DNA of 64,000 nt, from positions 124,001 to 188,000 of the forward strand of contig NZ_JAJNKA010000011.1 in the NCBI RefSeq assembly GCF_021533215.1. Reading direction: 5' to 3'. Shown here piece by piece: positions 1 to 64,000 of the stretch. Source of the stretch: Portibacter lacus (GTDB lineage: Bacteria > Bacteroidota > Bacteroidia > Chitinophagales > Saprospiraceae). A model generated the notes under the pieces. It made no database searches. It saw nothing but the letters and a program-made list of their open reading frames with translations, and was not told the origin of the DNA. Position 1 is the first letter of the stretch; each line of letters begins with the position of its first letter. The position numbers and the translations under genes are program-made.

Positions 1-80
1 GACTTGGCAATATCCATTGCACTTGTCCCTGCTTCATATTCCCGAATGTTGCCGTCCGGAAAAGTAATATTGATCATCAT
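1..80 (-). CDS. thrS: Threonyl-tRNA synthetase, N-terminal fragment (runs off the window)
   Basis: The reverse strand from 80 translates as MMINITFPDGNIREYEAG followed by TSAMDIAK and continues past the window edge. This is the start of the TGS domain that opens bacterial ThrRS, the enzyme that charges tRNA-Thr. Two adjacent ATG codons (80 and 77) could serve as start. A Bacteroidota -7 element lies at 106-113, and the upstream neighbour's terminator at 128-166 shows that thrS has its own promoter. Only 26 codons are visible, so the identification rests on the TGS N-terminus alone. Confidence 0.8.
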   Translation of the reverse strand, partial: MMINITFPDGNIREYEAGTSAMDIAK

Positions 81-105
81 AAATGTTTATTCTAGAATGA
101 ATGTG

Positions 106-113
106 CAAAATTA
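106..113 (-). promoter_or_regulatory. Probable thrS promoter, -7 element TAATTTTG
   Basis: On the reverse strand this reads TAATTTTG, matching the Bacteroidota -7 consensus TAnnTTTG, 26 bases upstream of the thrS ATG. No clear TTTG is seen about 19-21 bases upstream, where the poly-T tract of the preceding terminator lies. Confidence 0.45.
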
Positions 114-127
114 GGATTTTTATGGGA

Positions 128-166
128 TAAAAAAAGCCAGACGATCATGAATGTGACCGTCTGGCT
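128..166 (-). terminator. Rho-independent terminator of the M43 protease gene
   Basis: Inverted repeat AGCCAGACG (135-143) and CGTCTGGCT (158-166). Read on the reverse strand it is followed by a run of seven T. It lies just downstream of the stop codon at 220. Confidence 0.8.
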
Positions 167-219
167 ATTGAATAAGATTATTATTTATTCGTTAAAATTG
201 CATTGGCATTGCCACTGAG

Positions 220-2763
220 CTATTTGATAACGACAAATTTCTTAATAATTTGATCCACTCCATTGTTTAAATGGATGTAGTAAATTCCTGCATTTAACTC
301 TCCAACTTGAAGTTTTTCAGAATTGGATCCTTTAACAGCTTTTGTATTCTGTGTCATTACTTTTCTTCCTGACATGTCTAATACATTAATCTGAACTTGT
401 GAATCACTATTCGATCTATAATTAACATTTAGTAAATTATAAGTTGGATTAGGGAATATTTTCACTTTCGAAATCTTATCAGACGCTAACTCATTAAGAG
501 TAGTTTCTTCAGTAATTTCTCTTGCAGTATTAACACATCCTGAAATATTGATATCATCTAAATAGATGAAATCACTGTTAGAGGAAGCATCACATCTGAA
601 TCTGAATTTAGTAGTACTAGTGAATGTGCCAGTAATCGTTACTGTTTCATATTCTCTAGAATTATTACTGAAATCACTACCTCTAGACCAAGATACTAAT
701 GTAGCATAAGAACTACCACCATCTGTACTTGCTTGTAACCAGAAGTCTTCACCGTTCTCCATGCTTCTAGCATAGTAGCTGAAATCAATAACAACCTCAG
801 TATATCCAGCTAAATTTAGATTATCTGTTGTCGTTGTAGAAGAATTAGTATTGTCTCTTAATCTTATAGATCTAGATCCACTACTAGCGAATGTGCTTCC
901 ATTATTTAATGAACAATCACTTCCGCCATCATTCCAGATTCCGAATCCACCTTCAAAATCATTGAAGTCAATATTAACCGTTGTGCAACCTGTAGGATTA
1001 CAAGGTGCACAATCAGGGCCACCGCAATCTACACCAGTTTCTTGGCCGTTTTGGATACCATCAGTACAAGTAGGTTCTACTGGGCAATCAGGGCAATCAG
1101 GGCCACCACAATCTACGCCAGTTTCTTGACCATTTTGGATGCCATCATCACAAGTTGGCTCTACTGGACAATCAGGGCAATCAGGACCACCGCAATCTAC
1201 ACCAGTTTCTTGACCGTTTTGGATGCCATCAGTACAAGTAGGTTCTACTGGACAATCAGGGCAATCAGGACCACCACAATCTACACCAGTTTCTTGACCA
1301 TTCTGGATGCCATCATCACAAGTTGGACCATTTCCTCCTCCTAAGCAGAAGTTTGTGGTTTCTGAGCTGCCGAAGCTACCTCCACTTGCTACAGAATTTC
1401 CTCCAGCAGTAACACTATAAGATCCGTTTCCATATGTGCAACAGATTCCATCGCCATAAGCATCATTTATAATAAAGTCATAACAGCCATCTTCTAAGCA
1501 CAAGTCAATAGACACCGTCGATCCATCTGCTTGATTTCCATAAGTTCCTCCTTGAGCAACTGTTACACCATTGCCATCAGTAATGCTCCAACTAGTTTCT
1601 TCAGGATAGTTATCTAAAGTTATGGAAACATTTACATCAGTTCCTGCACATGGGCAAGTTGGACATTCAGAACCACCACAATCTACGCCTGTTTCGTCAC
1701 CATTTTGGATGCCATCATCACAAGTTGGATCTGGTGGACAATCAGGACAATCAGGACCACCGCAATCGACACCTGTTTCTTGACCGTTTTGGATACCATC
1801 GGTACATGTTGGGTCTGCAGGAGTTCCACAAGCAGTTGAAGACAAGAGACTTTCACGGAAACCTCCCGTATCAAAAATAGCTCTCATTCTAACTTTCTGT
1901 CCATTTGTAAATAGATTCATACAGGCATCGTCAGAGTAGTCCATGTAATTTTGTACCATATCAACAGTACCACAAGAAACATGTCCTTCATTACATCCTC
2001 CATTAGATGCATCTGATAAAGGCGTATCAGCTACAAAGTCATCAACTCCGCAGCCACCATCTCCCCAGATATGTCTAAGGTTAAGGTAGTGTCCTACTTC
2101 ATGAGTTAGAGTTCTTCCTAAGTCAAAAGGAGCTGTAGCTTGTCCTGGGCCACCTGTATATAGGTAATCATTAACAACACCATCAGTTGCAGCAGGGCCT
2201 CCTGGAAATTGTGCATACCCAAGGATTCCTCCTGTAATGTCACACACCCAGATATTAAGATAGTCTGCAGCTGGCCATGCGTCTTTACCTCCAGAAGAAG
2301 AGAATTTTACTTGATCATTTGTACCAAATGAAGTTTGTGATGTCGAAGTTCTAGTTATACCAGAAGTAGCTGCTCCTTGAGGATCAACTGAGGCTAGACA
2401 AAATTCAATTTCAGCGTCATCAGCTTGCGACCAAGTATTATCAGCATCAGCATTAAGTCTACGGAAATCTTCGTTCAAAATGGCTAGTTGTGTCATTATT
2501 TGTGCATCAGGGATGTTTTCAGCAGCGTTGTTGTATACAACGTGAAACACAACTGGAATAGTAATTATTCCATCAACCCTTGCGCCTTCATTTTTTTGCA
2601 TGTAAGCTCTGGTGGCTTTTTCGATTCTTTCCATTTTATGCTCTAGCTTAGGATCATTTTCCATTTGCATTTGCAAAACATCCATAGACCCACAATTTCT
2701 TTGGGCTTGAATGTTAGTAAGAAGATAAAGTGAAAACAGTGAGAGTAAAAGAATTCTTTTCAT
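220..2763 (-). CDS. Secreted M43 (pappalysin-like) zinc metalloprotease with Cys-rich repeats and T9SS sorting domain
   Basis: This 847-aa secreted protease begins with a signal peptide ending near residue 20 (NIQAQ). The catalytic domain carries the extended zinc motif HEVGHYLNLRH (221-231) and a downstream MDY Met-turn at 274-276, typical of M43 metalloproteases. Two copies of a Cys-rich repeat of the form PTCxDGIQNGxETGVDCGG (318-370) precede a domain of about 100 residues, and four more copies at exact 28-residue spacing follow (480-588). A beta-rich, jelly-roll-like region comes next, then a C-terminal T9SS type A sorting domain (KIFPNPTYNLLNVNY, ending VKKFVVIK-like). The gene is monocistronic, with a terminator just beyond it. 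The substrate is unknown; family members cleave extracellular proteins. Role inferred from motifs. Confidence 0.9.
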   Translation of the reverse strand: MKRILLLSLFSLYLLTNIQAQRNCGSMDVLQMQMENDPKLEHKMERIEKATRAYMQKNEGARVDGIITIPVVFHVVYNNAAENIPDAQIMTQLAILNEDFRRLNADADNTWSQADDAEIEFCLASVDPQGAATSGITRTSTSQTSFGTNDQVKFSSSGGKDAWPAADYLNIWVCDITGGILGYAQFPGGPAATDGVVNDYLYTGGPGQATAPFDLGRTLTHEVGHYLNLRHIWGDGGCGVDDFVADTPLSDASNGGCNEGHVSCGTVDMVQNYMDYSDDACMNLFTNGQKVRMRAIFDTGGFRESLLSSTACGTPADPTCTDGIQNGQETGVDCGGPDCPDCPPDPTCDDGIQNGDETGVDCGGSECPTCPCAGTDVNVSITLDNYPEETSWSITDGNGVTVAQGGTYGNQADGSTVSIDLCLEDGCYDFIINDAYGDGICCTYGNGSYSVTAGGNSVASGGSFGSSETTNFCLGGGNGPTCDDGIQNGQETGVDCGGPDCPDCPVEPTCTDGIQNGQETGVDCGGPDCPDCPVEPTCDDGIQNGQETGVDCGGPDCPDCPVEPTCTDGIQNGQETGVDCGGPDCAPCNPTGCTTVNIDFNDFEGGFGIWNDGGSDCSLNNGSTFASSGSRSIRLRDNTNSSTTTTDNLNLAGYTEVVIDFSYYARSMENGEDFWLQASTDGGSSYATLVSWSRGSDFSNNSREYETVTITGTFTSTTKFRFRCDASSNSDFIYLDDINISGCVNTAREITEETTLNELASDKISKVKIFPNPTYNLLNVNYRSNSDSQVQINVLDMSGRKVMTQNTKAVKGSNSEKLQVGELNAGIYYIHLNNGVDQIIKKFVVIK
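1000..1326 (-). repeat. Four tandem 84-bp units encoding the Cys-rich repeat
   Basis: Residues 480-588 of the M43 protease are four in-frame units of 28 residues, so the DNA repeats every 84 bp with few differences, mainly an Asp/Thr swap after the Cys (CDDG or CTDG). Two further units lie at 1654-1812. The near identity suggests recent duplication or gene conversion. Confidence 0.9.
1654..1812 (-). repeat. Two further copies of the Cys-rich repeat unit
   Basis: These encode residues 318-370 of the M43 protease, directly after the catalytic domain. The second copy is the most diverged (GDETG and GGSEC instead of GQETG and GGPDC). Confidence 0.8.
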
Positions 2764-2822
2764 ATCAAAGTTTGGTTTAAATTGTTAGTTAATTGCTTTC
2801 TCCAGAAGCTAAAATTCGTTAT

Positions 2823-2854
2823 AAAAGATAAGGGCAAGAGTGTAGTTTGCCCAA
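2823..2854 (-). promoter_or_regulatory. Possible promoter with inverted repeat in its spacer
   Basis: On the reverse strand TTGG (2854-2851) is followed after 20 bases by TATCTTTT (2830-2823), a near match to the Bacteroidota promoter, about 60 bases upstream of the M43 protease start. The spacer holds the inverted repeat GGGCAA (2832-2837) / TTGCCC (2847-2852), which could be an operator. Neither element is a perfect consensus match. Confidence 0.3.
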
Positions 2855-3053
2855 GTTAAAAAAATAATTTCTTTTTTATTTTACTTTTGGGCAAATAATT
2901 AATCGAATAAATTAACTTTTCGCATTTTAATTGCACCATGTGCTAATGAAGACAAACGAAATTAGATGTGATTCATTAAGTTATTTTATGCATTAATTAA
3001 TATTATACTATTTTAGATTTATTTTGGGTTGTTAAAAAAATAACTGTAGTCAT

Positions 3054-4121
3054 ATGTTAAACATTGGGTTTCTAAAAGGGAAGGTTGATCTGAAATGCCC
3101 TATTTCACCGGATTTGATTAAAAAATATCAATCCATATCATTAAATATTCTAGCAGAAAAAGGAATTAATGAAGCTGCTTTTTTTGCAACTGGAAGATAT
3201 GAAGGGGTGGAAATGGTAGATAGAATGGAGGTTGTTAAGAAATCAGATATTTTATTCTGCTCCGAGAACATAAGTAACGAGGAATTGTCGAATATTAAAG
3301 AAACGGCACATTTTATTTCGTTGCTCGAGCCTTATAATAATAAGGAGGTAGAAGGGCAAATGCAAGCTTATCCATTTAAGACCTTTAGTATGGATATGAT
3401 TCCTAGAACCTCTCTGGCTCAATCGATGGACGTCTTATCATCGATGGCTTCTGTTGCTGGATACAAGGCAGTACTAAAAGCTGCTGATTTACTTCCGAGG
3501 TACTTACCGATGATGATAACTGCTGCAGGAAGTATAAAACCATCTAAAGTTTTGGTAATAGGAGCAGGAGTTGCAGGACTTCAAGCCATCGCTACAGCCA
3601 GAAGGCTTGGTGCAATGGTGGAGGCTTTCGATGTTAGAAGTGCTTCTAAAGAAGAGGTAGAAAGTTTGGGCGCAAAATTCGTAGAAGTCGAAGGAGCAGC
3701 CGATGACAAAGGAGCTGGCGGTTATGCTGTGCAGCAATCAGAAGATTTTCTTAAAAGACAACAGGCAGAAGTTCAGAAAAGAGCTTCTAATGCTGATATC
3801 ATCATCACAACCGCACAATTGAGAGGAAGACCTGCACCGAAGTTGATTCTTAAGGAAACGGTTAATAATATGAAGCCAGGTTCAGTTATCATTGACTTAG
3901 CGTCCTCTACTGGAGGTAATTGTGAAGTAACTGAAGATCAAAAAACCATTCAAGTAAATGGGGTAACCATCGTAGGGAATTCAGCACTAGCTAATGAAAT
4001 GATTCAGGATGCTAGTAACTTATTAAGTAATAATATTTTCAATTTTGTCAATATTATGGTGAAGGATGGAGCCCTTCATTATGATTCAGAAAATGAAATC
4101 TTAGTTAAAAGTAAACTTTAA
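3054..4121 (+). CDS. pntAA: NAD(P) transhydrogenase subunit alpha, soluble NAD-binding part
   Basis: This is domain I of the proton-translocating transhydrogenase, which transfers hydride from NADH to NADP+ using the proton gradient. At 355 aa it is the split, three-gene form rather than the fused PntA. Visible are the conserved PRTSLAQSMDVLSSMAS segment (117-133), the dinucleotide-binding glycine motif GAGVAGLQA (170-178) and the RPAPKLI region after it. It is the first of three genes in the order pntAA-pntAB-pntB, with 5 bp to the next. The product is cytoplasmic, docked on the membrane subunits. The divergent 290-bp gap upstream must hold the promoter, but no clear -7 element was found there. 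Confidence 0.95.
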   Translation: MLNIGFLKGKVDLKCPISPDLIKKYQSISLNILAEKGINEAAFFATGRYEGVEMVDRMEVVKKSDILFCSENISNEELSNIKETAHFISLLEPYNNKEVEGQMQAYPFKTFSMDMIPRTSLAQSMDVLSSMASVAGYKAVLKAADLLPRYLPMMITAAGSIKPSKVLVIGAGVAGLQAIATARRLGAMVEAFDVRSASKEEVESLGAKFVEVEGAADDKGAGGYAVQQSEDFLKRQQAEVQKRASNADIIITTAQLRGRPAPKLILKETVNNMKPGSVIIDLASSTGGNCEVTEDQKTIQVNGVTIVGNSALANEMIQDASNLLSNNIFNFVNIMVKDGALHYDSENEILVKSKL

Positions 4122-4126
4122 AAGAC

Positions 4127-4447
4127 ATGGAACAAATTACGCAATTCGTTGCGGCGAATCTTATTTATATATACCTCATAGCATTCACGGTTTTGCTTGG
4201 TTTCGAGGTAATTTCTAAAGTTCCCACCGTTCTTCATACACCACTAATGTCAGGTGCTAATGCGATCAGTGGGGTGGTTATTATAGGTGCTATTATTCTA
4301 ATAAGAAGTTCTGAATCAGATGACTATGTTAGTCTGATTTTTGGTACACTAGGGATTGTTTTGGCGATGATCAATGTTGTCGGAGGATTTGCAGTGACTG
4401 ATAGAATGTTAGAAATGTTTAAGAAAAAGAAAAAGGCACAATCATGA
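4127..4447 (+). CDS. pntAB: NAD(P) transhydrogenase subunit alpha, membrane part
   Basis: This 106-aa protein has three hydrophobic segments (about residues 12-32, 45-62 and 70-92) and a lysine-rich C-terminus (KKKKKAQS). It matches the small membrane piece of the alpha subunit in split transhydrogenases. It starts 5 bp after pntAA and overlaps pntB by 4 bp (ATGA), indicating translational coupling. With PntB it forms the proton channel. Confidence 0.92.
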   Translation: MEQITQFVAANLIYIYLIAFTVLLGFEVISKVPTVLHTPLMSGANAISGVVIIGAIILIRSSESDDYVSLIFGTLGIVLAMINVVGGFAVTDRMLEMFKKKKKAQS

Positions 4448-5832
4448 TAAAGACAATTTTAGATATAGGATTTTTGATTGCGGCCATTTCATTTATAAAC
4501 GGATTGAGGAGACTGAGTACTCCAGCGACTGCACGAAAAGGAAATTTGATAGCTGGCGCAGGTATGATTCTAGCCATAATCATTGCGATCATCTATCCAT
4601 TAGGAGATGAAGGAAGTGGGAATTATCCATGGATCATAGGAGGAATTGCTATTGGTTCACTCATAGGGTGGGTTGCGGCTAAGAAAGTACAAATGACGGC
4701 CATGCCTCAGTTGGTTTCTATTTTCAATGGACTCGGTGGAGCGTGTGCGGTATTGCTCGCTGTCCTAGAAATGCTTAAGTCCTCAGCAGATAATAAAATA
4801 GGCATCGCGATATCTGTATTTACGTTGCTCGTAGGTGCAATTTCATTTACGGGAAGTATTCTAGCATACTTGAAACTAGACGGTAAAGTGAAGGATAAGC
4901 ATGTAATTCTTCCTGGTCATACTTATGTAAATATTGCCTTCCTAATTGCAAGTATAGTGATTGCAGTACTGTATGTCTTGAATCCATCATCTACCATGCT
5001 TATCGTTTTAATTGTAATAAGTTTGGTGTACGGATTTTCATTTGTGGCGCCGATCGGAGGTGCGGATATGCCAGTAGTGATCTCCTTGTTGAATTCACTT
5101 ACAGGAATTTCAGCAGCAACAGCAGGATTTATCTACAATAATCAAATCATGATAATCGGTGGAATATTAGTTGGAGCTTCTGGGACCATTCTTACCGTCT
5201 TAATGTGTAATGCTATGAATCGTTCATTGCTGAATGTGATTATCGGTGGATTCGGAAGTTCAGGTGGTTCCTCTTCTGGAGCGGACCTAGATGGAAAGAC
5301 AGCGAAAGAAGTTTCTTCTTATGATGCAGCAGTAATGCTTAATTATTCTAGTTCAGTTATGATTGTTCCAGGATATGGTCTTGCCGTAGCTCAAGCACAA
5401 AAAGTTTGTAAAGAACTAGATGAATTACTCTCAGAAAATGGTGTAGATGTTAATTATGCCATCCATCCTGTCGCTGGAAGGATGCCAGGTCATATGAATG
5501 TTTTACTTGCTGAAGCGGATGTTCCTTACGCTAAATTGAAAGATTTAGATGAAGCGAATGCAATGCTACCCTCTACGGATGTGGTTGTGATTGTCGGTGC
5601 GAATGATGTGGTGAACCCATCTGCTTTAGATGATCCAGGAAGTCCTGTTTACGGTATGCCAGTTCTAAAAGTTTGGGAGGCTAAGAATGTCATTATCATG
5701 AAAAGAAGTATGAGCCCAGGATATGCCGGTATTCAGAACCCTTTATTTTTCAATGACAATTCATCGATGTTTTTTGGAGATGCGAAAGACAGCATAAATA
5801 AATTAGTGACGGAAATAAAATCTTTAGGATAG
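4444..5832 (+). CDS. pntB: NAD(P) transhydrogenase subunit beta
   Basis: This 462-aa protein has an N-terminal half with multiple membrane helices and a C-terminal NADP(H)-binding domain III. Domain III shows VPGYGLAVAQAQ (about 306), HPVAGRMPGHMNVLLAEA, VGANDVVNPSALDDPGSP and the final GYAGIQNPLFF, all hallmarks of PntB. It completes the pnt operon and overlaps pntAB by 4 bp. The complex makes NADPH for biosynthesis and redox defence. The HAD gene starts 4 bp after its stop, so transcription probably continues into it. Confidence 0.96.
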   Translation: MIKTILDIGFLIAAISFINGLRRLSTPATARKGNLIAGAGMILAIIIAIIYPLGDEGSGNYPWIIGGIAIGSLIGWVAAKKVQMTAMPQLVSIFNGLGGACAVLLAVLEMLKSSADNKIGIAISVFTLLVGAISFTGSILAYLKLDGKVKDKHVILPGHTYVNIAFLIASIVIAVLYVLNPSSTMLIVLIVISLVYGFSFVAPIGGADMPVVISLLNSLTGISAATAGFIYNNQIMIIGGILVGASGTILTVLMCNAMNRSLLNVIIGGFGSSGGSSSGADLDGKTAKEVSSYDAAVMLNYSSSVMIVPGYGLAVAQAQKVCKELDELLSENGVDVNYAIHPVAGRMPGHMNVLLAEADVPYAKLKDLDEANAMLPSTDVVVIVGANDVVNPSALDDPGSPVYGMPVLKVWEAKNVIIMKRSMSPGYAGIQNPLFFNDNSSMFFGDAKDSINKLVTEIKSLG

Positions 5833-5836
5833 AAGA

Positions 5837-6463
5837 ATGATCAAAACCATCATATTTGATTTCGGAAATGTATTATATGATCTAAACCTGCCTTTATTTT
5901 ACTCGAATATGTCGACACTTCTGCAGGAAGACGTGACAGATGGATTGCCAGAGGAATTAAGCAGGGCAATAGTGGATTATGATGCAAGTTTAATCAATAC
6001 AGAAACATTCATATGGAAGTTTCAGCATTATAAAAATGGTGATTTAGATCCACTTGCTATTATCAATTGCTGGAATAGTATGCTTGATAAATTTCCTGCT
6101 CATCGTTGGGACTTTTTAGAAAAATTGAACGAAAAATATAACCTTTACCTTCTTAGTAATATCAATGAATTGCACTTATCTACGGTATATAAACACATCA
6201 CAAAAGTTCACGGTAGAATAGATTTCGAAACAAAATATTTTAAAGCGGTGTTCTATTCTCATCTCATTCATTTAACGAAGCCGAATAAGGAAATTTATGA
6301 ATATGTCCAAGATGGACTCCATCTTAAAGGCAGTGAATTGTTGTTCATTGATGATAGAAAAGAAAATGTAGAAGCAGCAAAAGCTTATGGCTGGAACGCA
6401 ATACAACATAACCCAGAAGTTGATATCGTTAATGTTTTTGATGTTTATGTAGGTCAATTTTAA
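5837..6463 (+). CDS. HAD-family phosphatase (YihX-like)
   Basis: This 208-aa HAD hydrolase has motif I IIFDFGNVLYDLN at residues 5-17, with the first Asp of DFGNV as probable nucleophile. Motif II is near LLSNIN, a Lys lies in HLTKPNKEIYEY, and motif III is LFIDDRKENVEAA. The DFGNV form is typical of the alpha-D-glucose-1-phosphate phosphatase (YihX) group, but the substrate cannot be read from sequence. It lies 4 bp after pntB and 3 bp before recX, so it is probably cotranscribed. Confidence 0.85.
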   Translation: MIKTIIFDFGNVLYDLNLPLFYSNMSTLLQEDVTDGLPEELSRAIVDYDASLINTETFIWKFQHYKNGDLDPLAIINCWNSMLDKFPAHRWDFLEKLNEKYNLYLLSNINELHLSTVYKHITKVHGRIDFETKYFKAVFYSHLIHLTKPNKEIYEYVQDGLHLKGSELLFIDDRKENVEAAKAYGWNAIQHNPEVDIVNVFDVYVGQF

Positions 6464-6466
6464 AGT

Positions 6467-6916
6467 ATGATTACAGAGTTTGATATCAAGGTGGAGAAAA
6501 TGAGAAAATACTGTCTGTTTGCAGATAGATGCCACAGAGATGTTCGGACGAAGTTGATTAAGGATAAGATTTACGGAGATGAGTTAGAGCAAATAATGGC
6601 GGTACTGATCGAAGAGAATTTTCTAAACGAAGAAAGATTTGCTAAAGCTTTTGTAAAAGGTAAATTCAAACAAAATAAGTGGGGTAAGAAGCGGATAATG
6701 ATGGAATTAAAACAGCGTGGAATTTCTCCTTACTGCATTAGAAAAGGCTTCGAAGAGATAAGTGATGAGGAATATTGGGAAATGGCACGTAAATTATATG
6801 AAAAGAAATTCGATCTTGTGAGAGAAACAGATCTGTATAAGAAAAGGCAAAAAGTGCTGAATTACATGATAAGCAAAGGGTATGAATACGAAGTGGTGAA
6901 AGAATTCATGGGCTAG
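6467..6916 (+). CDS. recX: Regulatory protein RecX
   Basis: This 149-aa protein has the three-helix repeat organisation of RecX, which binds RecA and inhibits its filament extension and recombinase activity. The diagnostic segment is FLNEERFAKAFVKGKFKQ, continuing NKWGKKRIMMELKQRGIS, at about residues 52-86. Unlike many bacteria, recX here is not beside recA but sits between a HAD phosphatase gene and uvrB, so it may be coregulated with excision repair. Confidence 0.85.
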   Translation: MITEFDIKVEKMRKYCLFADRCHRDVRTKLIKDKIYGDELEQIMAVLIEENFLNEERFAKAFVKGKFKQNKWGKKRIMMELKQRGISPYCIRKGFEEISDEEYWEMARKLYEKKFDLVRETDLYKKRQKVLNYMISKGYEYEVVKEFMG

Positions 6917-6979
6917 TTGCTCATTGAAAACCATTGCTCGATCGATATCCTAGAATTGAAAATACAAAACCTGGACAAT

Positions 6980-9004
6980 ATGGCTTTTAATCTTACTTCT
7001 AAATACGAACCTACAGGAGATCAACCAGCTGCAATTAAGCAATTGGTAAGAGGCATTCAGAATAATGATGATGCTCAAGTATTATTAGGAGTAACAGGTT
7101 CTGGAAAAACATTTACTATTGCTAATGTTATACAAGAGCTTAATAAACCTACATTGGTCCTTACCCATAATAAGACTTTAACGGCTCAGTTGTATGGGGA
7201 ATTCACAGAGTTTTTCCCCGATAATGCTGTTGAATATTTTGTTTCTTACTATGATTACTACCAGCCTGAAGCGTATATGTCAGTTTCAGACACCTATATA
7301 GAGAAGGATCTTTCTATCAATGAACAGATCGATAAACTAAGGTTGAGAGCAACATCTTCGCTGCTTTCTGGACGTAGAGATGTGATCATAGTAGCTTCAG
7401 TTTCTTGTATCTATGGTATGGGGAATCCAGAAGATTATGCAGGCTCTATTATCCGAATAAAAAAAGGAGAAGTGATTTCGAGAAATGCATTTCTTTATAA
7501 ATTAGTTAGTAGTCTTTATTCACGATCTGATATCGAATTCAAAAGAGGGACATTTCGGGTGAAAGGGGACACGGTAGATATAAATCTACCTTATCTGGAT
7601 TATGGATATCGAATTACTTTTTTCGGAGATGAAATAGAAACAATCGATCGCTTAGAGTTAGAGACGGGGAAGCGAATAGAAGGCATGGATGATGCAGCAA
7701 TCTTTCCAGCAAACTTATATGTGGCACCGAAAGATAAACTAACAGAAATTATTAGAGATATAGAAGATGAACTCTATCGACATGAAAAGTTTTTCGAAGC
7801 AGAAGGGCGCTTCTTAGAAGCTAAGCGGATTAAGGAGCGGGTCAATTTTGACTTAGAGATGATAAGGGAACTTGGATATTGTAATGGAATAGAAAATTAT
7901 TCACGATTTTTCGATGGGCGGAAGCCAGGAACTCGGCCATTCTGCCTGCTTGATTATTTTCCAGAAGACTTCTTAATGGTTATTGATGAAAGTCACCAAA
8001 CAATACCTCAAGTTCGAGGAATGTGGGGCGGAGATAGAGCGCGAAAATTAAACCTAGTCAATTATGGGTTTAGACTACCTTCAGCGATGGATAATAGACC
8101 ACTAGCTTTCGAGGAATTCGAAAGGATTGTTCCACAGGTGATTTACGTAAGTGCAACCCCTGGAGATCACGAACTTGAACAAACAGAAGGTGTAGTGGTA
8201 GAGCAAGTTGTTCGGCCAACAGGTCTGCTAGATCCGCCGATAGAAGTTCGTCCAAGTATTAACCAGATTGATGACTTACTGGATGAAATTAGCAAAAGAA
8301 TTGCGGTTGATGAACGTGTCCTTGTCACAACTTTGACAAAAAGAATGTCGGAGGAACTAACTAAATACCTTATCAAATTAGAAGTAAAAACAAGATATAT
8401 CCACTCAGAAATAGACACGATGGATCGAGTAGAAATCCTGCGAGACCTTCGATTAGGAGAGTATGATGTTTTAGTTGGGGTCAACTTGTTAAGAGAAGGA
8501 CTGGATCTTCCTGAAGTTTCTTTAGTAGCGATCATTGATGCTGATAAAGAGGGTTTCTTGAGAAATGAGAGATCGTTAACACAGACTGCTGGGCGTGCGG
8601 CGAGAAATTCTAATGGATTGGTTATATTTTATGCGGATAAGGTTACAGATTCGATGCAGAAAACGATAGATGAAACGAATCGACGTAGAATAAAACAGAT
8701 CGAATACAATGAAGAGCACGGAATTACACCTACGACCATTTTCAAATCTAAAGAAGATATATTAGCACAGAAGTCGATACTTGATATTAAAGGGAAAGTA
8801 TCGAAAGCTTATGTGGAACCAACAGGTTCATCTATTGCTGCTGATCCGGTAGTAGGATATATGAGTAAGGATCAACTCGGTTCATTAATTGATGCAACGG
8901 AGGCTAAAATGAAGAAAGCAGCTAAAGAACTAGATTTTATTTCTGCTGCACAATATAGAGATGAGCTGAATGCACTTAAAAAGAAGCGGAAGGCTAGTGT
9001 ATAA
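6980..9004 (+). CDS. uvrB: Excinuclease ABC subunit B
   Basis: UvrB is the damage-verifying helicase of nucleotide excision repair, acting with UvrA and UvrC. From the ATG at 6980 the product is 674 aa, beginning MAFNLTSKYEPTGDQPAAI as the family does. An in-frame TTG at 6917 would add 21 residues that do not look like UvrB, so ATG 6980 is preferred. Visible are Walker A GVTGSGKTFT, the beta-hairpin YYDYYQPEAY, the helicase box DESH, VGVNLLREGLDLPEVSL, the TAGRAARN motif and the C-terminal UVR motif (KELDFISAAQYRDEL). It follows recX with about 60 bp between stop and the chosen start. Confidence 0.97.
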   Translation: MAFNLTSKYEPTGDQPAAIKQLVRGIQNNDDAQVLLGVTGSGKTFTIANVIQELNKPTLVLTHNKTLTAQLYGEFTEFFPDNAVEYFVSYYDYYQPEAYMSVSDTYIEKDLSINEQIDKLRLRATSSLLSGRRDVIIVASVSCIYGMGNPEDYAGSIIRIKKGEVISRNAFLYKLVSSLYSRSDIEFKRGTFRVKGDTVDINLPYLDYGYRITFFGDEIETIDRLELETGKRIEGMDDAAIFPANLYVAPKDKLTEIIRDIEDELYRHEKFFEAEGRFLEAKRIKERVNFDLEMIRELGYCNGIENYSRFFDGRKPGTRPFCLLDYFPEDFLMVIDESHQTIPQVRGMWGGDRARKLNLVNYGFRLPSAMDNRPLAFEEFERIVPQVIYVSATPGDHELEQTEGVVVEQVVRPTGLLDPPIEVRPSINQIDDLLDEISKRIAVDERVLVTTLTKRMSEELTKYLIKLEVKTRYIHSEIDTMDRVEILRDLRLGEYDVLVGVNLLREGLDLPEVSLVAIIDADKEGFLRNERSLTQTAGRAARNSNGLVIFYADKVTDSMQKTIDETNRRRIKQIEYNEEHGITPTTIFKSKEDILAQKSILDIKGKVSKAYVEPTGSSIAADPVVGYMSKDQLGSLIDATEAKMKKAAKELDFISAAQYRDELNALKKKRKASV

Positions 9005-9030
9005 ATAAAATGATCATTTAAATTTTTGTT

Positions 9031-10932
9031 ATGAGCTGGATTAAAAAAATATTCGGAGGGTCAACTAGTAAGCCTATTAAAGATGACAAGCCGAAAAAGT
9101 CAAATAATAAATCAAGTTTCATAACAAATAGTGCGGAGTTTCCGATTGGGGAAATAGAACTAACAAATACCAATACACTTCGGATTGATGCGATTATAGC
9201 GATGTCGAAACTTTCCGAAATCGCAAAGGAAAGAGGGCTAGAAAGCAAGGAGGAAGTGATGTACACTACACTCATAGAGAAAGGAGCGATGACTATTCCT
9301 CTGATCAGCAAAATGGGAGATGAGCAGTATGCTTTTTATTTCATTTATAATGAGGATGATTTAGCCAAGTATCAAGATCTAAGAAGAAATATAGGAGAAA
9401 CAGCATTTAAGCATTTAGTGCATTTCAGCGCACTACCTGTTGATACAGTCGTTCCAGAAAAGAAAATAGTAGAGCCATTACAACTTGCTGATATTCGGTA
9501 TGACAAAGATATTTCTTGTCAAGGTGATTTTGCCGTATGGTGGGCGACAGAGTCGGATGAGGTTTTTCATAATTCTTTGTCGTATAATTACTTAGAAAAG
9601 ATTAATCAGATTCTCGAAAAGTATGGAACATTTCTTCATGGGTATGTGCTTAGGCAAACAAGGATTAATGCAGACGAACAAATAAAGAGAACCCTATTTC
9701 CATCAGACCGAAACCAATATGGGTTGCAAGGGCCAGATGGCACAGATATAGTCTTAGAAATTTCGCATGATTTAGGAATTAGGTTTTATTTTCCAAGTCC
9801 ATCGACGACTAGAAAATACAGAGAACAATTCCTTAAGTCAATGCTGGTTGATTTTATGGCTAATTTTGTTGAGTTGACACAAATGAAATTTGATCATGAC
9901 CAGCCAGAACATGTGAAATTTTCTCAGTTAATAAATAATGGTCTTCTGAATGCAAAGCAATTAGAATTAAAAGGGGAAGCGATTTCGCAATATGGTGTAT
10001 TGAATGATGACCAATATGAGTATGTTTCTTATTCGCTAATACCATCTTGGTCTGGATTTAATAATAAGGAGAATTTTGGCGTTTTCATGAAACTAGTAAG
10101 AGACTACTTCGAAAAACATAATGTGTCCATAGCAATAAATGACGGGGTGGTGAAAGTGCTGGATGAGGGATTTGGGTTGAGCAATCTAGGGTTGCAGAAT
10201 TTAGCGCAACACTGCAGTGGTTTGAATGTGGAAGATTACGAAGGTCAGATTTCTGTACATTTTAATCAGATGATCGAAGCGCAGAAGAATCAAGCGGCTT
10301 TCGACAAGCATAAAGGTAATTTCGATTTTGCTCAGGAGTTTGTAAGCATTAGGATTCAGCATGAATCATTTGCGAAAGTTCCTGTTAATGCTGAAAAGGT
10401 AACGAAGCTCATTGCAGGAGATATTTATGCTGTTTTGTGTTTTGATCTTCCTACGACAGTTGTAAGTATTTCAGGGAACGACATAGAAAGTTGGGACAAG
10501 AGTTTTGATGAATTGTATGAATTAGGCTTAGAGAATATGTTTAATAAATACGAGTTTCCGATTTCGGAAGTCGAAGTTAGTGGTGTCAATTTTCACGTTT
10601 CAGAAGCTCAACATTTTTATATTCCTAACACCATTTTGGATCTATCTAATCGTCCAGACTTACTTGGGAGATATGGTGCTTTAGTTGCTGCACCTACTCG
10701 GTCATTGCTTTTTATTTATAAGATTGACTCCCTCGAAGTTGTCTCGGCGATTAATGTTCTCATTCCGATCGTAGATCAAGTTTGTCAGAAAGGCCCAGGA
10801 TCTATAAGTTCTAATATACTATGGTATCATGAAGGGGAATTTCAGAATTTTGAGTATCGTATCGAAGAAGGTAAAATTGCTATTACGCCTTCTTCTGAGT
10901 TCATTAAAGTCTTAGAAGAAATAGGTAAGTAG
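9031..10932 (+). CDS. Conserved hypothetical protein, 633 aa, cytoplasmic
   Basis: I do not recognise this protein with confidence. It has no signal peptide or membrane segment. It opens with WIKKIFGG and a lysine-rich linker, then an alpha/beta region. The last 200 residues (from about VSIRIQHESFAKVPV, with DKSFDELYELGLENMF and RPDLLGRYGALVAAPT) faintly resemble DUF1444/YtpQ, a family of unknown function. It lies 26 bp after uvrB on the same strand and may be cotranscribed. Composition matches its neighbours. Confidence 0.6.
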   Translation: MSWIKKIFGGSTSKPIKDDKPKKSNNKSSFITNSAEFPIGEIELTNTNTLRIDAIIAMSKLSEIAKERGLESKEEVMYTTLIEKGAMTIPLISKMGDEQYAFYFIYNEDDLAKYQDLRRNIGETAFKHLVHFSALPVDTVVPEKKIVEPLQLADIRYDKDISCQGDFAVWWATESDEVFHNSLSYNYLEKINQILEKYGTFLHGYVLRQTRINADEQIKRTLFPSDRNQYGLQGPDGTDIVLEISHDLGIRFYFPSPSTTRKYREQFLKSMLVDFMANFVELTQMKFDHDQPEHVKFSQLINNGLLNAKQLELKGEAISQYGVLNDDQYEYVSYSLIPSWSGFNNKENFGVFMKLVRDYFEKHNVSIAINDGVVKVLDEGFGLSNLGLQNLAQHCSGLNVEDYEGQISVHFNQMIEAQKNQAAFDKHKGNFDFAQEFVSIRIQHESFAKVPVNAEKVTKLIAGDIYAVLCFDLPTTVVSISGNDIESWDKSFDELYELGLENMFNKYEFPISEVEVSGVNFHVSEAQHFYIPNTILDLSNRPDLLGRYGALVAAPTRSLLFIYKIDSLEVVSAINVLIPIVDQVCQKGPGSISSNILWYHEGEFQNFEYRIEEGKIAITPSSEFIKVLEEIGK

Positions 10933-11024
10933 GCATTCGATAAGTTTTGCTTTTTAGGAGGTAGGTAAATGTATTATTTTGTCTTAATTAAGTAGTCTTG
11001 ATTCATGGATGTCTAAGTAATTTC

Positions 11025-11032
11025 TATATTTG
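11025..11032 (+). promoter_or_regulatory. Probable promoter -7 element TATATTTG of the M28 peptidase gene
   Basis: TATATTTG matches the TAnnTTTG consensus, 26 bases before the ATG at 11059. A CTTG at 10997-11000 is a possible -33 element, with a longer than usual spacer of 24 bases. Confidence 0.4.
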
Positions 11033-11058
11033 ATGATTCATTATAAATAATATAGAGC

Positions 11059-12057
11059 ATGCATATTCACACAAAGTTTTTTTTATTGATCACACTATTA
11101 TCACTTGCAAGTTGTATCGGTACTAAGCAAAATACGAACGAGACTGAAGGTATCGAAAGAACAACAAAACCACTCAGTGAATTTTCGGCTGAAAATATAA
11201 ATGCTGCTCAATCATTAGAAGAAACAACTGAAATCATTTCAGCATTGGCGTCAGATGAATTCGGAGGGAGAAAACCTCTGACAGATGGATTCAAAAAGGC
11301 AGGCGAATATGTGGAATTGTATTTAAAGAATAACAAAATATCACCTTATAGGAATCAATCATACAAGGACAGTGTAGACTTAGATGGAAGTATTACGAAT
11401 AATGTAGTAGGTGTCATTAGAAATGATTCGGAAAGCAATGACTATGTAATGATTTGCGCACACCTAGATCATTTAGGTGCTGCTAAAGGGGATGATAAGG
11501 TGTACAATGGAGCGAATGATAATGCAAGTGGTGTTACAGCTGTTCTTCAAGTTGCTAAGGTACTTGCTCAATATGATTTTAACCAAAACATTATCGTCGC
11601 ATTGTTTACAGCAGAAGAATCAGGTCTCGTCGGTTCAAAGCAATTAGCCACAAAATTAAAAGCTGAAAATAACAACTTGACTCATGTTTTTAATTTTGAG
11701 ATGATCGGTAAGACGCTGACTACAGGAAGTAATCAAGTCTATATTACAGGTTTTAATAAGTCTAATCTAGCAGAAGAAATGAATAAAGCGGTCGGTTTCG
11801 AATTTGTAAAATTCCTCCCTACGGCAGTGAAATACCAACTATTCTCAAGATCAGATAACTTTCCGTTTTATGCGGAGTTTAATATCCCAAGTCAGACGAT
11901 TTCAACGTTTGATTTTGAAAATTACAATTACTATCATAAAGCAGGAGATGAAGTTGAATTGATGGATCTTGAGAATATGAATGATATCATTCATACTTCC
12001 ACTTTAGCTATTGGCAAAATCCTTCAAGATAATCAAGTGAAGCTGAATGAGAAATAG
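11059..12057 (+). CDS. M28-family zinc aminopeptidase, lipoprotein
   Basis: This 332-aa protein has a lipoprotein signal with lipobox LASC (Cys19), so it is probably anchored in the periplasm or outer membrane. The M28 di-zinc signatures are present: CAHLDHLG, GANDNASGVTA, AEESGLVGSK, FEMIG, and a final His in YYHKAGDEVE. These match the usual ligand order His, Asp, Glu, Asp/Glu, His. It likely removes N-terminal residues from peptides outside the cytoplasm. It is convergent with the deacetylase gene, 30 bp apart. Confidence 0.88.
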   Translation: MHIHTKFFLLITLLSLASCIGTKQNTNETEGIERTTKPLSEFSAENINAAQSLEETTEIISALASDEFGGRKPLTDGFKKAGEYVELYLKNNKISPYRNQSYKDSVDLDGSITNNVVGVIRNDSESNDYVMICAHLDHLGAAKGDDKVYNGANDNASGVTAVLQVAKVLAQYDFNQNIIVALFTAEESGLVGSKQLATKLKAENNNLTHVFNFEMIGKTLTTGSNQVYITGFNKSNLAEEMNKAVGFEFVKFLPTAVKYQLFSRSDNFPFYAEFNIPSQTISTFDFENYNYYHKAGDEVELMDLENMNDIIHTSTLAIGKILQDNQVKLNEK

Positions 12058-12087
12058 TCATTATGGTAGGTTGATATTCCTTTAGAA

Positions 12088-12708
12088 TTATAGCTTGATC
12101 GATTTAAAATGATAACCCTTATTCGAGTATTCTTCTAGCACTTTAGGCAGCGTATATTGTAATTTCTCTATAGCTTTTATGTTATCGTGAAATACAACGA
12201 TAGATCCCTTCTTCGTATGGGTGATGACATTATTGTAGCATTGTTCTTTCGTTATCGATTTGTCAAAATCTCCACTCAAAACATCCCACATGATTATTTT
12301 ATAATGTCTCTGTAAGAATTGCGCTTGGGTAGGTTTTATTCTACCGTATGGAGGTCTGAAGAAAGTAGAATCCATCATACTTGCACAGTATCGAATATTG
12401 TGGAAGTATGATAAATTATCTGTTGCCCATCCGGAAAGGTGATTGAAACTATGATTACCTACTTGATGTCCTTCGTCCAATAATCTTTGGAAAATTTCAG
12501 GATGCTTTTTAATATTATCACCTACGCAAAAGAAGGTGGCTTTAGCATTGTATTTTTTTAGCTCGTCTAATACCCACGGAGTTACTTCAGGAATAGGCCC
12601 ATCATCAAAAGTCAGATGAATATGTTTCTCTTCTGTAGGAATTCTCCATACAAAGTTAGGGAAGAGGGATTGGAAAAACTGGGGTGTTTTAGCCAAGTAC
12701 ATAGACAT
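12088..12708 (-). CDS. Polysaccharide deacetylase (NodB homology domain)
   Basis: This 206-aa protein consists of little more than a NodB domain. Visible motifs are LTFDDGPIPE (motif 1, metal-binding Asp pair), HSFNH (motif 2), RPPYGR (motif 3), MWDVLSGDFD (motif 4) and IVVFHD (motif 5). Such carbohydrate esterase family 4 enzymes remove acetyl groups from peptidoglycan, chitin or other N-acetylated glycans; the substrate is not evident. No signal peptide is obvious. Confidence 0.88.
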   Translation of the reverse strand: MSMYLAKTPQFFQSLFPNFVWRIPTEEKHIHLTFDDGPIPEVTPWVLDELKKYNAKATFFCVGDNIKKHPEIFQRLLDEGHQVGNHSFNHLSGWATDNLSYFHNIRYCASMMDSTFFRPPYGRIKPTQAQFLQRHYKIIMWDVLSGDFDKSITKEQCYNNVITHTKKGSIVVFHDNIKAIEKLQYTLPKVLEEYSNKGYHFKSIKL

Positions 12709-13126
12709 AATGGTCTGAGTTCAGAAGATTAAAAATAATTTGCATAATAAAAATAGATAAAATATGCCAATAATGCTCAGAAGTGGTCGTAAACTAAACG
12801 TTAAAGTCCTAGAAAAGAAGTGTTTGTCAAATCAAGCATATTTTTCTATCTTCTTTTGAAATAATTTGGAAACCAATAAAATCTTAGGATTTTATTAAAA
12901 TGATGACTGGAGGACAGACTAAGATCGCCTACATTTTTGTAATATATATTTATCTGATTTCATTGTATATATAAATTAAGCTATACAGCGATTTGTAGGG
13001 TATTAGATAAGTCAGGGAGTCTATATTTTATGGTAAAATTGACAATAAGCAGAATTTGTCCATAGAAGTGGCACAATCTTTACAGTAGAGTAAGAAGACT
13101 ATTTTGACTAAAAAATAATATTTGAC
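12709..13126. other. 418-bp intergenic region between the divergent deacetylase gene and gltX
   Basis: AT-rich, with no open reading frame of note. It contains a perfect palindrome AATAAAATC (12875-12883) / GATTTTATT (12888-12896). No good match to TTTG-N19-TAnnTTTG was found for either flanking gene. Confidence 0.4.
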
Positions 13127-14659
13127 ATGGATAATGTAAGAGTAAGATTTGCACCGAGCCCCACTGGCCCATTGCATATTGGCGGAGTACGGACGGCACT
13201 TTATACCTACTTGATAGCTAAGAAATATAAAGGTGATTTCATCTTAAGAATAGAAGACACAGATCAGAATAGGTATGTAGAAGGAGCGGAAGATTATATA
13301 ATTAGATCTTTAGAATGGTGTGGCATTACTCCAGATGAAGGACCAGGTTTCGGTGGAGATTATGGGCCGTATCGACAGTCTGAGCGGAAAGATATTTATG
13401 GAAAATATGCTAAACAACTGGTCGAAGCTGGGAAAGCATATTATGCTTTCGATAGTGCAGAAGAAATATCTGAGATGAGAACTAGATTAGAAGCAGAAGG
13501 CAATCGTGCTCCGAAATATGATCATAGTTCTAGACTTTCGATGAAGAATAGTCTGACATTGACAGAAAAAGAAACTGCTGATCTCCTTGCTAGTTCAGAT
13601 GACGTTATTGTCAGATTAAAAATAGAACCAGGAGAAGAAATTGTAGTAAATGATATCATTCGAGGTGAAGTGAAATTTAATTCTTCAGAATTAGATGACA
13701 AGGTTTTGCTGAAAGCAGATGGAATGCCTACCTATCACATGGCGAATATTGTCGATGATAAATTGATGAAAATTAGTCACGTTATTAGAGGAGAGGAATG
13801 GTTGCCAAGTACAGCACATCATGTCCTTTTGTATAGAGCGCTAGGCTGGGAAGAAACGATGCCTAAGTTTGCACACCTATCACTACTCTTGAAACCTAAT
13901 GGTAAGGGAAAACTAAGTAAAAGAGATGGAGCTAAGTTTGGATTTCCAGTATTTCCTTTAGAATGGAAGGCTGAAACAGAAGAAGATTCCTTTACTGGAT
14001 TTAGAGAGTTTGGTTTTGATCCTAAGGCAACGGTCAATTTTCTAGCCTTTCTAGGTTGGAATCCAGGTACTGAGCAAGAAATATTTACCATCGAAGAACT
14101 AGCGGAAGCATTTAATTTAGACCAAATTGTAAAATCTGGTGCGAGATTTGATATAGATAAAGCTAAGTGGTACAATCAACAATATATTATCAATAGTGAT
14201 AATAAAGATATTGCAGCTTACTTGAAGGTGTTTGATGCAGAAACTTATGAAAAGGTATCCGATGAATATCTTGAAGAGTTTGTTGGATTAATGAAAGAAA
14301 GGGTCGAGTTGTATGGAGATTTTTACGATTCAGGATATTATTTTTTCGAGGATATTAAGAGTTATGAAGAAAAGATGATTCGGAAGAAATGGAAAGATCA
14401 TAGGCCTGAGAAATTTGCTAAGTTTTCTGAACAACTTTCAACGAACAAATTTTCTAGCGAAAGTCTAAAAGGTGAACTGGAAGCATTTATAAAAGAAGAA
14501 GAAATAGGTTATGGTGATATCATGCCATTTCTAAGACTAGCGACAACAGGGACGATGCAGGGGCCTGATTTATTTCAGACCATGGAGTTGTTAGGCAAAG
14601 AGAAGTCATTAAAACGTCTTGGTGAGGGCTTAAACCACTTTAATCAAGTAGTTTCTTAA
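13127..14659 (+). CDS. gltX: Glutamyl-tRNA synthetase
   Basis: This 510-aa class I aminoacyl-tRNA synthetase charges tRNA-Glu. It shows the HIGH motif in RFAPSPTGPLHIGGVRTALY (residues 6-25) and the KMSKS-type loop GKLSKRDGAKFG. An aspartate-rich DEGPGFGGDYGPYRQSER segment follows the HIGH motif. The ATG at 13127 directly opens the catalytic domain. It is probably expressed with the small gene 55 bp downstream. Confidence 0.97.
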   Translation: MDNVRVRFAPSPTGPLHIGGVRTALYTYLIAKKYKGDFILRIEDTDQNRYVEGAEDYIIRSLEWCGITPDEGPGFGGDYGPYRQSERKDIYGKYAKQLVEAGKAYYAFDSAEEISEMRTRLEAEGNRAPKYDHSSRLSMKNSLTLTEKETADLLASSDDVIVRLKIEPGEEIVVNDIIRGEVKFNSSELDDKVLLKADGMPTYHMANIVDDKLMKISHVIRGEEWLPSTAHHVLLYRALGWEETMPKFAHLSLLLKPNGKGKLSKRDGAKFGFPVFPLEWKAETEEDSFTGFREFGFDPKATVNFLAFLGWNPGTEQEIFTIEELAEAFNLDQIVKSGARFDIDKAKWYNQQYIINSDNKDIAAYLKVFDAETYEKVSDEYLEEFVGLMKERVELYGDFYDSGYYFFEDIKSYEEKMIRKKWKDHRPEKFAKFSEQLSTNKFSSESLKGELEAFIKEEEIGYGDIMPFLRLATTGTMQGPDLFQTMELLGKEKSLKRLGEGLNHFNQVVS

Positions 14660-14714
14660 AAGTGAGCACAATTTTTGATCATATTAGAATTAAATATTAA
14701 GTAAATTATATTTC

Positions 14715-14891
14715 ATGCCTAAAAAAATGAAGAAGAAGGGGAAACCCATCGTTCATGAGGAATTAGAAGGTTTCGATATCAAAGTCAATGAATTTGGACA
14801 AATTCAAGGCAACTTTGAAATTGAAGAATTGAATGATTTTTTAGATAAAAATGTAGCTGATAAAAAGCTCAATAAATCTGAAGAAGAATGA
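14715..14891 (+). CDS. Small conserved Bacteroidota protein, 58 aa
   Basis: A complete ATG-to-TGA frame begins MPKKMKKKGKPIVHEELEGF and continues with DIKVNEFGQIQG, ending LNKSEEE. It is highly charged, with a basic N-terminus and an acidic remainder. I recall similar small proteins with the HEELxGFDxKVxEFGQIQGN pattern in other Bacteroidota, but their function is unknown to me. It lies 55 bp after gltX on the same strand, so cotranscription is likely. Confidence 0.7.
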   Translation: MPKKMKKKGKPIVHEELEGFDIKVNEFGQIQGNFEIEELNDFLDKNVADKKLNKSEEE

Positions 14892-14936
14892 GATTAGTAT
14901 CTAACATTAGGTGGGAAATATCATGAATTATTTTTC

Positions 14937-17900
14937 ATGAAGACAAAATTAAGACTAAGCTTTTTTTGGATTACTACACTTCTTTTCATTAACTCGATTA
15001 ATGGACAGATAACCTTTGTGAATCCCCCTGAAGACATCACTGTAACTTGTGATACCTATAACCCGTTTCCGTCAGAAATCGAAACCACAGATGATTGTGA
15101 TGGGGATATTTTTGTATTTACTACTAATTTTTCTGATAGAGGTAATGATGTAGATACGTGTAACTTCTATGTATACACTGTATCTAGAACTTTTACGGCA
15201 ACTAATAATTGTGCTGATACCGCTCGATATACTCAGATCATTTCTGTTGTTGATACAGTCGGTCCAACATTTACACCACCTCCAGCAGTCACGATCAATT
15301 GTTCTGATCTAAATAATTTACCAGTTGCTGGAAATATCACACCATTTGCTGACGAATGTGGGGGACCTATTTTTTCCACTTATGAAGATGAAGACATCGA
15401 AATGATGTGTGATAGCACCATAGAAAGAACATGGACAGTGTACGATGTTTGCGGGAATTCCAATTCAGCAATTCAATTAATTACAGTCATAGACAATACA
15501 CCACCGATTTTTGTAAATGAACCGCGAGATATTAGTGTCATGTGTGGCATGGTCGATAATCCGTATCCAATATTTAATGATTGGGTGGATAAACTTGGTT
15601 ATGCAACTTATAGAGATGCTTGTAATCAAGTTGATTACGTTTTTGCGGCAGTTCCAGGATCATACGATATTAATGATATCGCTACTTTTCCAGGTACTCA
15701 CCCAAGTGGCTTGAATGCACCTGAATGCGGTGTTGTTCCAGGTGCTATACAGTATGAAACGGTTGATTTTATTATTGTAGATGACTGCGGAAATGCAATG
15801 GCTCAATCGGCTACTTTTTACTATGTAGATGAAGTGCTTCCTATTATAGGAGATTGTGCTCCGAATATTACTGTCAATCTTACTGGCGGTGATTGTACTA
15901 CGAATCTAACATTTGATATTCCGGAAACATCGGATTCTTGTGTCATAGAAAATATAGAATACGCCTTTTCTGATATGAAATCGGTATCATCGGAAACTCC
16001 GGGTGCTGAAAATATTATTGTCGATACTTTAAAAGTTAGACTTGGAGAATACACTCCAGAAATTGAATTCAAAGAAGAGAATTTCTTCACGGTTACTTTA
16101 ACCAATATTGATGGAGAAGGTGAAGGAGAATTTTTTCACATAGAAGATGAAAACAATATAGAAATAGGAGTAACACCATTGTTAAGCGAAGAATGTGGTA
16201 GCTTATCTTTCGAGTTAGGTCCTTTCACAAAAGGTGAGATGCAAACATGGGCAAGTGATGGATATATTTCCTTTTACTTTATTGCTGATGTAGATGAAGC
16301 AACTCCTGCTAATAGTATTAATGATGTTTGTGACGATGGATCGATAACCGTTAGCCAAACTATAACGATAGAACGTGAGACTGGGAATATAACAACCTAT
16401 TTCCAATTAGATGAGCAGGCGGCTATAGAAGTGGAAGGGTTAGAAGTTTCTACAGACATCAATGCAGGATTTCATGTGGTTAAGTTTATTGCAGAAGATT
16501 GCGCAGGAAATACATCGGCATGCGTGCAAAATGTTACGGTATTTGATGATTCACCCGCTCAATTGATATGCGGAGTAAATATGCAACTGAATTCTCCAGC
16601 AGATGGATGTGAAGCCTCAATGCTTATTTCTGAAATTGCGATCATAAACAATCCGTGTGATGAAGAGATTAAATTGGAAATAACAATAGACGGAGCGATG
16701 GATATGGTTATTTCAGGATTGTACGATGAGATAAAAGACAGTTTAATCTATTATCCTATTGGAACATCAACGATTAGAGTTGTAGCTTCTGATTTTTCTA
16801 ATAATCAGTCTCAATGTTCATTTACGATTCAAGTTGAAGATGATCAGTTCCCTATTGCAATATGTGACAATATCGATGTGCCAGTAGTTGCTGTTCAATT
16901 AGAATCATTTACATTGTCACCGTTTATGCTAGCTGGAAATTCTACAGATAATTGCGGTATCCGAAATATTGTCATAGAAAATAATAGATACAGCTGTTTT
17001 GATTTGAATCAGGTGATTACAAGAAATGTTTTAATCATAGATAATTCAGATAATACTTCCACTTGTACAGGAACTTTTAATATATCAGATGGGCCAGTAC
17101 CTTTAAGTTTTAGTGCGGGAATTTGTCCTGAAGATTCATTAAAATTATTCCTTAATATACCAGCAAAGGATGAATATACATATGATTGGGATGGACCAGG
17201 AGGGTTTTCAAGTGTTTTGGCTGAGCCATACATTCCTGAAGTACAAACTATTCATGAGGGACGATATTTTGTAACGATAACAAATAGCATAACTGGATGT
17301 ACTAGTCAAGGCTTTATAGATGTAGAAATAGATGATGTAAAACAACCTCTCTTTACAACTGAGGAGATTGGATGTACTGCGATACCGCATAGGCTTTCTT
17401 CGAATGAAATTTCAGGAGAAGTGAGATACAATTGGTACCAGTATATTAATAATGTAAGGTTTTTATTAGGTACGAGTGAAGTTCCATTTATAGATATAGA
17501 ATTTGAACCAGGTGAATATATTCTTGGTATGAACGTATCTAATAGTAAGTGCGAATCACTTTCTTCGGAAAGAATAGCAGTAGAAATAAGAGGGCAGCCT
17601 GAGGGAGCAATATGTACAGCACTTATCCCTGGATGTATAGGATCTCCTCTAACACTTTGCGTAGATGATCCGAAAGATGATTATTTGATTTCTTGGTATG
17701 GTCCGAATGGATTTGAATCTGATCTTCCGATGCCAGTAGTAACAGATTCATTCACATCTGCTTTTTCAGGTGTGTATAAATTAGTTATTGAAAATAATAA
17801 ATGTATAACCGATACATTAACCACAACAGTTACGAGTAATGTAACACCACCAGCTCCTGAAATATTGGGAGATCGCAGACTTTGTGCTGGTGATACTTTA

Positions 17901-20159
17901 TCCTTAGAGAGCTCCGTAAAAGGAAGTGGGTATGTATATGTGTGGGCAAGTCCATCAGGAACAATTAGGAATAATCAACCATTTCTTAATATCCCGAATG
18001 TTACTCCTAATTTTACTGGAATATGGACATTAACTGTAGAAAATGGTGCTTGTGAATCACCACCAAGTTCCCCTATTGCAGTTGATATAGAAAAAGTATT
18101 AGCCTTTCAGATCACTCCTGTAGCGACTCAATGTGAGGGCGCTGAAATTGAATTATCAACAAATGCTGAACCTGAATCACAATTCTTCTGGTCTGGGCCT
18201 AATGACTTCCAGTCTAATGCTTTCACCCCAGATATTATAGCAGAAACAGGATTGTACCAAGCCTCTATTACAACGATTAATGGTTGTGAATATAAAGATG
18301 AAATATTTATAAACACAGTAGTACTCCCTAGAATTATAGGTGTTACTGTGAGTGAAGAGGGTGAATGCATCGATCAAGAAACGACATTGACCATTGTACC
18401 TAAATTTAGTATGGCAGCAGATGTTCAATTCGAGTGGACGGGCCCTAATATCACTTCTCAATCTTCATCACTAAGTATAGAGAATTATACTTTTGCTGAT
18501 AACGGAATTTATACAGTAAAACTATTAAGTGGTGATTGTGAATCAGAATCGTTCGATTTTGTGTTGAATTTTATAGTAAGTCCCGTTAAACCCACATTAA
18601 ACTTGAACCCAATTGCGTGTATCGGAGATTCTCTGATCATAAAAACAAATCAATACAATTCTAGCGCGATCTATCAATGGAACACTCCCCAAGGAATGTT
18701 AGAGACTACCGTAAATCAAATAGTTATCCCGAAGGTAGATTCGGAAATAGCTGGTGATTATTCGGTACAAGTCATGATTGGCCAGTGTACGTCGCCTGAA
18801 AGTGATATTGTGAACTTAGTTGTTAATGAAAATACATTTGTACCTAATATAAGTACAGCAGGGGAGGAATGCACAGAAAATGAATTCAAATTATTCGCTG
18901 ACTTGAGCGGAGAATATCCGGTTGAGTGGCAACTACCATCTGGTGAAATTATCAATGCTGATACTTTAAGACTAACTTTGAAAACAGAAGATGCCGGTGA
19001 CTATAGAGCCCGATCTTTTGCTAATGGCTGTCCATCAGACTGGTCTTCACCGATTAATTTAGATCTTATAGATCCGCGTATAGGAGTGACCCTTGCTGCA
19101 GATTTCATCTACAGTTGTAATAATGATGATTCTGGACTTGAATTTTGTATTGAAACAACGGAACCTACTAGCGGAATCAGTTTCCAATGGTTTTATAACG
19201 ATTTACTTTTGGGTGAAACCAGTTCGAATTGTTATCAAGTAGAAGACATGAGTGTTTTTGCATTTGGATTAAATGAAATCTCCCTAAAGTTCAATTACAA
19301 TGGATGCATCATACCATTTGATGAACCGTTATTCTTAGAAATTGAGAATGTAAGAAATATTGATGTTTCTGCAGGAGATCGACAGCTTTTCTGTGTAGGA
19401 GATGGACTGATCATGAATGCGGATGAAGTAAATACGACTAAGTTATCTGCATTTTGGACTGTTTCTGAAGGAGTTCTTGTGGACGATATCACAGATCCGA
19501 TGGCTGAGATTATGGTCACTGTAGATGTGGATAGCACATTCGCTGTCTGGAACGTAGAACATATCGAATGCGGAATTGTATATCGAGACTCTGTAGTGCT
19601 TAAGCAAAAAACGAAACCGCTGCCATTCTCTGATACCCTTTCTATGAGTGAGGCACAGTTGACCTTTAATCCACTTGAAAATGATATTTTAATTACTGGT
19701 AATACTTATCGTATTGCAGAAGTTTCATCGCCTAGATGGGGAAGTGCCTCTGTTTCTGGCGAAGCTATCATCTACAAGTCAGATCCAAAATTTATCGGTG
19801 GTCCTATAAAATTCACATATAAGGTCTGCGATGATGCATGTGCAGAATTATGTAATGAGGGAGAGATTGTCATTCTATATAACGCGGGTTCTTGCAAGGG
19901 AAGTAATGTCCTTACACCCAATAATGACGGTGCGAATGATCGATTTGTAATACCATGTATAGAGGAATCCGAACTTGCTGATAATTCGCTGGTGATTCTA
20001 AACGAGCTAGGGAATACGATTTTTGAGCAATCACCATATGATAATACTTGGGATGGCACTTTTAATGGAGAACCACTTCCGGAAGGCACCTATTATTACA
20101 TATTTAGGAAAGACAGCAAAGCAAGTGTTGTTCAAGGTTTCATTTCAATAGAACGCTAA
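14937..20159 (+). CDS. Giant secreted surface protein with HYR and Ig-like domains and T9SS type B sorting domain
   Basis: This 1740-aa protein starts with a signal peptide (to about residue 23, INGQ). The first 700 residues contain HYR-like modules, seen as repeated VTVFDD/VVDTVGP/TVIDNTPP strands with paired cysteines. The next 800 residues are repeated Ig-like/PKD-like units, each with a Cys and a W-x-G-P-x-G/F-type core (DWDGPGGF, SWYGPNGF, FWSGPNDF, FEWTGPN). The last 90 residues, from CKGSNVLTPNNDGANDRFVI to GTYYYIFRKD and the end, form the gliding-associated CHU_C domain, a T9SS type B sorting signal. It is predicted to be exported and attached at the cell surface as an adhesin-like protein. 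The PorP/SprF gene follows by one base. Confidence 0.9.
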   Translation: MKTKLRLSFFWITTLLFINSINGQITFVNPPEDITVTCDTYNPFPSEIETTDDCDGDIFVFTTNFSDRGNDVDTCNFYVYTVSRTFTATNNCADTARYTQIISVVDTVGPTFTPPPAVTINCSDLNNLPVAGNITPFADECGGPIFSTYEDEDIEMMCDSTIERTWTVYDVCGNSNSAIQLITVIDNTPPIFVNEPRDISVMCGMVDNPYPIFNDWVDKLGYATYRDACNQVDYVFAAVPGSYDINDIATFPGTHPSGLNAPECGVVPGAIQYETVDFIIVDDCGNAMAQSATFYYVDEVLPIIGDCAPNITVNLTGGDCTTNLTFDIPETSDSCVIENIEYAFSDMKSVSSETPGAENIIVDTLKVRLGEYTPEIEFKEENFFTVTLTNIDGEGEGEFFHIEDENNIEIGVTPLLSEECGSLSFELGPFTKGEMQTWASDGYISFYFIADVDEATPANSINDVCDDGSITVSQTITIERETGNITTYFQLDEQAAIEVEGLEVSTDINAGFHVVKFIAEDCAGNTSACVQNVTVFDDSPAQLICGVNMQLNSPADGCEASMLISEIAIINNPCDEEIKLEITIDGAMDMVISGLYDEIKDSLIYYPIGTSTIRVVASDFSNNQSQCSFTIQVEDDQFPIAICDNIDVPVVAVQLESFTLSPFMLAGNSTDNCGIRNIVIENNRYSCFDLNQVITRNVLIIDNSDNTSTCTGTFNISDGPVPLSFSAGICPEDSLKLFLNIPAKDEYTYDWDGPGGFSSVLAEPYIPEVQTIHEGRYFVTITNSITGCTSQGFIDVEIDDVKQPLFTTEEIGCTAIPHRLSSNEISGEVRYNWYQYINNVRFLLGTSEVPFIDIEFEPGEYILGMNVSNSKCESLSSERIAVEIRGQPEGAICTALIPGCIGSPLTLCVDDPKDDYLISWYGPNGFESDLPMPVVTDSFTSAFSGVYKLVIENNKCITDTLTTTVTSNVTPPAPEILGDRRLCAGDTLSLESSVKGSGYVYVWASPSGTIRNNQPFLNIPNVTPNFTGIWTLTVENGACESPPSSPIAVDIEKVLAFQITPVATQCEGAEIELSTNAEPESQFFWSGPNDFQSNAFTPDIIAETGLYQASITTINGCEYKDEIFINTVVLPRIIGVTVSEEGECIDQETTLTIVPKFSMAADVQFEWTGPNITSQSSSLSIENYTFADNGIYTVKLLSGDCESESFDFVLNFIVSPVKPTLNLNPIACIGDSLIIKTNQYNSSAIYQWNTPQGMLETTVNQIVIPKVDSEIAGDYSVQVMIGQCTSPESDIVNLVVNENTFVPNISTAGEECTENEFKLFADLSGEYPVEWQLPSGEIINADTLRLTLKTEDAGDYRARSFANGCPSDWSSPINLDLIDPRIGVTLAADFIYSCNNDDSGLEFCIETTEPTSGISFQWFYNDLLLGETSSNCYQVEDMSVFAFGLNEISLKFNYNGCIIPFDEPLFLEIENVRNIDVSAGDRQLFCVGDGLIMNADEVNTTKLSAFWTVSEGVLVDDITDPMAEIMVTVDVDSTFAVWNVEHIECGIVYRDSVVLKQKTKPLPFSDTLSMSEAQLTFNPLENDILITGNTYRIAEVSSPRWGSASVSGEAIIYKSDPKFIGGPIKFTYKVCDDACAELCNEGEIVILYNAGSCKGSNVLTPNNDGANDRFVIPCIEESELADNSLVILNELGNTIFEQSPYDNTWDGTFNGEPLPEGTYYYIFRKDSKASVVQGFISIER

Positions 20160-20160
20160 T

Positions 20161-21069
20161 ATGAAAAATCTATCCATTATTATTCTTCTTATTATTAGTT
20201 GTCAATGTTTGAGCGGCCAACTCGAATTGCCATATACCTCATCGATTGTTCACGGGAACTTTGTGAATCCAGCGCACATCGACCAAGAGGATGTAACGCA
20301 ATTTGTATTTTTGAATAGAGAACAATGGAACGGGGCAATCGGTGCGCCAAGTTCTCAAGTAGTAGGCGCACTTGTGCCTTTAGATGATAACAGTAAAATC
20401 GGAGCTAATATTTTCAGAAACACATCAGGCGTTTCTAGTCGATTCACCTTCGATGTTAATTATAGTTACTTATTAAAAATAGAGGAAGCCAAAATTCGGT
20501 TCGGAATTCTAGCTTCTTTCCAGCAAGGAAAAAAAGATTTCACAAAGCCGAATGTATTGTTAAGCGATCCACTTTCAGATGATCCCGTTATCTCAGATGG
20601 AGTTTATAATTATTCAAGTTTTAATACGGGAATAGGAATGCATTACCAGAACGGAATTTTCGATTTTGGAATCAGTCTTCCGAGGTTGTTAGCAAACCGT
20701 ATAGGATTGTTCGGCAGTGAGAAAGTTAGTAATAATACGCCACTTTTTACTTATGTCAATGTTGCAGCACCATTGGGTGGAGGATCTAAGTTGAATAATA
20801 GATTGAACTTACAATTTGACAGTGGGCAGTATTCACTTTTGCAATACTTCATAGGTTATAATTACAAAAGCCAAATGGACGCTGGTGTCCAATTAAATTC
20901 ACAAATTACCAATGGTTTCGGATTACAATCTCTTGACTTTTTAGTAGTCATTGCGATCCATAAAGATTTTTCTTTAGGATTATCTTACGGAGTTCCTTTA
21001 AGCACAATCAATCAGGTTACGCCAGGTAGCTTTGAAGTATTTATCAGTTACTTACTAAGAAAAGAATAA
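20161..21069 (+). CDS. PorP/SprF-family type IX secretion membrane protein
   Basis: This 302-aa outer-membrane beta-barrel protein has a signal peptide (ending SGQ, residue 19). The family start pattern FVNPAHIDQEDVTQFVFLNREQWNGAIGAPSS is visible in pieces: NPA near residue 36, then REQW and the G-AP segment. Its stop-to-start distance from the giant surface protein is one base, the common pairing of a type B T9SS substrate with a dedicated PorP/SprF. The likely role is export or surface attachment of that substrate. Confidence 0.85.
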   Translation: MKNLSIIILLIISCQCLSGQLELPYTSSIVHGNFVNPAHIDQEDVTQFVFLNREQWNGAIGAPSSQVVGALVPLDDNSKIGANIFRNTSGVSSRFTFDVNYSYLLKIEEAKIRFGILASFQQGKKDFTKPNVLLSDPLSDDPVISDGVYNYSSFNTGIGMHYQNGIFDFGISLPRLLANRIGLFGSEKVSNNTPLFTYVNVAAPLGGGSKLNNRLNLQFDSGQYSLLQYFIGYNYKSQMDAGVQLNSQITNGFGLQSLDFLVVIAIHKDFSLGLSYGVPLSTINQVTPGSFEVFISYLLRKE

Positions 21070-21413
21070 TCTGTTATTGGTCTTTAAAAGAAAATAAGGG
21101 CGTTGCCTGAATAATAGGTTGTCGTTAATTTCTCACATAGAAGTCTATTGACTTAGAATCCATTTACATTCCTTAATACATTTATACTGAGCCTAGAGAG
21201 CTAGCTAGTGCTAGAGGAATACTGTCATTTAGTTAGTTTCCATTGACCTTTTATATTTCGTATAACTTTCTTGATTTAGAAACTCAATGATTTACTAGAT
21301 AAAAAAATTGACCTAAAAAAAAGAAAGCATGCAACCCTTCATTTTCTATCTTGTCTTTAATATGTGGCAATTGGTATAAAAACCATTGACATAAAACAAA
21401 ACCCAAACTTTAA
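21070..21413. other. 344-bp intergenic region upstream of the ECF sigma operon
   Basis: No open reading frame. It contains the candidate ECF promoter at 21333-21358 annotated separately. No clear terminator for the upstream T9SS pair was seen. Confidence 0.4.
21333..21358 (+). promoter_or_regulatory. Candidate ECF-type (autoregulated) promoter
   Basis: AAC (21333-21335) is followed after 16 bases by TGTC (21352-21355). This resembles the AAC-N16-CGTC architecture used by many ECF sigma factors, which often transcribe their own operon. It lies 56 bases before the GTG start. Based on one site and one mismatch. Confidence 0.35.
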
Positions 21414-21965
21414 GTGAATAATACTTCTATACATGCTGATTTAGTCAGAATGTGTATTAAAGGAGATAGAAATTCGCAGCAAAAGCTTTATCAGCAATAT
21501 TCTAAAGCAATGTACAATATCTGCTTAAGAATGATGGGAAATAAAATGGATGCTGAGGATGTGCTGCAAGGATCGTTTATCGATGTTTTTCGCAATCTGA
21601 AAAAATTTCGAGGAGATGCTTCAGTTGGATCGTGGATAAAGCGAATCGTCATCAATAATTGCTTGAATCAAATCAAGAAAAATAAGATGAGTTTCGCAGA
21701 TATGCCAGATCATGCTTCAGAGATCACAGAAGAGACTAACGAAAAGATGCAATATGACATTGCAGCTGTACACAAGGCTATCCAGCAACTTCCGGATGGA
21801 TACAGAACTATATTGAATCTGTATTTACTAGAAGGCTATAGCCATGAAGAGATTAGTGAGATACTTGATATCAGTACCTCCACATCGAAATCACAATTTA
21901 GCAGAGCTAAATCGAAATTGAGAGAAATTATTAAATCTAGAGACCATTTAAAAATAGAATTATGA
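21414..21965 (+). CDS. ECF-type RNA polymerase sigma factor
   Basis: This 183-aa protein has sigma region 2 (QKLYQQYSKAMYNICLRM through DAEDVLQGSFIDVFRNL) and region 4 (LPDGYRTILNLYLLEGYSHEEISEILDISTSTSKSQFSRAKSKLRE), with no region 1 or 3, as in ECF factors. The start is GTG, giving NNTSIHADLVRMCIKGD; the next Met at residue 13 would cut into region 2. It overlaps the next gene by 4 bp (ATGA). The neighbours suggest a sigma/anti-sigma/effector operon responding to an envelope signal. Confidence 0.92.
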   Translation: MNNTSIHADLVRMCIKGDRNSQQKLYQQYSKAMYNICLRMMGNKMDAEDVLQGSFIDVFRNLKKFRGDASVGSWIKRIVINNCLNQIKKNKMSFADMPDHASEITEETNEKMQYDIAAVHKAIQQLPDGYRTILNLYLLEGYSHEEISEILDISTSTSKSQFSRAKSKLREIIKSRDHLKIEL

Positions 21966-22495
21966 GCGATTCTTTAGAAGATTTTATCAGAAATAATAGG
22001 GCAGAGTTAGACGTAGATGAACCATCTATTAATCTTTGGCAAGGTATAGAAGATAAGATCCCAAGTCAGAAGAAAAGAAAACTATGGAGCTCTATGGCTG
22101 TTGCTGCATCTGTAATGGTTCTAGTTGTAGCTGCTTATTTTATGGGCGTTCAGCATTCAGGGAGCGACATTAATAAGAATCTTTTCGCAAATGAACAAGA
22201 CTTCCAAGAATTTCAGGAAACGAATGATTATTACACCACCACGATAGACTATAAAATGTCACAAGCGAAAGACGCTGGTATCGATAGTGAAGTCCTTAAT
22301 GATTTGAAACAATTGGATGAGGTGTATAATGAATTAAAAGAAGAAATGTTGACCAGTGATCATCAGAATAAAGAATTTCTGATTAACCTGATGATTAAAA
22401 ATTATAAAACAAAAATCGATATTCTGGAAAGAATAATCAATAAAAAAAATAGCAATGAACTTAAAATTACAGATGATGAGACCATTAATATATAG
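21962..22495 (+). CDS. Probable membrane-anchored anti-sigma factor
   Basis: This 177-aa protein has an acidic cytoplasmic N-terminus (DSLEDFIRNNRAELDVDEP), one membrane helix at about 44-62 (LWSSMAVAASVMVLVVAAYF) and a helical, charged C-terminal part. Size, single helix and the 4-bp overlap with the ECF sigma gene fit an anti-sigma factor, but I see no zinc-binding (ZAS) motif. The role is inferred from context. Confidence 0.65.
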   Translation: MSDSLEDFIRNNRAELDVDEPSINLWQGIEDKIPSQKKRKLWSSMAVAASVMVLVVAAYFMGVQHSGSDINKNLFANEQDFQEFQETNDYYTTTIDYKMSQAKDAGIDSEVLNDLKQLDEVYNELKEEMLTSDHQNKEFLINLMIKNYKTKIDILERIINKKNSNELKITDDETINI

Positions 22496-23582
22496 CATAG
22501 TATTGCTTGTTGTTGGAGTAGTCCAAGGCTATGCTGCTAGTCCAGCGGTGGACATTGAAAAGGTGATAGAGAAATCATTTGATATTACTTCAGATGGAAC
22601 GCTAGATATAAGAAATAAATATGGTAACGTTACCATTTCTGATTGGGATAAGAATTCGATCGATATTAAGGTAACGATTACTGTGAAGACGGGATCGCAG
22701 TCTAAGGCAGATGAAATCTTCGATAGAATTGATATCCAGTTCAATGGATCTAGTGATTATGTTTCTGCTTTCACGGAGATAGAAAGTAAAAGCAACTCTT
22801 GGTTTAGCTGGGGCTCATGGAGTAGTGGTAATGACTACGAGATAGATTATGAAGTGAAAATGCCGAAAACGCTGTATCTGAAATTAGAAAATAAATATGG
22901 GAACGCATACCTACCAGATCTAGATAATGGCGCGTCAGTTATAATGAAATATGGAAATGTGGTCATGCGATCTATAGAAGGTAAAGTTGCTCTAGACTTG
23001 GGATATGGGAATGCAGACTTTGGTGATTTAGGAAATTTAACTGCGGATATAAAATACAGCAATATTAAAGGTAGCTCTACTCAAAATTTAAACATTAATT
23101 CTAAGTATTCTTCTATCAAAATAGGTGACGTAGTGAACGTGAAATCGGAAACGAAGTATGATAACTATGTTATAGAAAGAGCTGGAAAAATAACAAACTT
23201 TGGGAAGTACGATTCTTGGGATTTAGGTGAAATAGAAAGCTTATCTTCTGAAACGAAATACACAGACTTTGTGATAGATTACCTGAAGAAAGATTTGGAT
23301 ATAGATCAGAAATATGGTGCGATCAGAGTTCGAAAATTAGATTGTAATTCTGATGCTGAAGTTGATCTAGAAGTAGGATTTACAGAAATTGATTTTGATA
23401 TGGATGGATGTAATGATTATGAAATAGAATATGAGGGAAGATATACAGATCTATCTTTAACCAGAGCGCTAGATGACTCAGTAATAGAGTCTGGAAATGA
23501 TACTTCTCTAAACGAGAGAATCGGAAGTGGGAAAAGGAAGTTTGATATTGAAATGGAATATGGAAGGCTTAAGATGAAGTAA
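22455..23582 (+). CDS. Exported protein with KYGN beta-solenoid repeats (DUF4097-like)
   Basis: This 375-aa protein has an N-terminal hydrophobic signal (residues 9-27). The body has regularly spaced short motifs NKYGNV, NKYGNAYL, MKYGNVVM, LGYGNADFG, IKYSNIKG, SKYSSIKIG, TKYDNYVIE, TKYTDFVID, QKYGAIRV and EYGRLKM, about every 18-25 residues. This resembles the DUF4097/auto-adhesin beta-solenoid families. Its start overlaps the anti-sigma gene by 41 bp; ATG codons at 22473 and 22476 are alternative starts that would give a tighter signal peptide. As third gene of the ECF operon it may be the sensed or effector envelope protein; that is inference. Confidence 0.7.
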   Translation: MNLKLQMMRPLIYSIVLLVVGVVQGYAASPAVDIEKVIEKSFDITSDGTLDIRNKYGNVTISDWDKNSIDIKVTITVKTGSQSKADEIFDRIDIQFNGSSDYVSAFTEIESKSNSWFSWGSWSSGNDYEIDYEVKMPKTLYLKLENKYGNAYLPDLDNGASVIMKYGNVVMRSIEGKVALDLGYGNADFGDLGNLTADIKYSNIKGSSTQNLNINSKYSSIKIGDVVNVKSETKYDNYVIERAGKITNFGKYDSWDLGEIESLSSETKYTDFVIDYLKKDLDIDQKYGAIRVRKLDCNSDAEVDLEVGFTEIDFDMDGCNDYEIEYEGRYTDLSLTRALDDSVIESGNDTSLNERIGSGKRKFDIEMEYGRLKMK

Positions 23583-23618
23583 GCAATATTTTCGCAGCAT
23601 ATAATAGAAATAAAAAAC

Positions 23619-23646
23619 GCCATCTATTCTTAATTGAATAGATGGC
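23619..23646. terminator. Bidirectional terminator between convergent genes
   Basis: Perfect 11-bp inverted repeat GCCATCTATTC (23619-23629) / GAATAGATGGC (23636-23646). It has an A-run before it (T-run for the minus strand) and a T-rich stretch after it, serving the ECF operon and the oxidoreductase gene. Confidence 0.85.
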
Positions 23647-23734
23647 TATTGTCATTTTTGTGAATGCGATAGTAATGTTTTTTTACTTATAGATTTATTC
23701 ACGTTAACCCATTCACAATTTCGGTCAATACGTT

Positions 23735-25075
23735 TTAAAATTTACGATAAGGAGAATCTAAATATTGATTAGCTTCTGCTTCTGCAAATTGTGCTTTTTT
23801 AGCATCCCAGTGTAATTTCTTTCCTGGGAATCTGTTCGCAATAACACCTAACAGTATGGTCTCAGTTAATCTAGATGCATAGGAGAATGGTGCAGATGTT
23901 TCTGCTTTCCCTAGACATGCATCCACGAACTGATGATAATGTAACGCTCCTTGAGTTCCGTAATCTCTTACAGGTTCTCCTAATGCTTTCGCTGCAGGAA
24001 TACTATCTAAGTCAAGGTCAACATACTTGCCATCTACGATATGACTTGGTAATTTCATAAAGTGTGGAAGTAGTAATCTACCTTTTTCACCGATAAACAT
24101 AGCACCTTGATCTGGTAGAGCATCATTGTTCGGTAATTTCAAGTCCTCATGCATGTCAGGAGCTCCTGGGCCATCATACCATATCCACTTGAAGTTTTCA
24201 GTGGTATATTTAGTTCCTGGGAATTCATAAGTTACAATGTTATTGTTCGGATGACTGAATCCATTTGGTTCTCTGCACTCGTTTACGATGGTCTTAGGTA
24301 CATCTAATGCTAATGCATTATAAGGAGTATCAAATATGTGAACACCCATATCACCTAACGTTCCACATCCGTAGTCTAGCAGTTTACGCCAGTTTCCTGG
24401 ATGATAGAATCCATCTTTGTATGGTCTTTCTGCTGAGGTTCCTAACCATAAGTTCCAGTCTAAATTTTCAGGGATAGCATCTGAACCTGTAGGAACAGGA
24501 CCGTCATATCCCCAGTTTTTAGGAGACCATGCACGAACCGTGTGTACCTTCCCGATAATGCCTCCTTGGATTAATTTAGTAGCAAGAATATAATCGTAAA
24601 ATGAGTGCACTTGGATACCCATCTGAGTAACTAAATTTTTCTTTTTAGCTAACTTATCCATTGCTCTTGCCTCAGTAACATGATGCGTCAAAGGCTTCTG
24701 ACAATATACATTTTTGCCTAACTCCATTGCTGCCATTGATGCAGGTGCATGTGTGTGATCTGGAGTAGAAACGATGACTGCATCTATTTCATCTCCGATC
24801 TCTACTAGAAGTTGTCTATAATCTGCATAGGTTTTAGCATTAGGAAACATTTTCTTTGCTTCAGCTAATGCATTAGAGTCTACATCACAAAGAGCAGTAA
24901 CTACAACAGAGCTGTGTGAAGAAATATCCTTAAGATCTGCCATTCCCATATTTGATACACCGATATGTGCTGTCCTTAGTTTTCCATTTTTAGGTATTTT
25001 CATTGCGCAAGATGGCAATGCAGCGGCACCTACCGTATAAATCGTTGCTCTCTTTAAAAACTCTCTTTTTTTCAT
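23735..25075 (-). CDS. Gfo/Idh/MocA-family NAD(P)-dependent oxidoreductase, exported
   Basis: This 446-aa protein has an N-terminal twin-arginine-like or lipoprotein signal (KKREFLKRATIYTVG, then LPSCAM with Cys23). A Rossmann fold follows, with the catalytic-region EKP-type motif seen as CQKPLTHHVTEA at about 130. Bacteroidota export many such enzymes to act on sugars or sugar alcohols in the periplasm. A perfect palindrome 29-40 bases upstream may be its operator. Substrate unknown. Confidence 0.85.
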   Translation of the reverse strand: MKKREFLKRATIYTVGAAALPSCAMKIPKNGKLRTAHIGVSNMGMADLKDISSHSSVVVTALCDVDSNALAEAKKMFPNAKTYADYRQLLVEIGDEIDAVIVSTPDHTHAPASMAAMELGKNVYCQKPLTHHVTEARAMDKLAKKKNLVTQMGIQVHSFYDYILATKLIQGGIIGKVHTVRAWSPKNWGYDGPVPTGSDAIPENLDWNLWLGTSAERPYKDGFYHPGNWRKLLDYGCGTLGDMGVHIFDTPYNALALDVPKTIVNECREPNGFSHPNNNIVTYEFPGTKYTTENFKWIWYDGPGAPDMHEDLKLPNNDALPDQGAMFIGEKGRLLLPHFMKLPSHIVDGKYVDLDLDSIPAAKALGEPVRDYGTQGALHYHQFVDACLGKAETSAPFSYASRLTETILLGVIANRFPGKKLHWDAKKAQFAEAEANQYLDSPYRKF

Positions 25076-25103
25076 CAGATTTTTATTTAGTATTCCATTT
25101 TAT

Positions 25104-25115
25104 GTTAACGTTAAC
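25104..25115. promoter_or_regulatory. Palindromic operator candidate GTTAACGTTAAC
   Basis: A perfect 12-bp palindrome with a central CG, 29 bases upstream of the oxidoreductase start codon. LacI-family repressors typically bind palindromes with a central CG pair, and sugar-linked oxidoreductases are plausible targets. No LacI-type gene is visible in the window. Confidence 0.4.
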
Positions 25116-25269
25116 TTTTTTCTTGCCCTAATATACAATCGTATTTTAAAAGTTCAATTTTTTAGGAAAGGAATGTTTTATTATCCGACGATAACTTTGA
25201 TAAAAATGTAAGTAAGATTATATCTTTCATATAATATGCTTAAATTCCTTTTATAATTTTCACAATAGA

Positions 25270-26364
25270 ATGGAATACAAAAGTATATACGTTGCGGCCT
25301 CTGGTCAGCATGTGGGGAAAACCACGACAACACTTGGTTTGGTAGCCTCTTTCCTTAAGAAAGGATTGAATGTCGGATATTGCAAACCCGTAGGACAGAA
25401 ATTTCTCGATATTGAAAAACTTAGAGTAGATAAGGATACACTCTTGTTTGCGGATCTTATCAATTTCAATATGATTCCTGAAGTTCACAGTCCGATTATA
25501 TTAGGAAAGGGAGCAACTGAGAAAATCATAGACGATCCATCACTAAAAGATAAAATTCTTGAAGATCTTTTAGAAGCTAAAGAAAAGTTAGAGAATAATC
25601 ACGAATTAGTAGTATATGAAGGAACAGGACATCCCGGCGTTGGCTCTATCGGTGGGGTTTCTAATGCAAAAGTTGCCAAAATGGTGAATGCTCATGTCAT
25701 CATGGTCATAGAAGGTGGAATAGGATCGACGATAGATAAACTGAACATGTGCCTTGCCCTTTTCAGAGAAGAAGATGTACCGATATTAGGTGTTATCGTT
25801 AATAAAGTACTGCCAGATAAAATTCCTAAGATCCAACACTACTTGGGAAAGTGGTTCGAAAGTAATGAGTTGAAATTGCTAGGAATCATTCCTTATGATA
25901 AGCATTTGGCGCACCCAATTATGAAAACGATCTGTATCGCAATTAATGGAACCGTCATGGCGAATGCTGAAAACCTTAACAATGAAGTGGAAGATATTAT
26001 CGCAGGATCTTTGATTCGAATGGATGAACTCAAAGAATCTGAAAACTTATTATTGGTAGTAGGAGCGGAGAACCTACATAATGCCATTGCGAAAATTCAA
26101 GTGCTTTCTAAGGCTGCTGGCCAAGAAAAAACCCCATTGTCGGGAATTGTCGTAACGGGAAAAGGAGAGATCGAAGAAAGTGCCTTCCCCTATATTGACA
26201 AAAATAAAATTCCAATGGTTAGAACATTGTTAGACACTTATGGATCAGTATTGAAAATCAGTAGGATCGAAGTAAAAATTAATAGAAATACACCTTGGAA
26301 GGTGAAACGGGCAATTCAATTAATAGAGGAAAATGTGGACTTAGATAATATGCTGAAAAAGTAA
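25270..26364 (+). CDS. BioD/CobQ-like P-loop ATPase with DRTGG-type C-terminal domain (Pta N-terminal-like)
   Basis: This 364-aa protein has a Walker A P-loop ASGQHVGKTTTTLGLV (residues 10-25) and a dethiobiotin-synthetase-like fold (YCKPVGQK, then VVYEGTGHPGVGSIGG, then VIVNKV). The C-terminal part from about 220 (VMANAENLNNEVEDIIAGSL to the end) matches the DRTGG regulatory domain region. The same two domains form the N-terminal half of some phosphotransacetylases; here the acetyltransferase domain is absent. The reaction is unknown. It is divergent from the oxidoreductase gene. Confidence 0.75.
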   Translation: MEYKSIYVAASGQHVGKTTTTLGLVASFLKKGLNVGYCKPVGQKFLDIEKLRVDKDTLLFADLINFNMIPEVHSPIILGKGATEKIIDDPSLKDKILEDLLEAKEKLENNHELVVYEGTGHPGVGSIGGVSNAKVAKMVNAHVIMVIEGGIGSTIDKLNMCLALFREEDVPILGVIVNKVLPDKIPKIQHYLGKWFESNELKLLGIIPYDKHLAHPIMKTICIAINGTVMANAENLNNEVEDIIAGSLIRMDELKESENLLLVVGAENLHNAIAKIQVLSKAAGQEKTPLSGIVVTGKGEIEESAFPYIDKNKIPMVRTLLDTYGSVLKISRIEVKINRNTPWKVKRAIQLIEENVDLDNMLKK

Positions 26365-26366
26365 AA

Positions 26367-26414
26367 GGCAGCTCTTCAAAAAAAATGAATAGTGAGAGTT
26401 TCGAATGAGCTGCC
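26367..26414 (+). terminator. Probable terminator hairpin after the BioD/Pta-like gene
   Basis: Inverted repeat GGCAGCTC (26367-26374) / GAGCTGCC (26407-26414) with a 32-base loop, directly after the stop codon and followed by a T-rich stretch. The remaining 305 bp to the next gene are AT-rich and show no other structure I can support. Confidence 0.5.
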
Positions 26415-26719
26415 TCTCAAGATATCTTTTTAAGTAGTATTAAAACGATAGCCTTTCGAAATGTGCTGCCTAAATCTTAATTATTTCTTAAATAAATATT
26501 ATTACACAATAAGATATTTCGTAAAACTTGATCTGTAAAAAAGTGGCAAGCCCCATAAGACGGGGAGAAATGCAAACTAACTTGCGCTTTATCTGAAAAG
26601 AAAATTAAATTTTTTCTAAACAGCAATATTTAAATACAAAACCAAGTTTCATATAGGAATCAAATCATAGACTATATAAAAATTTATACACTCAATTTTA
26701 ATATCATTAAATCTTTAGA

Positions 26720-28285
26720 ATGAACAGAGTGTATTTAATATTAGCGATCACTTCGCTATGTGCCATTAGTCTTTCAGCTCAATGTATCAAGGGGAATTGC
26801 AGTAACGGGAAGGGAACCTATATTTTTAATAGTGGTTCTAAGTTTACGGGCAATTTCAAAAATGGTCGGATACACGAATACGGAACTTTGTATTTCAGCG
26901 ATGGTCGTATTTATAAAGGTCAATGGTCTAGTCAGAGACGTCACGGAAAAGGCGTAATGAAATATAAAGATGGTTCTATTTACGCTGGAGATTTCGAATT
27001 AAATAACCGTCAAGGGAAGGGAAAGTTAACTTTAGCAAGCGGAGATGTGTATGATGGCCATTGGAAAAATGATCAGCTAGAAGGACAAGGATTTGTGGAA
27101 TATGCAAGTGGCGAAAAGAAAATGGTGAATTGGGTCAATGGAAAAATTCAAGGTAGCAATGAAAGTAATGTTGTTTTAGCGAGCTCGAAACCAGTTATTA
27201 AAAAGGAGAAAGTGCAATATGCAAAGGAGAAAGTAGAGTCGGGGAGTAGGGTATATACGAATTGTAATCGAGTAAATTGCGGTGATGGAGAAGGCAAGTA
27301 TACTTATAAGGATGGATCTTATTTTGTAGGTCAATTTTATGGCGGACTACCACAAGGAGAAGGAATCTGTTATTATGCGAATGGTGATCGATACGAAGGT
27401 GGGTGGAAAAATAATGCACCAGATGGAGAAGGTGTGATGTATTTCGCAAGTGGAACGGTGTATGGTGCGTTATGGAGTGCGGGTTATCCTTTAAAGAAAA
27501 TACATGCATCTGAAAAGCCACGGTTTAAGCCAGAAAACAAGATCAAATTAGTAGAGCAAACTAAAGAAGTTAAGATTTATGCAGTTATTGTTGGTATTGC
27601 AAGTTACAACCACATGCCTACACTTAAGTATACTGATGACGATGCTTATCAAGTATATGCATTCTTGAAAAGTCCAGAAGGCGGTGCGATTCCAGATGAA
27701 CGTATTTCTTTATTGATAGATGAATCGGCATCTAGAAAAAGGATATTAGCAGAAATGGAGAATACCTTTTCTATGGCAGATGAGAATGATGTGATCATGT
27801 TATACTATTCTGGGCATGGATTGCCAGGTTCATTTCTGCCTATAGATTTCGATGGATATAATAATATACTTCAGCACTCAGAGATCAAGGAAATCTTAGA
27901 TAAATCTAAAGCAAAGCACAAAATTTGTTTTGCAGACGCGTGCCATTCGGGTTCTTTGTTAGCAATGAAGAGTCCTTTCGATGCTACGAGAATGCAATCT
28001 TTCTTTGATGGTTTTGAAAATGCTTCAGCTGGAACGGCTTTGTTTACGTCTTCGAAAAGTGAAGAGATCTCTATGGAAACGAGCGGGCTTCGACAAGGAA
28101 TCTATAGTCATTATCTGATCAGAGGACTAAGAGGAGAGGCGGATGCTAATCGAAATAAGATCGTTACGATTTCTGAGTTGTTTGATTATGTGAATAAGAA
28201 TGTGAGGACGTATACTTCTAATCGTCAGACTCCAGTGATAGCAGGAAATTATGATAACGATATGCCCGTGAGTGTTCTTCGATAG
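26720..28285 (+). CDS. Secreted MORN-repeat protein fused to a caspase-like (C14) peptidase
   Basis: This 521-aa protein has a signal peptide (residues 1-20), then MORN repeats in two blocks (about 24-145 and 183-255), for example GTLYFSDGRIYKGQW and GICYYANGDRYEGGW. A caspase-like domain follows from about 284 to the end. The catalytic dyad is seen as His366 in YYSGHG and Cys408 in DACHSG, with an acidic pocket pattern as in prokaryotic metacaspases. A lysine-rich linker (160-175) splits the MORN blocks. Prokaryotic caspase homologues usually cut after Arg or Lys; the target here is unknown. Monocistronic, with no promoter consensus found. Confidence 0.88.
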   Translation: MNRVYLILAITSLCAISLSAQCIKGNCSNGKGTYIFNSGSKFTGNFKNGRIHEYGTLYFSDGRIYKGQWSSQRRHGKGVMKYKDGSIYAGDFELNNRQGKGKLTLASGDVYDGHWKNDQLEGQGFVEYASGEKKMVNWVNGKIQGSNESNVVLASSKPVIKKEKVQYAKEKVESGSRVYTNCNRVNCGDGEGKYTYKDGSYFVGQFYGGLPQGEGICYYANGDRYEGGWKNNAPDGEGVMYFASGTVYGALWSAGYPLKKIHASEKPRFKPENKIKLVEQTKEVKIYAVIVGIASYNHMPTLKYTDDDAYQVYAFLKSPEGGAIPDERISLLIDESASRKRILAEMENTFSMADENDVIMLYYSGHGLPGSFLPIDFDGYNNILQHSEIKEILDKSKAKHKICFADACHSGSLLAMKSPFDATRMQSFFDGFENASAGTALFTSSKSEEISMETSGLRQGIYSHYLIRGLRGEADANRNKIVTISELFDYVNKNVRTYTSNRQTPVIAGNYDNDMPVSVLR

Positions 28286-28311
28286 ATGATAATAGATAAT
28301 GAATAGTTTAT

Positions 28312-28362
28312 AAATCGGACAGGTAAGCTCGCAGTGAAACGAAGAGACTGCTTAGCCGATTT
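28312..28362 (+). repeat. REP-like element, AAGC-type
   Basis: Outer inverted repeat AAATCGG (28312-28318) / CCGATTT (28356-28362) encloses GTAAGCTCGCAGTGAAAC, then GAAGAGACTGCTTAGCC. The same core is seen at 39521 and three times at 47953-48250. Confidence 0.7.
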
Positions 28363-28432
28363 TTAGTAATTGGTGAAGGGTTGAGGTTGGAGTTTAGTTT
28401 TCAGTCGTTTGTTTTTAGTTTTTTGGTTAAAA

Positions 28433-28475
28433 TTCGGGATCAGATTGTCGAAGCTATGCGGTGTGTAGGGATTAA
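28433..28475 (+). repeat. REP-like element, degenerate GATC-type copy
   Basis: Begins TTCGGGATCAGATTGTCGAA like the copy at 28654 and shares the later GTAGGGAT block, but its last part has decayed. Confidence 0.5.
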
Positions 28476-28653
28476 AAAGTTCTTATAACTGTTCTCTCTG
28501 AGGCATAATGTTTTGAAATTGCAAGCTACAAAGTCGGTGCGCTGCACCTCTGTCATTTGAGAGTACTAATATTACAAACAAACATGGTCCTCTGCACCTG
28601 ATTTACTAACCATGACTTGCTGAATGGATTAAATGTACCTTGATCAAAGTTGA

Positions 28654-28717
28654 GATTCGGGATCAGATCTTCGAAGCGAAACGGAGAGCAGGGATCGTCG
28701 AGCTCTCGCAAGATCTG
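28654..28717 (+). repeat. REP-like element, complete GATC-type copy with long hairpin
   Basis: Contains CAGATCTT (28664-28671) pairing with AAGATCTG (28710-28717), and GAGAGC (28684-28689) pairing with GCTCTC (28702-28707). The interior GCAGGGATCGTCGAGCT is shared, with small changes, by the copy beside the transposase at 61592-61633. Confidence 0.7.
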
Positions 28718-28767
28718 TGGTTTTCCAAATCTAAAACCTTCACTTTATGATCGTATTTCACTATAGC

Positions 28768-28798
28768 TTTGCCATTTATCAATTAAAAATTAACTTTG
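28768..28798 (+). promoter_or_regulatory. aspS promoter, TTTG-N19-TAACTTTG
   Basis: TTTG at 28768-28771 and TAACTTTG at 28791-28798 are separated by 19 bases, an exact fit to the Bacteroidota housekeeping promoter. The ATG of aspS lies 26 bases further on. Confidence 0.75.
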
Positions 28799-28824
28799 CG
28801 GCTTAATTAGAAAATAAGAACAAA

Positions 28825-30597
28825 ATGTATAGAACTCATCATTGTGGAGCGCTTAGAATCTCAGACGTAGGAAGTGAAGTAACTTTAAGTGGATGGAATC
28901 AAGCGAGTAGGGATTTTGGTGGATTGACTTTCGTCGATTTAAGAGATAGATATGGCATAACTCAATTGGTCTTTAATATTGAAGATGATAAAGTTCTAGC
29001 TGAGCAAGCAGGAAAATTGGGTCGTGAGTTCGTATTAAAAGTAACGGGTGTAGTTCGGGAGCGTAGTAACAAGAATCCTAATAGACCTACGGGAGATATT
29101 GAAATAGAAGTGAAAACACTTGAAATTCTTAACGGATCTAAAACGCCTCCGTTTACCATCGAGGATGAAACAGATGGTGGTGATGACCTAAGAATGAAAT
29201 ATAGATACCTGGATATGAGAAGAGCTCCAGTGAGAGATAATCTTATTTTCAGAAGTAAACTAGCAATAGAAACGAGAAAATATCTTTCTGATTCAGAATT
29301 TGTAGAAGTGGAAACGCCATTTTTAATCAAAAGTACGCCAGAAGGAGCGCGAGATTTCGTAGTGCCGAGTCGAATGAATCCAGGTCAATTTTATGCACTG
29401 CCTCAATCACCGCAGACCTTTAAGCAATTGCTTATGGTTGCAGGAATGGATAGATACTTTCAGATTGTTAAATGTTTCAGAGATGAAGATTTAAGAGCAG
29501 ACCGTCAACCAGAGTTTACACAGATAGACTGCGAAATGGCATTCGTTACTAGAGATGAAATTCTAGATACATTCGAAGGCTTAACAAAGCACTTATTTAA
29601 GCAAACACTTTCTATTGATCTTCCTGACTTTCCTAAAATGTCATATGATGACGCTATGAGTCGCTACGGTTCAGATAAACCAGATACTCGATTCGGGATG
29701 GAATTTGTAGAAATGAATGAATTCACTCAGAATCAAGGTTTCAATGTTTTCGATTCAGCTGAGTTGGTTGTTGGAATTGTTGCTAAAGGAATTGCAGCTG
29801 ATTATTCAAATAAAGACCTGAATAAATTAACAGACTGGATGAAACGCCCACAGATCGGCGCTAAAGGACTTGTATATGTAAAATGCAATGAAGATGGCTC
29901 GTTCAAGTCTACAGTTGGAAAGTTCTTCGATGATGCTGCATTGCAAAATTGGGCAGATAAGATGGGTGCTGAAAAAGGTGATATCATTTTTGCACTTTCA
30001 GGTGAAAAAGATAAGACAAGAAAGCAACTGAATGAATTGAGACTAGAGATGGGAAGAAAGATGGGGCTGATGGATCCAAAACAATTCAACCCACTATGGG
30101 TAGTTGACTTCCCACTATTAGAATGGGATGAGGACAGTAACAGATTTCATGCGATGCACCACCCATTCACCGCTCCGAAAAAAGAAGACGAACAAAGAAT
30201 GCTTACAGGAGATCATGAAACAATGAAGTCCTTAAGAGCAGATGCCTATGATTTAGTAATCAATGGTGTAGAAATCGGTGGTGGATCTATAAGGATTCAT
30301 GACAGAGATCTTCAGTCTAAGAATTTTGATTTACTTGGATTTTCTAAAGAAGAAGCTGAAGAACAGTTTGGGTTTTTACTTGGAGCATTCGAATATGGTG
30401 CGCCTCCACATGGTGGAATTGCATTCGGTTTCGATCGATTGTGTGCAGTATTAAATGGTGTTAATTCTATTCGAGATTTTATTGCATTCCCGAAAAATAA
30501 TCAAGGACGAGACATGATGATTGATACACCTTCACGTATTGATGATGAGCAATTAAAAGAGTTAAATCTGGATGTGACTGTAGCAGAGAAAGAATAA
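28825..30597 (+). CDS. aspS: Aspartyl-tRNA synthetase
   Basis: This 590-aa class IIb synthetase charges tRNA-Asp. It has an N-terminal OB-fold anticodon-binding domain (residues 1-105), the motif 2 region [19 protein letters not shown] near 220, the bacterial insertion (GAD) domain at about 300-420, and motif 3 [13 protein letters not shown] near 540. A perfect promoter precedes it and a strong terminator follows, so it is a single-gene unit. Confidence 0.97.
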
Positions 30598-30635
30598 ATG
30601 ATGGTTAGAAAATGATCTAACTTATAGAGAAAAAT

Positions 30636-30667
30636 AGAGCCCATAAATAACAATATTCATGGGCTCT
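30636..30667. terminator. Bidirectional terminator between aspS and the convergent oxidoreductase
   Basis: Inverted repeat AGAGCCCAT (30636-30644) / ATGGGCTCT (30659-30667), followed by a T-run on the plus strand and preceded by an A-run. Confidence 0.85.
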
Positions 30668-30734
30668 TTTTATTTATCTATATCGTATCAATTAATAGTC
30701 GCTATAAAATTGACCATTAAAAAAATCCTTCATT

Positions 30735-32123
30735 CTAACTTACGATACCAAGTTCCGCTGTTTCCTTCCACTTTCCTCTTGTGAAATCTGGGAACTTTTG
30801 TGGCGCACCTTCTAAAGCAACACTTGCTTCACTTAATGGCGCAACGGCACTCCAGAAACATCCTTCATAAACATTCTGATCTAGGGGCTGTCCTTGTTGG
30901 AGACATTCTACTATTCGATACATCATCATTCCATCCATTCCACCATGCCCTGTATCTTTCGTCTTCTCGTTCAATCTAGTATACAATGGGTGGTCATATT
31001 TCTGGTACAAAACTTCTAGATCGTCACCTTGAGCCCATGAATGATGATTTTTCGTAACGCCTTCTACACCGCCTTCCAGTGCAACTCGGGTTGGGAATCC
31101 AGCAAGTGTTCCTTTTGTTCCTTGAATCAGATTTAATCTAGAATATGGTCTTGGACTTGTTTCATCCCACTGCACCATTACCGTTCTGCCTAGGTTCGTT
31201 TTAATAATAGAAGTATTAAGATCGCCTCCTTTATAATCTAATTTGTTCCATTTGTGATCTGCTGGATAGTTTTTCTCAGCATAGATAGATCGACCTCTGG
31301 AAGGTGTAGAAAAGGAAACTAAGCTTTTGAAATTATCTTCTCCTCTTCCTAGATTCATATATTGAGCAACGGGTCCAAGTCCGTGAGTAGGGTACAAGTT
31401 TCCGTCTCTATGTGCATAATGAGGTGTTCTCCATGATCCGGTACCTCTCTCTACTGAATTCATTTGTCCTCTAAGTTCGTGGATATACGCCGCTTCACCA
31501 TGTAATACTTCTCCGATAACACCTTGGCGAACCATATTTAGGAACATTAACTCATCTCTGCTGTAATTAACATTTTCCATCATCATACAGTGTTTCTGAG
31601 TTTCTTCAGAGGTCTGTACGATATCCCACATCTCCCCAAGTGTCAGTGCGATTGGTACTTCCACAAAGGCATGCGCACCTTTCTTCATCGCTTCGATTGC
31701 CATCGGAGCATGATTCTTCCAGTTCGTGCAGATGAATACCACATCAGGTTTTACTTCGTCTAACATCGTTTTCCACTTATCCTCGCCACCATAGTATAAC
31801 TTAATATTCCTATGGCGCCCTTCTCCTCCTTGTTCTTGAGCTAATTTTTTCGCATTTTCGGCCTTATCTTGATATAGGTCACTGATCGCAACAACTTCTG
31901 TTCCAGGAAGACTAGAGAAAAACTTAACATGTCCAGGGCCTCTTGCTCCTACACCAATGAACGCCGCTTTGACATTTTTTAATTTAGGAGCTTTGAATCC
32001 GCCCATGTATTGTCCAGCAGTAAAATCTGTGAAATCATTCGCTTTTACTAAAGGAGCTAATGATATGGCTGCTCCAGTTAATGAAGTTTTTATAAGGAAA
32101 TTTCTTCTACTAATATTTTTCAT
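30735..32123 (-). CDS. Gfo/Idh/MocA-family oxidoreductase with Tat signal
   Basis: This 462-aa protein has a clear twin-arginine signal (SRRNFLIKTSLTGAAIS), so it is exported folded, with its cofactor bound. The Rossmann fold carries AAFIGVGARGPGHVKFF and the substrate-pocket EVPIALTLGEMW segment, replacing the usual EKP-type motif. Its closest relatives by architecture are exported glycosidase-like family GH109 oxidoreductases, which use NAD to hydrolyse alpha-N-acetylgalactosaminides. I cannot confirm that activity from sequence. It is only distantly similar to the oxidoreductase at 23.7 kb. Confidence 0.82.
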   Translation of the reverse strand: MKNISRRNFLIKTSLTGAAISLAPLVKANDFTDFTAGQYMGGFKAPKLKNVKAAFIGVGARGPGHVKFFSSLPGTEVVAISDLYQDKAENAKKLAQEQGGEGRHRNIKLYYGGEDKWKTMLDEVKPDVVFICTNWKNHAPMAIEAMKKGAHAFVEVPIALTLGEMWDIVQTSEETQKHCMMMENVNYSRDELMFLNMVRQGVIGEVLHGEAAYIHELRGQMNSVERGTGSWRTPHYAHRDGNLYPTHGLGPVAQYMNLGRGEDNFKSLVSFSTPSRGRSIYAEKNYPADHKWNKLDYKGGDLNTSIIKTNLGRTVMVQWDETSPRPYSRLNLIQGTKGTLAGFPTRVALEGGVEGVTKNHHSWAQGDDLEVLYQKYDHPLYTRLNEKTKDTGHGGMDGMMMYRIVECLQQGQPLDQNVYEGCFWSAVAPLSEASVALEGAPQKFPDFTRGKWKETAELGIVS

Positions 32124-32372
32124 AAGTTATTGTTTCTAATCGATTCGTATTAATGGGTGTAAAATGACGTAATTCATGAAGTAGAAATATCCTCTTGGTG
32201 CGATAATTTATAAAGTATCATAAACTGGTTCATTTAAAAATGTCTTTAAAATGGTTGGTTTGTAACCAATTCGACTGTCAATTTAACTTTATTTAGGGAA
32301 TCTGAAAAAAAAATCAGCTCTTTCCAATAAATTATGGCAGTTAAAAGTTGTCAATTTTATTTCTGTTTTGAA

Positions 32373-32945
32373 TTAAAGTTTTTGAACGATGAGTTGCCAC
32401 TCATTTTTTAAAATACTATAATACACGGTATCTCTCCTATGACCATCTTGCATTAGGGTATGACTTCTTAATGTTCCTTCATAAGTCGCTCCGATTTTTT
32501 CCATGGCCCGTCTGGATTGGATATTCCGAGCATCGGCTTTTAATTCTACCCTTTGAAAATCTAAGGTGTCGAATGCGTATGTCAACATTAAATGCTTTAC
32601 GTATTTGTTCAGGCCTGTCCCATGAACGATAGGATCTAACCATGTCCATCCTATTTCTATTCGTTTATTTTCTGACGATATATTTCCAAAACTTGAACTT
32701 CCTACAAAAGCATTTCTCTGTTTATCGAAAATCACGAATGGATATCGATTGCCAGAGTTTCGTTGATTGATAGCACTCTGAATATAGGCGGATAGTGATT
32801 CTTTAGTCCCAAAGGCCGAAGGGGAATATTTTAGTAATTTCGGATGATTGAGGGCAATAGGTAGTAAGTCATCTAAGTGCGTTATGGATAATGGGCTCAT
32901 TCGAACTCGACTGTTTTCTAGAATGACCTCTTCTTTTGTATTCAT
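32373..32945 (-). CDS. GNAT-family N-acetyltransferase (RimJ/RimL-like)
   Basis: This 190-aa protein has the RimJ/RimL type fold: SPLSITHLDDLLPIALNHP at the start, an acyl-CoA loop region (GTGLNKYVKHLMLTYAFD) and a final FQRVELKADARNIQSRRAMEKIGATYEG, which is the conserved C-terminal GNAT signature. It overlaps the upstream small gene by 4 bp, so the two are translationally coupled. Substrate unknown; relatives acetylate ribosomal protein N-termini or small molecules. Confidence 0.88.
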   Translation of the reverse strand: MNTKEEVILENSRVRMSPLSITHLDDLLPIALNHPKLLKYSPSAFGTKESLSAYIQSAINQRNSGNRYPFVIFDKQRNAFVGSSSFGNISSENKRIEIGWTWLDPIVHGTGLNKYVKHLMLTYAFDTLDFQRVELKADARNIQSRRAMEKIGATYEGTLRSHTLMQDGHRRDTVYYSILKNEWQLIVQKL

Positions 32946-33280
32946 ATTTCTTCTATAATAGATGTTCCCTTAGAAAAATTTCCTGAAGTCCACTGCCATG
33001 TTTCGTGCAATCTGATCCGTCCATCCTCCAATACTTCTGGCTTGGAAAAGCAAATTCCTGTTTGGATCACACTTGAATGAAGAATCTGATGATACCTCAT
33101 GTCTATATTCCCTTCCTTATCTACCAGTCCGATGAGTTGTCCTTTAGCAATAGAACCTCCAGCGTAGGAACTGGTAACGATTTGCCCTTCTTGAAAATAT
33201 TCAAAAATTACCTCCTGAGATACTTCCCCATTATCAGAAACGGTGGCAGGCCTGAATTTTCTTTGATTGTAATTTACCAT
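32942..33280 (-). CDS. Small conserved protein, often labelled N-acetylglutamate synthase-like
   Basis: This 112-aa protein shows the pattern YNQRKFRPATVSDNGEVS, then YFQEGQIVTSSYAGG, GLVDKEGNIDMRYHQ and LHETWQWTSGNFSKGTSIIEE. In many Bacteroidota and Firmicutes such proteins carry an 'n-acetylglutamate synthase' label with no biochemical support that I know of. It looks like an all-beta, lipocalin-like fold rather than a GNAT enzyme. It is coupled by a 4-bp overlap to the real acetyltransferase gene. Confidence 0.7.
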   Translation of the reverse strand: MVNYNQRKFRPATVSDNGEVSQEVIFEYFQEGQIVTSSYAGGSIAKGQLIGLVDKEGNIDMRYHQILHSSVIQTGICFSKPEVLEDGRIRLHETWQWTSGNFSKGTSIIEEI

Positions 33281-33300
33281 CAGATTTCCTATCGATTGCT

Positions 33301-34446
33301 TTATTTTTTGCCTTCTGAAATAATGCTTTCTAGTTCTTTAACTCTTTTATTCATTTCGATGAGATGCAAGGTTAATTCTTCTATTTTTTCAAGTAGAATG
33401 GCATTAGTCGCACCCAGATCACTTCCGTTTTCTAAAACTTCTTTTTCAGTAGGTACTCCTGGGAGATGAGCATTTTTATCAATGTATTTTTCTAATTCTT
33501 CCAGGCTTTTCAGATTGTAATCTTCAGAAAATACATAATCTGGCCAGACACTTGGACGTGCGATAACACCTTTAGCAATGATATCACCTTCTACACCTAC
33601 ATTTCCTACAACGGATAATTTCATCTGAGCGTCTGAAGTTCCGATACCGATATTTTTCGTGAAGTTAGGAAATACGGTGGTGTTATTAGAATACCACTTA
33701 GAAGCTGGAGAACATGAGGTTGTATAATTTTTATCTAAGATTAAATTGTCTATTTGGCCTGTTAACCCTCTGAGATAATCACCAGCTGCAGAAGCACAGT
33801 GTTGAATGAAATTTAAAGGCGCTATTTCACACAAATTACTTGTAACAGTTTGATTATTCAAAAGTATTGTTCGGTCTTCATCCACATAAACACTAAGTGA
33901 CAAAACAACACCTACTTTCTCGAAATCAAAATACAGTTTTTGATTTAGGTTGTAAAAGAATATAAAATCAGATGTAAAAAAGGTTTCATTTATCTTTGAA
34001 TTAATACTAAATCTGTTATTCCCACCCTCTAAATCGTTTCCATAATATACACTTATATAATCTGTATCTGATATAGGTTGTCCAGTACAAGCTATATCTG
34101 GACATAATCTACCATTTTCTTTATTATCTTCAGTTAATACAATAAGATTATGGCCGACACTTGGTCCACTTCTAAATCCTAATTCGCTATAAACAAAATC
34201 AAAAGAAAATTTCCAGTCATCTGTAGTTAATAATGGTTCAGCTAGCTGTCTATAAACCCTTCTTTGTTGACCAGCATAACTCAAATTCTTAAAATTAACA
34301 ACACCCTCTGAAATTTCTACATTAGTACCCACTTGCGTCCACAGACTAGGGTCGTCATAATGGTCTACGAGATAATTCTGTTGAGCATTGCCCACATTAA
34401 CAATGAAATAAAAACAAAGGAGCAAGAAGAAGGGTCTTAAGTTCAT
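33301..34446 (-). CDS. Secreted protein with tail-fibre-like (S74-related) C-terminus
   Basis: This 381-aa protein has a signal peptide (residues 1-21, VNVGNAQ), then a lectin-like beta-sandwich region of about 200 residues. The C-terminal segment, IGIGTSDAQMKLSVVGNVGV, then WPDYVFSEDYNLKSLEELEK, HLPGVPTEKEVLENG and a final coiled coil (LLEKIEELTLHLIEMNKRVKELES), is very common at the ends of Bacteroidota secreted proteins and resembles phage tail-fibre trimerisation modules. It lacks a T9SS sorting tail. The stop is 20 bp from the next gene downstream. Function unknown. Confidence 0.75.
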   Translation of the reverse strand: MNLRPFFLLLCFYFIVNVGNAQQNYLVDHYDDPSLWTQVGTNVEISEGVVNFKNLSYAGQQRRVYRQLAEPLLTTDDWKFSFDFVYSELGFRSGPSVGHNLIVLTEDNKENGRLCPDIACTGQPISDTDYISVYYGNDLEGGNNRFSINSKINETFFTSDFIFFYNLNQKLYFDFEKVGVVLSLSVYVDEDRTILLNNQTVTSNLCEIAPLNFIQHCASAAGDYLRGLTGQIDNLILDKNYTTSCSPASKWYSNNTTVFPNFTKNIGIGTSDAQMKLSVVGNVGVEGDIIAKGVIARPSVWPDYVFSEDYNLKSLEELEKYIDKNAHLPGVPTEKEVLENGSDLGATNAILLEKIEELTLHLIEMNKRVKELESIISEGKK

Positions 34447-34500
34447 GGATTAAAGTGTTTTATGAATCCATAAAGATAAAATTAATTGACAATCTTGGAC

Positions 34501-35241
34501 CTACAAATTTCCTAGCATTTCCATCACCTCCGCTTTCTTCCTCACCGATACGGGAACCTCATCTCCATTATTCATCTTTAGATATCCGCCATCCTTCTTG
34601 ATAAACGCATGAATATAATCCTCATTAATTAAATGAGATTGATGAACCCTAGAAAATCCATGTGGCTGAAGGATCTTATCGAAAAACTTAAGCGTCTTTG
34701 TTACGAAAACTTTAGGGCGATCCTTCAGATAAAAGATGGTATTATTTGCTTCAGCTTGGCAGTGAATAATATCCTTGATTTCTACCACGATAATCTTCTC
34801 CAACGTATGCAATGAAATTCGCCGAGGCAGTTCATCTGGTTTTGCGATGGTCTCATTTAATAAATCTAGACTTTCTGAAGAATGGCCCATTTGCGCTTCT
34901 GCCCTTTCTACCGCTTGTACGAGTTCTTCTGGATTAATGGGTTTTAATAGATAATCTACCGCAGCATACTTGAATGCCCGAATGGCATATTCGTCTGAGG
35001 CCGTGACGAAGATCAATTTGAAATTCATTTCTGGTAGAATTTGTAACAGATCAAATCCCGTTCCATCGCCCAACATAATATCAAGAAAGACAATATCAGG
35101 TTTCTTCGCCTTTAATAATTTAGCTGCTGAAATTACACTTTCTGCATGACCTATAATCTCCACATTTGGGCAGTACTCTTCTAAATCTTTTCTTAAAAGC
35201 TCAGCCGCCGCAGGCATATCTTCTATAATTATTCCTTTCAT
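34501..35241 (-). CDS. LytTR-family response regulator
   Basis: This 246-aa protein has a receiver domain with phospho-acceptor Asp54 in PDIVFLDIMLGDG and the acidic pair IEDM near residue 7, followed by a LytTR DNA-binding domain (about 140-246; SRVHQSHLINEDYIHAFIKKDGGYL). It starts 3 bp after the stop of the sensor kinase, forming a two-component pair of the LytS/LytR kind. Target genes are not identifiable here. Confidence 0.93.
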   Translation of the reverse strand: MKGIIIEDMPAAAELLRKDLEEYCPNVEIIGHAESVISAAKLLKAKKPDIVFLDIMLGDGTGFDLLQILPEMNFKLIFVTASDEYAIRAFKYAAVDYLLKPINPEELVQAVERAEAQMGHSSESLDLLNETIAKPDELPRRISLHTLEKIIVVEIKDIIHCQAEANNTIFYLKDRPKVFVTKTLKFFDKILQPHGFSRVHQSHLINEDYIHAFIKKDGGYLKMNNGDEVPVSVRKKAEVMEMLGNL

Positions 35242-35244
35242 TTC

Positions 35245-38142
35245 CTAAAAATTGTATTCAACAGGTATTCTAATAACGACTTCAGTCCCTCCCTCCTTGC
35301 TGATTTGATTAATCTTAATAACGGGGTGGTACTTTATTGGTAACAATGTCTCTAATCTTTCTTTAGTAACATCAATAGCAATGGATTTATGTTTTTTTCG
35401 GACACTTTTTTTCTTACTTGTCTCGTATCCGATTCCATTGTCGATGATACGAACTTCCATAATGTCTTCGAGCAGTAATTTAAAATTTAGCTGTAGTTTA
35501 CCAGCTTGTGAATGCTGAATGCCATGGACGATTGCATTTTCTACGAATGGTTGGATGAGCATCGGAGGAATTAATGCTTCAGCGACATCTATCTTATCTT
35601 GGATGTCTATCTCATATTCGAAATCTAATGTTCTACACTTTTTTTCTATGTCAATGTATTTTTTTAACAACTGCAACTCATCTTGTAAGGTAATAACCCG
35701 CTCCTTCGAATTTGATAAAATAGACCGCATGAGCGTTGCGAAATCTGTAATTTCTCTTCTTGCATCCTTGTAATCTTCCTTCGCAACCGTCGCTTGAATA
35801 CTATTTAATGCATTGAAAATAAAATGCGGATTCATCTGTAGCTGATTTGCTTTTTGCTCTAACTCTAGCAACTTATTTTTCAATTCTAATTGCGCTTTTT
35901 CTTCCTCATTCTTTTTCTTGATATTTCGAATTCTTCGCCTGAAAAGCGCAAACACCAACAGCCCTATAACAATTGCGATGGAAGGGAAGAACCACCACTT
36001 CTTCCATATGGGCCCATTGATGACAAAAGTATAAGAAATCGGAGCACTAATCGCGTCGTCATCGGATTTTGCTCGAACTTTAAAAGCGTAGCTCCCTGCA
36101 CTTAAGTTACTGAAACTTGGATTGTCATTCTTTGTCCATGGAGACCAGTCTTTATCTCGACCTTCTAGAATGTAACTATAATTCAGATCTTTCGTGGAAT
36201 GAATATCGACACCTTCATATTCGAAACTGATTTGATTTTCATTATAATCTATACTCGCTGCATTGCGATCGCTTCCGCGACTGATAGGAATCGGATTATA
36301 ATTGGCTTGCACATCTTTAAAGTGAATTAGTGGGACTCGTTCGTTTCGAGCGGATGCTAGATCGCCAATACTGATGATGCCATTAGGAGACGCAATCCAT
36401 ATTCGATCTTGGTATTCGACCATGCCTCCTGCAATAATTTTATTGCTTGGAAATCCATCTCCTGTTGTAAACGAAAGACTATCCTTATAAACTCCTTTAT
36501 CATTAGCTGCCCAGACTTCGTTCCCTTTTAACGCTAGTGCTTTTACAGATTCAGGAAAGTGCTCAATTTTACTTAGACCTCCTTTTTTTTCGTTTTGCTT
36601 CAGTTCGAAAACACCGTTGTTCAAGGACGCAAAAAAGATCTCGTTATTTGGCCCTTGGATAATATCGGTAATTGTAGACGAGATGATTCCTTCTGAAGGA
36701 ATTCTTTGATGCACTTTTCCATAAAAAGCACCAATGCTACCACTTTGTGTTCCGTAGTACACAACACCAGAAGAACTAGCTAGAATTGCAGATATGTTCA
36801 GATCTTGAAGGCCTTCTTCCTTACCGAATTTTCGGACAACTATGGTAGAACTATCGCGCTGAATCAAATTTGCGATGCCATTAGAGAAGGTAGAAATCCA
36901 GATGTTTTCTTCTTGATCTTTAACGATATGATTAATCCATTCGCTCGGAATTCCCGCCGCCTTTCTATAAGTTGTTGTTTCGTTGTTACTAAGTCTAAGG
37001 ATTCCATTGCCATTAGTCCCGACCCAAAGATTTAGTGAATCAGCATAGATACTTTCACATTTCACATCTAAGTCAATTAAAGTGGTGATTTTCCTGTTTT
37101 GATACGCATAAACACCCTTGTTGCCAGCTGAAAATAACAAACGATCTTCCTGAGCATAAATCGCAGAAACATCATCACTTACTAGGCCATCATAGACATT
37201 GAACAATTCATAATCCCGATCTATAAACTTTGCAAGCATTTGGTCTGCCGTTGCAATCCACACCATTCCCCAGTGATCTACGATGATCTCCGTGATGCGA
37301 TTATCTGAAAGGCCACTTCTCTGGTCTATCGTTTTCCAAGATTGCTTCCGCAGATCATGTCTTAATATGCCTTTGTTTGTCGTCCCGATCCAGACTCGAT
37401 CACTAGAATCGATCGCTAGATTATTAATCTGGAAGCCTTCATTATAATAAGGAGTATAGGTTTTATTTTTTAGGTCAATGTTAAATACCGTACCATTTAG
37501 ATCATAACTCCACATCGATTCATATTGATCTATTTTAATCTTTTGCAGGTCTAGCTTTTCTGTGAGGTTATAATTTTCAAGTTTTTCGTTTTCAATATCA
37601 TATTTGTAAAAACCTTTTTCGGAAGCGATGTATAAAAAATGGTCTGAAATGACTAGGTCATTAATTTTGATGTTTTCCAATTTTAAAAGAGGGATGGGTC
37701 GGTCAATGTAATTGCCATCACGATCGTAAAACTTTACACCATTATCCGTTCCGTAAAAGATTTTGTTTCGGTACAGTGCATAAGCATTTATGGTTTCATC
37801 TACAATAGGACTTTCTTGGCCATAGAGAATGAGTTTGCCATTGGTCATAAGGAACAAGGAATCCCTTCCCACTTCTACCAAGTTGTCAATTTCAGAGAAA
37901 GGAAGGTTGAAATCCTGAAAAATGGGATCTGAATTTTTTCCATCGAATCGATATACGGTTTCAGGCCCTCCTATATATAGGTAACCATCCTTACTATTAG
38001 CCATAGTGGTAATAGAAGAAATATCCAGGTCGTTTTCTGAATCGTAGAATTTGAAATTATACTTTTGCCCGAAACCTTGAAGCCCTAGCAGAATCGCTAA
38101 GGAGAAGAAAATTATCTTGATATAGAACGTGTTTTTTTTCAG
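35245..38142 (-). CDS. Two-component sensor: Reg_prop beta-propeller, Y_Y_Y domain and LytS-type histidine kinase; CTG start proposed
   Basis: The first ATG in frame is at 38004 (919 aa), but it begins inside the propeller. The frame is open upstream to a stop at 38146-38148 and encodes a good signal peptide (KKNTFYIKIIFFSLAILLG, then LQGFGQ). The only plausible start for it is CTG at 38142, giving 965 aa. Downstream are two-component-propeller repeats over about 650 residues, a Y_Y_Y domain (ISFEYEGVDIHSTKDLNYSY), a membrane helix (WWFFPSIAIVIGLLVFALF), and a His_kinase domain with NPHFIFNALNSIQA and the ATPase motif PPMLIQPFVENAIVHGI. It senses an external, often glycan-related, signal and phosphorylates the LytTR regulator. 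The product is clear; the start is inferred. Confidence 0.88.
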   Translation of the reverse strand: MKKNTFYIKIIFFSLAILLGLQGFGQKYNFKFYDSENDLDISSITTMANSKDGYLYIGGPETVYRFDGKNSDPIFQDFNLPFSEIDNLVEVGRDSLFLMTNGKLILYGQESPIVDETINAYALYRNKIFYGTDNGVKFYDRDGNYIDRPIPLLKLENIKINDLVISDHFLYIASEKGFYKYDIENEKLENYNLTEKLDLQKIKIDQYESMWSYDLNGTVFNIDLKNKTYTPYYNEGFQINNLAIDSSDRVWIGTTNKGILRHDLRKQSWKTIDQRSGLSDNRITEIIVDHWGMVWIATADQMLAKFIDRDYELFNVYDGLVSDDVSAIYAQEDRLLFSAGNKGVYAYQNRKITTLIDLDVKCESIYADSLNLWVGTNGNGILRLSNNETTTYRKAAGIPSEWINHIVKDQEENIWISTFSNGIANLIQRDSSTIVVRKFGKEEGLQDLNISAILASSSGVVYYGTQSGSIGAFYGKVHQRIPSEGIISSTITDIIQGPNNEIFFASLNNGVFELKQNEKKGGLSKIEHFPESVKALALKGNEVWAANDKGVYKDSLSFTTGDGFPSNKIIAGGMVEYQDRIWIASPNGIISIGDLASARNERVPLIHFKDVQANYNPIPISRGSDRNAASIDYNENQISFEYEGVDIHSTKDLNYSYILEGRDKDWSPWTKNDNPSFSNLSAGSYAFKVRAKSDDDAISAPISYTFVINGPIWKKWWFFPSIAIVIGLLVFALFRRRIRNIKKKNEEEKAQLELKNKLLELEQKANQLQMNPHFIFNALNSIQATVAKEDYKDARREITDFATLMRSILSNSKERVITLQDELQLLKKYIDIEKKCRTLDFEYEIDIQDKIDVAEALIPPMLIQPFVENAIVHGIQHSQAGKLQLNFKLLLEDIMEVRIIDNGIGYETSKKKSVRKKHKSIAIDVTKERLETLLPIKYHPVIKINQISKEGGTEVVIRIPVEYNF

Positions 38143-38212
38143 ATTTTAAGTGTTAAGTACATTAAACAATGTAAATATAAACGATCGTATTTAAAGTTTT
38201 TGTTCAATTGAG

Positions 38213-38262
38213 GAAAACCAAATGATGGTCTCACCTCCAGCTGAGGCTATCAATTGGTTTTC
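38213..38262. repeat. Long 50-bp hairpin, possible terminator
   Basis: GAAAACCAA (38213-38221) pairs with TTGGTTTTC (38254-38262). Inside it TGATGGTCTC pairs with GAGGCTATCA through two wobbles, giving a stem of about 19 bp and a 10-base loop. It lies downstream of the minus-strand gene at 38465 and upstream of the kinase gene, so it could be a terminator. Confidence 0.55.
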
Positions 38263-38275
38263 TTATTAAAGTTCA

Positions 38276-38375
38276 GATCACCGAGCCGGAGGAACGACAG
38301 GATCGTTGAGCTGATTGGGAAAACGACTTGGAAAAATGCAACGGTTTCTTGCCACCCTCGTTGCTCGGCTTAAAA
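38276..38375 (+). repeat. REP-like repeats, head-to-head pair
   Basis: The left element has ATCACCGAGCCGGAGGAACG followed by ACAGGATCGTTGAGCTG. The right element is inverted and ends TTGCTCGGCTTA. The left half is almost identical to 60811-60850; the right half matches 42142-42190. Confidence 0.65.
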
Positions 38376-38464
38376 ACCATCACATTAAGCCGTGAATTCA
38401 CCTCATAATATAGATAAGCTGAATGCAGGTCAGACTATCAAAATATTCGATTTTTTCTCTTTGA

Positions 38465-39454
38465 CTAAACTTTCATCTCTTCCAAAACACACAAAACCGT
38501 TACCTTTCCATAGACCTTCACGCTATCTCTTGTTTTCTTTACAATCCAGCGAAAATTATCAAATGGTATTTCTGTTTTCTCAACGATATTCATTAGTTCA
38601 TCTTGATTCATCAACCATTCCATTTTGTCAACATCATCAGCTAGCTCTGGGACATCGTATTCAGGGTATTGTATTTCCCATTCTACTGGAATGTTATATT
38701 GATATGAATAGTGCTCCATTGCTTTCATCCAATCTTTATCTGTATTCGGATATCTTTTTGCTAATTGACGAGCTAAATGTAAGTCCGCAGGTTTGTAAGC
38801 TGTAGGAAAAAACGCGTAGTAAACTTCCATTTCTGACTTAATATATCTTTCATTTTCCGCTTTAAAATTGACATAGCCATCGCTAGCAACAATATTTAAA
38901 CCATTCATTGACCTTCTTAATGCATCTAATAATGCTCTATTCTGTCCAAGACCACAAGCATGGATATGAACTTGGGTGTTCTCATCAGCCAATTGAGGAT
39001 TCAAATCTGTCACTTGCAGATTAGCGATAGCATCATTAAGTCGGTCAGCATTTAGACGTTCTTCGCCTTCATTTAATGGAAGACTTATTCCGGCCCAAGG
39101 ATTGCTGTGTACAACTACATGGATGTCATTGTATGGTGTGGCAGATTTTAGAAAATTTTCATTTAATAAAGCGATCATCTCATTTAATGACCGCGCATCA
39201 GTGATGATTTCATCTGAACGCTCGTTTGGATTGTACTTGAAATAAGCTTCCGCATTTTGGTAGAAATTGTTTTCATTACCGTGATCTTCACCAAGAATAA
39301 AGGTGATGCTTTGGCGATTATCGATTCTTGATTCTACTGTCGTTTCTTGCTCCACTGTAGGAGTTTCAATTTTGACGCCATTGATAAATATTAGGACGAC
39401 AAAGACTAGAAACAGTACACTGAAAAGGAGCATTAATCTATCTTTATTTTTCAT
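38465..39454 (-). CDS. Membrane-anchored hypothetical protein with caspase-like His/Cys motifs
   Basis: The ATG at 39454 gives 329 aa beginning MKNKDRLMLLFSVLFLVFVV, a clean signal anchor; an in-frame ATG at 39544 would add 30 unlikely residues. I do not recognise the family. In the middle, HVVVHSNPWAG (His116) and VHIHACGLG (Cys167) are spaced and set like the His and Cys of caspase-fold peptidases, and a strand-like ITFILGEDHGN lies before them. The C-terminal 130 residues are helical and charged. If it is a peptidase, it acts outside the cytoplasm. This is inference from motif layout only. Confidence 0.55.
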   Translation of the reverse strand: MKNKDRLMLLFSVLFLVFVVLIFINGVKIETPTVEQETTVESRIDNRQSITFILGEDHGNENNFYQNAEAYFKYNPNERSDEIITDARSLNEMIALLNENFLKSATPYNDIHVVVHSNPWAGISLPLNEGEERLNADRLNDAIANLQVTDLNPQLADENTQVHIHACGLGQNRALLDALRRSMNGLNIVASDGYVNFKAENERYIKSEMEVYYAFFPTAYKPADLHLARQLAKRYPNTDKDWMKAMEHYSYQYNIPVEWEIQYPEYDVPELADDVDKMEWLMNQDELMNIVEKTEIPFDNFRWIVKKTRDSVKVYGKVTVLCVLEEMKV

Positions 39455-39520
39455 TTTTTCTATTTTAAAATTTAAACAACTATTTAATTTATTCGAATTT
39501 AACTTCGCAGTTTTTGTATA

Positions 39521-39652
39521 TGGACAAGTAAGCTTGAAGTGCAACGGAAAGACTGCTGAGCCATGACTCGCTATTAATATTTAGCTCCGCAGTCCTTGCC
39601 TTACACTATTTCTATGCTCGGGCTTCCCGCTAAAGCAGAACAGGTCCGAGTA
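39521..39652 (+). repeat. Inverted pair of REP-like elements
   Basis: TGGACAAGTAAGCTTGAAGT at 39521 continues to GACTGCTGAGCCATG, and is followed by an inverted element (AGCTCCGCAGTCCTTGCC, later GCTCGGGCTT). The first matches the copies at 28312 and 47953-48250, the second the copy at 42142. Fills the gap between two minus-strand genes. Confidence 0.65.
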
Positions 39653-39664
39653 TAAATTCTTTGA

Positions 39665-41872
39665 TTAACTTATGGTCAGAGGAACCAATACATCTGAAAG
39701 CGCTTCAATATTAAGTGTAGAGAAATCCCAACTAATAATCTGTTCTCTCAAGCATTCTTTAGCTTCTTTCGATAATTCGCCACTAAAATCAATTCCACCT
39801 AACATCCCTTCTTCATTGAATTTCAAAGTCAACAGTATTTCTGTAAGTTCTTGGTCAGCGAAACACTTCTTAAGCGCGCTGATTTTCATCACAAACTTTA
39901 ATCTGATACTTGCCAATAAAACTTCATCTTCGATTCCTGATGGATTGCCAATTTTTAAGAATTGACCTGTTTTTGCTACACTCACTTTCTTAATTGACAT
40001 TTCTGCACCGATCGCATTATTACTTACACCTAGAGGAAGAGGCAAAGCTTGTTTCACAGTCTTAATTGGTTCACCTCCCTCATGAGCGACTTCGTAATCC
40101 ACTGCCACAAAAGAAGTGTAAGCAGAAAGCAAATTATATTTCAAGCTCAAGTCCGTCATCTCTTGCTTATGTGTTTCGTCATATAATACTTTTCGATAAT
40201 CATCCATTAATCTTATTTTCTCTCTTGCCCAAAGTAATCTTAGTGCTTTGTTCTTGCTGTCAGGTGTATAATCACTGATATTAATTACTTGAGAATATTT
40301 ATTTCCCGCGAAATAACCATCGATAATAATCTTGCCGTTAGGGTTTCCTTTCCATTTTCCAATGATGTTAATCGGACGTTCTCCCAGCAAGTCTGGAATA
40401 GATTTCGGTTCTACATCGTAGGCATCGAAACCCTCGTAACGGATCTTGATATTACTTAAGCTAGGAGTGGAAATATAGTTGACGAAGTCGTTAGCGATGT
40501 CACAGGCCACTTCTTCATTTTCAATGATAAATGGAAGCCCTTGACCTACATTCGCAAGTCCTTCTATTAAAAATCTATTCGTGCTTGATCCTATTCCGAA
40601 TGCGAATACATTAGCTTTATCCAGGTTGTTTCTTACCAATTCAAATGTTTCTTTTTCAATGCTGATGTACCCATCCGTTACCACAACAAGTGATCTGGAC
40701 AAACCACCGTCTACTCTCGGAAGGTTAATGGCTTTCTGCAATGCTGGAAGTAATTGTGTACTTCCGCCACCTTGTTTTTCTTCTAAGCTATTAATGACAT
40801 TGTTAATGGTTTCTTCTTCGGCATACATACTGGTATCTGAAAACATGTACGAAGTTCCAGCGAAAAGCATCACATTAAACTTGTCAGATGGTTTCAAACC
40901 TTTCAGTAAGTCTTTCATTACTTTTTTAGAAACCTCTAATGGGAAACCGTACATAGAACCAGAAATATCTACGATGAAAATGTACTCTTTAGCAGGCACT
41001 TGAGCGTCTGTTAAGATATTCGGTGGTTGAATATTAGCAAGGAAGAAGTTCTCAGCTTCATGCTCATACAGCATTAGTCCAGAGCTGATGTTGTTTTCAG
41101 CAAGTCTATAGTTTAAGACGAAATCTTTATTTCCTGCAAATAATTCAGAATCATGTATTCCTATGTGGGCAATCTTATCATTGAACTTAGTGATATTTAC
41201 TTGGTGTGAATGAGAAGAAATTTTCTGAATGGTCTGTCCTGCCTGAAGGTAGATATCAATATCGTATGAGTATTCAGGTTTTTTATTTTCTTTCGAATAA
41301 GGCATATTTACGAAAGTCGCAGGGTTGTCTTTACTAGGTTCATGGTATCTTGGTCCGACAACAGTTGGCAATGTAAACTGGTAATCTCCATGAGTAGGAA
41401 TGATTTTTTCCGTGTATTTAATTCGAACGTCTATGCGTTCTCCTGGAAGGATATTGGCAACATTCATCTGAAAGACATTAGGACGGTGTTGTTCTAGAAG
41501 ACTTGTTCGTTTTCCTTCACTTTTCGCTTTTTCGTAAGTTTTGCGTGCTTCTTCTTTTTCTTTTAATTCAGCTTTAATGATGCGGTTGCCAATCTGCATT
41601 TCCATGTCATAAACTGCAGATTGAGCAGAGCCTGGAAAAACATATACTGCTTCGATAATAGAATCACTATTGTTTCTGTAGGTCTGTGTTAAGGTAACAT
41701 CTGCAATGATTCCAGAAATATACACTTCTGCTTTATTGGCTTCTAGTGGCATTGCACCTGGCTTCGCATTTTCGATCACGAAATAAGGAGATTCTCCTTG
41801 CTGAGCATAGATATTGAACATGCTCATCATGGCGAGGATAAAGACTGGTAATTTTAATTTTGGATTGTACAT
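39665..41872 (-). CDS. Secreted VIT and vWA domain protein (inter-alpha-trypsin inhibitor heavy chain-like)
   Basis: This 735-aa protein has a signal peptide (residues 1-24, IYAQ), a VIT domain (about 45-160; NSDSIIEAVYVFPGSAQSAV) and a vWA domain from about 297 with MIDAS motif DISGS (302-306) and the later GGGSTQLLPAL and VVTDGY metal-site segments. The C-terminus is a beta-rich region without a recognisable T9SS tail. VIT-vWA proteins bind ligands through a metal ion, and their bacterial roles are mostly unknown. Confidence 0.9.
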   Translation of the reverse strand: MYNPKLKLPVFILAMMSMFNIYAQQGESPYFVIENAKPGAMPLEANKAEVYISGIIADVTLTQTYRNNSDSIIEAVYVFPGSAQSAVYDMEMQIGNRIIKAELKEKEEARKTYEKAKSEGKRTSLLEQHRPNVFQMNVANILPGERIDVRIKYTEKIIPTHGDYQFTLPTVVGPRYHEPSKDNPATFVNMPYSKENKKPEYSYDIDIYLQAGQTIQKISSHSHQVNITKFNDKIAHIGIHDSELFAGNKDFVLNYRLAENNISSGLMLYEHEAENFFLANIQPPNILTDAQVPAKEYIFIVDISGSMYGFPLEVSKKVMKDLLKGLKPSDKFNVMLFAGTSYMFSDTSMYAEEETINNVINSLEEKQGGGSTQLLPALQKAINLPRVDGGLSRSLVVVTDGYISIEKETFELVRNNLDKANVFAFGIGSSTNRFLIEGLANVGQGLPFIIENEEVACDIANDFVNYISTPSLSNIKIRYEGFDAYDVEPKSIPDLLGERPINIIGKWKGNPNGKIIIDGYFAGNKYSQVINISDYTPDSKNKALRLLWAREKIRLMDDYRKVLYDETHKQEMTDLSLKYNLLSAYTSFVAVDYEVAHEGGEPIKTVKQALPLPLGVSNNAIGAEMSIKKVSVAKTGQFLKIGNPSGIEDEVLLASIRLKFVMKISALKKCFADQELTEILLTLKFNEEGMLGGIDFSGELSKEAKECLREQIISWDFSTLNIEALSDVLVPLTIS

Positions 41873-42245
41873 AAGGCTCTATTTTATTAATTCGATACTA
41901 AGATATGGGGATAAAAGCCTTGTTTCTGGGGAGACTACTGATGGGGGAGGGTGGGGAATTATTCGTAGGAAAGGGATTAGAATTCGTTTTATGGGATCTG
42001 TAAGCCCGAACTTATGGATCTGTACGCCCGAACTTAATATTTAATGAGAATGGAGGTTTTACTTTTAGGAAGGTATTAATATTGGAGAAATAAATGAAAA
42101 TGATGAAGGGATTGCAGAGCCTCTGGTTTCTGATTCACATTCAGCTCTGCAATCCTAGCCTACGCTCCATTCTTTGCTCGGCTTACAGATCTAACAGTAA
42201 TTGATAACATCACTAAAAAAGTGCTGTCATCAAGAAAAGAATCTT
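41873..42245. other. 373-bp intergenic region with two repeat types
   Basis: Contains two direct copies of a 22-bp unit, GGATCTGTAAGCCCGAACTT (41994) and GGATCTGTACGCCCGAACTT (42016), and a REP-like element at 42112-42190. No coding frame and no clear promoter for the VIT-vWA gene. Confidence 0.5.
42112..42190 (-). repeat. REP-like element with inverted repeat
   Basis: TTGCAGAGC (42112-42120) pairs with GCTCTGCAA (42144-42152); the right part ends TTTGCTCGGCTTACAGATCT. Same family as 38276-38375 and 39582-39622. Confidence 0.65.
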
Positions 42246-42665
42246 TTAAACATCTAACTCATGCACAAACCTCGGTGCCAATTTCTCATCTGGCAACATA
42301 CAAGCCTCCGATTTCCCAAACCAAGAATATCGATTATTAGAAACCTTCATGTATAACTTGTCTCGCCATTTCTTAGGCAGAATGTATCCGATCTTAAATA
42401 TCATCCAAGGAAAACCGATGGTCGAAAACAATTCAATGACAGCCGAAGAATAGAAATACAATTCTCCATCTTTTAGAAAAGCTACAGATTTGTAATTAGC
42501 TGCTTCAACAAACTCAGAAGGCAACATTGACCTAGAAAATTCCGATTGCAAACTGGCAAATCTTAACTTTTCATTCCGATCAATCTTTAATAGTAGTTTC
42601 AGTAGATTACCACAAAGCACACATTGACTATCAAAAAAAACAACATTGTTATCCGAAGAGATCAT
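42246..42665 (-). CDS. DCC-family thiol-disulfide oxidoreductase-like protein (DUF393)
   Basis: This 139-aa protein carries the defining motif DSQCVLC (residues 12-18, DxxCxxC) after a short strand VVFFD, with the rest of a thioredoxin-like fold and a hydrophobic C-terminal part. The family is named for its DCC residues, and a redox role is assumed, not proven. Its start overlaps the 3' end of radA by 17 bp, so it is the second gene of a radA operon. Confidence 0.85.
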   Translation of the reverse strand: MISSDNNVVFFDSQCVLCGNLLKLLLKIDRNEKLRFASLQSEFSRSMLPSEFVEAANYKSVAFLKDGELYFYSSAVIELFSTIGFPWMIFKIGYILPKKWRDKLYMKVSNNRYSWFGKSEACMLPDEKLAPRFVHELDV

Positions 42666-44019
42666 TAAATAAGGTTTCGATTTTACTGATCATAACAACT
42701 TCTATACTGAAGCGGTTCAAGTCTAAACCTTTAGCATTAGATTTTGGAATGTATATTTTAGTAAAACCTAGCCGAGCGGCTTCTTGAATTCTCAATTCAA
42801 TTCCTCGAACTGCCCGAATTTCACCCGAAAGACCGACCTCTCCAGCAAATGCATATTCTCTCGAGATACTGATATCTTGCATCGATGAAATCAAGGAACT
42901 AACAATGGCGAGATCAGTTGCCGGATCGATAACTTTAATACCACCAGCTATATTTAAGAAAACATCATACTGGCCTATCGGAAAGCCAACCCTTTTTTCA
43001 AGAACAGCAAGTAACATGTGGAGTCTCCGCAGATCATATCCAGTTACACTTCGCTGCGGTGTGCCATATACGGCGGTACTCACTAATGCTTGAATCTCGA
43101 TCAACATTGTTCGACGACCTTCCATGGTTGCTGCAACTGAACTACCACTGAGCAGTTCTTCGCTCTGGGATAATAAAATTTCAGAAGGGTTAGAAACTTC
43201 ACGTAGACCTTCGGCAGTCATTTCGTAAATGGCAAGCTCATCTGTAGATCCGAATCTGTTTTTCTGAGTTCTAATAATCCGATAAGAATAATTCTGGTCG
43301 CCCTCGAAAAGCAATACGGTATCGACCATGTGCTCAAGCAACTTTGGTCCAGCGATTGCACCTTCTTTATTAATATGGCCAATAATAAAAACCGGAATCT
43401 GTGAGGTCTTTGCAAATTTCATTATTTCATTCGTAGACTCCCGAACCTGAGTAATACTTCCTGGAGAAGAATCTAGTTCTGGAACGCGCAAGGTCTGAAT
43501 GGAATCTATAATAACCAAGTCTGGTTGTTGTTTCATGGCTTCTTTCAGCAAAACTGGGATAGAAGTCTCTGTATATATAATACATTGCTTATTTGTTATC
43601 CCGATTCGATCCGCCCGCATTTTAATTTGTTCTTCACTCTCTTCACCAGAGACATAAAGAATTTTCATGCTAGACCTAATAGCGAGCTGTAATAAAAGCG
43701 TCGATTTACCAATTCCTGGTTGTCCACCAAGTAAAACAATGCCTCCTCTTACGATGCCTCCACCTAAAACTCGATCCAGTTCTGCATCTCCTGATGACTT
43801 GCGAATGATATTACCTTGTTGAACATCACTTAGTGGAATAGGAATTACTTTTGTATCTCCTGAGAAGCTATATTTTACGCGGGTTTCGGCTTTTGGATCT
43901 TTGTGGATAATTTCCTCTTGATAGGTATTCCATTCGTTACATGAAGGACAATTTCCAATCCATTTTGCGGAATGAGCACCGCAGTTAGAGCAGATATAAA
44001 CAGTTTTTGCTTTAGCCAT
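42649..44019 (-). CDS. radA: DNA repair protein RadA
   Basis: This 456-aa protein processes branched recombination intermediates. It has an N-terminal C4 zinc finger (CSNCGAHSAKWIGNCPSC), a RecA-like ATPase with Walker A GGQPGIGKSTLL (about 97-108), the RadA-specific motif KNRFGSTDE, and a C-terminal Lon-like domain. A sequence TAATTTTG (44032-44025, minus) lies only 6 bases before the ATG and would imply a nearly leaderless transcript if used. Confidence 0.96.
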   Translation of the reverse strand: MAKAKTVYICSNCGAHSAKWIGNCPSCNEWNTYQEEIIHKDPKAETRVKYSFSGDTKVIPIPLSDVQQGNIIRKSSGDAELDRVLGGGIVRGGIVLLGGQPGIGKSTLLLQLAIRSSMKILYVSGEESEEQIKMRADRIGITNKQCIIYTETSIPVLLKEAMKQQPDLVIIDSIQTLRVPELDSSPGSITQVRESTNEIMKFAKTSQIPVFIIGHINKEGAIAGPKLLEHMVDTVLLFEGDQNYSYRIIRTQKNRFGSTDELAIYEMTAEGLREVSNPSEILLSQSEELLSGSSVAATMEGRRTMLIEIQALVSTAVYGTPQRSVTGYDLRRLHMLLAVLEKRVGFPIGQYDVFLNIAGGIKVIDPATDLAIVSSLISSMQDISISREYAFAGEVGLSGEIRAVRGIELRIQEAARLGFTKIYIPKSNAKGLDLNRFSIEVVMISKIETLFNDLFG

Positions 44020-44241
44020 AAAAACAAAATTAAAGTAAATATGTTAAAAGAGTCATGTTTCCGTAAACAAACACGTTAAAGTTTTTGGAATTACACAGGA
44101 GATTATATATTTACACCTAGAGAAATGAAAAGCTTGACCTATATCAACTAATTAATTTTTTTGGAAACATATTCGAACTAAACTACTGTTAGAGTGGTTT
44201 CATAGTCACAACAAAAGGATGAAGATCTTTTTAAAAGAAAT

Positions 44242-44336
44242 AAAGCTCGTTAATTAGCGGGTAAAGAATTGTTTTCAATTGGTTTTTTGGGGTTATGCAG
44301 GGTGTCATGTTCTTATACTGGCGCCCTGTTCTTTTA
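44242..44336 (+). ncRNA. Tandem structured RNA, copy 1 (unknown family)
   Basis: Starts AAAGCTCG and shares with copies 2 and 3 the core AAAGAATTGTTTTCAATTGG followed by TTTTTTGGGGTTATGCAGGG. It forms a CTCG/CGGG hairpin, an AATTG-TTTT-CAATT hairpin, and a terminator hairpin CAGGGTGTC (44298-44306) / GGCGCCCTG (44320-44328) followed by TTCTTTT. The T-tract sets the strand. Unlike the other copies it lacks the GTGAC-N15-CGTC upstream motif. No open reading frame; the family is not one I recognise. Confidence 0.6.
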
Positions 44337-44406
44337 TAATGAAGGGAAGATTGAGCAGGAAAATAAAGACGATTTAAAAATATTTTAAAATAATTTATTT
44401 TTAAAT

Positions 44407-44436
44407 GTGACTTTTTGAAAGTGTACCGTCTTAAAG
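44407..44436 (+). promoter_or_regulatory. Candidate ECF-like promoter of RNA copy 2
   Basis: GTGAC (44407-44411), 15 bases, then CGTCTTAAAG (44427-44436). The same layout precedes copy 3 at the same distance from its core. Confidence 0.45.
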
Positions 44437-44476
44437 GTGTAATTAGATAATAAGATAAAGATCTTATAAAAAAAAT

Positions 44477-44570
44477 AAAGCTCGCTTACTAGCGGGCAAA
44501 GAATTGTTTTCAATTGGTTTTTTGGGGTTATGCAGGGTGTCACGTTCTTACGTCGGCGCCCTGTTCTTAT
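44477..44570 (+). ncRNA. Tandem structured RNA, copy 2 (unknown family)
   Basis: Same core as copy 1. The first hairpin is CTCGCT/AGCGGG, and the terminator is CAGGGTGTC (44533-44541) / GGCGCCCTG (44555-44563), extended by ACG/CGT, then a T-rich tail. With the upstream motif at 44407-44436 the transcript would start near 44438 and be about 130 nt. A short minus-strand reading frame across it is judged not real. Confidence 0.65.
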
Positions 44571-44780
44571 TCTAGGAAGTATGAACTCACAGAACATGTG
44601 TTTTTTAGAAGGTAGCAATAGTTCGATTCACGTCATTTCGGACTTCAAAAATTGAGGTCACATAAAAAAATGAAAATAACTCAACTTTTTTTTATTGCAC
44701 TGAAAGGACCATTATCAAAGGGTTTCGGAGACATTTAGGTTTGAATTTGAAAATTTATTTTACTTTTTTTTGAAAAGATT

Positions 44781-44810
44781 GTGACCTTTTGAAAAGTGTG
44801 CGTCTTAAAG
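44781..44810 (+). promoter_or_regulatory. Candidate ECF-like promoter of RNA copy 3
   Basis: GTGAC (44781-44785), 15 bases, then CGTCTTAAAG (44801-44810). The blocks, the spacing, and about 40 bases after them (AATTA, TAATAAGATAAAGAT) match copy 2. Confidence 0.45.
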
Positions 44811-44848
44811 ATGTAATTAAGTAATAAGATAAAGATTTTATAAAAAAT

Positions 44849-44944
44849 AAAGCTCGCTAGTTCGCGGGCAAAGAATTGTTTTCAATTGGTTTTTTGGGGT
44901 TATGCAGGGATCGTCGAACCGTCGAGGATACCCTGTTTTTTTTT
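44849..44944 (+). ncRNA. Tandem structured RNA, copy 3 with exchanged terminator loop
   Basis: Core identical to copies 1 and 2 up to ATGCAGGG. The terminator then differs completely, yet pairs: CAGGG (44905-44909) with CCCTG (44931-44935), ATC with GAT, and TCGA with TCGA, followed by nine T. The inner sequence GCAGGGATCGTCGA is the same as in the REP-like copy at 28689. Confidence 0.65.
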
Positions 44945-44997
44945 GCCCAATTTCTTTTTTGAGGCGTAGATTTACTAATCCAGTCTCATTTTCTTAT

Positions 44998-45357
44998 TTA
45001 GTGTCTAGCTGCACACCTCACACATTGGTCACTTTCTGGCATATACATAAGTCTCTTCGGTTGGATTTCATTTTTGCAATAAGTACAAATCCCGAAATTT
45101 TCATTATCAATATTAGATAGCGCAGTTTTTAATTTAGCAAGTTTTTTTCTTGTATTGCGCAATGATGCTTCCATAACGCTCTTGTTATTAATTGCATCCA
45201 TTCGGCTAATTCGGCCGAGCGAGTTCTCTGGTTTTACAGGCTGGGTATTGTTTTCCATGTTAATAATATCAAGCTGAGCCTTTTCGACCATAGCAATAAT
45301 TTTGCTTTTGAGCAATAATTTCTCTTTTTGTTCCATAAAACAGCAAGTATTTGACAT
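44998..45357 (-). CDS. TraR/DksA-family zinc-finger protein
   Basis: This 119-aa protein has an N-terminal helical coiled coil and a C-terminal C4 zinc finger: CTYCKNEI, then CVRCA. DksA-family proteins bind the RNA polymerase secondary channel and, in some species, act with ppGpp. It lacks the DxxDxA tip motif in a form I can identify. It is divergent from the next gene, with an 83-bp gap between them. Gene named as family only. Confidence 0.85.
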   Translation of the reverse strand: MSNTCCFMEQKEKLLLKSKIIAMVEKAQLDIINMENNTQPVKPENSLGRISRMDAINNKSVMEASLRNTRKKLAKLKTALSNIDNENFGICTYCKNEIQPKRLMYMPESDQCVRCAARH

Positions 45358-45440
45358 AAATTAAACAATTTTTTTTCGTTATAAGAATAATAAGCTAAAT
45401 TTAGAGAGCTTACTTACACTAATTACTAAATACTACACCT

Positions 45441-45806
45441 ATGAGTCAACTAGATTGGACTTACGTCGATGACTATGGGGAAAAGTACAATGTTGGAATC
45501 GTTCATGTTGCTCCAAATGGCCACGTTGTGGTTAATTGTAACAACAAAATAATGATTATCGATTTTAATGTACTCCGAACTAAAACATACTCCTTCTTTT
45601 TAGGGCCAGAACTCTGCGAGCTTAATGTTAAGCGAGAGAAAGAAAACTTTTCTTATGGATTAACCATTAATGAGGAAGCAGATACGCCGTTAAACGAATT
45701 ACGAAGGAAGTATCGGAAGAGAGATCTGATGTACACATTGTTGATTTTTTCCTTACTATTAGCCTCTGTTTTCGTGTTTAGCTATACCTTTTTAACCATT
45801 ATGTGA
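45441..45806 (+). CDS. Hypothetical tail-anchored membrane protein, 121 aa
   Basis: I do not recognise this protein. The first 90 residues are soluble with a beta-rich pattern, then a basic stretch (RRKYRKRD) and a single C-terminal hydrophobic helix (LLIFSLLLASVFVFSYTFLTIM). The orientation is probably N-in. It stands 40 bp before scpB on the same strand and may be cotranscribed. Confidence 0.6.
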   Translation: MSQLDWTYVDDYGEKYNVGIVHVAPNGHVVVNCNNKIMIIDFNVLRTKTYSFFLGPELCELNVKREKENFSYGLTINEEADTPLNELRRKYRKRDLMYTLLIFSLLLASVFVFSYTFLTIM

Positions 45807-45845
45807 TATTGAATTTATAACTTTGATAGTTATAAAGCATAAGAA

Positions 45846-46427
45846 TTGGATAGGTTAGATTTACATGTTGAGAGTTTAATATTTGCGACTGATGTACCCA
45901 TCAGCGCCGAAATGATAAAGAAATGCCTGGATCGATTATTGGTCCAGGATTTTGATATTGGGGAAATCCACCAAGCTATTTTTCGATTAACTGAGAAATA
46001 TAATGCAGATTCATTTGCGTTCGGTATCGATGAAATAGATGGTGCATTCGCATTTATGAGCAAACCTGCATATCATGCAACAGTAGGATCGTTACTGAAA
46101 GAGAAATCTAATTCTAAGTTAACTAAGGTGGCCATGGAAACTTTAAGCATTATAGCTTATAAGCAACCGGTAACGAAGACTTTTATAGAAAGTATCAGAG
46201 GTGTAAATAGTGACTACACCGTTCAGAAATTATTAGAAAAAGAATTAATAGAGTTGGCAGGTAGAGCTGAAGGGCCAGGAAAGCCACTACTATATAGAAC
46301 GAGCGCTAAGTTCATGGATTACTTTGGGCTTAAGTCAGCTAAAGATCTACCGACTTTAAAAGAATTTAATCAATCAGAGGAGACGATCGGTCAACCATCC
46401 TCGATAGAAATTGTTGAAGAAGAATGA
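45846..46427 (+). CDS. scpB: Segregation and condensation protein B
   Basis: This 193-aa protein pairs with ScpA and SMC in chromosome compaction. It shows the two winged-helix domains, including LHVESLIFATDVPISAEM at the start and VAMETLSIIAYKQPVTKTFIESIRGVNSDY, the most conserved ScpB stretch. It uses a TTG start; there is no ATG nearby that keeps the first helix. It overlaps the next gene by 4 bp. scpA is not in the window. Confidence 0.9.
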   Translation: MDRLDLHVESLIFATDVPISAEMIKKCLDRLLVQDFDIGEIHQAIFRLTEKYNADSFAFGIDEIDGAFAFMSKPAYHATVGSLLKEKSNSKLTKVAMETLSIIAYKQPVTKTFIESIRGVNSDYTVQKLLEKELIELAGRAEGPGKPLLYRTSAKFMDYFGLKSAKDLPTLKEFNQSEETIGQPSSIEIVEEE

Positions 46428-46954
46428 CAGAAGATAAACCATTAATAAATCGAGTAGCTAATTCAGGGCTTATTAACTTTAATTTGGAGGATCATTATCC
46501 AGCGAATGAGTTTTATGTATTTGATCTGAAAGATTATCTATTCATGGAATTGATCTTGAAGGAAAAAGATTTCAGAACATCACTGATGGAATTTGATTGG
46601 TCAGTGGTTCAGGACAAGATTGTATTGGTGTTATGCTCTACGGATGCAATCATTCCTGTGTGGGCTTACATGCTGGTGAGTGCTTATGCTGAAGAATACG
46701 GAGCGCAAATATTTCAGGGAACCCAAACTGAGTATTTAAAATATTATTATCAAAAATTAATTGATAGTATAAATGGCGAAGAATATAAAGATCAACGCGT
46801 CGTTATAAAGGGATGTAGTAATAAAGAAGTGCCACCTTCAGCTTACGCGGCAATTACTAGAAAGCTAAAACCCTTTGCTCAAAGTATCATGTACGGTGAA
46901 CCATGTAGCACAGTTCCGATCTTTAAGCGGCCTAGGGTTTTAAAGAAAGCATAA
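46424..46954 (+). CDS. DUF2480 family protein
   Basis: This 176-aa protein matches the Bacteroidota-specific DUF2480 family: NRVANSGLINFNLEDHYP, VFDLKDYLFMELILKEKDFR, and a C-terminal SIMYGEPCSTVPIFKRP. The function is unknown. A 4-bp overlap couples it to scpB, a pairing that may point to a role near chromosome segregation or simply shared transcription. Confidence 0.85.
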   Translation: MTEDKPLINRVANSGLINFNLEDHYPANEFYVFDLKDYLFMELILKEKDFRTSLMEFDWSVVQDKIVLVLCSTDAIIPVWAYMLVSAYAEEYGAQIFQGTQTEYLKYYYQKLIDSINGEEYKDQRVVIKGCSNKEVPPSAYAAITRKLKPFAQSIMYGEPCSTVPIFKRPRVLKKA

Positions 46955-46987
46955 TTTTCTTTAACTTAGACTAAATTTAACAAGGCT

Positions 46988-47938
46988 ATGAATCGATTAT
47001 TCACATTACTATCCGTTGTTTCTGGATTGGTTTTCACTTCTATGATATTTATTTCCTATACTTCTACGTCTGATGAGGCGGATAATAAGCCGTCGAAAGT
47101 AGTAGAAGCAAGTTCAAGCGAAAGTGTAGCTCCAGAAGGTCTGCCTCAAGTAATCAAGGCTGCTGATTTAACAAAGACTTATACATTTGCTGGTGAAGTT
47201 CTGCCGCTTGATAATTTTGATGCGGTTGAACGATTCGATAGAGAATTAATGGTGAATTCTTACTGGCAATCTAATACTTTGTTAAATATTAAGCGAGCTA
47301 ATCGTTTTTTTCCAACGATGGAAAGAATTTTAGCAGAAAATGGAGTCCCAGATGATTTCAAATACCTAGCAGTTGCTGAAAGTAATTTGATGAATGCGGT
47401 TTCTCCATCCGGTGCGAGAGGTTTTTGGCAATTCATGAAGCTTTCGGGAAAAGAGTATGGTTTAGAAATAAATGATGAAGTAGATGAAAGATACCATTTA
47501 GAGAAAAGTACCCAGGCGGCATGTGAATATATCAAATGGTTGAAAAGTAAATTTGGAACATGGTTTGACGCTGCAGCTGCTTATAATGTGGGACCTACAC
47601 GTTACAAATCATTACTCGCATCACAAGATCAAGAGCATTACTTTGATCTGAATCTGAATTCAGAAACGAGCAGATATGTTTTCCGATTAATGGCCATTAA
47701 AGAAATTATGTCTAATCCAAGCATGTATGGCTTCTATCTTGAACCGTCGGATATGTACAAGCCATTCGAAAATGTTTATCAAGTTGAAATTTCTAAATCT
47801 GTTCCGAGCTGGTCTAAATTTGCAGAAGAGCATGGTATTTCTTATCGTATTCTAAAGGTTTATAATCCTTGGTTGAGAGATAAGAAATTAACGGTTATGA
47901 AGAACAAATACTTGGTAACAATTCCGAAAGAGTCGTAG
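46988..47938 (+). CDS. Lytic transglycosylase (SLT domain) with LysM-like tail
   Basis: This 316-aa exported enzyme has a signal anchor (residues 7-24) and an SLT domain (about 110-230): catalytic Glu in YLAVAESNLMNAVSPSGARG, then FWQFM, and AAAAYNVGPTRYK. The C-terminal 50 residues (SVPSWSKFAEEHGISYRILKVYNPWL) look like a degenerate LysM. It cleaves glycan strands of peptidoglycan to give anhydro-muropeptides, as MltD does. Confidence 0.88.
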   Translation: MNRLFTLLSVVSGLVFTSMIFISYTSTSDEADNKPSKVVEASSSESVAPEGLPQVIKAADLTKTYTFAGEVLPLDNFDAVERFDRELMVNSYWQSNTLLNIKRANRFFPTMERILAENGVPDDFKYLAVAESNLMNAVSPSGARGFWQFMKLSGKEYGLEINDEVDERYHLEKSTQAACEYIKWLKSKFGTWFDAAAAYNVGPTRYKSLLASQDQEHYFDLNLNSETSRYVFRLMAIKEIMSNPSMYGFYLEPSDMYKPFENVYQVEISKSVPSWSKFAEEHGISYRILKVYNPWLRDKKLTVMKNKYLVTIPKES

Positions 47939-47952
47939 AAGATGGATTAGTA

Positions 47953-48250
47953 TAGTTTAGAGTTTATAGGTCAATGTTTAAAGTGATAAATGGACTTGTA
48001 AGCTTGAAATAAAATGGAGAGGCTGCTAAGCCATTTTCTAGTTTAAAGTTTATAGGTCAATGTTTAAAGTTTTTTCAATAACAAATGGACTAGTAAGCTC
48101 GAAATGTAATGAAGAGAGTGCTAAGCCATGTTCTAGTTTAGAGTTTTTTAGGTCAATGTTTAGTGATAAATGGACTTGTAAGCTTGAAATTAAATGGAGA
48201 GAGTGCTAAGCCATGTTCTAGTTTAAAGTTTTATAGGTCAAAGTTTAAAG
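47953..48250 (+). repeat. Tandem array of 85-95 bp units carrying REP-like elements
   Basis: Three full units and a partial fourth, each starting TAGTTTAAAGTTTATAGGTC (with variants) and ending TGCTAAGCCATG or TTT. Each full unit holds the palindromic core TGGACTTGTAAGCTTGAAAT, then GGAGAG..TGCTAAGCCA, also found singly at 28312 and 39521. It lies directly after the lytic transglycosylase gene and contains no reading frame. Confidence 0.8.
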
Positions 48251-48346
48251 ATTTTTAAATAATGTAGAGAAGCCTCGACATTTATACCGAACTCTATCTA
48301 ATGCTCATCCTAATGGGACGAGGCCCTATATTGATTATAAAATTAA

Positions 48347-48381
48347 AAACGCCTTGTAAATCAATGATTTACAAGGCGTTT
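48347..48381 (-). terminator. Strong terminator of the tRNA gene
   Basis: Perfect 15-bp inverted repeat AAACGCCTTGTAAAT (48347-48361) / ATTTACAAGGCGTTT (48367-48381), starting 4 bp after the tRNA, with T-run on the reverse strand. Confidence 0.9.
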
Positions 48382-48384
48382 AAG

Positions 48385-48458
48385 TGGACCCACAGGGACT
48401 TGAACCCCGGGCCACCTGATTATGAGTCAGGTGCTCTAACCAGCTGAGCTATAGGTCC
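48385..48458 (-). tRNA. tRNA with CAT anticodon (elongator Met or Ile2)
   Basis: The 74-nt cloverleaf on the reverse strand has the acceptor stem GGACCTA/TGGGTCC with discriminator A, a D-arm with CTCAGCTGGTTAGAG, the anticodon arm CCTGACTCATAATCAGG (anticodon CAT) and the TPsiC arm with GGTTCAAGTCC. CCA is not encoded. The pairs C4-G69 and C5-G68 are the ones TilS recognises in tRNA-Ile2, so this may be the AUA-reading tRNA-Ile2 rather than tRNA-Met. It is not possible to decide without comparing all CAT tRNAs in the genome. A TAAATTTG (48507-48500) is a possible -7 element upstream. Confidence 0.92.
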
Positions 48459-48889
48459 GAGTTATGCCTTCACAAGCAAAAGTTGCTTATAAAGCGGTGC
48501 AAATTTAATAATTTGAAGGAATAATAAGGAAATAATTAGTTTTTTTTTATTTGAGGTAATCGAATTCCAGTTAATTTTGAGTTTTGAAAGGAAAATTGAA
48601 TTTATAATTATATTGCTGAAATAAGCGATGTTACATAAAGATAATTTTAGTACCTCTGTTTACCTATCTAATAAAGATTAAAATAGAAATGCTGTAATTA
48701 AGACTTTCGCATTTGTTTATAAATAAAATTTGCTTCATAAATCTGGTCGGTAATCTAGTTAAAAATTGACATAAAAATTAAAAAATGATCGAACTGTCAA
48801 GTACTTTTCATATCACGTCAATTCAAATATTCAGCATAGGGTAGAGGAGTCAGTACTTGTCTTCTTTTTAGATCAAACACCTTTATACC
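48459..48889. other. 431-bp AT-rich intergenic region
   Basis: Upstream of the tRNA and of the divergent 297-aa gene. Apart from the candidate tRNA promoter I see no coding frame, repeat or hairpin that stands out. Confidence 0.4.
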
Positions 48890-49783
48890 ATGGATCTATT
48901 GAAAAAATACCTACCTATCCTAGGGGCAGTAGTAGCTACCCTTAGTATGAATGCTCAGTATTCCTATATTCCGAACGATCTGGAACTTTTAGAGCGGATG
49001 AATGTGAAGCAAGAGCGTATTCGATACTCCGAAAGATTAGGAGATACTTCTGTTTTTGAGACAAATATATTCGATGAAAATGCCAATTTGATTGAGTACA
49101 AGAGCAAAGAGAATATGCCTATTCAAGCAAAAATTATATTTCATTATGACGAAAATAATTTCTGCTATAGGGAAGATTACTATCGAAATCATATCCTCTA
49201 TCAATACAAAGAAATCAACAGGACTCCTTTAAAGCAAGTGGAACGATACTACAGTGTGACTGGTGAGTATAAGGGCTTGCAGCAAACGACCTACTTCAAC
49301 GAAGATGGTAAAGAAGAAAAGTTGATTATTAAGAGAAAGGGACACCCAAAAGTGACGAGAAAGTACTTTTATCATGATAATGGAAATCTGAAACAAATCT
49401 GGGTTAAGAAAGATGGCAAACCGACGATCGCCAATTTTGATCTGAATGGAGATAGAATAGGGGAGGAACAGAAAAAGGAGGTTCCAAGAAAAGTTCTTGC
49501 CTATCATGAAGATGGGGCCGTGAAAATAGATACGCGCATCTTTACCGTGACAGATATACTTCCAGATGAGATTATAAAAGTGGGAAAAGGATATCAAGAT
49601 GAGTATAGTATGGAAATGTATACGTATTACCTTCCGAATGGACTCAATGAAATGACTCAAATATGTATCGAAGATAAGCTGATGTACACCTACTTTTCTG
49701 ATTACACCTTTCATGAAACAGAAGCTCCCCTTGAACCATTTATTGAAAAAGAAGTAAATATCTCAACATCCTCCTTAGAGTAG
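48890..49783 (+). CDS. Secreted hypothetical protein with YD-like repeats
   Basis: This 297-aa protein has a signal peptide ending near residue 23 (LSMNAQ). The body shows loosely repeated strands such as YYSVTGEYKGLQQTTYFNED, YFYHDNGNLKQIWV, AYHEDGAVKID and YYLPNGLNEMTQI, about 25-40 residues apart. This layout recalls YD/RHS-like or MORN-variant (YwqK-like) repeat proteins, but I cannot assign a family. It may be transcribed with the YciI-like gene 72 bp downstream. Confidence 0.55.
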   Translation: MDLLKKYLPILGAVVATLSMNAQYSYIPNDLELLERMNVKQERIRYSERLGDTSVFETNIFDENANLIEYKSKENMPIQAKIIFHYDENNFCYREDYYRNHILYQYKEINRTPLKQVERYYSVTGEYKGLQQTTYFNEDGKEEKLIIKRKGHPKVTRKYFYHDNGNLKQIWVKKDGKPTIANFDLNGDRIGEEQKKEVPRKVLAYHEDGAVKIDTRIFTVTDILPDEIIKVGKGYQDEYSMEMYTYYLPNGLNEMTQICIEDKLMYTYFSDYTFHETEAPLEPFIEKEVNISTSSLE

Positions 49784-49855
49784 AGCATAAGAATTATTTC
49801 CACACTCCTTAGAAATTTATTAAATTGGATGTATAGGAAATGAAAATAATCGCTT

Positions 49856-50314
49856 ATGAGATCTATGATAATGTATTTTGGAATGCTATTAATTAGCCTT
49901 GGATTAAATGCACAAAACGATAATCCGAAATATGATGCAGAGCTCGCGGCTGCTTTAGGTGCCGATGATTATGGGATGAAGACTTATGTGTTTGTCATTC
50001 TGAAAACGGGAGATAATACTTCGAAAGATGAAGAAAAGAGAAATACCAGTTTTGCAGGGCATATGAAGAATATTTCGCAATTGGTGAAAGAAGATAAGTT
50101 AGTTATTGCAGGTCCGATGCTGAAAAACGATAAAAACTATCGTGGCATCTTTATTCTAAATGTTGACAATCTAGAAGCTGCTGAGGATTTACTTGCAACT
50201 GATCCAGCCATCAAAGATGGATATATTGCTTACGAAATGTATCCTTGGTATGGTTCTGCAGCGATATCCGAATATCTAGAAGCTTCAGATAAAGTTTGGA
50301 AAATTAAGCCCTAA
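49856..50314 (+). CDS. Secreted YciI-related protein
   Basis: This 152-aa protein has a signal peptide (residues 1-20, LGLNAQ) and a YCII-related domain: VFVILKTGDN, then FAGHMKNISQLVKEDKLVIAGPM and GIFILNVDNLEAAEDLLATDPAIKDG, followed by a C-terminal Trp-rich YPWYGSAAI. The family has a ferredoxin-like fold, with His and Asp seen here in GHM and TDPA that may be catalytic. The reaction is unknown. Confidence 0.8.
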   Translation: MRSMIMYFGMLLISLGLNAQNDNPKYDAELAAALGADDYGMKTYVFVILKTGDNTSKDEEKRNTSFAGHMKNISQLVKEDKLVIAGPMLKNDKNYRGIFILNVDNLEAAEDLLATDPAIKDGYIAYEMYPWYGSAAISEYLEASDKVWKIKP

Positions 50315-50404
50315 CTTATAAGCATATGAATAAAGGGACTCAATGCAGAAAATGCATTAGAATTTGATGGCAAACTTATCTATTATAAAAATTTCCTTGG
50401 CGAA

Positions 50405-50617
50405 TTAATTCGAAAGCGACATTTTAGAAACCTGGCAGTCTTTGCAATCTTTGATTTCTCCGAAATAGGTTTCCCTGTATTTGTGCAGGGTTTTAAATGG
50501 AATCCCTAAGATAGTTTTTTTGATGTAGGTAACTTTAGTAAGCAGAACTCCCATTTTAGGGTGGTATCTGGTTTCTAGTTTTCTTCTTCTTTTAACGGAT
50601 AATATTCTAAGTATCAA
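50405..50617 (-). CDS. Small conserved protein, 70 aa, basic
   Basis: The sequence includes KLETRYHPKMGVLLTKVTYI, then LGIPFKTLHKYRETYFGEIK and a CxxC pair in DCKDC. I recall similar short proteins in other Bacteroidota, always with the KTLHRYRxTYxGEVKDC-type ending, but no known function. A -7 element (TACCTTTG) on the correct strand lies 72 bases upstream, which supports expression. Confidence 0.55.
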   Translation of the reverse strand: MILRILSVKRRRKLETRYHPKMGVLLTKVTYIKKTILGIPFKTLHKYRETYFGEIKDCKDCQVSKMSLSN

Positions 50618-50880
50618 AAGCTATAATTTTATTAAAAAAATGGATTATGAAAGATATTCTTAACACGAATCCAATGTTTATCAAGCCGCAAAGGTACAAA
50701 AATTTAATGGATTAGCTTTTAGACCACGGTTTCTAGGTAGAATTAGACTATTAATGCAGTTATTAGCAAGCAGGAAGAATTCGCTAATAATCGGACAAGG
50801 GATTGCATTTGCATTGAAAATGGCAAGATTTCACCATACATGCTCTTGCTGAATTCCAAGGTCTTGAGAGACCAAAAAAA
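50618..50880. other. Intergenic region between the small gene and the rny terminator
   Basis: Contains the -7 element at 50689-50696 and the perfect short hairpin GGTCT/AGACC (50860-50873). Nothing else could be supported. Confidence 0.35.
50689..50696 (-). promoter_or_regulatory. Probable -7 element TACCTTTG of the 70-aa gene
   Basis: Reverse-strand TACCTTTG fits TAnnTTTG exactly. No TTTG is seen 19-21 bases upstream, so it is a single-element match. Confidence 0.4.
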
Positions 50881-50908
50881 AGACCCGAAACATTGCTGCA
50901 TCGGGTCT
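50881..50908 (-). terminator. Terminator of the rny operon
   Basis: AGACCCGA (50881-50888) / TCGGGTCT (50901-50908), followed on the reverse strand by eight T. It is 25 bp from the rny stop. Confidence 0.85.
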
Positions 50909-50932
50909 TATATATTTTAAATCTGTAAGATT

Positions 50933-52591
50933 CTATCTTGCGTAAGCCACCGCTCTTTTTTCTCTGATAACCGTCACTTTCACTTGACCAGGATATTGCA
51001 TTTCATCCTGAATCTTCTGAGAAATCATAAATGATAAGTCATCTGCAAATGCATCCGTTACTTTATCACTTTCTACGATTACTCTAAGTTCTCTTCCTGC
51101 CTGAAGTGCATATGCTTTCTGTACACCATCATATTCCATTGCTAGATCTTCTAACTCAGTAATACGTTTCAAGTAACTTTCTAGAATTTCTCTTCTTGCT
51201 CCCGGTCTCGCTCCAGATATAGCATCACATGCTTGAACGATCGGTGCAATAATGTTATTCATTTCTACCTCGTCATGGTGAGCACCTACAGCGTTACAGA
51301 TGATATCACTCTCTTTATGCTTCTCACATAACTGCATTCCTAAGATTGCGTGTGATAATTCTGATTCCTCTTCTGCTACCTTTCCGATATCGTGGAGCAA
51401 TCCTCCTCTCTTTGCCATTTTAACTTGCTTAGGACTCATTCCTAATTCAGAAGCCATAATTGCGCATAAGTGAGCTGTCTCGATTGAGTGCTTTAATAGA
51501 TTCTGACCATATGAGGATCTAAATCTCATTCTACCGACCATTTTCACTAAGTAAGGGTGAAGACCGTGAATATCAAGATCAATTACAGTTCTTTCTCCTA
51601 TTTCTACGATCTGTTCGTCTAATTGCTTTCTAACCTTAGCAACAACTTCTTCGATCTTAGTTGGGTGAATTCTTCCATCAGCAACTAATCTCTTCAGTGC
51701 TAATCGACAGATTTCTCTTCTGATTGGATCAAAACTAGAAATGATAATCGCTTCTGGAGTATCGTCAACAACGATCTCAGCTCCAGTAGCTGCTTCTAGC
51801 GCTCTAATATTTCGCCCTTCTCTTCCTATAATCTGACCTTTGATATCGTCTGATTCTAGATTGAAAACAGAAACAGTATTCTCAATGGTATATTCAGCAC
51901 ACATTCTTTGTATAGACTGAATAACTATTTTCTTAGCTTCTTTGTTGGCAGTTAATTGAGCCTGAGAGATCACATCTTTTTGTAAAGCCATTGCATCGGT
52001 TTCAGCTTTCGCTTTTACGGCTTCTAATAATTGCTCTTTCGCTTCTGCTTCTGAAAGTTTAGCGACTGATTCCAGTGCTTTGATATGATGTTCATTCGCT
52101 TTATCCAGTTGTTCTTTCTTAGTAGAAACTATTTTTAATTGTTTCTCAAGATTGGTACGAATATTCTCTATTTCCTGTTCTTTACTTTCGATGTTTTCTA
52201 ATTTGTCATCAAAAGATTGTTGTTTCTTGGCTATTTCTTTTTCCTTCTCTTTAATTTCTAGTCCAAGTTCTTTTAACTCAAGTATTTGTTGATTCTTCTT
52301 TGCATCTAGATCAGATTTTAAAGCAGCAAATTTGTCTTTAGCTTCTCTAATCTTCTTTTGCTTGATGTCTTCGTTTTTAGATTCTGCTCGTGATACGATT
52401 TTTTCAGCTTTCGTTTCTGCTTCATCTATTTTTCTCTTAGCAGTAATATCTGCTTCCTTTAATGTCAGATCTGCTTTCTTATTGGCTTCTTCTATTTTAC
52501 CTAAACTGCCTCGTTTAACAGTAAAGTATACAGCAAGAAAACCAACTACGGCCCCAACTACGAGTCCTATAACTAATCCCATCATGTCCAT
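50933..52591 (-). CDS. rny: Ribonuclease Y
   Basis: This 552-aa endoribonuclease initiates mRNA decay at the membrane. It has an N-terminal helix ([19 protein letters not shown]), a long coiled coil (to about 200), a KH domain ([21 protein letters not shown]) and an HD domain with the metal-binding HDIGK ([14 protein letters not shown]). The start at 52591 is followed by further ATGs at codons 3 and 4. It is downstream of zapA, separated by a structured 100-bp gap whose closing stem ends two bases before the ATG. Confidence 0.95.
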
Positions 52592-52593
52592 AT

Positions 52594-52684
52594 GTTCTTA
52601 ATTTAAAAATGATTAATACCGTTCACCTTCGTGACGGCTTTATGTAGAAGTGAAAATCCTACAGGATTACACTTCATTAAGAAC
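52594..52684 (-). ncRNA. Structured RNA between zapA and rny, possible 6S (6S-Flavo type) RNA or rny leader
   Basis: An outer stem GTTCTTAAT (52594-52602) / ATTAAGAAC (52676-52684) encloses two hairpins: CCGT-t-CAC (619-626 of 52xxx) with GTG-ACGG (631-637), and GAAGTG-aa-AATCCT (52647-52660) with AGGATT-a-CACTTC (52663-52675). All stems except a single bulge or mismatch are fully paired, giving a three-way junction of 91 nt. 6S RNA genes lie beside zapA in several phyla, and Bacteroidota 6S RNAs are short, so that identity is plausible. The last stem ends two bases before the rny ATG, so a translation-controlling leader is the alternative. Confidence 0.5.
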
Positions 52685-52693
52685 AGCAAAATT

Positions 52694-52972
52694 TTAATCT
52701 AGGAGCGCTTCTATTTCATCTAACTTACTACCTAATACTCTAACTTCATCAGGCTTTTGAGCCTTCTGTAGTTCATAGGCGTAAGAAATAATTGCCAGAC
52801 TCATATAATCACGAATGTCTTTTCCTTCGTACGACAACTGTAAATCATTGATTTTGTCATTAATATCTTTTTCAATGCTCCGCATAATCGGCTCTTCAGC
52901 ATCGTTGACTTTGACAGGATATGTTCTTCCCGCAATCGTTAGAATGATTCGTTTCAATTTCTCTTCAGACAT
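52694..52972 (-). CDS. zapA: Cell division protein ZapA
   Basis: This 92-aa protein has the ZapA pattern: IILTIAGRTYPVKVNDAEEP at the start, a helix RSIEKDINDKINDL and DYMSLAIISYAYELQKAQ. ZapA crosslinks FtsZ protofilaments at the division ring. It lies 7 bp after the coiled-coil gene and upstream of rny. Confidence 0.92.
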   Translation of the reverse strand: MSEEKLKRIILTIAGRTYPVKVNDAEEPIMRSIEKDINDKINDLQLSYEGKDIRDYMSLAIISYAYELQKAQKPDEVRVLGSKLDEIEALLD

Positions 52973-52979
52973 CTCTTTT

Positions 52980-53267
52980 CTATGTTCGTAATAAATCGAT
53001 AACTTGATCTATTTCACTTACATGAGCTTCTATTTTATTTCTAAATTCTTTTTTCTGATCAGGGTTTAGCTGATTAGAGTTAGATTCTTTATGGTTAGCT
53101 TTATTTTCTAGCTCGTTAATTATTACTTTTTGCTGTTTAAGCTTTTCAACTAAATTTTTATTCTCTTCTTTATAATATGCATTTTCCTTTTCCAGCATTT
53201 CTAATCGAGTTTTTAGCTGCTTAACTTTTAACTCAATATTACTTGCCTTTTTTAAAAGTGCTTGCAT
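52980..53267 (-). CDS. Small coiled-coil protein, ZapB-like in layout
   Basis: This 95-aa protein is a nearly continuous coiled coil (residues 8-60, with KQLKTRLEMLEKENAYYKEE and heptad spacing of Leu/Ile), followed by a charged tail. It directly precedes zapA by 7 bp. Position and architecture suggest a division partner of ZapA, as ZapB is in E. coli. I see no sequence that proves homology. Confidence 0.65.
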   Translation of the reverse strand: MQALLKKASNIELKVKQLKTRLEMLEKENAYYKEENKNLVEKLKQQKVIINELENKANHKESNSNQLNPDQKKEFRNKIEAHVSEIDQVIDLLRT

Positions 53268-53321
53268 AGTTCAAATATATTAATTTATTATCAAATAATT
53301 ATGCCAATGATTTTCAGTTGG

Positions 53322-55757
53322 TTATTTCCGAATGAAAGCTCCTAAGTTTTTTTCGAATTTATCCATCATCGATTTCATTACTTTATCTACTTCTTTATCT
53401 TTTAATGTCTTGTCTAATTCTTGAAACTCGAAACTTACTGCATACGATTTCTTGCCTTCTCCTAATTGCTCATCGTTTTTATAAACGTCGAATAAATTGA
53501 CCTCCTTCAAAATCCGCTTATCCGTCTTTTTTGCAATCGATTCAACATCGCTGAATTTAACATGATCTCCTACTACTAGCGCTAAGTCTCTTCTCACCTT
53601 AGGATATTTGCTGATTACAGAACTCTGTATTTTGTTCTTTGCTCCAGCTTTAACCACTTCATTCCAGTCCAATTCCCCGAATACAACTTCTTGCTTAACA
53701 CCCATTTTTCCAGATAGTTTTGGATGTAAGACGCCGATCTCTGCAATGACTTTCGGTCCTCGGTGATACTTGATACCGTATAAGTAATGTTCATTTTCAA
53801 TTTCTGATACTTGAAAAGAATTTACACCTAAAGATTCAAGGAGTTGATTAACTGCTGATTTAACATAATAAAAGCCTTGGTTCTCAATTTTCGCACTGTA
53901 CATCCAAGATTCCTTATACAAGGAACCAGAAAGCGTTATACTTAATTGTTCTTTCTCCTTTATTTCTTCGCCCTCTTTCCAATAAACTCTTCCGAACTCA
54001 AACAACTTAAGATCATTAACCTGTCTATTGACATTATATTCCACAGCTTCAAGTGCACTATGCACCATGTCAGCACGCATTACATTAAGGTGAATATTCG
54101 AAGTGTTATTGATGTAAACCAACTTGTCTTGCTCCGAAGCTTCGTAATATTTTGCTTGATTAAGCGATACCGCCATCATTTCATTAAAACCAAATCCACA
54201 AAGCAGATCAGCCGCTTTATTACGGAGTGCTGGCTTATTAGGCTTTGGCTTGTAAGAAATATTACTGACTACTTTTTCAGGAATAGAAACTTTATTGAAT
54301 CCGTAAATTCTTAAGACTTCTTCTATCACATCTGCTTCACGAAGTACATCAGCCTTATTCGTAGGTATTTTTACAATAATGCTATCATCATTTTCACTAA
54401 TAATGTCAATGTGAAGTGCTTCAAGGATATTATTTACATTCTCTCTTGAAATATCGTCACCGATCAGTCGGTTGATATTAGAATATTTAACTGGAATTTC
54501 CTTTGGCTCTATTTTTTGAGGATAAAGGTCAATGATCTCTGAAGCGATTTTTGCGTCTGCATATTCGACCATTAGTTGAGCTGCTCTCTTTAACGCTGTT
54601 ACGGTTGAGTTAGGATTGCTTCCCTTTTCGAAAGTCACCGCCGCATCTGTTCTTAGAAGATGTCTAGTGCTGGTTTTTCGAATCGATTTCGGATTAAAAT
54701 ACGCACTTTCTAAAAAGATGCTCTTTGTAGTATCAGAAACACCTGAATCTAGACCTCCAAAGACACCTCCTATACACATACCTTGATCATTTCCATCACA
54801 AATCATGACATCCTCCGGATGAAGTGTTCTTTCTTTTCCATCTAGATCTACGAAGGTAGCTCCTTCAGCAAGCGTTTGAACCTTGATATGGTTTCCTGCT
54901 ATTTTTTCAGCATCAAAGGCATGTAATGGTTGTCCCATTTCATGTAGAACAAAATTAGTGATATCTACAACATTGTTTTTCGGATTGATGCCGATCGCCT
55001 TTAGATTATTTTTCAACCAATCTGGAGATTCCTTGATGACTATATTTTCAATTTTTACTCCTGAATATCGAGGAGCTCCATTTTCATCTATAAGGCTAAC
55101 TTTAATTCCTCCATCACCGCTACCTTCCTTAAACGCAGAAAAGTCTGGATATGTAATTTTACCATCATGATCTGTATTCACTTTCAGATATGCTGCTAAA
55201 TCCTCTGCAACACCGATATGAGAAGTTGCATCAGAACGATTAGGCGTTAATCCTATTTCATACACAATATCATTATTGATTTCAAATAATTCTTTAGCCC
55301 ATTGGCCGACTTTTGTATCTTCAGGGAGGACCATGATTCCATCGTGACTTTCTCCTAGTCCGACTTCATCTTCGGCACAAATCATTCCGTTAGAAACTTC
55401 GCCTCGGATCTTGCCAGCTTTGATTTTCCAAGCTTCTCCGTCAGGAGCATATAGTGTAGTTCCTACCGTTGCAACTAATACTTTCTGGTTTTTAGCTACA
55501 TTCGGAGCACCGCAAACGATTTGGATTGCTTCTGCTTCACCGATGTCTACTTTCGTAAGGGAAAGTTTATCAGCGTTAGGATGTTTTCCGCATTCAATTA
55601 CATGACCGACTTTGATTCCTTCGAGACCACCTTTTATCGTTTCAATTTCCTCCATTCCTTCTACCTCAAGCCCTATAGCTGTTAGAATTTCAGAGATTTC
55701 CTCAGGACTTTGTTCAAGGATAATATATTGCTTAAGCCAATTGAGAGATATCTTCAT
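53322..55757 (-). CDS. pheT: Phenylalanyl-tRNA synthetase beta subunit
   Basis: This 811-aa protein, with PheS (not in the window), charges tRNA-Phe. It starts with MKISLNWLKQYI, has an EMAP-like tRNA-binding domain (about 42-150; VIECGKHPNADKLSLTKVD), the B3/B4 editing domain (with NPKNNVVDITNFVLHEMGQP), B5, and a C-terminal FDX-ACB anticodon-binding domain (VISKYPKVRRDLALVV). The full length matches the family. It is first in a minus-strand set with the ZapB-like gene, zapA and rny. Confidence 0.96.
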   Translation of the reverse strand: MKISLNWLKQYIILEQSPEEISEILTAIGLEVEGMEEIETIKGGLEGIKVGHVIECGKHPNADKLSLTKVDIGEAEAIQIVCGAPNVAKNQKVLVATVGTTLYAPDGEAWKIKAGKIRGEVSNGMICAEDEVGLGESHDGIMVLPEDTKVGQWAKELFEINNDIVYEIGLTPNRSDATSHIGVAEDLAAYLKVNTDHDGKITYPDFSAFKEGSGDGGIKVSLIDENGAPRYSGVKIENIVIKESPDWLKNNLKAIGINPKNNVVDITNFVLHEMGQPLHAFDAEKIAGNHIKVQTLAEGATFVDLDGKERTLHPEDVMICDGNDQGMCIGGVFGGLDSGVSDTTKSIFLESAYFNPKSIRKTSTRHLLRTDAAVTFEKGSNPNSTVTALKRAAQLMVEYADAKIASEIIDLYPQKIEPKEIPVKYSNINRLIGDDISRENVNNILEALHIDIISENDDSIIVKIPTNKADVLREADVIEEVLRIYGFNKVSIPEKVVSNISYKPKPNKPALRNKAADLLCGFGFNEMMAVSLNQAKYYEASEQDKLVYINNTSNIHLNVMRADMVHSALEAVEYNVNRQVNDLKLFEFGRVYWKEGEEIKEKEQLSITLSGSLYKESWMYSAKIENQGFYYVKSAVNQLLESLGVNSFQVSEIENEHYLYGIKYHRGPKVIAEIGVLHPKLSGKMGVKQEVVFGELDWNEVVKAGAKNKIQSSVISKYPKVRRDLALVVGDHVKFSDVESIAKKTDKRILKEVNLFDVYKNDEQLGEGKKSYAVSFEFQELDKTLKDKEVDKVMKSMMDKFEKNLGAFIRK

Positions 55758-55923
55758 TTACTTGTTTATCGTGTTATATTTTTCCTAAAGGTTAAGTATC
55801 AATTCTAACCTCTAAAAACTAAAAGCCCCAAAGATAAGAATGTTACTAATGAAACCTGCATTGTTACGCCCAAAAATAAATGGGTAGTCAATTGCTAGTC
55901 TAAAGACTTGATAAATAGAAAAA

Positions 55924-55954
55924 AACTGCTTGCAGGATAATAGAGCAAGCAGTT
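55924..55954 (-). terminator. Terminator of the aquaporin gene
   Basis: AACTGCTTGC (55924-55933) / GCAAGCAGTT (55945-55954) with a T-run on the reverse strand. Confidence 0.85.
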
Positions 55955-56020
55955 AATAATCATAGGAAATTGCAATATTTTATAGATAGTTAAGCGCTTA
56001 CAATGCGCTGCGTTAAATAA

Positions 56021-56707
56021 CTATTCTTTTTCAGTTGAAATGAATTTGTAGACGACTCCAGCAAGGATGGCTCCAGCAATAGGTGCTACCCAGAAGAGCC
56101 ACAGCTGACCTAGTGCCCAGTCTCCAGCAAATAATGCTTGACTAGTACTTCTTGCAGGATTTACAGATGTATTGGTTACAGGTATACTGATGAGGTGTAT
56201 TAAGGTCAGACATAAACCAATTGCAATACCAGCAAGTCCTGCCGGTGCCTTGGGGTATGTGGAACCTAGAATAATAAATAGAAAAAAGAAAGTAAGCACA
56301 AATTCTGTTATTAATGCTGCTAGCATGCTGTATCCAGCGGGAGAATGTTCTCCATAGCCATTAGCTGCGAAGTCTCCTACTTCATAACCGACTTTTCCTG
56401 AAGCAATTAAATATAGTGTTGCTGCTCCAGCGATACCTCCTAAAAGTTGAGCGCCAATGTAACCCAATAAATCTTTTCCTTCGAATCGACCTCCGACCCA
56501 TAATCCAATAGAGACAGCAGGGTTAAGATGGCAACCTGAAATATGGCCGATGGCATAGGCCATTGTTAGAACAGTAAGACCAAAAGCTAATGAAACACCT
56601 ACGAAGCCAATACCTAATTCTGGGTAAGCAGCTGCTAGAATAGCACTACCACATCCACCAAGTACTAACCAAAATGTTCCGAAGAATTCTGCGATTAATT
56701 TTTTCAT
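56021..56707 (-). CDS. aqpZ: Aquaporin Z
   Basis: This 228-aa water channel has six membrane helices and two NPA boxes, [11 protein letters not shown] (about 60) and [10 protein letters not shown] (about 178). An Arg follows the second NPA, part of the selectivity filter. The start [20 protein letters not shown] is the classical AqpZ N-terminus, and a GCG near residue 19 is shared with the family. Confidence 0.95.
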
Positions 56708-56825
56708 TGTTTTAAGTTTCGTTTAACAATATTTCTTCTTTGGACTAGAAAAGAATATAAAAGTCACAAAAAACCTAAAAATGAGGATGATCATGTTGTA
56801 GATTCGGGTTGGAACCAAACAAAAA

Positions 56826-56851
56826 AAAGCCACTCAGAAATGAGTGGCTTT
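56826..56851 (-). terminator. Terminator of the rpsF-rpsR-rplI operon
   Basis: AAAGCCACTC (56826-56835) / GAGTGGCTTT (56842-56851), flanked by an A-run that becomes a T-run on the reverse strand. It is 25 bp from the rplI stop. Confidence 0.9.
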
Positions 56852-56876
56852 GTATCTTATAAGTAAGTGAGATTTA

Positions 56877-57326
56877 TTAATCTGCTTTTACTACTTCAAA
56901 GTCAACTTTCGCATCTACTTGAGGATGTAAGTTTAGAACAGCAGTATATTTTCCTAAAGTTTTAATGTCTTCAGGAAGAACAATTCTTCTTCTTTCTACA
57001 TCAACATCCTGCTCTTCTTTAAGCTTATTAGCTATCTGAAGATTAGTTACACTACCGAAGATTTTACCAGAAGTTCCTGATTTTGCAGGAATAGTAAGGG
57101 TAACATCTTTAAGTTTTTGCGCTATTTCTTGGAATTCACTTAATCGTGCAGCACGTTCTGCTTCTTCCTTAGCGATGATGTCGTTTAATTTACCTTTGTT
57201 CTGAGCATTAGCGATAAGGCCAAGCCCACGCGGGATAAGATAGTTTCTACCGTAACCATTTTTCACAGTTACAATTGAATGCTTATCTCCCAGGTTATCT
57301 ATATCTGTTAATAATATTATATTCAT
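56877..57326 (-). CDS. rplI: 50S ribosomal protein L9
   Basis: This 149-aa protein begins MNIILLTDIDNLGDKHSIV, with the L9 signature GYGRNYLIPRGLGLIAN at 24-40, a long connecting helix and a C-terminal RNA-binding lobe (SGKIFGSVTNLQIA). It is third in the operon. Confidence 0.97.
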   Translation of the reverse strand: MNIILLTDIDNLGDKHSIVTVKNGYGRNYLIPRGLGLIANAQNKGKLNDIIAKEEAERAARLSEFQEIAQKLKDVTLTIPAKSGTSGKIFGSVTNLQIANKLKEEQDVDVERRRIVLPEDIKTLGKYTAVLNLHPQVDAKVDFEVVKAD

Positions 57327-57352
57327 TTCTAAGTATTTTTTTAGTTAAGCAA

Positions 57353-57619
57353 TTACTTAAAAAGATCAGTTACATAAGGAAGCATTGCTAGGTGTCTAGA
57401 CCTTTTGATAGCTACTGCTACTTTTTTCTGATATTTTAAAGAGTTTCCAGAAATTCTTCTAGGAAGAATTTTTCCTTGTTCATTAATAAACTGAGCTAAA
57501 AAATCTGGATCTTTATAATCGATGTGCTTGATTCCAAATTTTCTAAATCTACAGTACTTTTTACGCTGCTTCCCGATGTTCGGGTTACTTAGAAATTTTA
57601 TATCGTCTCTATTTGCCAT
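57353..57619 (-). CDS. rpsR: 30S ribosomal protein S18
   Basis: This 88-aa protein shows [19 protein letters not shown] and [20 protein letters not shown] (with [11 protein letters not shown]), typical of S18, which binds the platform of the 30S subunit next to S6. It lies between rpsF and rplI, the usual order. Confidence 0.97.
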
Positions 57620-57646
57620 GATTCGAATCTTTAATAAATGATAAAA

Positions 57647-58141
57647 TTATTCCTCTTCTGTCTTAGTGACAGCAGGTGGAACAGGAGGTTTAGTTGGAAC
57701 TGGTGCTGGAGCTTTAGCTTTTGATGCAGCAACAGCTTCAGTAGGAGCAGCAGATCTAGAAGGCTTACGGCCATCTTTCTTATCTTTTTTGTCCTTCTTG
57801 GTAATCTTACCAATTTTACCTTCTCTTTTATCTTCGTTATATTTCACGCCGTATTTGTCTAATGCAACAGTTAAGAATCTCATGATTCTTTCGTCTCTTC
57901 GCATTGACAATTCTAGATTTGAAATGATAGCACCGCTTTCGATTTCAAATTCTAAGCTGTAATAGATCCCTGAAGATCTTCTGTTTATAGGATACGCTAA
58001 CTGGCGTAATCCCATCTCATCCATGTTTACGATTTTTCCACCGCCGTCTTTAACGAGGTCTTCGTATGTCTGAGCTGTCCCTTTAATTTCATCGCTGGAC
58101 AGTACTGGATCAACGATGAAAGTTACTTCATAATTTCGCAT
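57647..58141 (-). CDS. rpsF: 30S ribosomal protein S6 with long Lys/Ala/Pro tail
   Basis: The first 110 residues are a normal S6 (MRNYEVTFIVDPVLSSDEIK, then YPINRRSSGIYYSLEFE). The last 50 residues form an extension rich in Lys, Ala and Pro (KKDKKDKKDGRKPSRSAAP), absent in E. coli S6 but seen in some Bacteroidota. It heads the rpsF-rpsR-rplI operon behind a perfect promoter. Confidence 0.95.
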   Translation of the reverse strand: MRNYEVTFIVDPVLSSDEIKGTAQTYEDLVKDGGGKIVNMDEMGLRQLAYPINRRSSGIYYSLEFEIESGAIISNLELSMRRDERIMRFLTVALDKYGVKYNEDKREGKIGKITKKDKKDKKDGRKPSRSAAPTEAVAASKAKAPAPVPTKPPVPPAVTKTEEE

Positions 58142-58181
58142 TAATAAAGTTTAATTTTTAAATATTGTTTAAAATGGAGCG

Positions 58182-58212
58182 CAAAGATAGTATTTTTATA
58201 ATCTTTTGCAAA
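58182..58212 (-). promoter_or_regulatory. rpsF promoter, TTTG-N19-TATCTTTG
   Basis: On the reverse strand TTTG (58212-58209), 19 bases, then TATCTTTG (58189-58182). Exact fit to the Bacteroidota consensus, 41 bases upstream of the rpsF ATG. Confidence 0.8.
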
Positions 58213-58282
58213 CGAAGTTGTTTAAAAAACATATTATTAATTTCTTCACATGTCATTGATTCTCAATATTTCACCTTTTTTT

Positions 58283-58370
58283 AGATCCGTCCGCTGTCTA
58301 GCGGATGAATCTCAAAAAACGCATCATTGTGTGAATCAAGCCTATCCGCCGCAATGCTATGGAAGGCGGG
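58283..58370. repeat. Two GC-rich hairpins in the rpsF/ADP-ribosylglycohydrolase gap
   Basis: TCCGC (58290-58294) / GCGGA (58301-58305) with outer AGAT/ATCT, and CCGCC (58346-58350) / GGCGG (58365-58369). They stand out in an AT-rich gap and could be another short palindromic repeat family. Confidence 0.4.
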
Positions 58371-58428
58371 CACATGCAAATAATCTGAACATTTGTTATT
58401 AAAACAACTTCAATAATAACTTGCTCTA

Positions 58429-59685
58429 ATGCATAGACTTATCTACTTATTTCTAATAATTTTACCATTTTCGTGTATGAAAAAGGCTGAAATCAATATT
58501 CCCGTACCTAATCCGACTAGCTATGATATGGCGAACACACCACTTACGGAAGATGTATTTTATGATAAAATACTTGGCGCACTGGTCGGTTCGGCCATCG
58601 GTGATGCGATGGGAGCACCTACAGAGATGTGGGATAGAAACGATATCCAGGCGAAATTTGGTTTTGTAAATGGCTTGACACCTGTTATAAGAGAAAAAAG
58701 CCCAGAAGGTACTTGGCAACATAATATGATTTCCGGATCTACGACTGATGATACCCGATGGAAAATGTTAGTAGGTCAATATTTGATCGAGAATAAGGGG
58801 GAAATGTCTCCGGATTCATTTGCCAAATTTATTGTTACTTATTATCAATCATTGCTCAAGGGATTAAGTAACAAAGAAGTTCTCAACTCAACGGATGTGT
58901 TGGAAGATGAAATGGAAAAGGTGGATTGGATTAAAGAATGGGCGCGAGTTGCCTTGGTTTATGGAAAGGATGAAGTCGAATATGCAGCGGCGCAGAATAG
59001 ATTTTATGGAGGTGAAATGGCATGTGGTGGTTTGCTTTATTCGCCAATGTTTGGATTAACTGCCACAAGTTCAGAAAAGGCCTATCGAACAGCATTCGAG
59101 CATTCCTTTTTTGATATTGGTTATGCACGAGATCTTTCAGCATTGGCATCGGTGATGACGAATTTGGCATTATATCATGAATCCATTGATACTATACTGA
59201 CGGAAACGTTTAAGGTTGACCCTTTTAAATACAAAGAAAGTCGCTTAATAGGACGATTGTCTTATAATATGGCGATGGAGGCGAAAGGAATTGTCCAAGC
59301 ACCTATAGAAGTAGAACAAGATCAAATATTCGATACACCACCTTTAAATTTTAAAGGAAGTCCAGAGGATTGGTATCGACTCAATAATATTTATGATAGA
59401 CTCTCTTCCACCCAGCGATCTATTGCCTTTCATGCAGGAGAAATCTGGCAGATACTTATTGCGGGCTTGACTTATGGTGATGGCGATATTCTAAAAACCA
59501 TGCAATTCATTGTAAACTATGGTCGAGATAATGATACCGTCGCAGCAATTGCGGGTATGATTTTAGGTGCAAAGGTTGGGTTCACAGGATTGCCTGTGGA
59601 AATTAGAGACGAAGTTGTAAGAGTAAGTAAGGATGTAATGGGTATAGACTTAAAAGAACTTGCTAAGAAGTTGGTGAAGAATTAA
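58429..59685 (+). CDS. ADP-ribosylglycohydrolase-family lipoprotein
   Basis: This 418-aa protein has a lipobox FSC (Cys16). The domain starts ILGALVGSAIGDAMGAPTE, with metal ligands TTDDTR (about 105) and NYGRDNDTVAAIAG near the C-terminus, the dinuclear magnesium site of DraG-like hydrolases. The family reverses ADP-ribosylation or processes related N-glycosides. A lipid-anchored, extracytoplasmic location is unusual for that chemistry. It is monocistronic. Confidence 0.85.
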   Translation: MHRLIYLFLIILPFSCMKKAEINIPVPNPTSYDMANTPLTEDVFYDKILGALVGSAIGDAMGAPTEMWDRNDIQAKFGFVNGLTPVIREKSPEGTWQHNMISGSTTDDTRWKMLVGQYLIENKGEMSPDSFAKFIVTYYQSLLKGLSNKEVLNSTDVLEDEMEKVDWIKEWARVALVYGKDEVEYAAAQNRFYGGEMACGGLLYSPMFGLTATSSEKAYRTAFEHSFFDIGYARDLSALASVMTNLALYHESIDTILTETFKVDPFKYKESRLIGRLSYNMAMEAKGIVQAPIEVEQDQIFDTPPLNFKGSPEDWYRLNNIYDRLSSTQRSIAFHAGEIWQILIAGLTYGDGDILKTMQFIVNYGRDNDTVAAIAGMILGAKVGFTGLPVEIRDEVVRVSKDVMGIDLKELAKKLVKN

Positions 59686-59879
59686 AGTGTCAAGTATAGC
59701 TTGTAAAAGATTCTGGTTTTACTCGAATACTTAATCTTGAATAATATTCTCATCTGAGTAAACCACGTCATGTTCTAGCTCTAATCATTAATAAAAACGC
59801 TCTTGGTTTTGTTTACTTTGTATTTCTTTACCAAAGTAGTAGACGAGAATTTATAACAATGGACGATTTTGAATATTAC

Positions 59880-60662
59880 TCAAATAGCTGAAGATTTTGC
59901 AATTTTCTTGTTGTAAAAATATTGTGCGGTGAAAATGAAGAACAATAGTAATAGAATAATTAGGCCCCATTCTCCCATGACTGGGACAGCAACATTAACC
60001 TGTAATGTGGCTGACGCTGACCCACTATTTCCCGCATCTTAGGTTAGATCGCTGGTTGTGTTAACAAAGGCGCCAGTAACAGTTGCTGTTACATCTACCA
60101 TGATTTCACATGATGAATTTGCTCCGACATCCCCACCTGAATAAGATATACTTGTAGAACCTAGAGCAGCGATTATAGATCCTCCTATGCAAGTTGAGGA
60201 AATATTTGGAACAGCGCTGACCTGAAGACCTGCAGGCAGATTATCCACAAAGGATAAATTGGCTGAAGTAGCGTTGGAGATGGAATTGTCTATCGTAAAT
60301 ATTAAAGTGGTGGATTGCCCCTCAGATATCATCGGTGGATCAAAAGCTTTGCTGAAAATAGGAACAGGAGGCAATATGGAGACAGTTTGACAAGTGGAGT
60401 CTGAACCAAAATTATTTGCTACGGTCAAACAAGTCGTATAATTTCCATACGCGCCAAATGTATGCGTAACATTTTGCTGAGTGGATGTATTACCATCTCC
60501 AAAATCCCACAACCAAGTAGTAGGTGACTCTGTTGAAAGGTCTGTAAAATCTACTGATTGATTATTCACAACAAAGGAAAATACTGACTCAGGCATTTGA
60601 CCTTGAAGAGAGGAACTAGAGAGCCCAAGAATTAAAATTACTAAGACTAAAACATGTTTCAT
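59880..60662 (-). pseudogene. PKD-domain surface protein interrupted by an in-frame stop before its membrane anchor
   Basis: The frame from ATG 60662 gives 207 aa: a signal peptide (residues 1-21), a PKD domain (WLWDFGDGNTSTQQNVTHTF) and a DUF11-like domain that stops at TTSDLT-TAA (60039-60041). The same frame continues for 52 more residues: DAGNSGSASATLQV, then VPVMGEWGLIILLLLFFIF and a basic end. This is an IPTL-CTERM-like sorting tail. Related proteins have Ser or Gly where the stop lies, so a nonsense mutation is the simplest reading. A -7 element TACCTTTG (60692-60685) supports transcription. Confidence 0.7.
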
Positions 60663-60684
60663 GGTGATGATTTTTGAGATATGG

Positions 60685-60692
60685 CAAAGGTA
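60685..60692 (-). promoter_or_regulatory. Probable -7 element TACCTTTG of the PKD-protein gene
   Basis: Reverse-strand TACCTTTG, exact match to TAnnTTTG, 22 bases before the ATG. Confidence 0.45.
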
Positions 60693-60810
60693 TCAAAATA
60701 AACTGAAGGATATTTACTTTTCTCTTGCTTGCTTCGGCAAGTTAGGTATAGTTGAGTTTGTTATTGTTACGCAAATGTTTGAGGCGTCTTCTTTAAATAA
60801 ATAACTTTCA

Positions 60811-60850
60811 TACCACCGAGCCGGAGGAATGAAAGGATCGTTGAACTGGG
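60811..60850 (+). repeat. REP-like element, GATC-type
   Basis: CACCGAGCCGGAGGAATGAA followed by AGGATCGTTGAACTGGG, differing from the copy at 38280 at only a few positions. Confidence 0.7.
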
Positions 60851-60910
60851 TGATTGTGAGATATTTTGTTTCCGGAGCATTATGGTGAATATGCTTATGA
60901 GTTTTATAAA

Positions 60911-60952
60911 TAGCTCGGCGATCTTTCCGCTTCGCTCCTAGCTCAACGATCT
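60911..60952 (-). repeat. REP-like element directly after the transposase gene
   Basis: Plus-strand TAGCTCGGCGATCTTTCCGC, then TTCGCTCCTAGCTCAACGATCT. It lies 4 bp from the RAYT stop codon, in the same orientation as the copy on the other side (61592-61633). Confidence 0.7.
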
Positions 60953-60956
60953 ATCG

Positions 60957-61574
60957 CTAATTTCTTCGGTAATTTTCTTTATAATCATGATGTAATAGAA
61001 AGAATTGTTCTTTCCCACCAAGAAATTCTAACATTTCATTCTTAGCTATTTGTGTGTTAACTTCATTGGCATAAGCGTTATAAGAACAAAATTGCCAATA
61101 CCTATAATTATTTGTTATTCCATGATGTATAGGATTGTGGTGAACATAACAAAGGAGTTGCGAAAGCCTTGTATGGGACTTTATCAAAACTCTCTTAGTA
61201 CCTTGCTTAAAGAGCTGTCCCATTCTTTTATATCTTTTATTAAAAGATAATGTATATCCACTTAGCATCCTAGAGAGTTGGCTTTCTAGGAATTTATTCA
61301 AAGATACCTGACCATTTATTAACTCTCTTGAGCAAGAAGTTTGCTCGCTTTCAATTTGAACTAAATTAATTTCTAGAACACGAATCAAGAAATGAAAATG
61401 ATTTGGCATCAGGCAGTAAGAGTATCCTTTCATGTAAGGGCACATATACTTTCTGAATCTACTTAGGAATCTATCATAATCTTGTTTTGGCTTAAATAAT
61501 AATTCATTACCAACAACTTTGTTGTATAGATGATAGTAATCACCTTCTTGAAAAATATCTCTTTGATATCGCAT
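60957..61574 (-). CDS. REP-associated tyrosine transposase (RAYT, IS200-like Y1 family)
   Basis: This 205-aa protein has the HUH motif in YCLMPNHFHFLIRV (about 57-70) and a Y1_Tnp-type fold, with the catalytic Tyr probably in the later YVHHNP/YTLSFNKRYK region. The GDYYHLYNKVVGNELLF start is standard for TnpA_REP proteins. RAYTs are single-copy, domesticated transposases that nick and move short palindromic REP sequences rather than themselves. This one is flanked on both sides, at 4 and 17 bp, by copies of the REP-like repeat found across the window. Confidence 0.9.
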   Translation of the reverse strand: MRYQRDIFQEGDYYHLYNKVVGNELLFKPKQDYDRFLSRFRKYMCPYMKGYSYCLMPNHFHFLIRVLEINLVQIESEQTSCSRELINGQVSLNKFLESQLSRMLSGYTLSFNKRYKRMGQLFKQGTKRVLIKSHTRLSQLLCYVHHNPIHHGITNNYRYWQFCSYNAYANEVNTQIAKNEMLEFLGGKEQFFLLHHDYKENYRRN

Positions 61575-61591
61575 AATTTTTATTTATAAAT

Positions 61592-61633
61592 TAGCTCGCC
61601 GATCCCTGCACTCAGTTTCGGCTCGACGATCTG
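61592..61633 (-). repeat. REP-like element upstream of the transposase gene
   Basis: Plus-strand AGCTCGCCGATCCCTGCACT, then CAGTTTCGGCTCGACGATCT. Its reverse complement aligns along its length with the copy at 28664. Confidence 0.7.
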
Positions 61634-61641
61634 ATGTTTGA

Positions 61642-63201
61642 TCACCCTGCCCAGCCCTCACGATCCAAGCTCCGATATTGTATCGCTTCACTGAGATGGA
61701 AAGTGTTAATGTGTTCCGATCCTTCTATATCGGCTACCGTGCGAGCCACTTTTAAGATTCGATCATATGCCCGAGCGGAAAGCTGTAGCTTTTCCATCGC
61801 TTTTTTCAAGAGTATCATTTCCGCATCTCCTAACTTACATTCCTTTCTGACCATTCTAGAAGTCATCTGGGAATTAGAAAAAATATTGTCTGCCTTTCTA
61901 AATCTGCGGTTCTGGATTTGTCTTGCTTTTAAAACTCTTGCTGTGATTTCTGCACTCGTCCCACTACAAGTCGTATTCTTCTCGCTTAATTCATCATAGG
62001 AAACTGGTGTCACTTCCACGTGAAGATCTATTCGATCCAGCAAAGGACCCGAGATTTTATTGAGATATTTTTTCACAACTCCTGGACCACAGACACATTC
62101 TTTGTCTGGATGATTATAGTATCCACAAGGACATGGGTTCATAGAAGCGATCAACATAAAACTAGAAGGGTAGTCAACAGAAATTTTAGCTCTAGAGATG
62201 GTGACTTTTCGTTCTTCCATAGGTTGACGCATTACTTCAAGAACTGTTCTTTTGAATTCTGGAAGTTCATCAAGAAATAGAACACCATTGTGAGCCAATG
62301 ATATTTCACCTGGTTTCGGATTAGATCCTCCGCCTACCAATGCAACATCGCTTATCGTATGATGAGGTGACCGAAAGGGTCGGGTCTTAACTAACGCCTC
62401 GTTATCGCCTAACCTCCCAGCCACCGAATGTATTTTTGTTGTTTCTAATGCCTCATGCAAATTCAAAGGAGGCAAAATAGAAGGCATTCTTCTTGCTAAC
62501 ATGGTCTTCCCTGCTCCAGGAGGCCCGATTAGTATAACATTGTGACCCCCAGCTGCTGCAAGTTCTAATGCGCGTTTTATATTTCTTTGTCCTCGGACAT
62601 CTGAAAAGTCCATTTCAGCATTTTGACATGCGATATTAAAGTCTTGTCTAGTATCATAGAATAATGGTTCTTTAGACTGTCCATTTTGAAAGAATTCAAT
62701 TGCTTCTTGCAAGGTTTCGATTCCATAGACATTTAATTTATTGACAATGGCAGCTTCCTTTGCATTTTGTTTCGGAAGAATGATTCCTTTGTATCCATCA
62801 TTTCTCGCTTGAATGGCTATTGGTAATGCACCTTTTATGGGTCTAAGGCTTCCATCTAATGACAGTTCGCCCATGATCATGTAATCGCTTAAGCTGCTAC
62901 CATCTATTTGATTTGTACTGGCCAGAATTCCTAAAGCTATAGGCAAGTCAAAAGAAGAGCCCTCTTTCTTAATGTCTGCTGGTGCTAAATTGACAATGAG
63001 CTTAACCCTTGGCATTCGGCGACCAATATTCTTTATGGCTGCTTCTACTCTTTGGAATCCTTCGCGAACTGCACTGTCTGGGAGACCAACTAAATAATAC
63101 AACCCTTTTCCAGCGGCAGAAGTCCCTCCAGCATTTACTTCTACGGTAATGGTTCTAGCCTCTACACCATGAACAGCCCCTGCATACGTCTTGATTAACA
63201 T
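61642..63201 (-). CDS. YifB/ComM-family Mg-chelatase-like AAA ATPase
   Basis: This 519-aa protein starts VKTYAGAVHGVEARTITVEV-like (Lon-type N-terminal domain, to about 180), then a magnesium-chelatase AAA module with Walker A LIGPPGAGKTMLARRMPS, Walker B LFLDELPEFKR and a C-terminal helical domain. It belongs to the ComM group, helicases that promote branch migration during natural transformation in some bacteria. It has an ATPase domain and no membrane anchor. Confidence 0.93.
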   Translation of the reverse strand: MLIKTYAGAVHGVEARTITVEVNAGGTSAAGKGLYYLVGLPDSAVREGFQRVEAAIKNIGRRMPRVKLIVNLAPADIKKEGSSFDLPIALGILASTNQIDGSSLSDYMIMGELSLDGSLRPIKGALPIAIQARNDGYKGIILPKQNAKEAAIVNKLNVYGIETLQEAIEFFQNGQSKEPLFYDTRQDFNIACQNAEMDFSDVRGQRNIKRALELAAAGGHNVILIGPPGAGKTMLARRMPSILPPLNLHEALETTKIHSVAGRLGDNEALVKTRPFRSPHHTISDVALVGGGSNPKPGEISLAHNGVLFLDELPEFKRTVLEVMRQPMEERKVTISRAKISVDYPSSFMLIASMNPCPCGYYNHPDKECVCGPGVVKKYLNKISGPLLDRIDLHVEVTPVSYDELSEKNTTCSGTSAEITARVLKARQIQNRRFRKADNIFSNSQMTSRMVRKECKLGDAEMILLKKAMEKLQLSARAYDRILKVARTVADIEGSEHINTFHLSEAIQYRSLDREGWAG

Positions 63202-63270
63202 TGATAAAAAGTTTATTCAATGTACTAGTGTAATTATGCATTAAAACGTTACAAAAAAAATTGAAAAGAA

Positions 63271-63711
63271 TTATAACGGCAACGGCCAAAGTACAATATC
63301 CACCCTCCGATTCTGAGCTCTACCTTCCCACGTCGCATTGTCGAATTCTGGATTATCGAAGCCGTGGTCTTTGATAAATATATTATCCATGAGGTATCCA
63401 CCTTCTTCTAACATCTGATAAGATGCACCAGAACGCATCTGAGAAAGGTATTCATTAAATTTTCGACTTCCAATATTGTCTGTATGAGAATGGATATGAA
63501 TTTCGTAATTTTCTAAGAGTACACCATTTAGGAATTCAAAAACAGCTTGCTCTTGCTCTTCGTCGATATAATAACTGCCACCTCCGAAAAAGATGGATTT
63601 TATCAAATATGGTTTTTCTGAATCACCCAATAATTTGTCCTGACCAAAAACCGAACAGCTTCCAATCAAAAATAAAAAGACAATATATCCTTGGATAATT
63701 TTCATTGTCAA
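63271..63711 (-). CDS. OmpA-family protein (short form)
   Basis: This 146-aa protein has a signal peptide (residues 1-23, ending CSVFGQ) and an OmpA-like C-terminal fold: FEFLNGVLLENYEIHIHSHT, then NEYLSQMRSGASYQMLEEGG and the end GRAQNRRVDIVLWP. The peptidoglycan-binding Arg is in AQNRRVD. It lacks a beta-barrel or lipobox, so it is a free periplasmic peptidoglycan-binding domain. Confidence 0.85.
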   Translation of the reverse strand: MTMKIIQGYIVFLFLIGSCSVFGQDKLLGDSEKPYLIKSIFFGGGSYYIDEEQEQAVFEFLNGVLLENYEIHIHSHTDNIGSRKFNEYLSQMRSGASYQMLEEGGYLMDNIFIKDHGFDNPEFDNATWEGRAQNRRVDIVLWPLPL

Positions 63712-63873
63712 TAAGATAAATCAAAATAACGAAAAATAAAAATCACTTCTTCATTCAAGCAACCTTCACTTCATTTATAACTTTGGATTTTCAACTTTGT
63801 TTTACAAAGCGTTAAGAATTATTCACACGAAACTAGATTAACGTGCCATAAAACCATTCGTGTAGTGCGGAAT

Positions 63874-64000
63874 TTAAGAAGTTACTTTTGCAAAAAGCTG
63901 GTCTAGAAACTCTCTTGCTTGCTGCAGATTCCCTACTCTTTCCTTAATCATAATAAGGAATCGTGGTGATTGTTTCAAGGAGATTCTTTTACGTTCGGAA
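63874..64000 (-). CDS. C-terminal fragment of an unidentified protein (runs off the window)
   Basis: An open frame on the reverse strand enters from the right edge and ends TAA at 63874-63876. It encodes about 41 residues including ISLKQSPRFLIMIKERVGNL and then REFLDQLFAKVTS. The helical, charged pattern looks like a real protein end, but the family is not identifiable from this piece. Confidence 0.4.
   Translation of the reverse strand, partial: SERKRISLKQSPRFLIMIKERVGNLQQAREFLDQLFAKVTS

Follow-up and report, generated by a model that had tools for sequence, protein, structure and literature searches.

To our knowledge, little is known about post-transcriptional control in Bacteroidota outside Bacteroides. 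In enterobacteria, an envelope-stress ECF sigma factor, sigmaE, drives the small RNAs MicA, RybB and MicL. CsrB/RsmZ and 6S are decoy RNAs with protein-binding elements, of which CsrB has several in one transcript, and a GGA motif is the signature of CsrA. The Saprospiraceae RNA described here would resemble MicA, RybB and MicL as an ECF-driven small RNA; no sequence relation is claimed, and the porin-type mRNA pairing is theirs. Its core holds no GGA motif, and no Rfam family matched the RNA.

The nearest analogue in layout and logic is FopS/GibS of Bacteroides, as described in the part of the report cited here (PMC11697453), although membership is not claimed. Both are multi-copy paralogous small RNAs of Bacteroidota with a conserved single-stranded stretch before a Rho-independent terminator, and the same part of that report places a FopS/GibS sequence in a phage, as is the case for the Saprospiraceae core. 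FopS/GibS are bound by the RRM protein RbpB, and binding by an RRM-1 protein together with pairing to susC-like mRNA is among their defining traits. FopS is given canonical housekeeping-sigma promoters in that part of the source (PMC11697453), whereas nearly half of the host copies of the Saprospiraceae RNA have an ECF-like motif upstream; this RNA differs further in its radA locus and in its arrays of core-hairpin units. The FopS-type layout of core plus terminator was present, and many host copies add a 5' hairpin. An Rfam cmscan of the window, which may lack a FopS model, gave no FopS hit, and the two RNAs are set apart by description, not by sequence. A second Bacteroidota small RNA, Rfp11 of Flavobacterium psychrophilum, is likewise compared by description; the part of the source cited here lists it under an ECF-type motif with a CGT -10 box (PMC9723704).

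The three-copy element and its family

The window is the whole stretch of 64,000 nt of Portibacter lacus DNA that was analysed. A 40-nt core occurred in it three times with zero mismatches (44263-44302, 44498-44537 and 44870-44909; shuffled expectation 0.00), with spacings of 235 and 372 nt between successive copies, as in the original prediction of a near-invariant 40-base core. Parts of the region are covered by frames of 72 and 77 aa, which by eye are not common to the copies, in line with the claim that no shared reading frame exists. Folding confirmed that the first hairpin keeps its pairing (CTCGT or CTCGC with GCGGG) across the copies and that the CAGGG/CCCTG stem is kept while the inner pairs differ, as had been stated. 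The folding z-scores against dinucleotide shuffles were -3.41, -5.19 and -2.68 for copies 1, 2 and 3, and -3.22, -5.51 and -2.37 from the inferred starts. From promoter to terminator, copies 2 and 3 would measure about 131-133 nt, which fits the predicted RNA size of 100-130 nt. The host assembly (6.31 Mb, 43 contigs) contained no copies beyond these three, the next blastn match having an E-value of 0.64. A simple terminator scan of 44000-45020, with narrow loop and tail limits, found no terminator; therefore, the window terminators rest on folding and comparison. A simple promoter scan of the same region gave no more matches than in shuffles. The three window copies alone hold few changes, and the strong covariation evidence comes from their homologues.

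Table 1. Annotated features at the three-copy locus (positions in the window)
Feature	Position	Strand	Basis
radA/sms	42649..44019	-	domains (Zn ribbon, KaiC-type ATPase, Lon C-terminal domain); synteny
Copy 1, 5' hairpin	44245..44262	+	fold
Copy 1, 24-nt conserved core	44271..44294	+	exact repeat, alignment, exact 24-mer scans
Copy 1, predicted terminator hairpin and U tract	44297..44337	+	fold, covariation
Copy 2, ECF-like promoter TGTGAC-N15-CGTCTTA	44406..44433	+	exact motif match
Copy 2, 5' hairpin	44480..44497	+	fold
Copy 2, 24-nt conserved core	44506..44529	+	exact repeat, alignment
Copy 2, predicted terminator hairpin and U tract	44532..44571	+	fold, covariation
Copy 3, ECF-like promoter TGTGAC-N15-CGTCTTA	44780..44807	+	exact motif match
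Copy 3, 5' hairpin	44852..44869	+	fold
Copy 3, 24-nt conserved core	44878..44901	+	exact repeat, alignment
Copy 3, predicted terminator hairpin and U tract	44904..44945	+	fold, covariation
DksA/TraR-type zinc-finger protein	44998..45357	-	PF01258 at 23.7 bits, slightly below its cut-off of 24.9; synteny
scpB	45846..46427	+	domains; synteny

Copy 2, used as blastn query, had matches in 117 of the 150 genomes searched from its GTDB family, and in many of these the core and terminator part alone was matched. A first covariance model (R1), trained on 37 aligned copies, was run on 298 genomes of the order and had matches in 77, of which 76 belong to the family itself. One same-order match (G254; L078, contig 14) was rejected, as its contig end was 100% identical over 1295 nt to the family genome G102 (L356); the contig end carrying the RNA is probably misbinned. 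A second model (R2), built from 118 aligned host and phage matches and with training copies partly from the genomes searched, matched 127 of the 150 family genomes and 99 of 112 genera. Counting the better genomes of the family alone, 109 of 129 were matched, and 23 of the 150 gave no match with R2. At least two matches per genome were found in 56 of the 127, with up to nine, while 71 had a single match. The 24-mer GTTTTCA[A/T]TTGGTTTTTTGGGGTT occurred in at least 118 stretches of an 84,980-species genome collection; among the 80 matches listed, 68 were named Saprospiraceae, Saprospirales, Lewinella, Neolewinella or Flavilitoribacter and 12 carried a broader name.

No convincing copy was found in other bacterial families by a phylum search with R1 or a class search with R2. 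The phylum search matched nine of 395 genomes, five of them in-family; the other four matches were rejected as weak, appeared by eye to follow reading frames and had no promoter motif upstream. The class search matched 13 of 395 genomes, and the eight out-of-family matches were again weak (30-44 bits, promoter score at most 9/13), such as a core-plus-terminator model would pick by chance. Near position 1501 of four loci from other families of the class (L380, L382, L381 and L070), terminator-like hairpins apparently follow stop codons and are accompanied by partial core matches (TTTTCATTTGGTTT in L380, after a frame resembling dnaK). These matches are likely due to chance and may instead reflect a wider pre-terminator element.

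The Rfam check that the original prediction had called for was carried out by cmscan. With Rfam 15, no family reached the gathering threshold in the window except one tRNA elsewhere, the five matches obtained in the three-copy region at E-values up to 10 were all far under threshold, and among 18 loci, most with the RNA, tRNAs alone were matched. No title naming the RNA was found in literature searches on Saprospiraceae small or non-coding RNA, on small RNAs of Lewinella, Saprospira and Haliscomenobacter or, among the matches listed, on Bacteroidetes structured RNAs. Judging from these comparisons, the three-copy element is a member of a real RNA family, large and previously uncatalogued. The proposal of an unknown multi-copy small RNA family is upheld by homologues in most sampled genera, terminator covariation, a conserved promoter motif and the lack of an Rfam match; a decayed repeat without homologues elsewhere, which had been named as one refuting case, is contradicted by homologues in most family genomes. 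The members are putative regulatory small RNAs.

The element consists of a variable 5' hairpin, a near-invariant core GUUUUCA[A/U]UUGGUUUUUUGGGGUU and a covarying terminator. Across 116 distinct aligned rows, 92.8% of the terminator cells pair, two-sided changes occurred in 314 cells vs 67.7 in shuffles, and the covariation score was 0.602, compared with 0.163 after shuffling and no more than 0.133 when partners were slid, in an alignment that was fitted to the terminator structure and favours it. Two-sided changes in 13 of 13 terminator pairs are not discriminating, as shuffles average 12.1; before fitting (37 copies, MAFFT and RNAalifold) they were found in six of 13 pairs. In some genera the whole stem sequence is replaced while the core stays. 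The covarying terminator hairpins that had been claimed were thus borne out across homologues, and the hairpin pairing stood; the most conserved part proved to be the 24-nt core, not the hairpins, and the family also reaches phages.

The variable core position was A in 59 and U in 133 of the 192 host copies holding the 21-mer, and U in 20 of 20 phage copies. The core was taken as single-stranded because the U variant breaks an AUUG/CAAU mini-hairpin. Elsewhere the core deviates in a few family genomes (L069, L089, L096 and L097). The 5' hairpin sequence varies between genomes. The 51 nt up to the core had a mean folding z of -1.31 over 98 host copies, of which 48 lay under -1.5, and of -0.80 over 17 phage rows, of which five did. 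As drawn from the phage copies, the predicted minimal unit is the core plus hairpin.

Gene neighbourhood and the ECF-like promoter motif

The divergent gene next to the RNA in the window, which we take to be radA from its domain architecture, recurs as a divergent neighbour in 65 of 113 non-redundant host loci, its midpoint usually 0.8-1.1 kb upstream. A DksA/TraR-type gene was a neighbour in 32 of the 113 and scpB in 18; all these counts are lower bounds, since no locus exceeded 8 kb, many spanned 3 kb and contig ends cut some. Loci without the listed neighbours were RNA copies elsewhere or were cut by contig ends. Five loci carry arrays of two to five core-hairpin units in a row, as read from the sequence in L097, L211, L214 and L246 and from spacing alone in L269. 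Units are spaced by about 90 nt, and by 73-140 nt in L097. Where the array was read (four loci), one ECF-like promoter was seen by eye before the first unit and none in the spacers; the units would putatively form one transcript in a CsrB-like decoy layout.

A bipartite motif was found by reading upstream sequences and was scored as TGTGAC-N-CGTCTTA with a threshold of 11/13. It was reached upstream of 39 of 76 copies vs 0.55 expected from shuffles, and among copies not used to find the motif in 43 of 101 upstream vs 0 of 101 downstream. For the first copy set the counts were 30 of 62 upstream vs 7 of 62 downstream, where downstream motifs can belong to the next tandem copy and one promoter can count twice in arrays. 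More than half of the copies missed the threshold in the 101-copy and 62-copy scoring. Window copies 2 and 3 carry the exact motif and copy 1 was below threshold, and 0 of 18 phage copies reached it. According to the part of the source cited here, F. psychrophilum promoters with a CGT -10 box count as ECF-type (PMC9723704). Tested in this way, the host RNA family carries a predicted ECF-sigma-type promoter upstream. The housekeeping box TAnnTTTG occurred within 130 nt of the core in 26 of 139 host copies upstream vs 19 of 139 downstream, and in phages in nine of 19 vs three of 19.

In the host genome, TGTGAC-N15-18-CGTCTTA gave eight exact matches vs one in the reversed control, while a second form, GTGAC-N16-17-CGTCTWA, gave four in each. 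Two of the eight are window copies 2 and 3, and one precedes an OsmC/hydrolase gene. The genes of the F. psychrophilum SM6 ECF regulon include type IX secretion genes in the part of the source cited (PMC9723704), whereas none was recognised among the eight matches here. Two of the eight precede, by eye, short stretches ending in terminator-like hairpins. At L103:1501-1605 (G000:C38:29163 onward) a GATTGGAG/CTCCAATC hairpin with a T run comes, by eye, no more than about 75 nt after an exact TGTGAC-N16-CGTCTTA; this resembles a further small RNA gene of the regulon, one that lacks the core. At L104:1501-1680 (G000:C38:40716 onward) an exact motif is followed after about 110-130 nt by a terminator-like hairpin (by eye), possibly also a small RNA gene.

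Of the 34 sigma-70 region 2 hits in the host genome, 30 were examined for an upstream motif. The best was found at an ECF gene (G000:C22:261275; 11/13, TGTTAC-N15-CGTCTAA), and two other sigma genes scored 10. This ECF gene, a 62-aa frame and a mechanosensitive-channel protein form an apparent operon with its own ECF-like motif (L113:1393-2987). Among its orthologue regions, 13 of the 20 scored (the host's included) reached at least 10 vs about 1.7 expected, with 10 of 30 not scored. We infer that this sigma factor may drive the RNA. Position 4 is G in the small RNA motif and mostly A or T in the motifs of the ECF gene itself; therefore, another factor may read the small RNA motif.

Copies in phages

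The exact 24-mer was detected in 19 IMG/VR stretches and the 21-mer in 22, two of these on one contig; L294, L304 and L306 share flanks, and the 19 viral stretches are therefore not independent. From 15 of the 19 viral loci 19 proteins were tested. Packaging, head or tail genes were found in 12 of the 15 loci, phage primases in two and a protease alone in one. The phage terminases at core-bearing loci fall in different PHROG families. R1 matched 16 of 16 phage loci (26.9-55.2 bits). A search of INPHARED with the 116-nt copy as query gave chance-level matches only.

No U run followed the hairpin in the phage loci L295, L297, L298 and L299. The core lies 16 nt after two tRNAs in L300, about 100 nt after one tRNA in L295 and about 160-230 nt downstream of a terminase gene in L292, L296 and L305. 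The scanned core of L289 and L303 has a TAnnTTTG box beginning 15 nt ahead of it, from which the RNA would start at the core. A tRNA-like gene (ARAGORN 'tRNA-???') directly precedes the core in L294, L304 and L306, and by eye the copies in L296 and L298 follow sequences resembling tRNA 3' ends. The likeness to the phage-encoded anti-sRNAs of E. coli, as given in the part of the source cited (PMC4104026), would be that of phage small RNAs acting in a host RNA network. The E. coli phage anti-sRNA opposes a host small RNA (PMC4104026, same part), whereas in Saprospiraceae the phage copy and the host RNA share one core.

Possible partners of the core

We give roughly even odds (about 0.5) to the reading that the Saprospiraceae family consists of small regulatory RNAs that act in trans, are stress-inducible and dock one conserved partner through the core. 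Because about half of the host copies carry the ECF-type motif, the RNA would probably be made under envelope or osmotic stress. It would present a near-invariant, single-stranded, U/G-rich 24-nt core before a Rho-independent terminator, with a 5' hairpin of free sequence ahead of it in many host copies, and the core would be the working part. The core most likely docks one conserved cellular partner, which is more probably an RNA-binding protein, titrated or recruited, than a set of perfectly matching mRNAs. This leaning follows from the absence of a recurrent perfect complement among the sites examined, from start-region pairing not clearly above chance, from a conserved stretch of about 24 nt, longer than a short seed, and from arrays presenting the unit several times, which fits a multivalent decoy. 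The phages carry the same core with other expression signals, and during infection their copies would probably act on that partner too. A more specific form, to which we give well under even odds, is a stress RNA confined to this bacterial family that titrates a conserved RNA-binding protein via the core, sometimes in arrays of core-hairpin units; several phages that differ in their packaging genes would have captured it, stripped it to core plus hairpin and set it behind promoters of their own or tRNAs to hijack or silence the partner.

A realistic possibility, though short of even odds, is a base-pairing small RNA like FopS/GibS or RybB, with the core as a seed repressing many mRNAs, e.g. 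of secreted or outer-membrane proteins, at translation-initiation regions under stress. The minimal form, a 5' single-stranded stretch plus terminator, is the FopS layout in the part of the report cited (PMC11697453). With the ECF-like -10 box of L199, L226 and L245, or the TAnnTTTG box of L289 and L303, the RNA would begin at the core or a little ahead of it. Inspection by eye also shows AAATGAAAAC, typical of a start region, in the complement of the U-variant core. However, an AUG-anchored test of 453 start regions rejected an anti-start-codon seed (p 0.85; register 0 no better, no preferred register, shuffles equal), and 59 of 192 host copies have A at the core position that would pair with the first base of AUG. 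Duplexes at -12 kcal/mol with 602 start regions numbered 281 vs a shuffled-core mean of 237 (sd 32), a count that exceeds the mean somewhat and falls inside the spread of the shuffled cores (up to 40). The core-complementary 13-mer, counted in 100 genomes, had 207 matches vs 21 in the reversed control, many of them the RNA genes themselves. Extra sites were taken as 20 stretches from six genomes (G018, G030, G055, G099, G102 and G104). Those of G102 were further RNA copies (L355 and L356; L354 by the following hairpin), most others resembled coding sequence by eye in the printed context, and no recurrent complementary target was seen among the 20; a lack of 13-mer complements says little about short seeds, against which the start-region tests are also weak. 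Host 16S gave no match in the host assembly.

It is unlikely that the core is a cis-acting 3'-end element marking or strengthening a special terminator or RNA-processing site, with no free RNA. The hairpin after the core in the copies examined, the positions 3' of terminase and tRNA genes in phages and the weak class-level matches apparently right after stop codons would suit such an element, but at the radA locus the gene 5' of the RNA runs the opposite way, nearly half of the copies have their own promoter motif, and the class-level matches are of the chance type. Compensatory hairpin changes, the conserved promoter motif and the recurrent radA neighbourhood would be unexpected of a phage-spread recombination, packaging or integration site without RNA function, which makes such a DNA-level repeat very improbable despite the exact 24-nt identity in hosts and phages, the tandem copies and the tRNA 3' end-like sequences before two phage copies.

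Saprospiraceae are abundant in wastewater treatment plants worldwide, as stated in the part of the source cited (PMC9304909). The RNA would be a new family of a known general kind, with the ECF link, the phage copies and the arrays as an unusual variant. That the core is kept near-unchanged in most of the genera sampled, and also in phages whose terminase families differ, points to a single strong interaction that has been conserved. With the ECF link and the phage copies, stress control and host takeover become directly testable.
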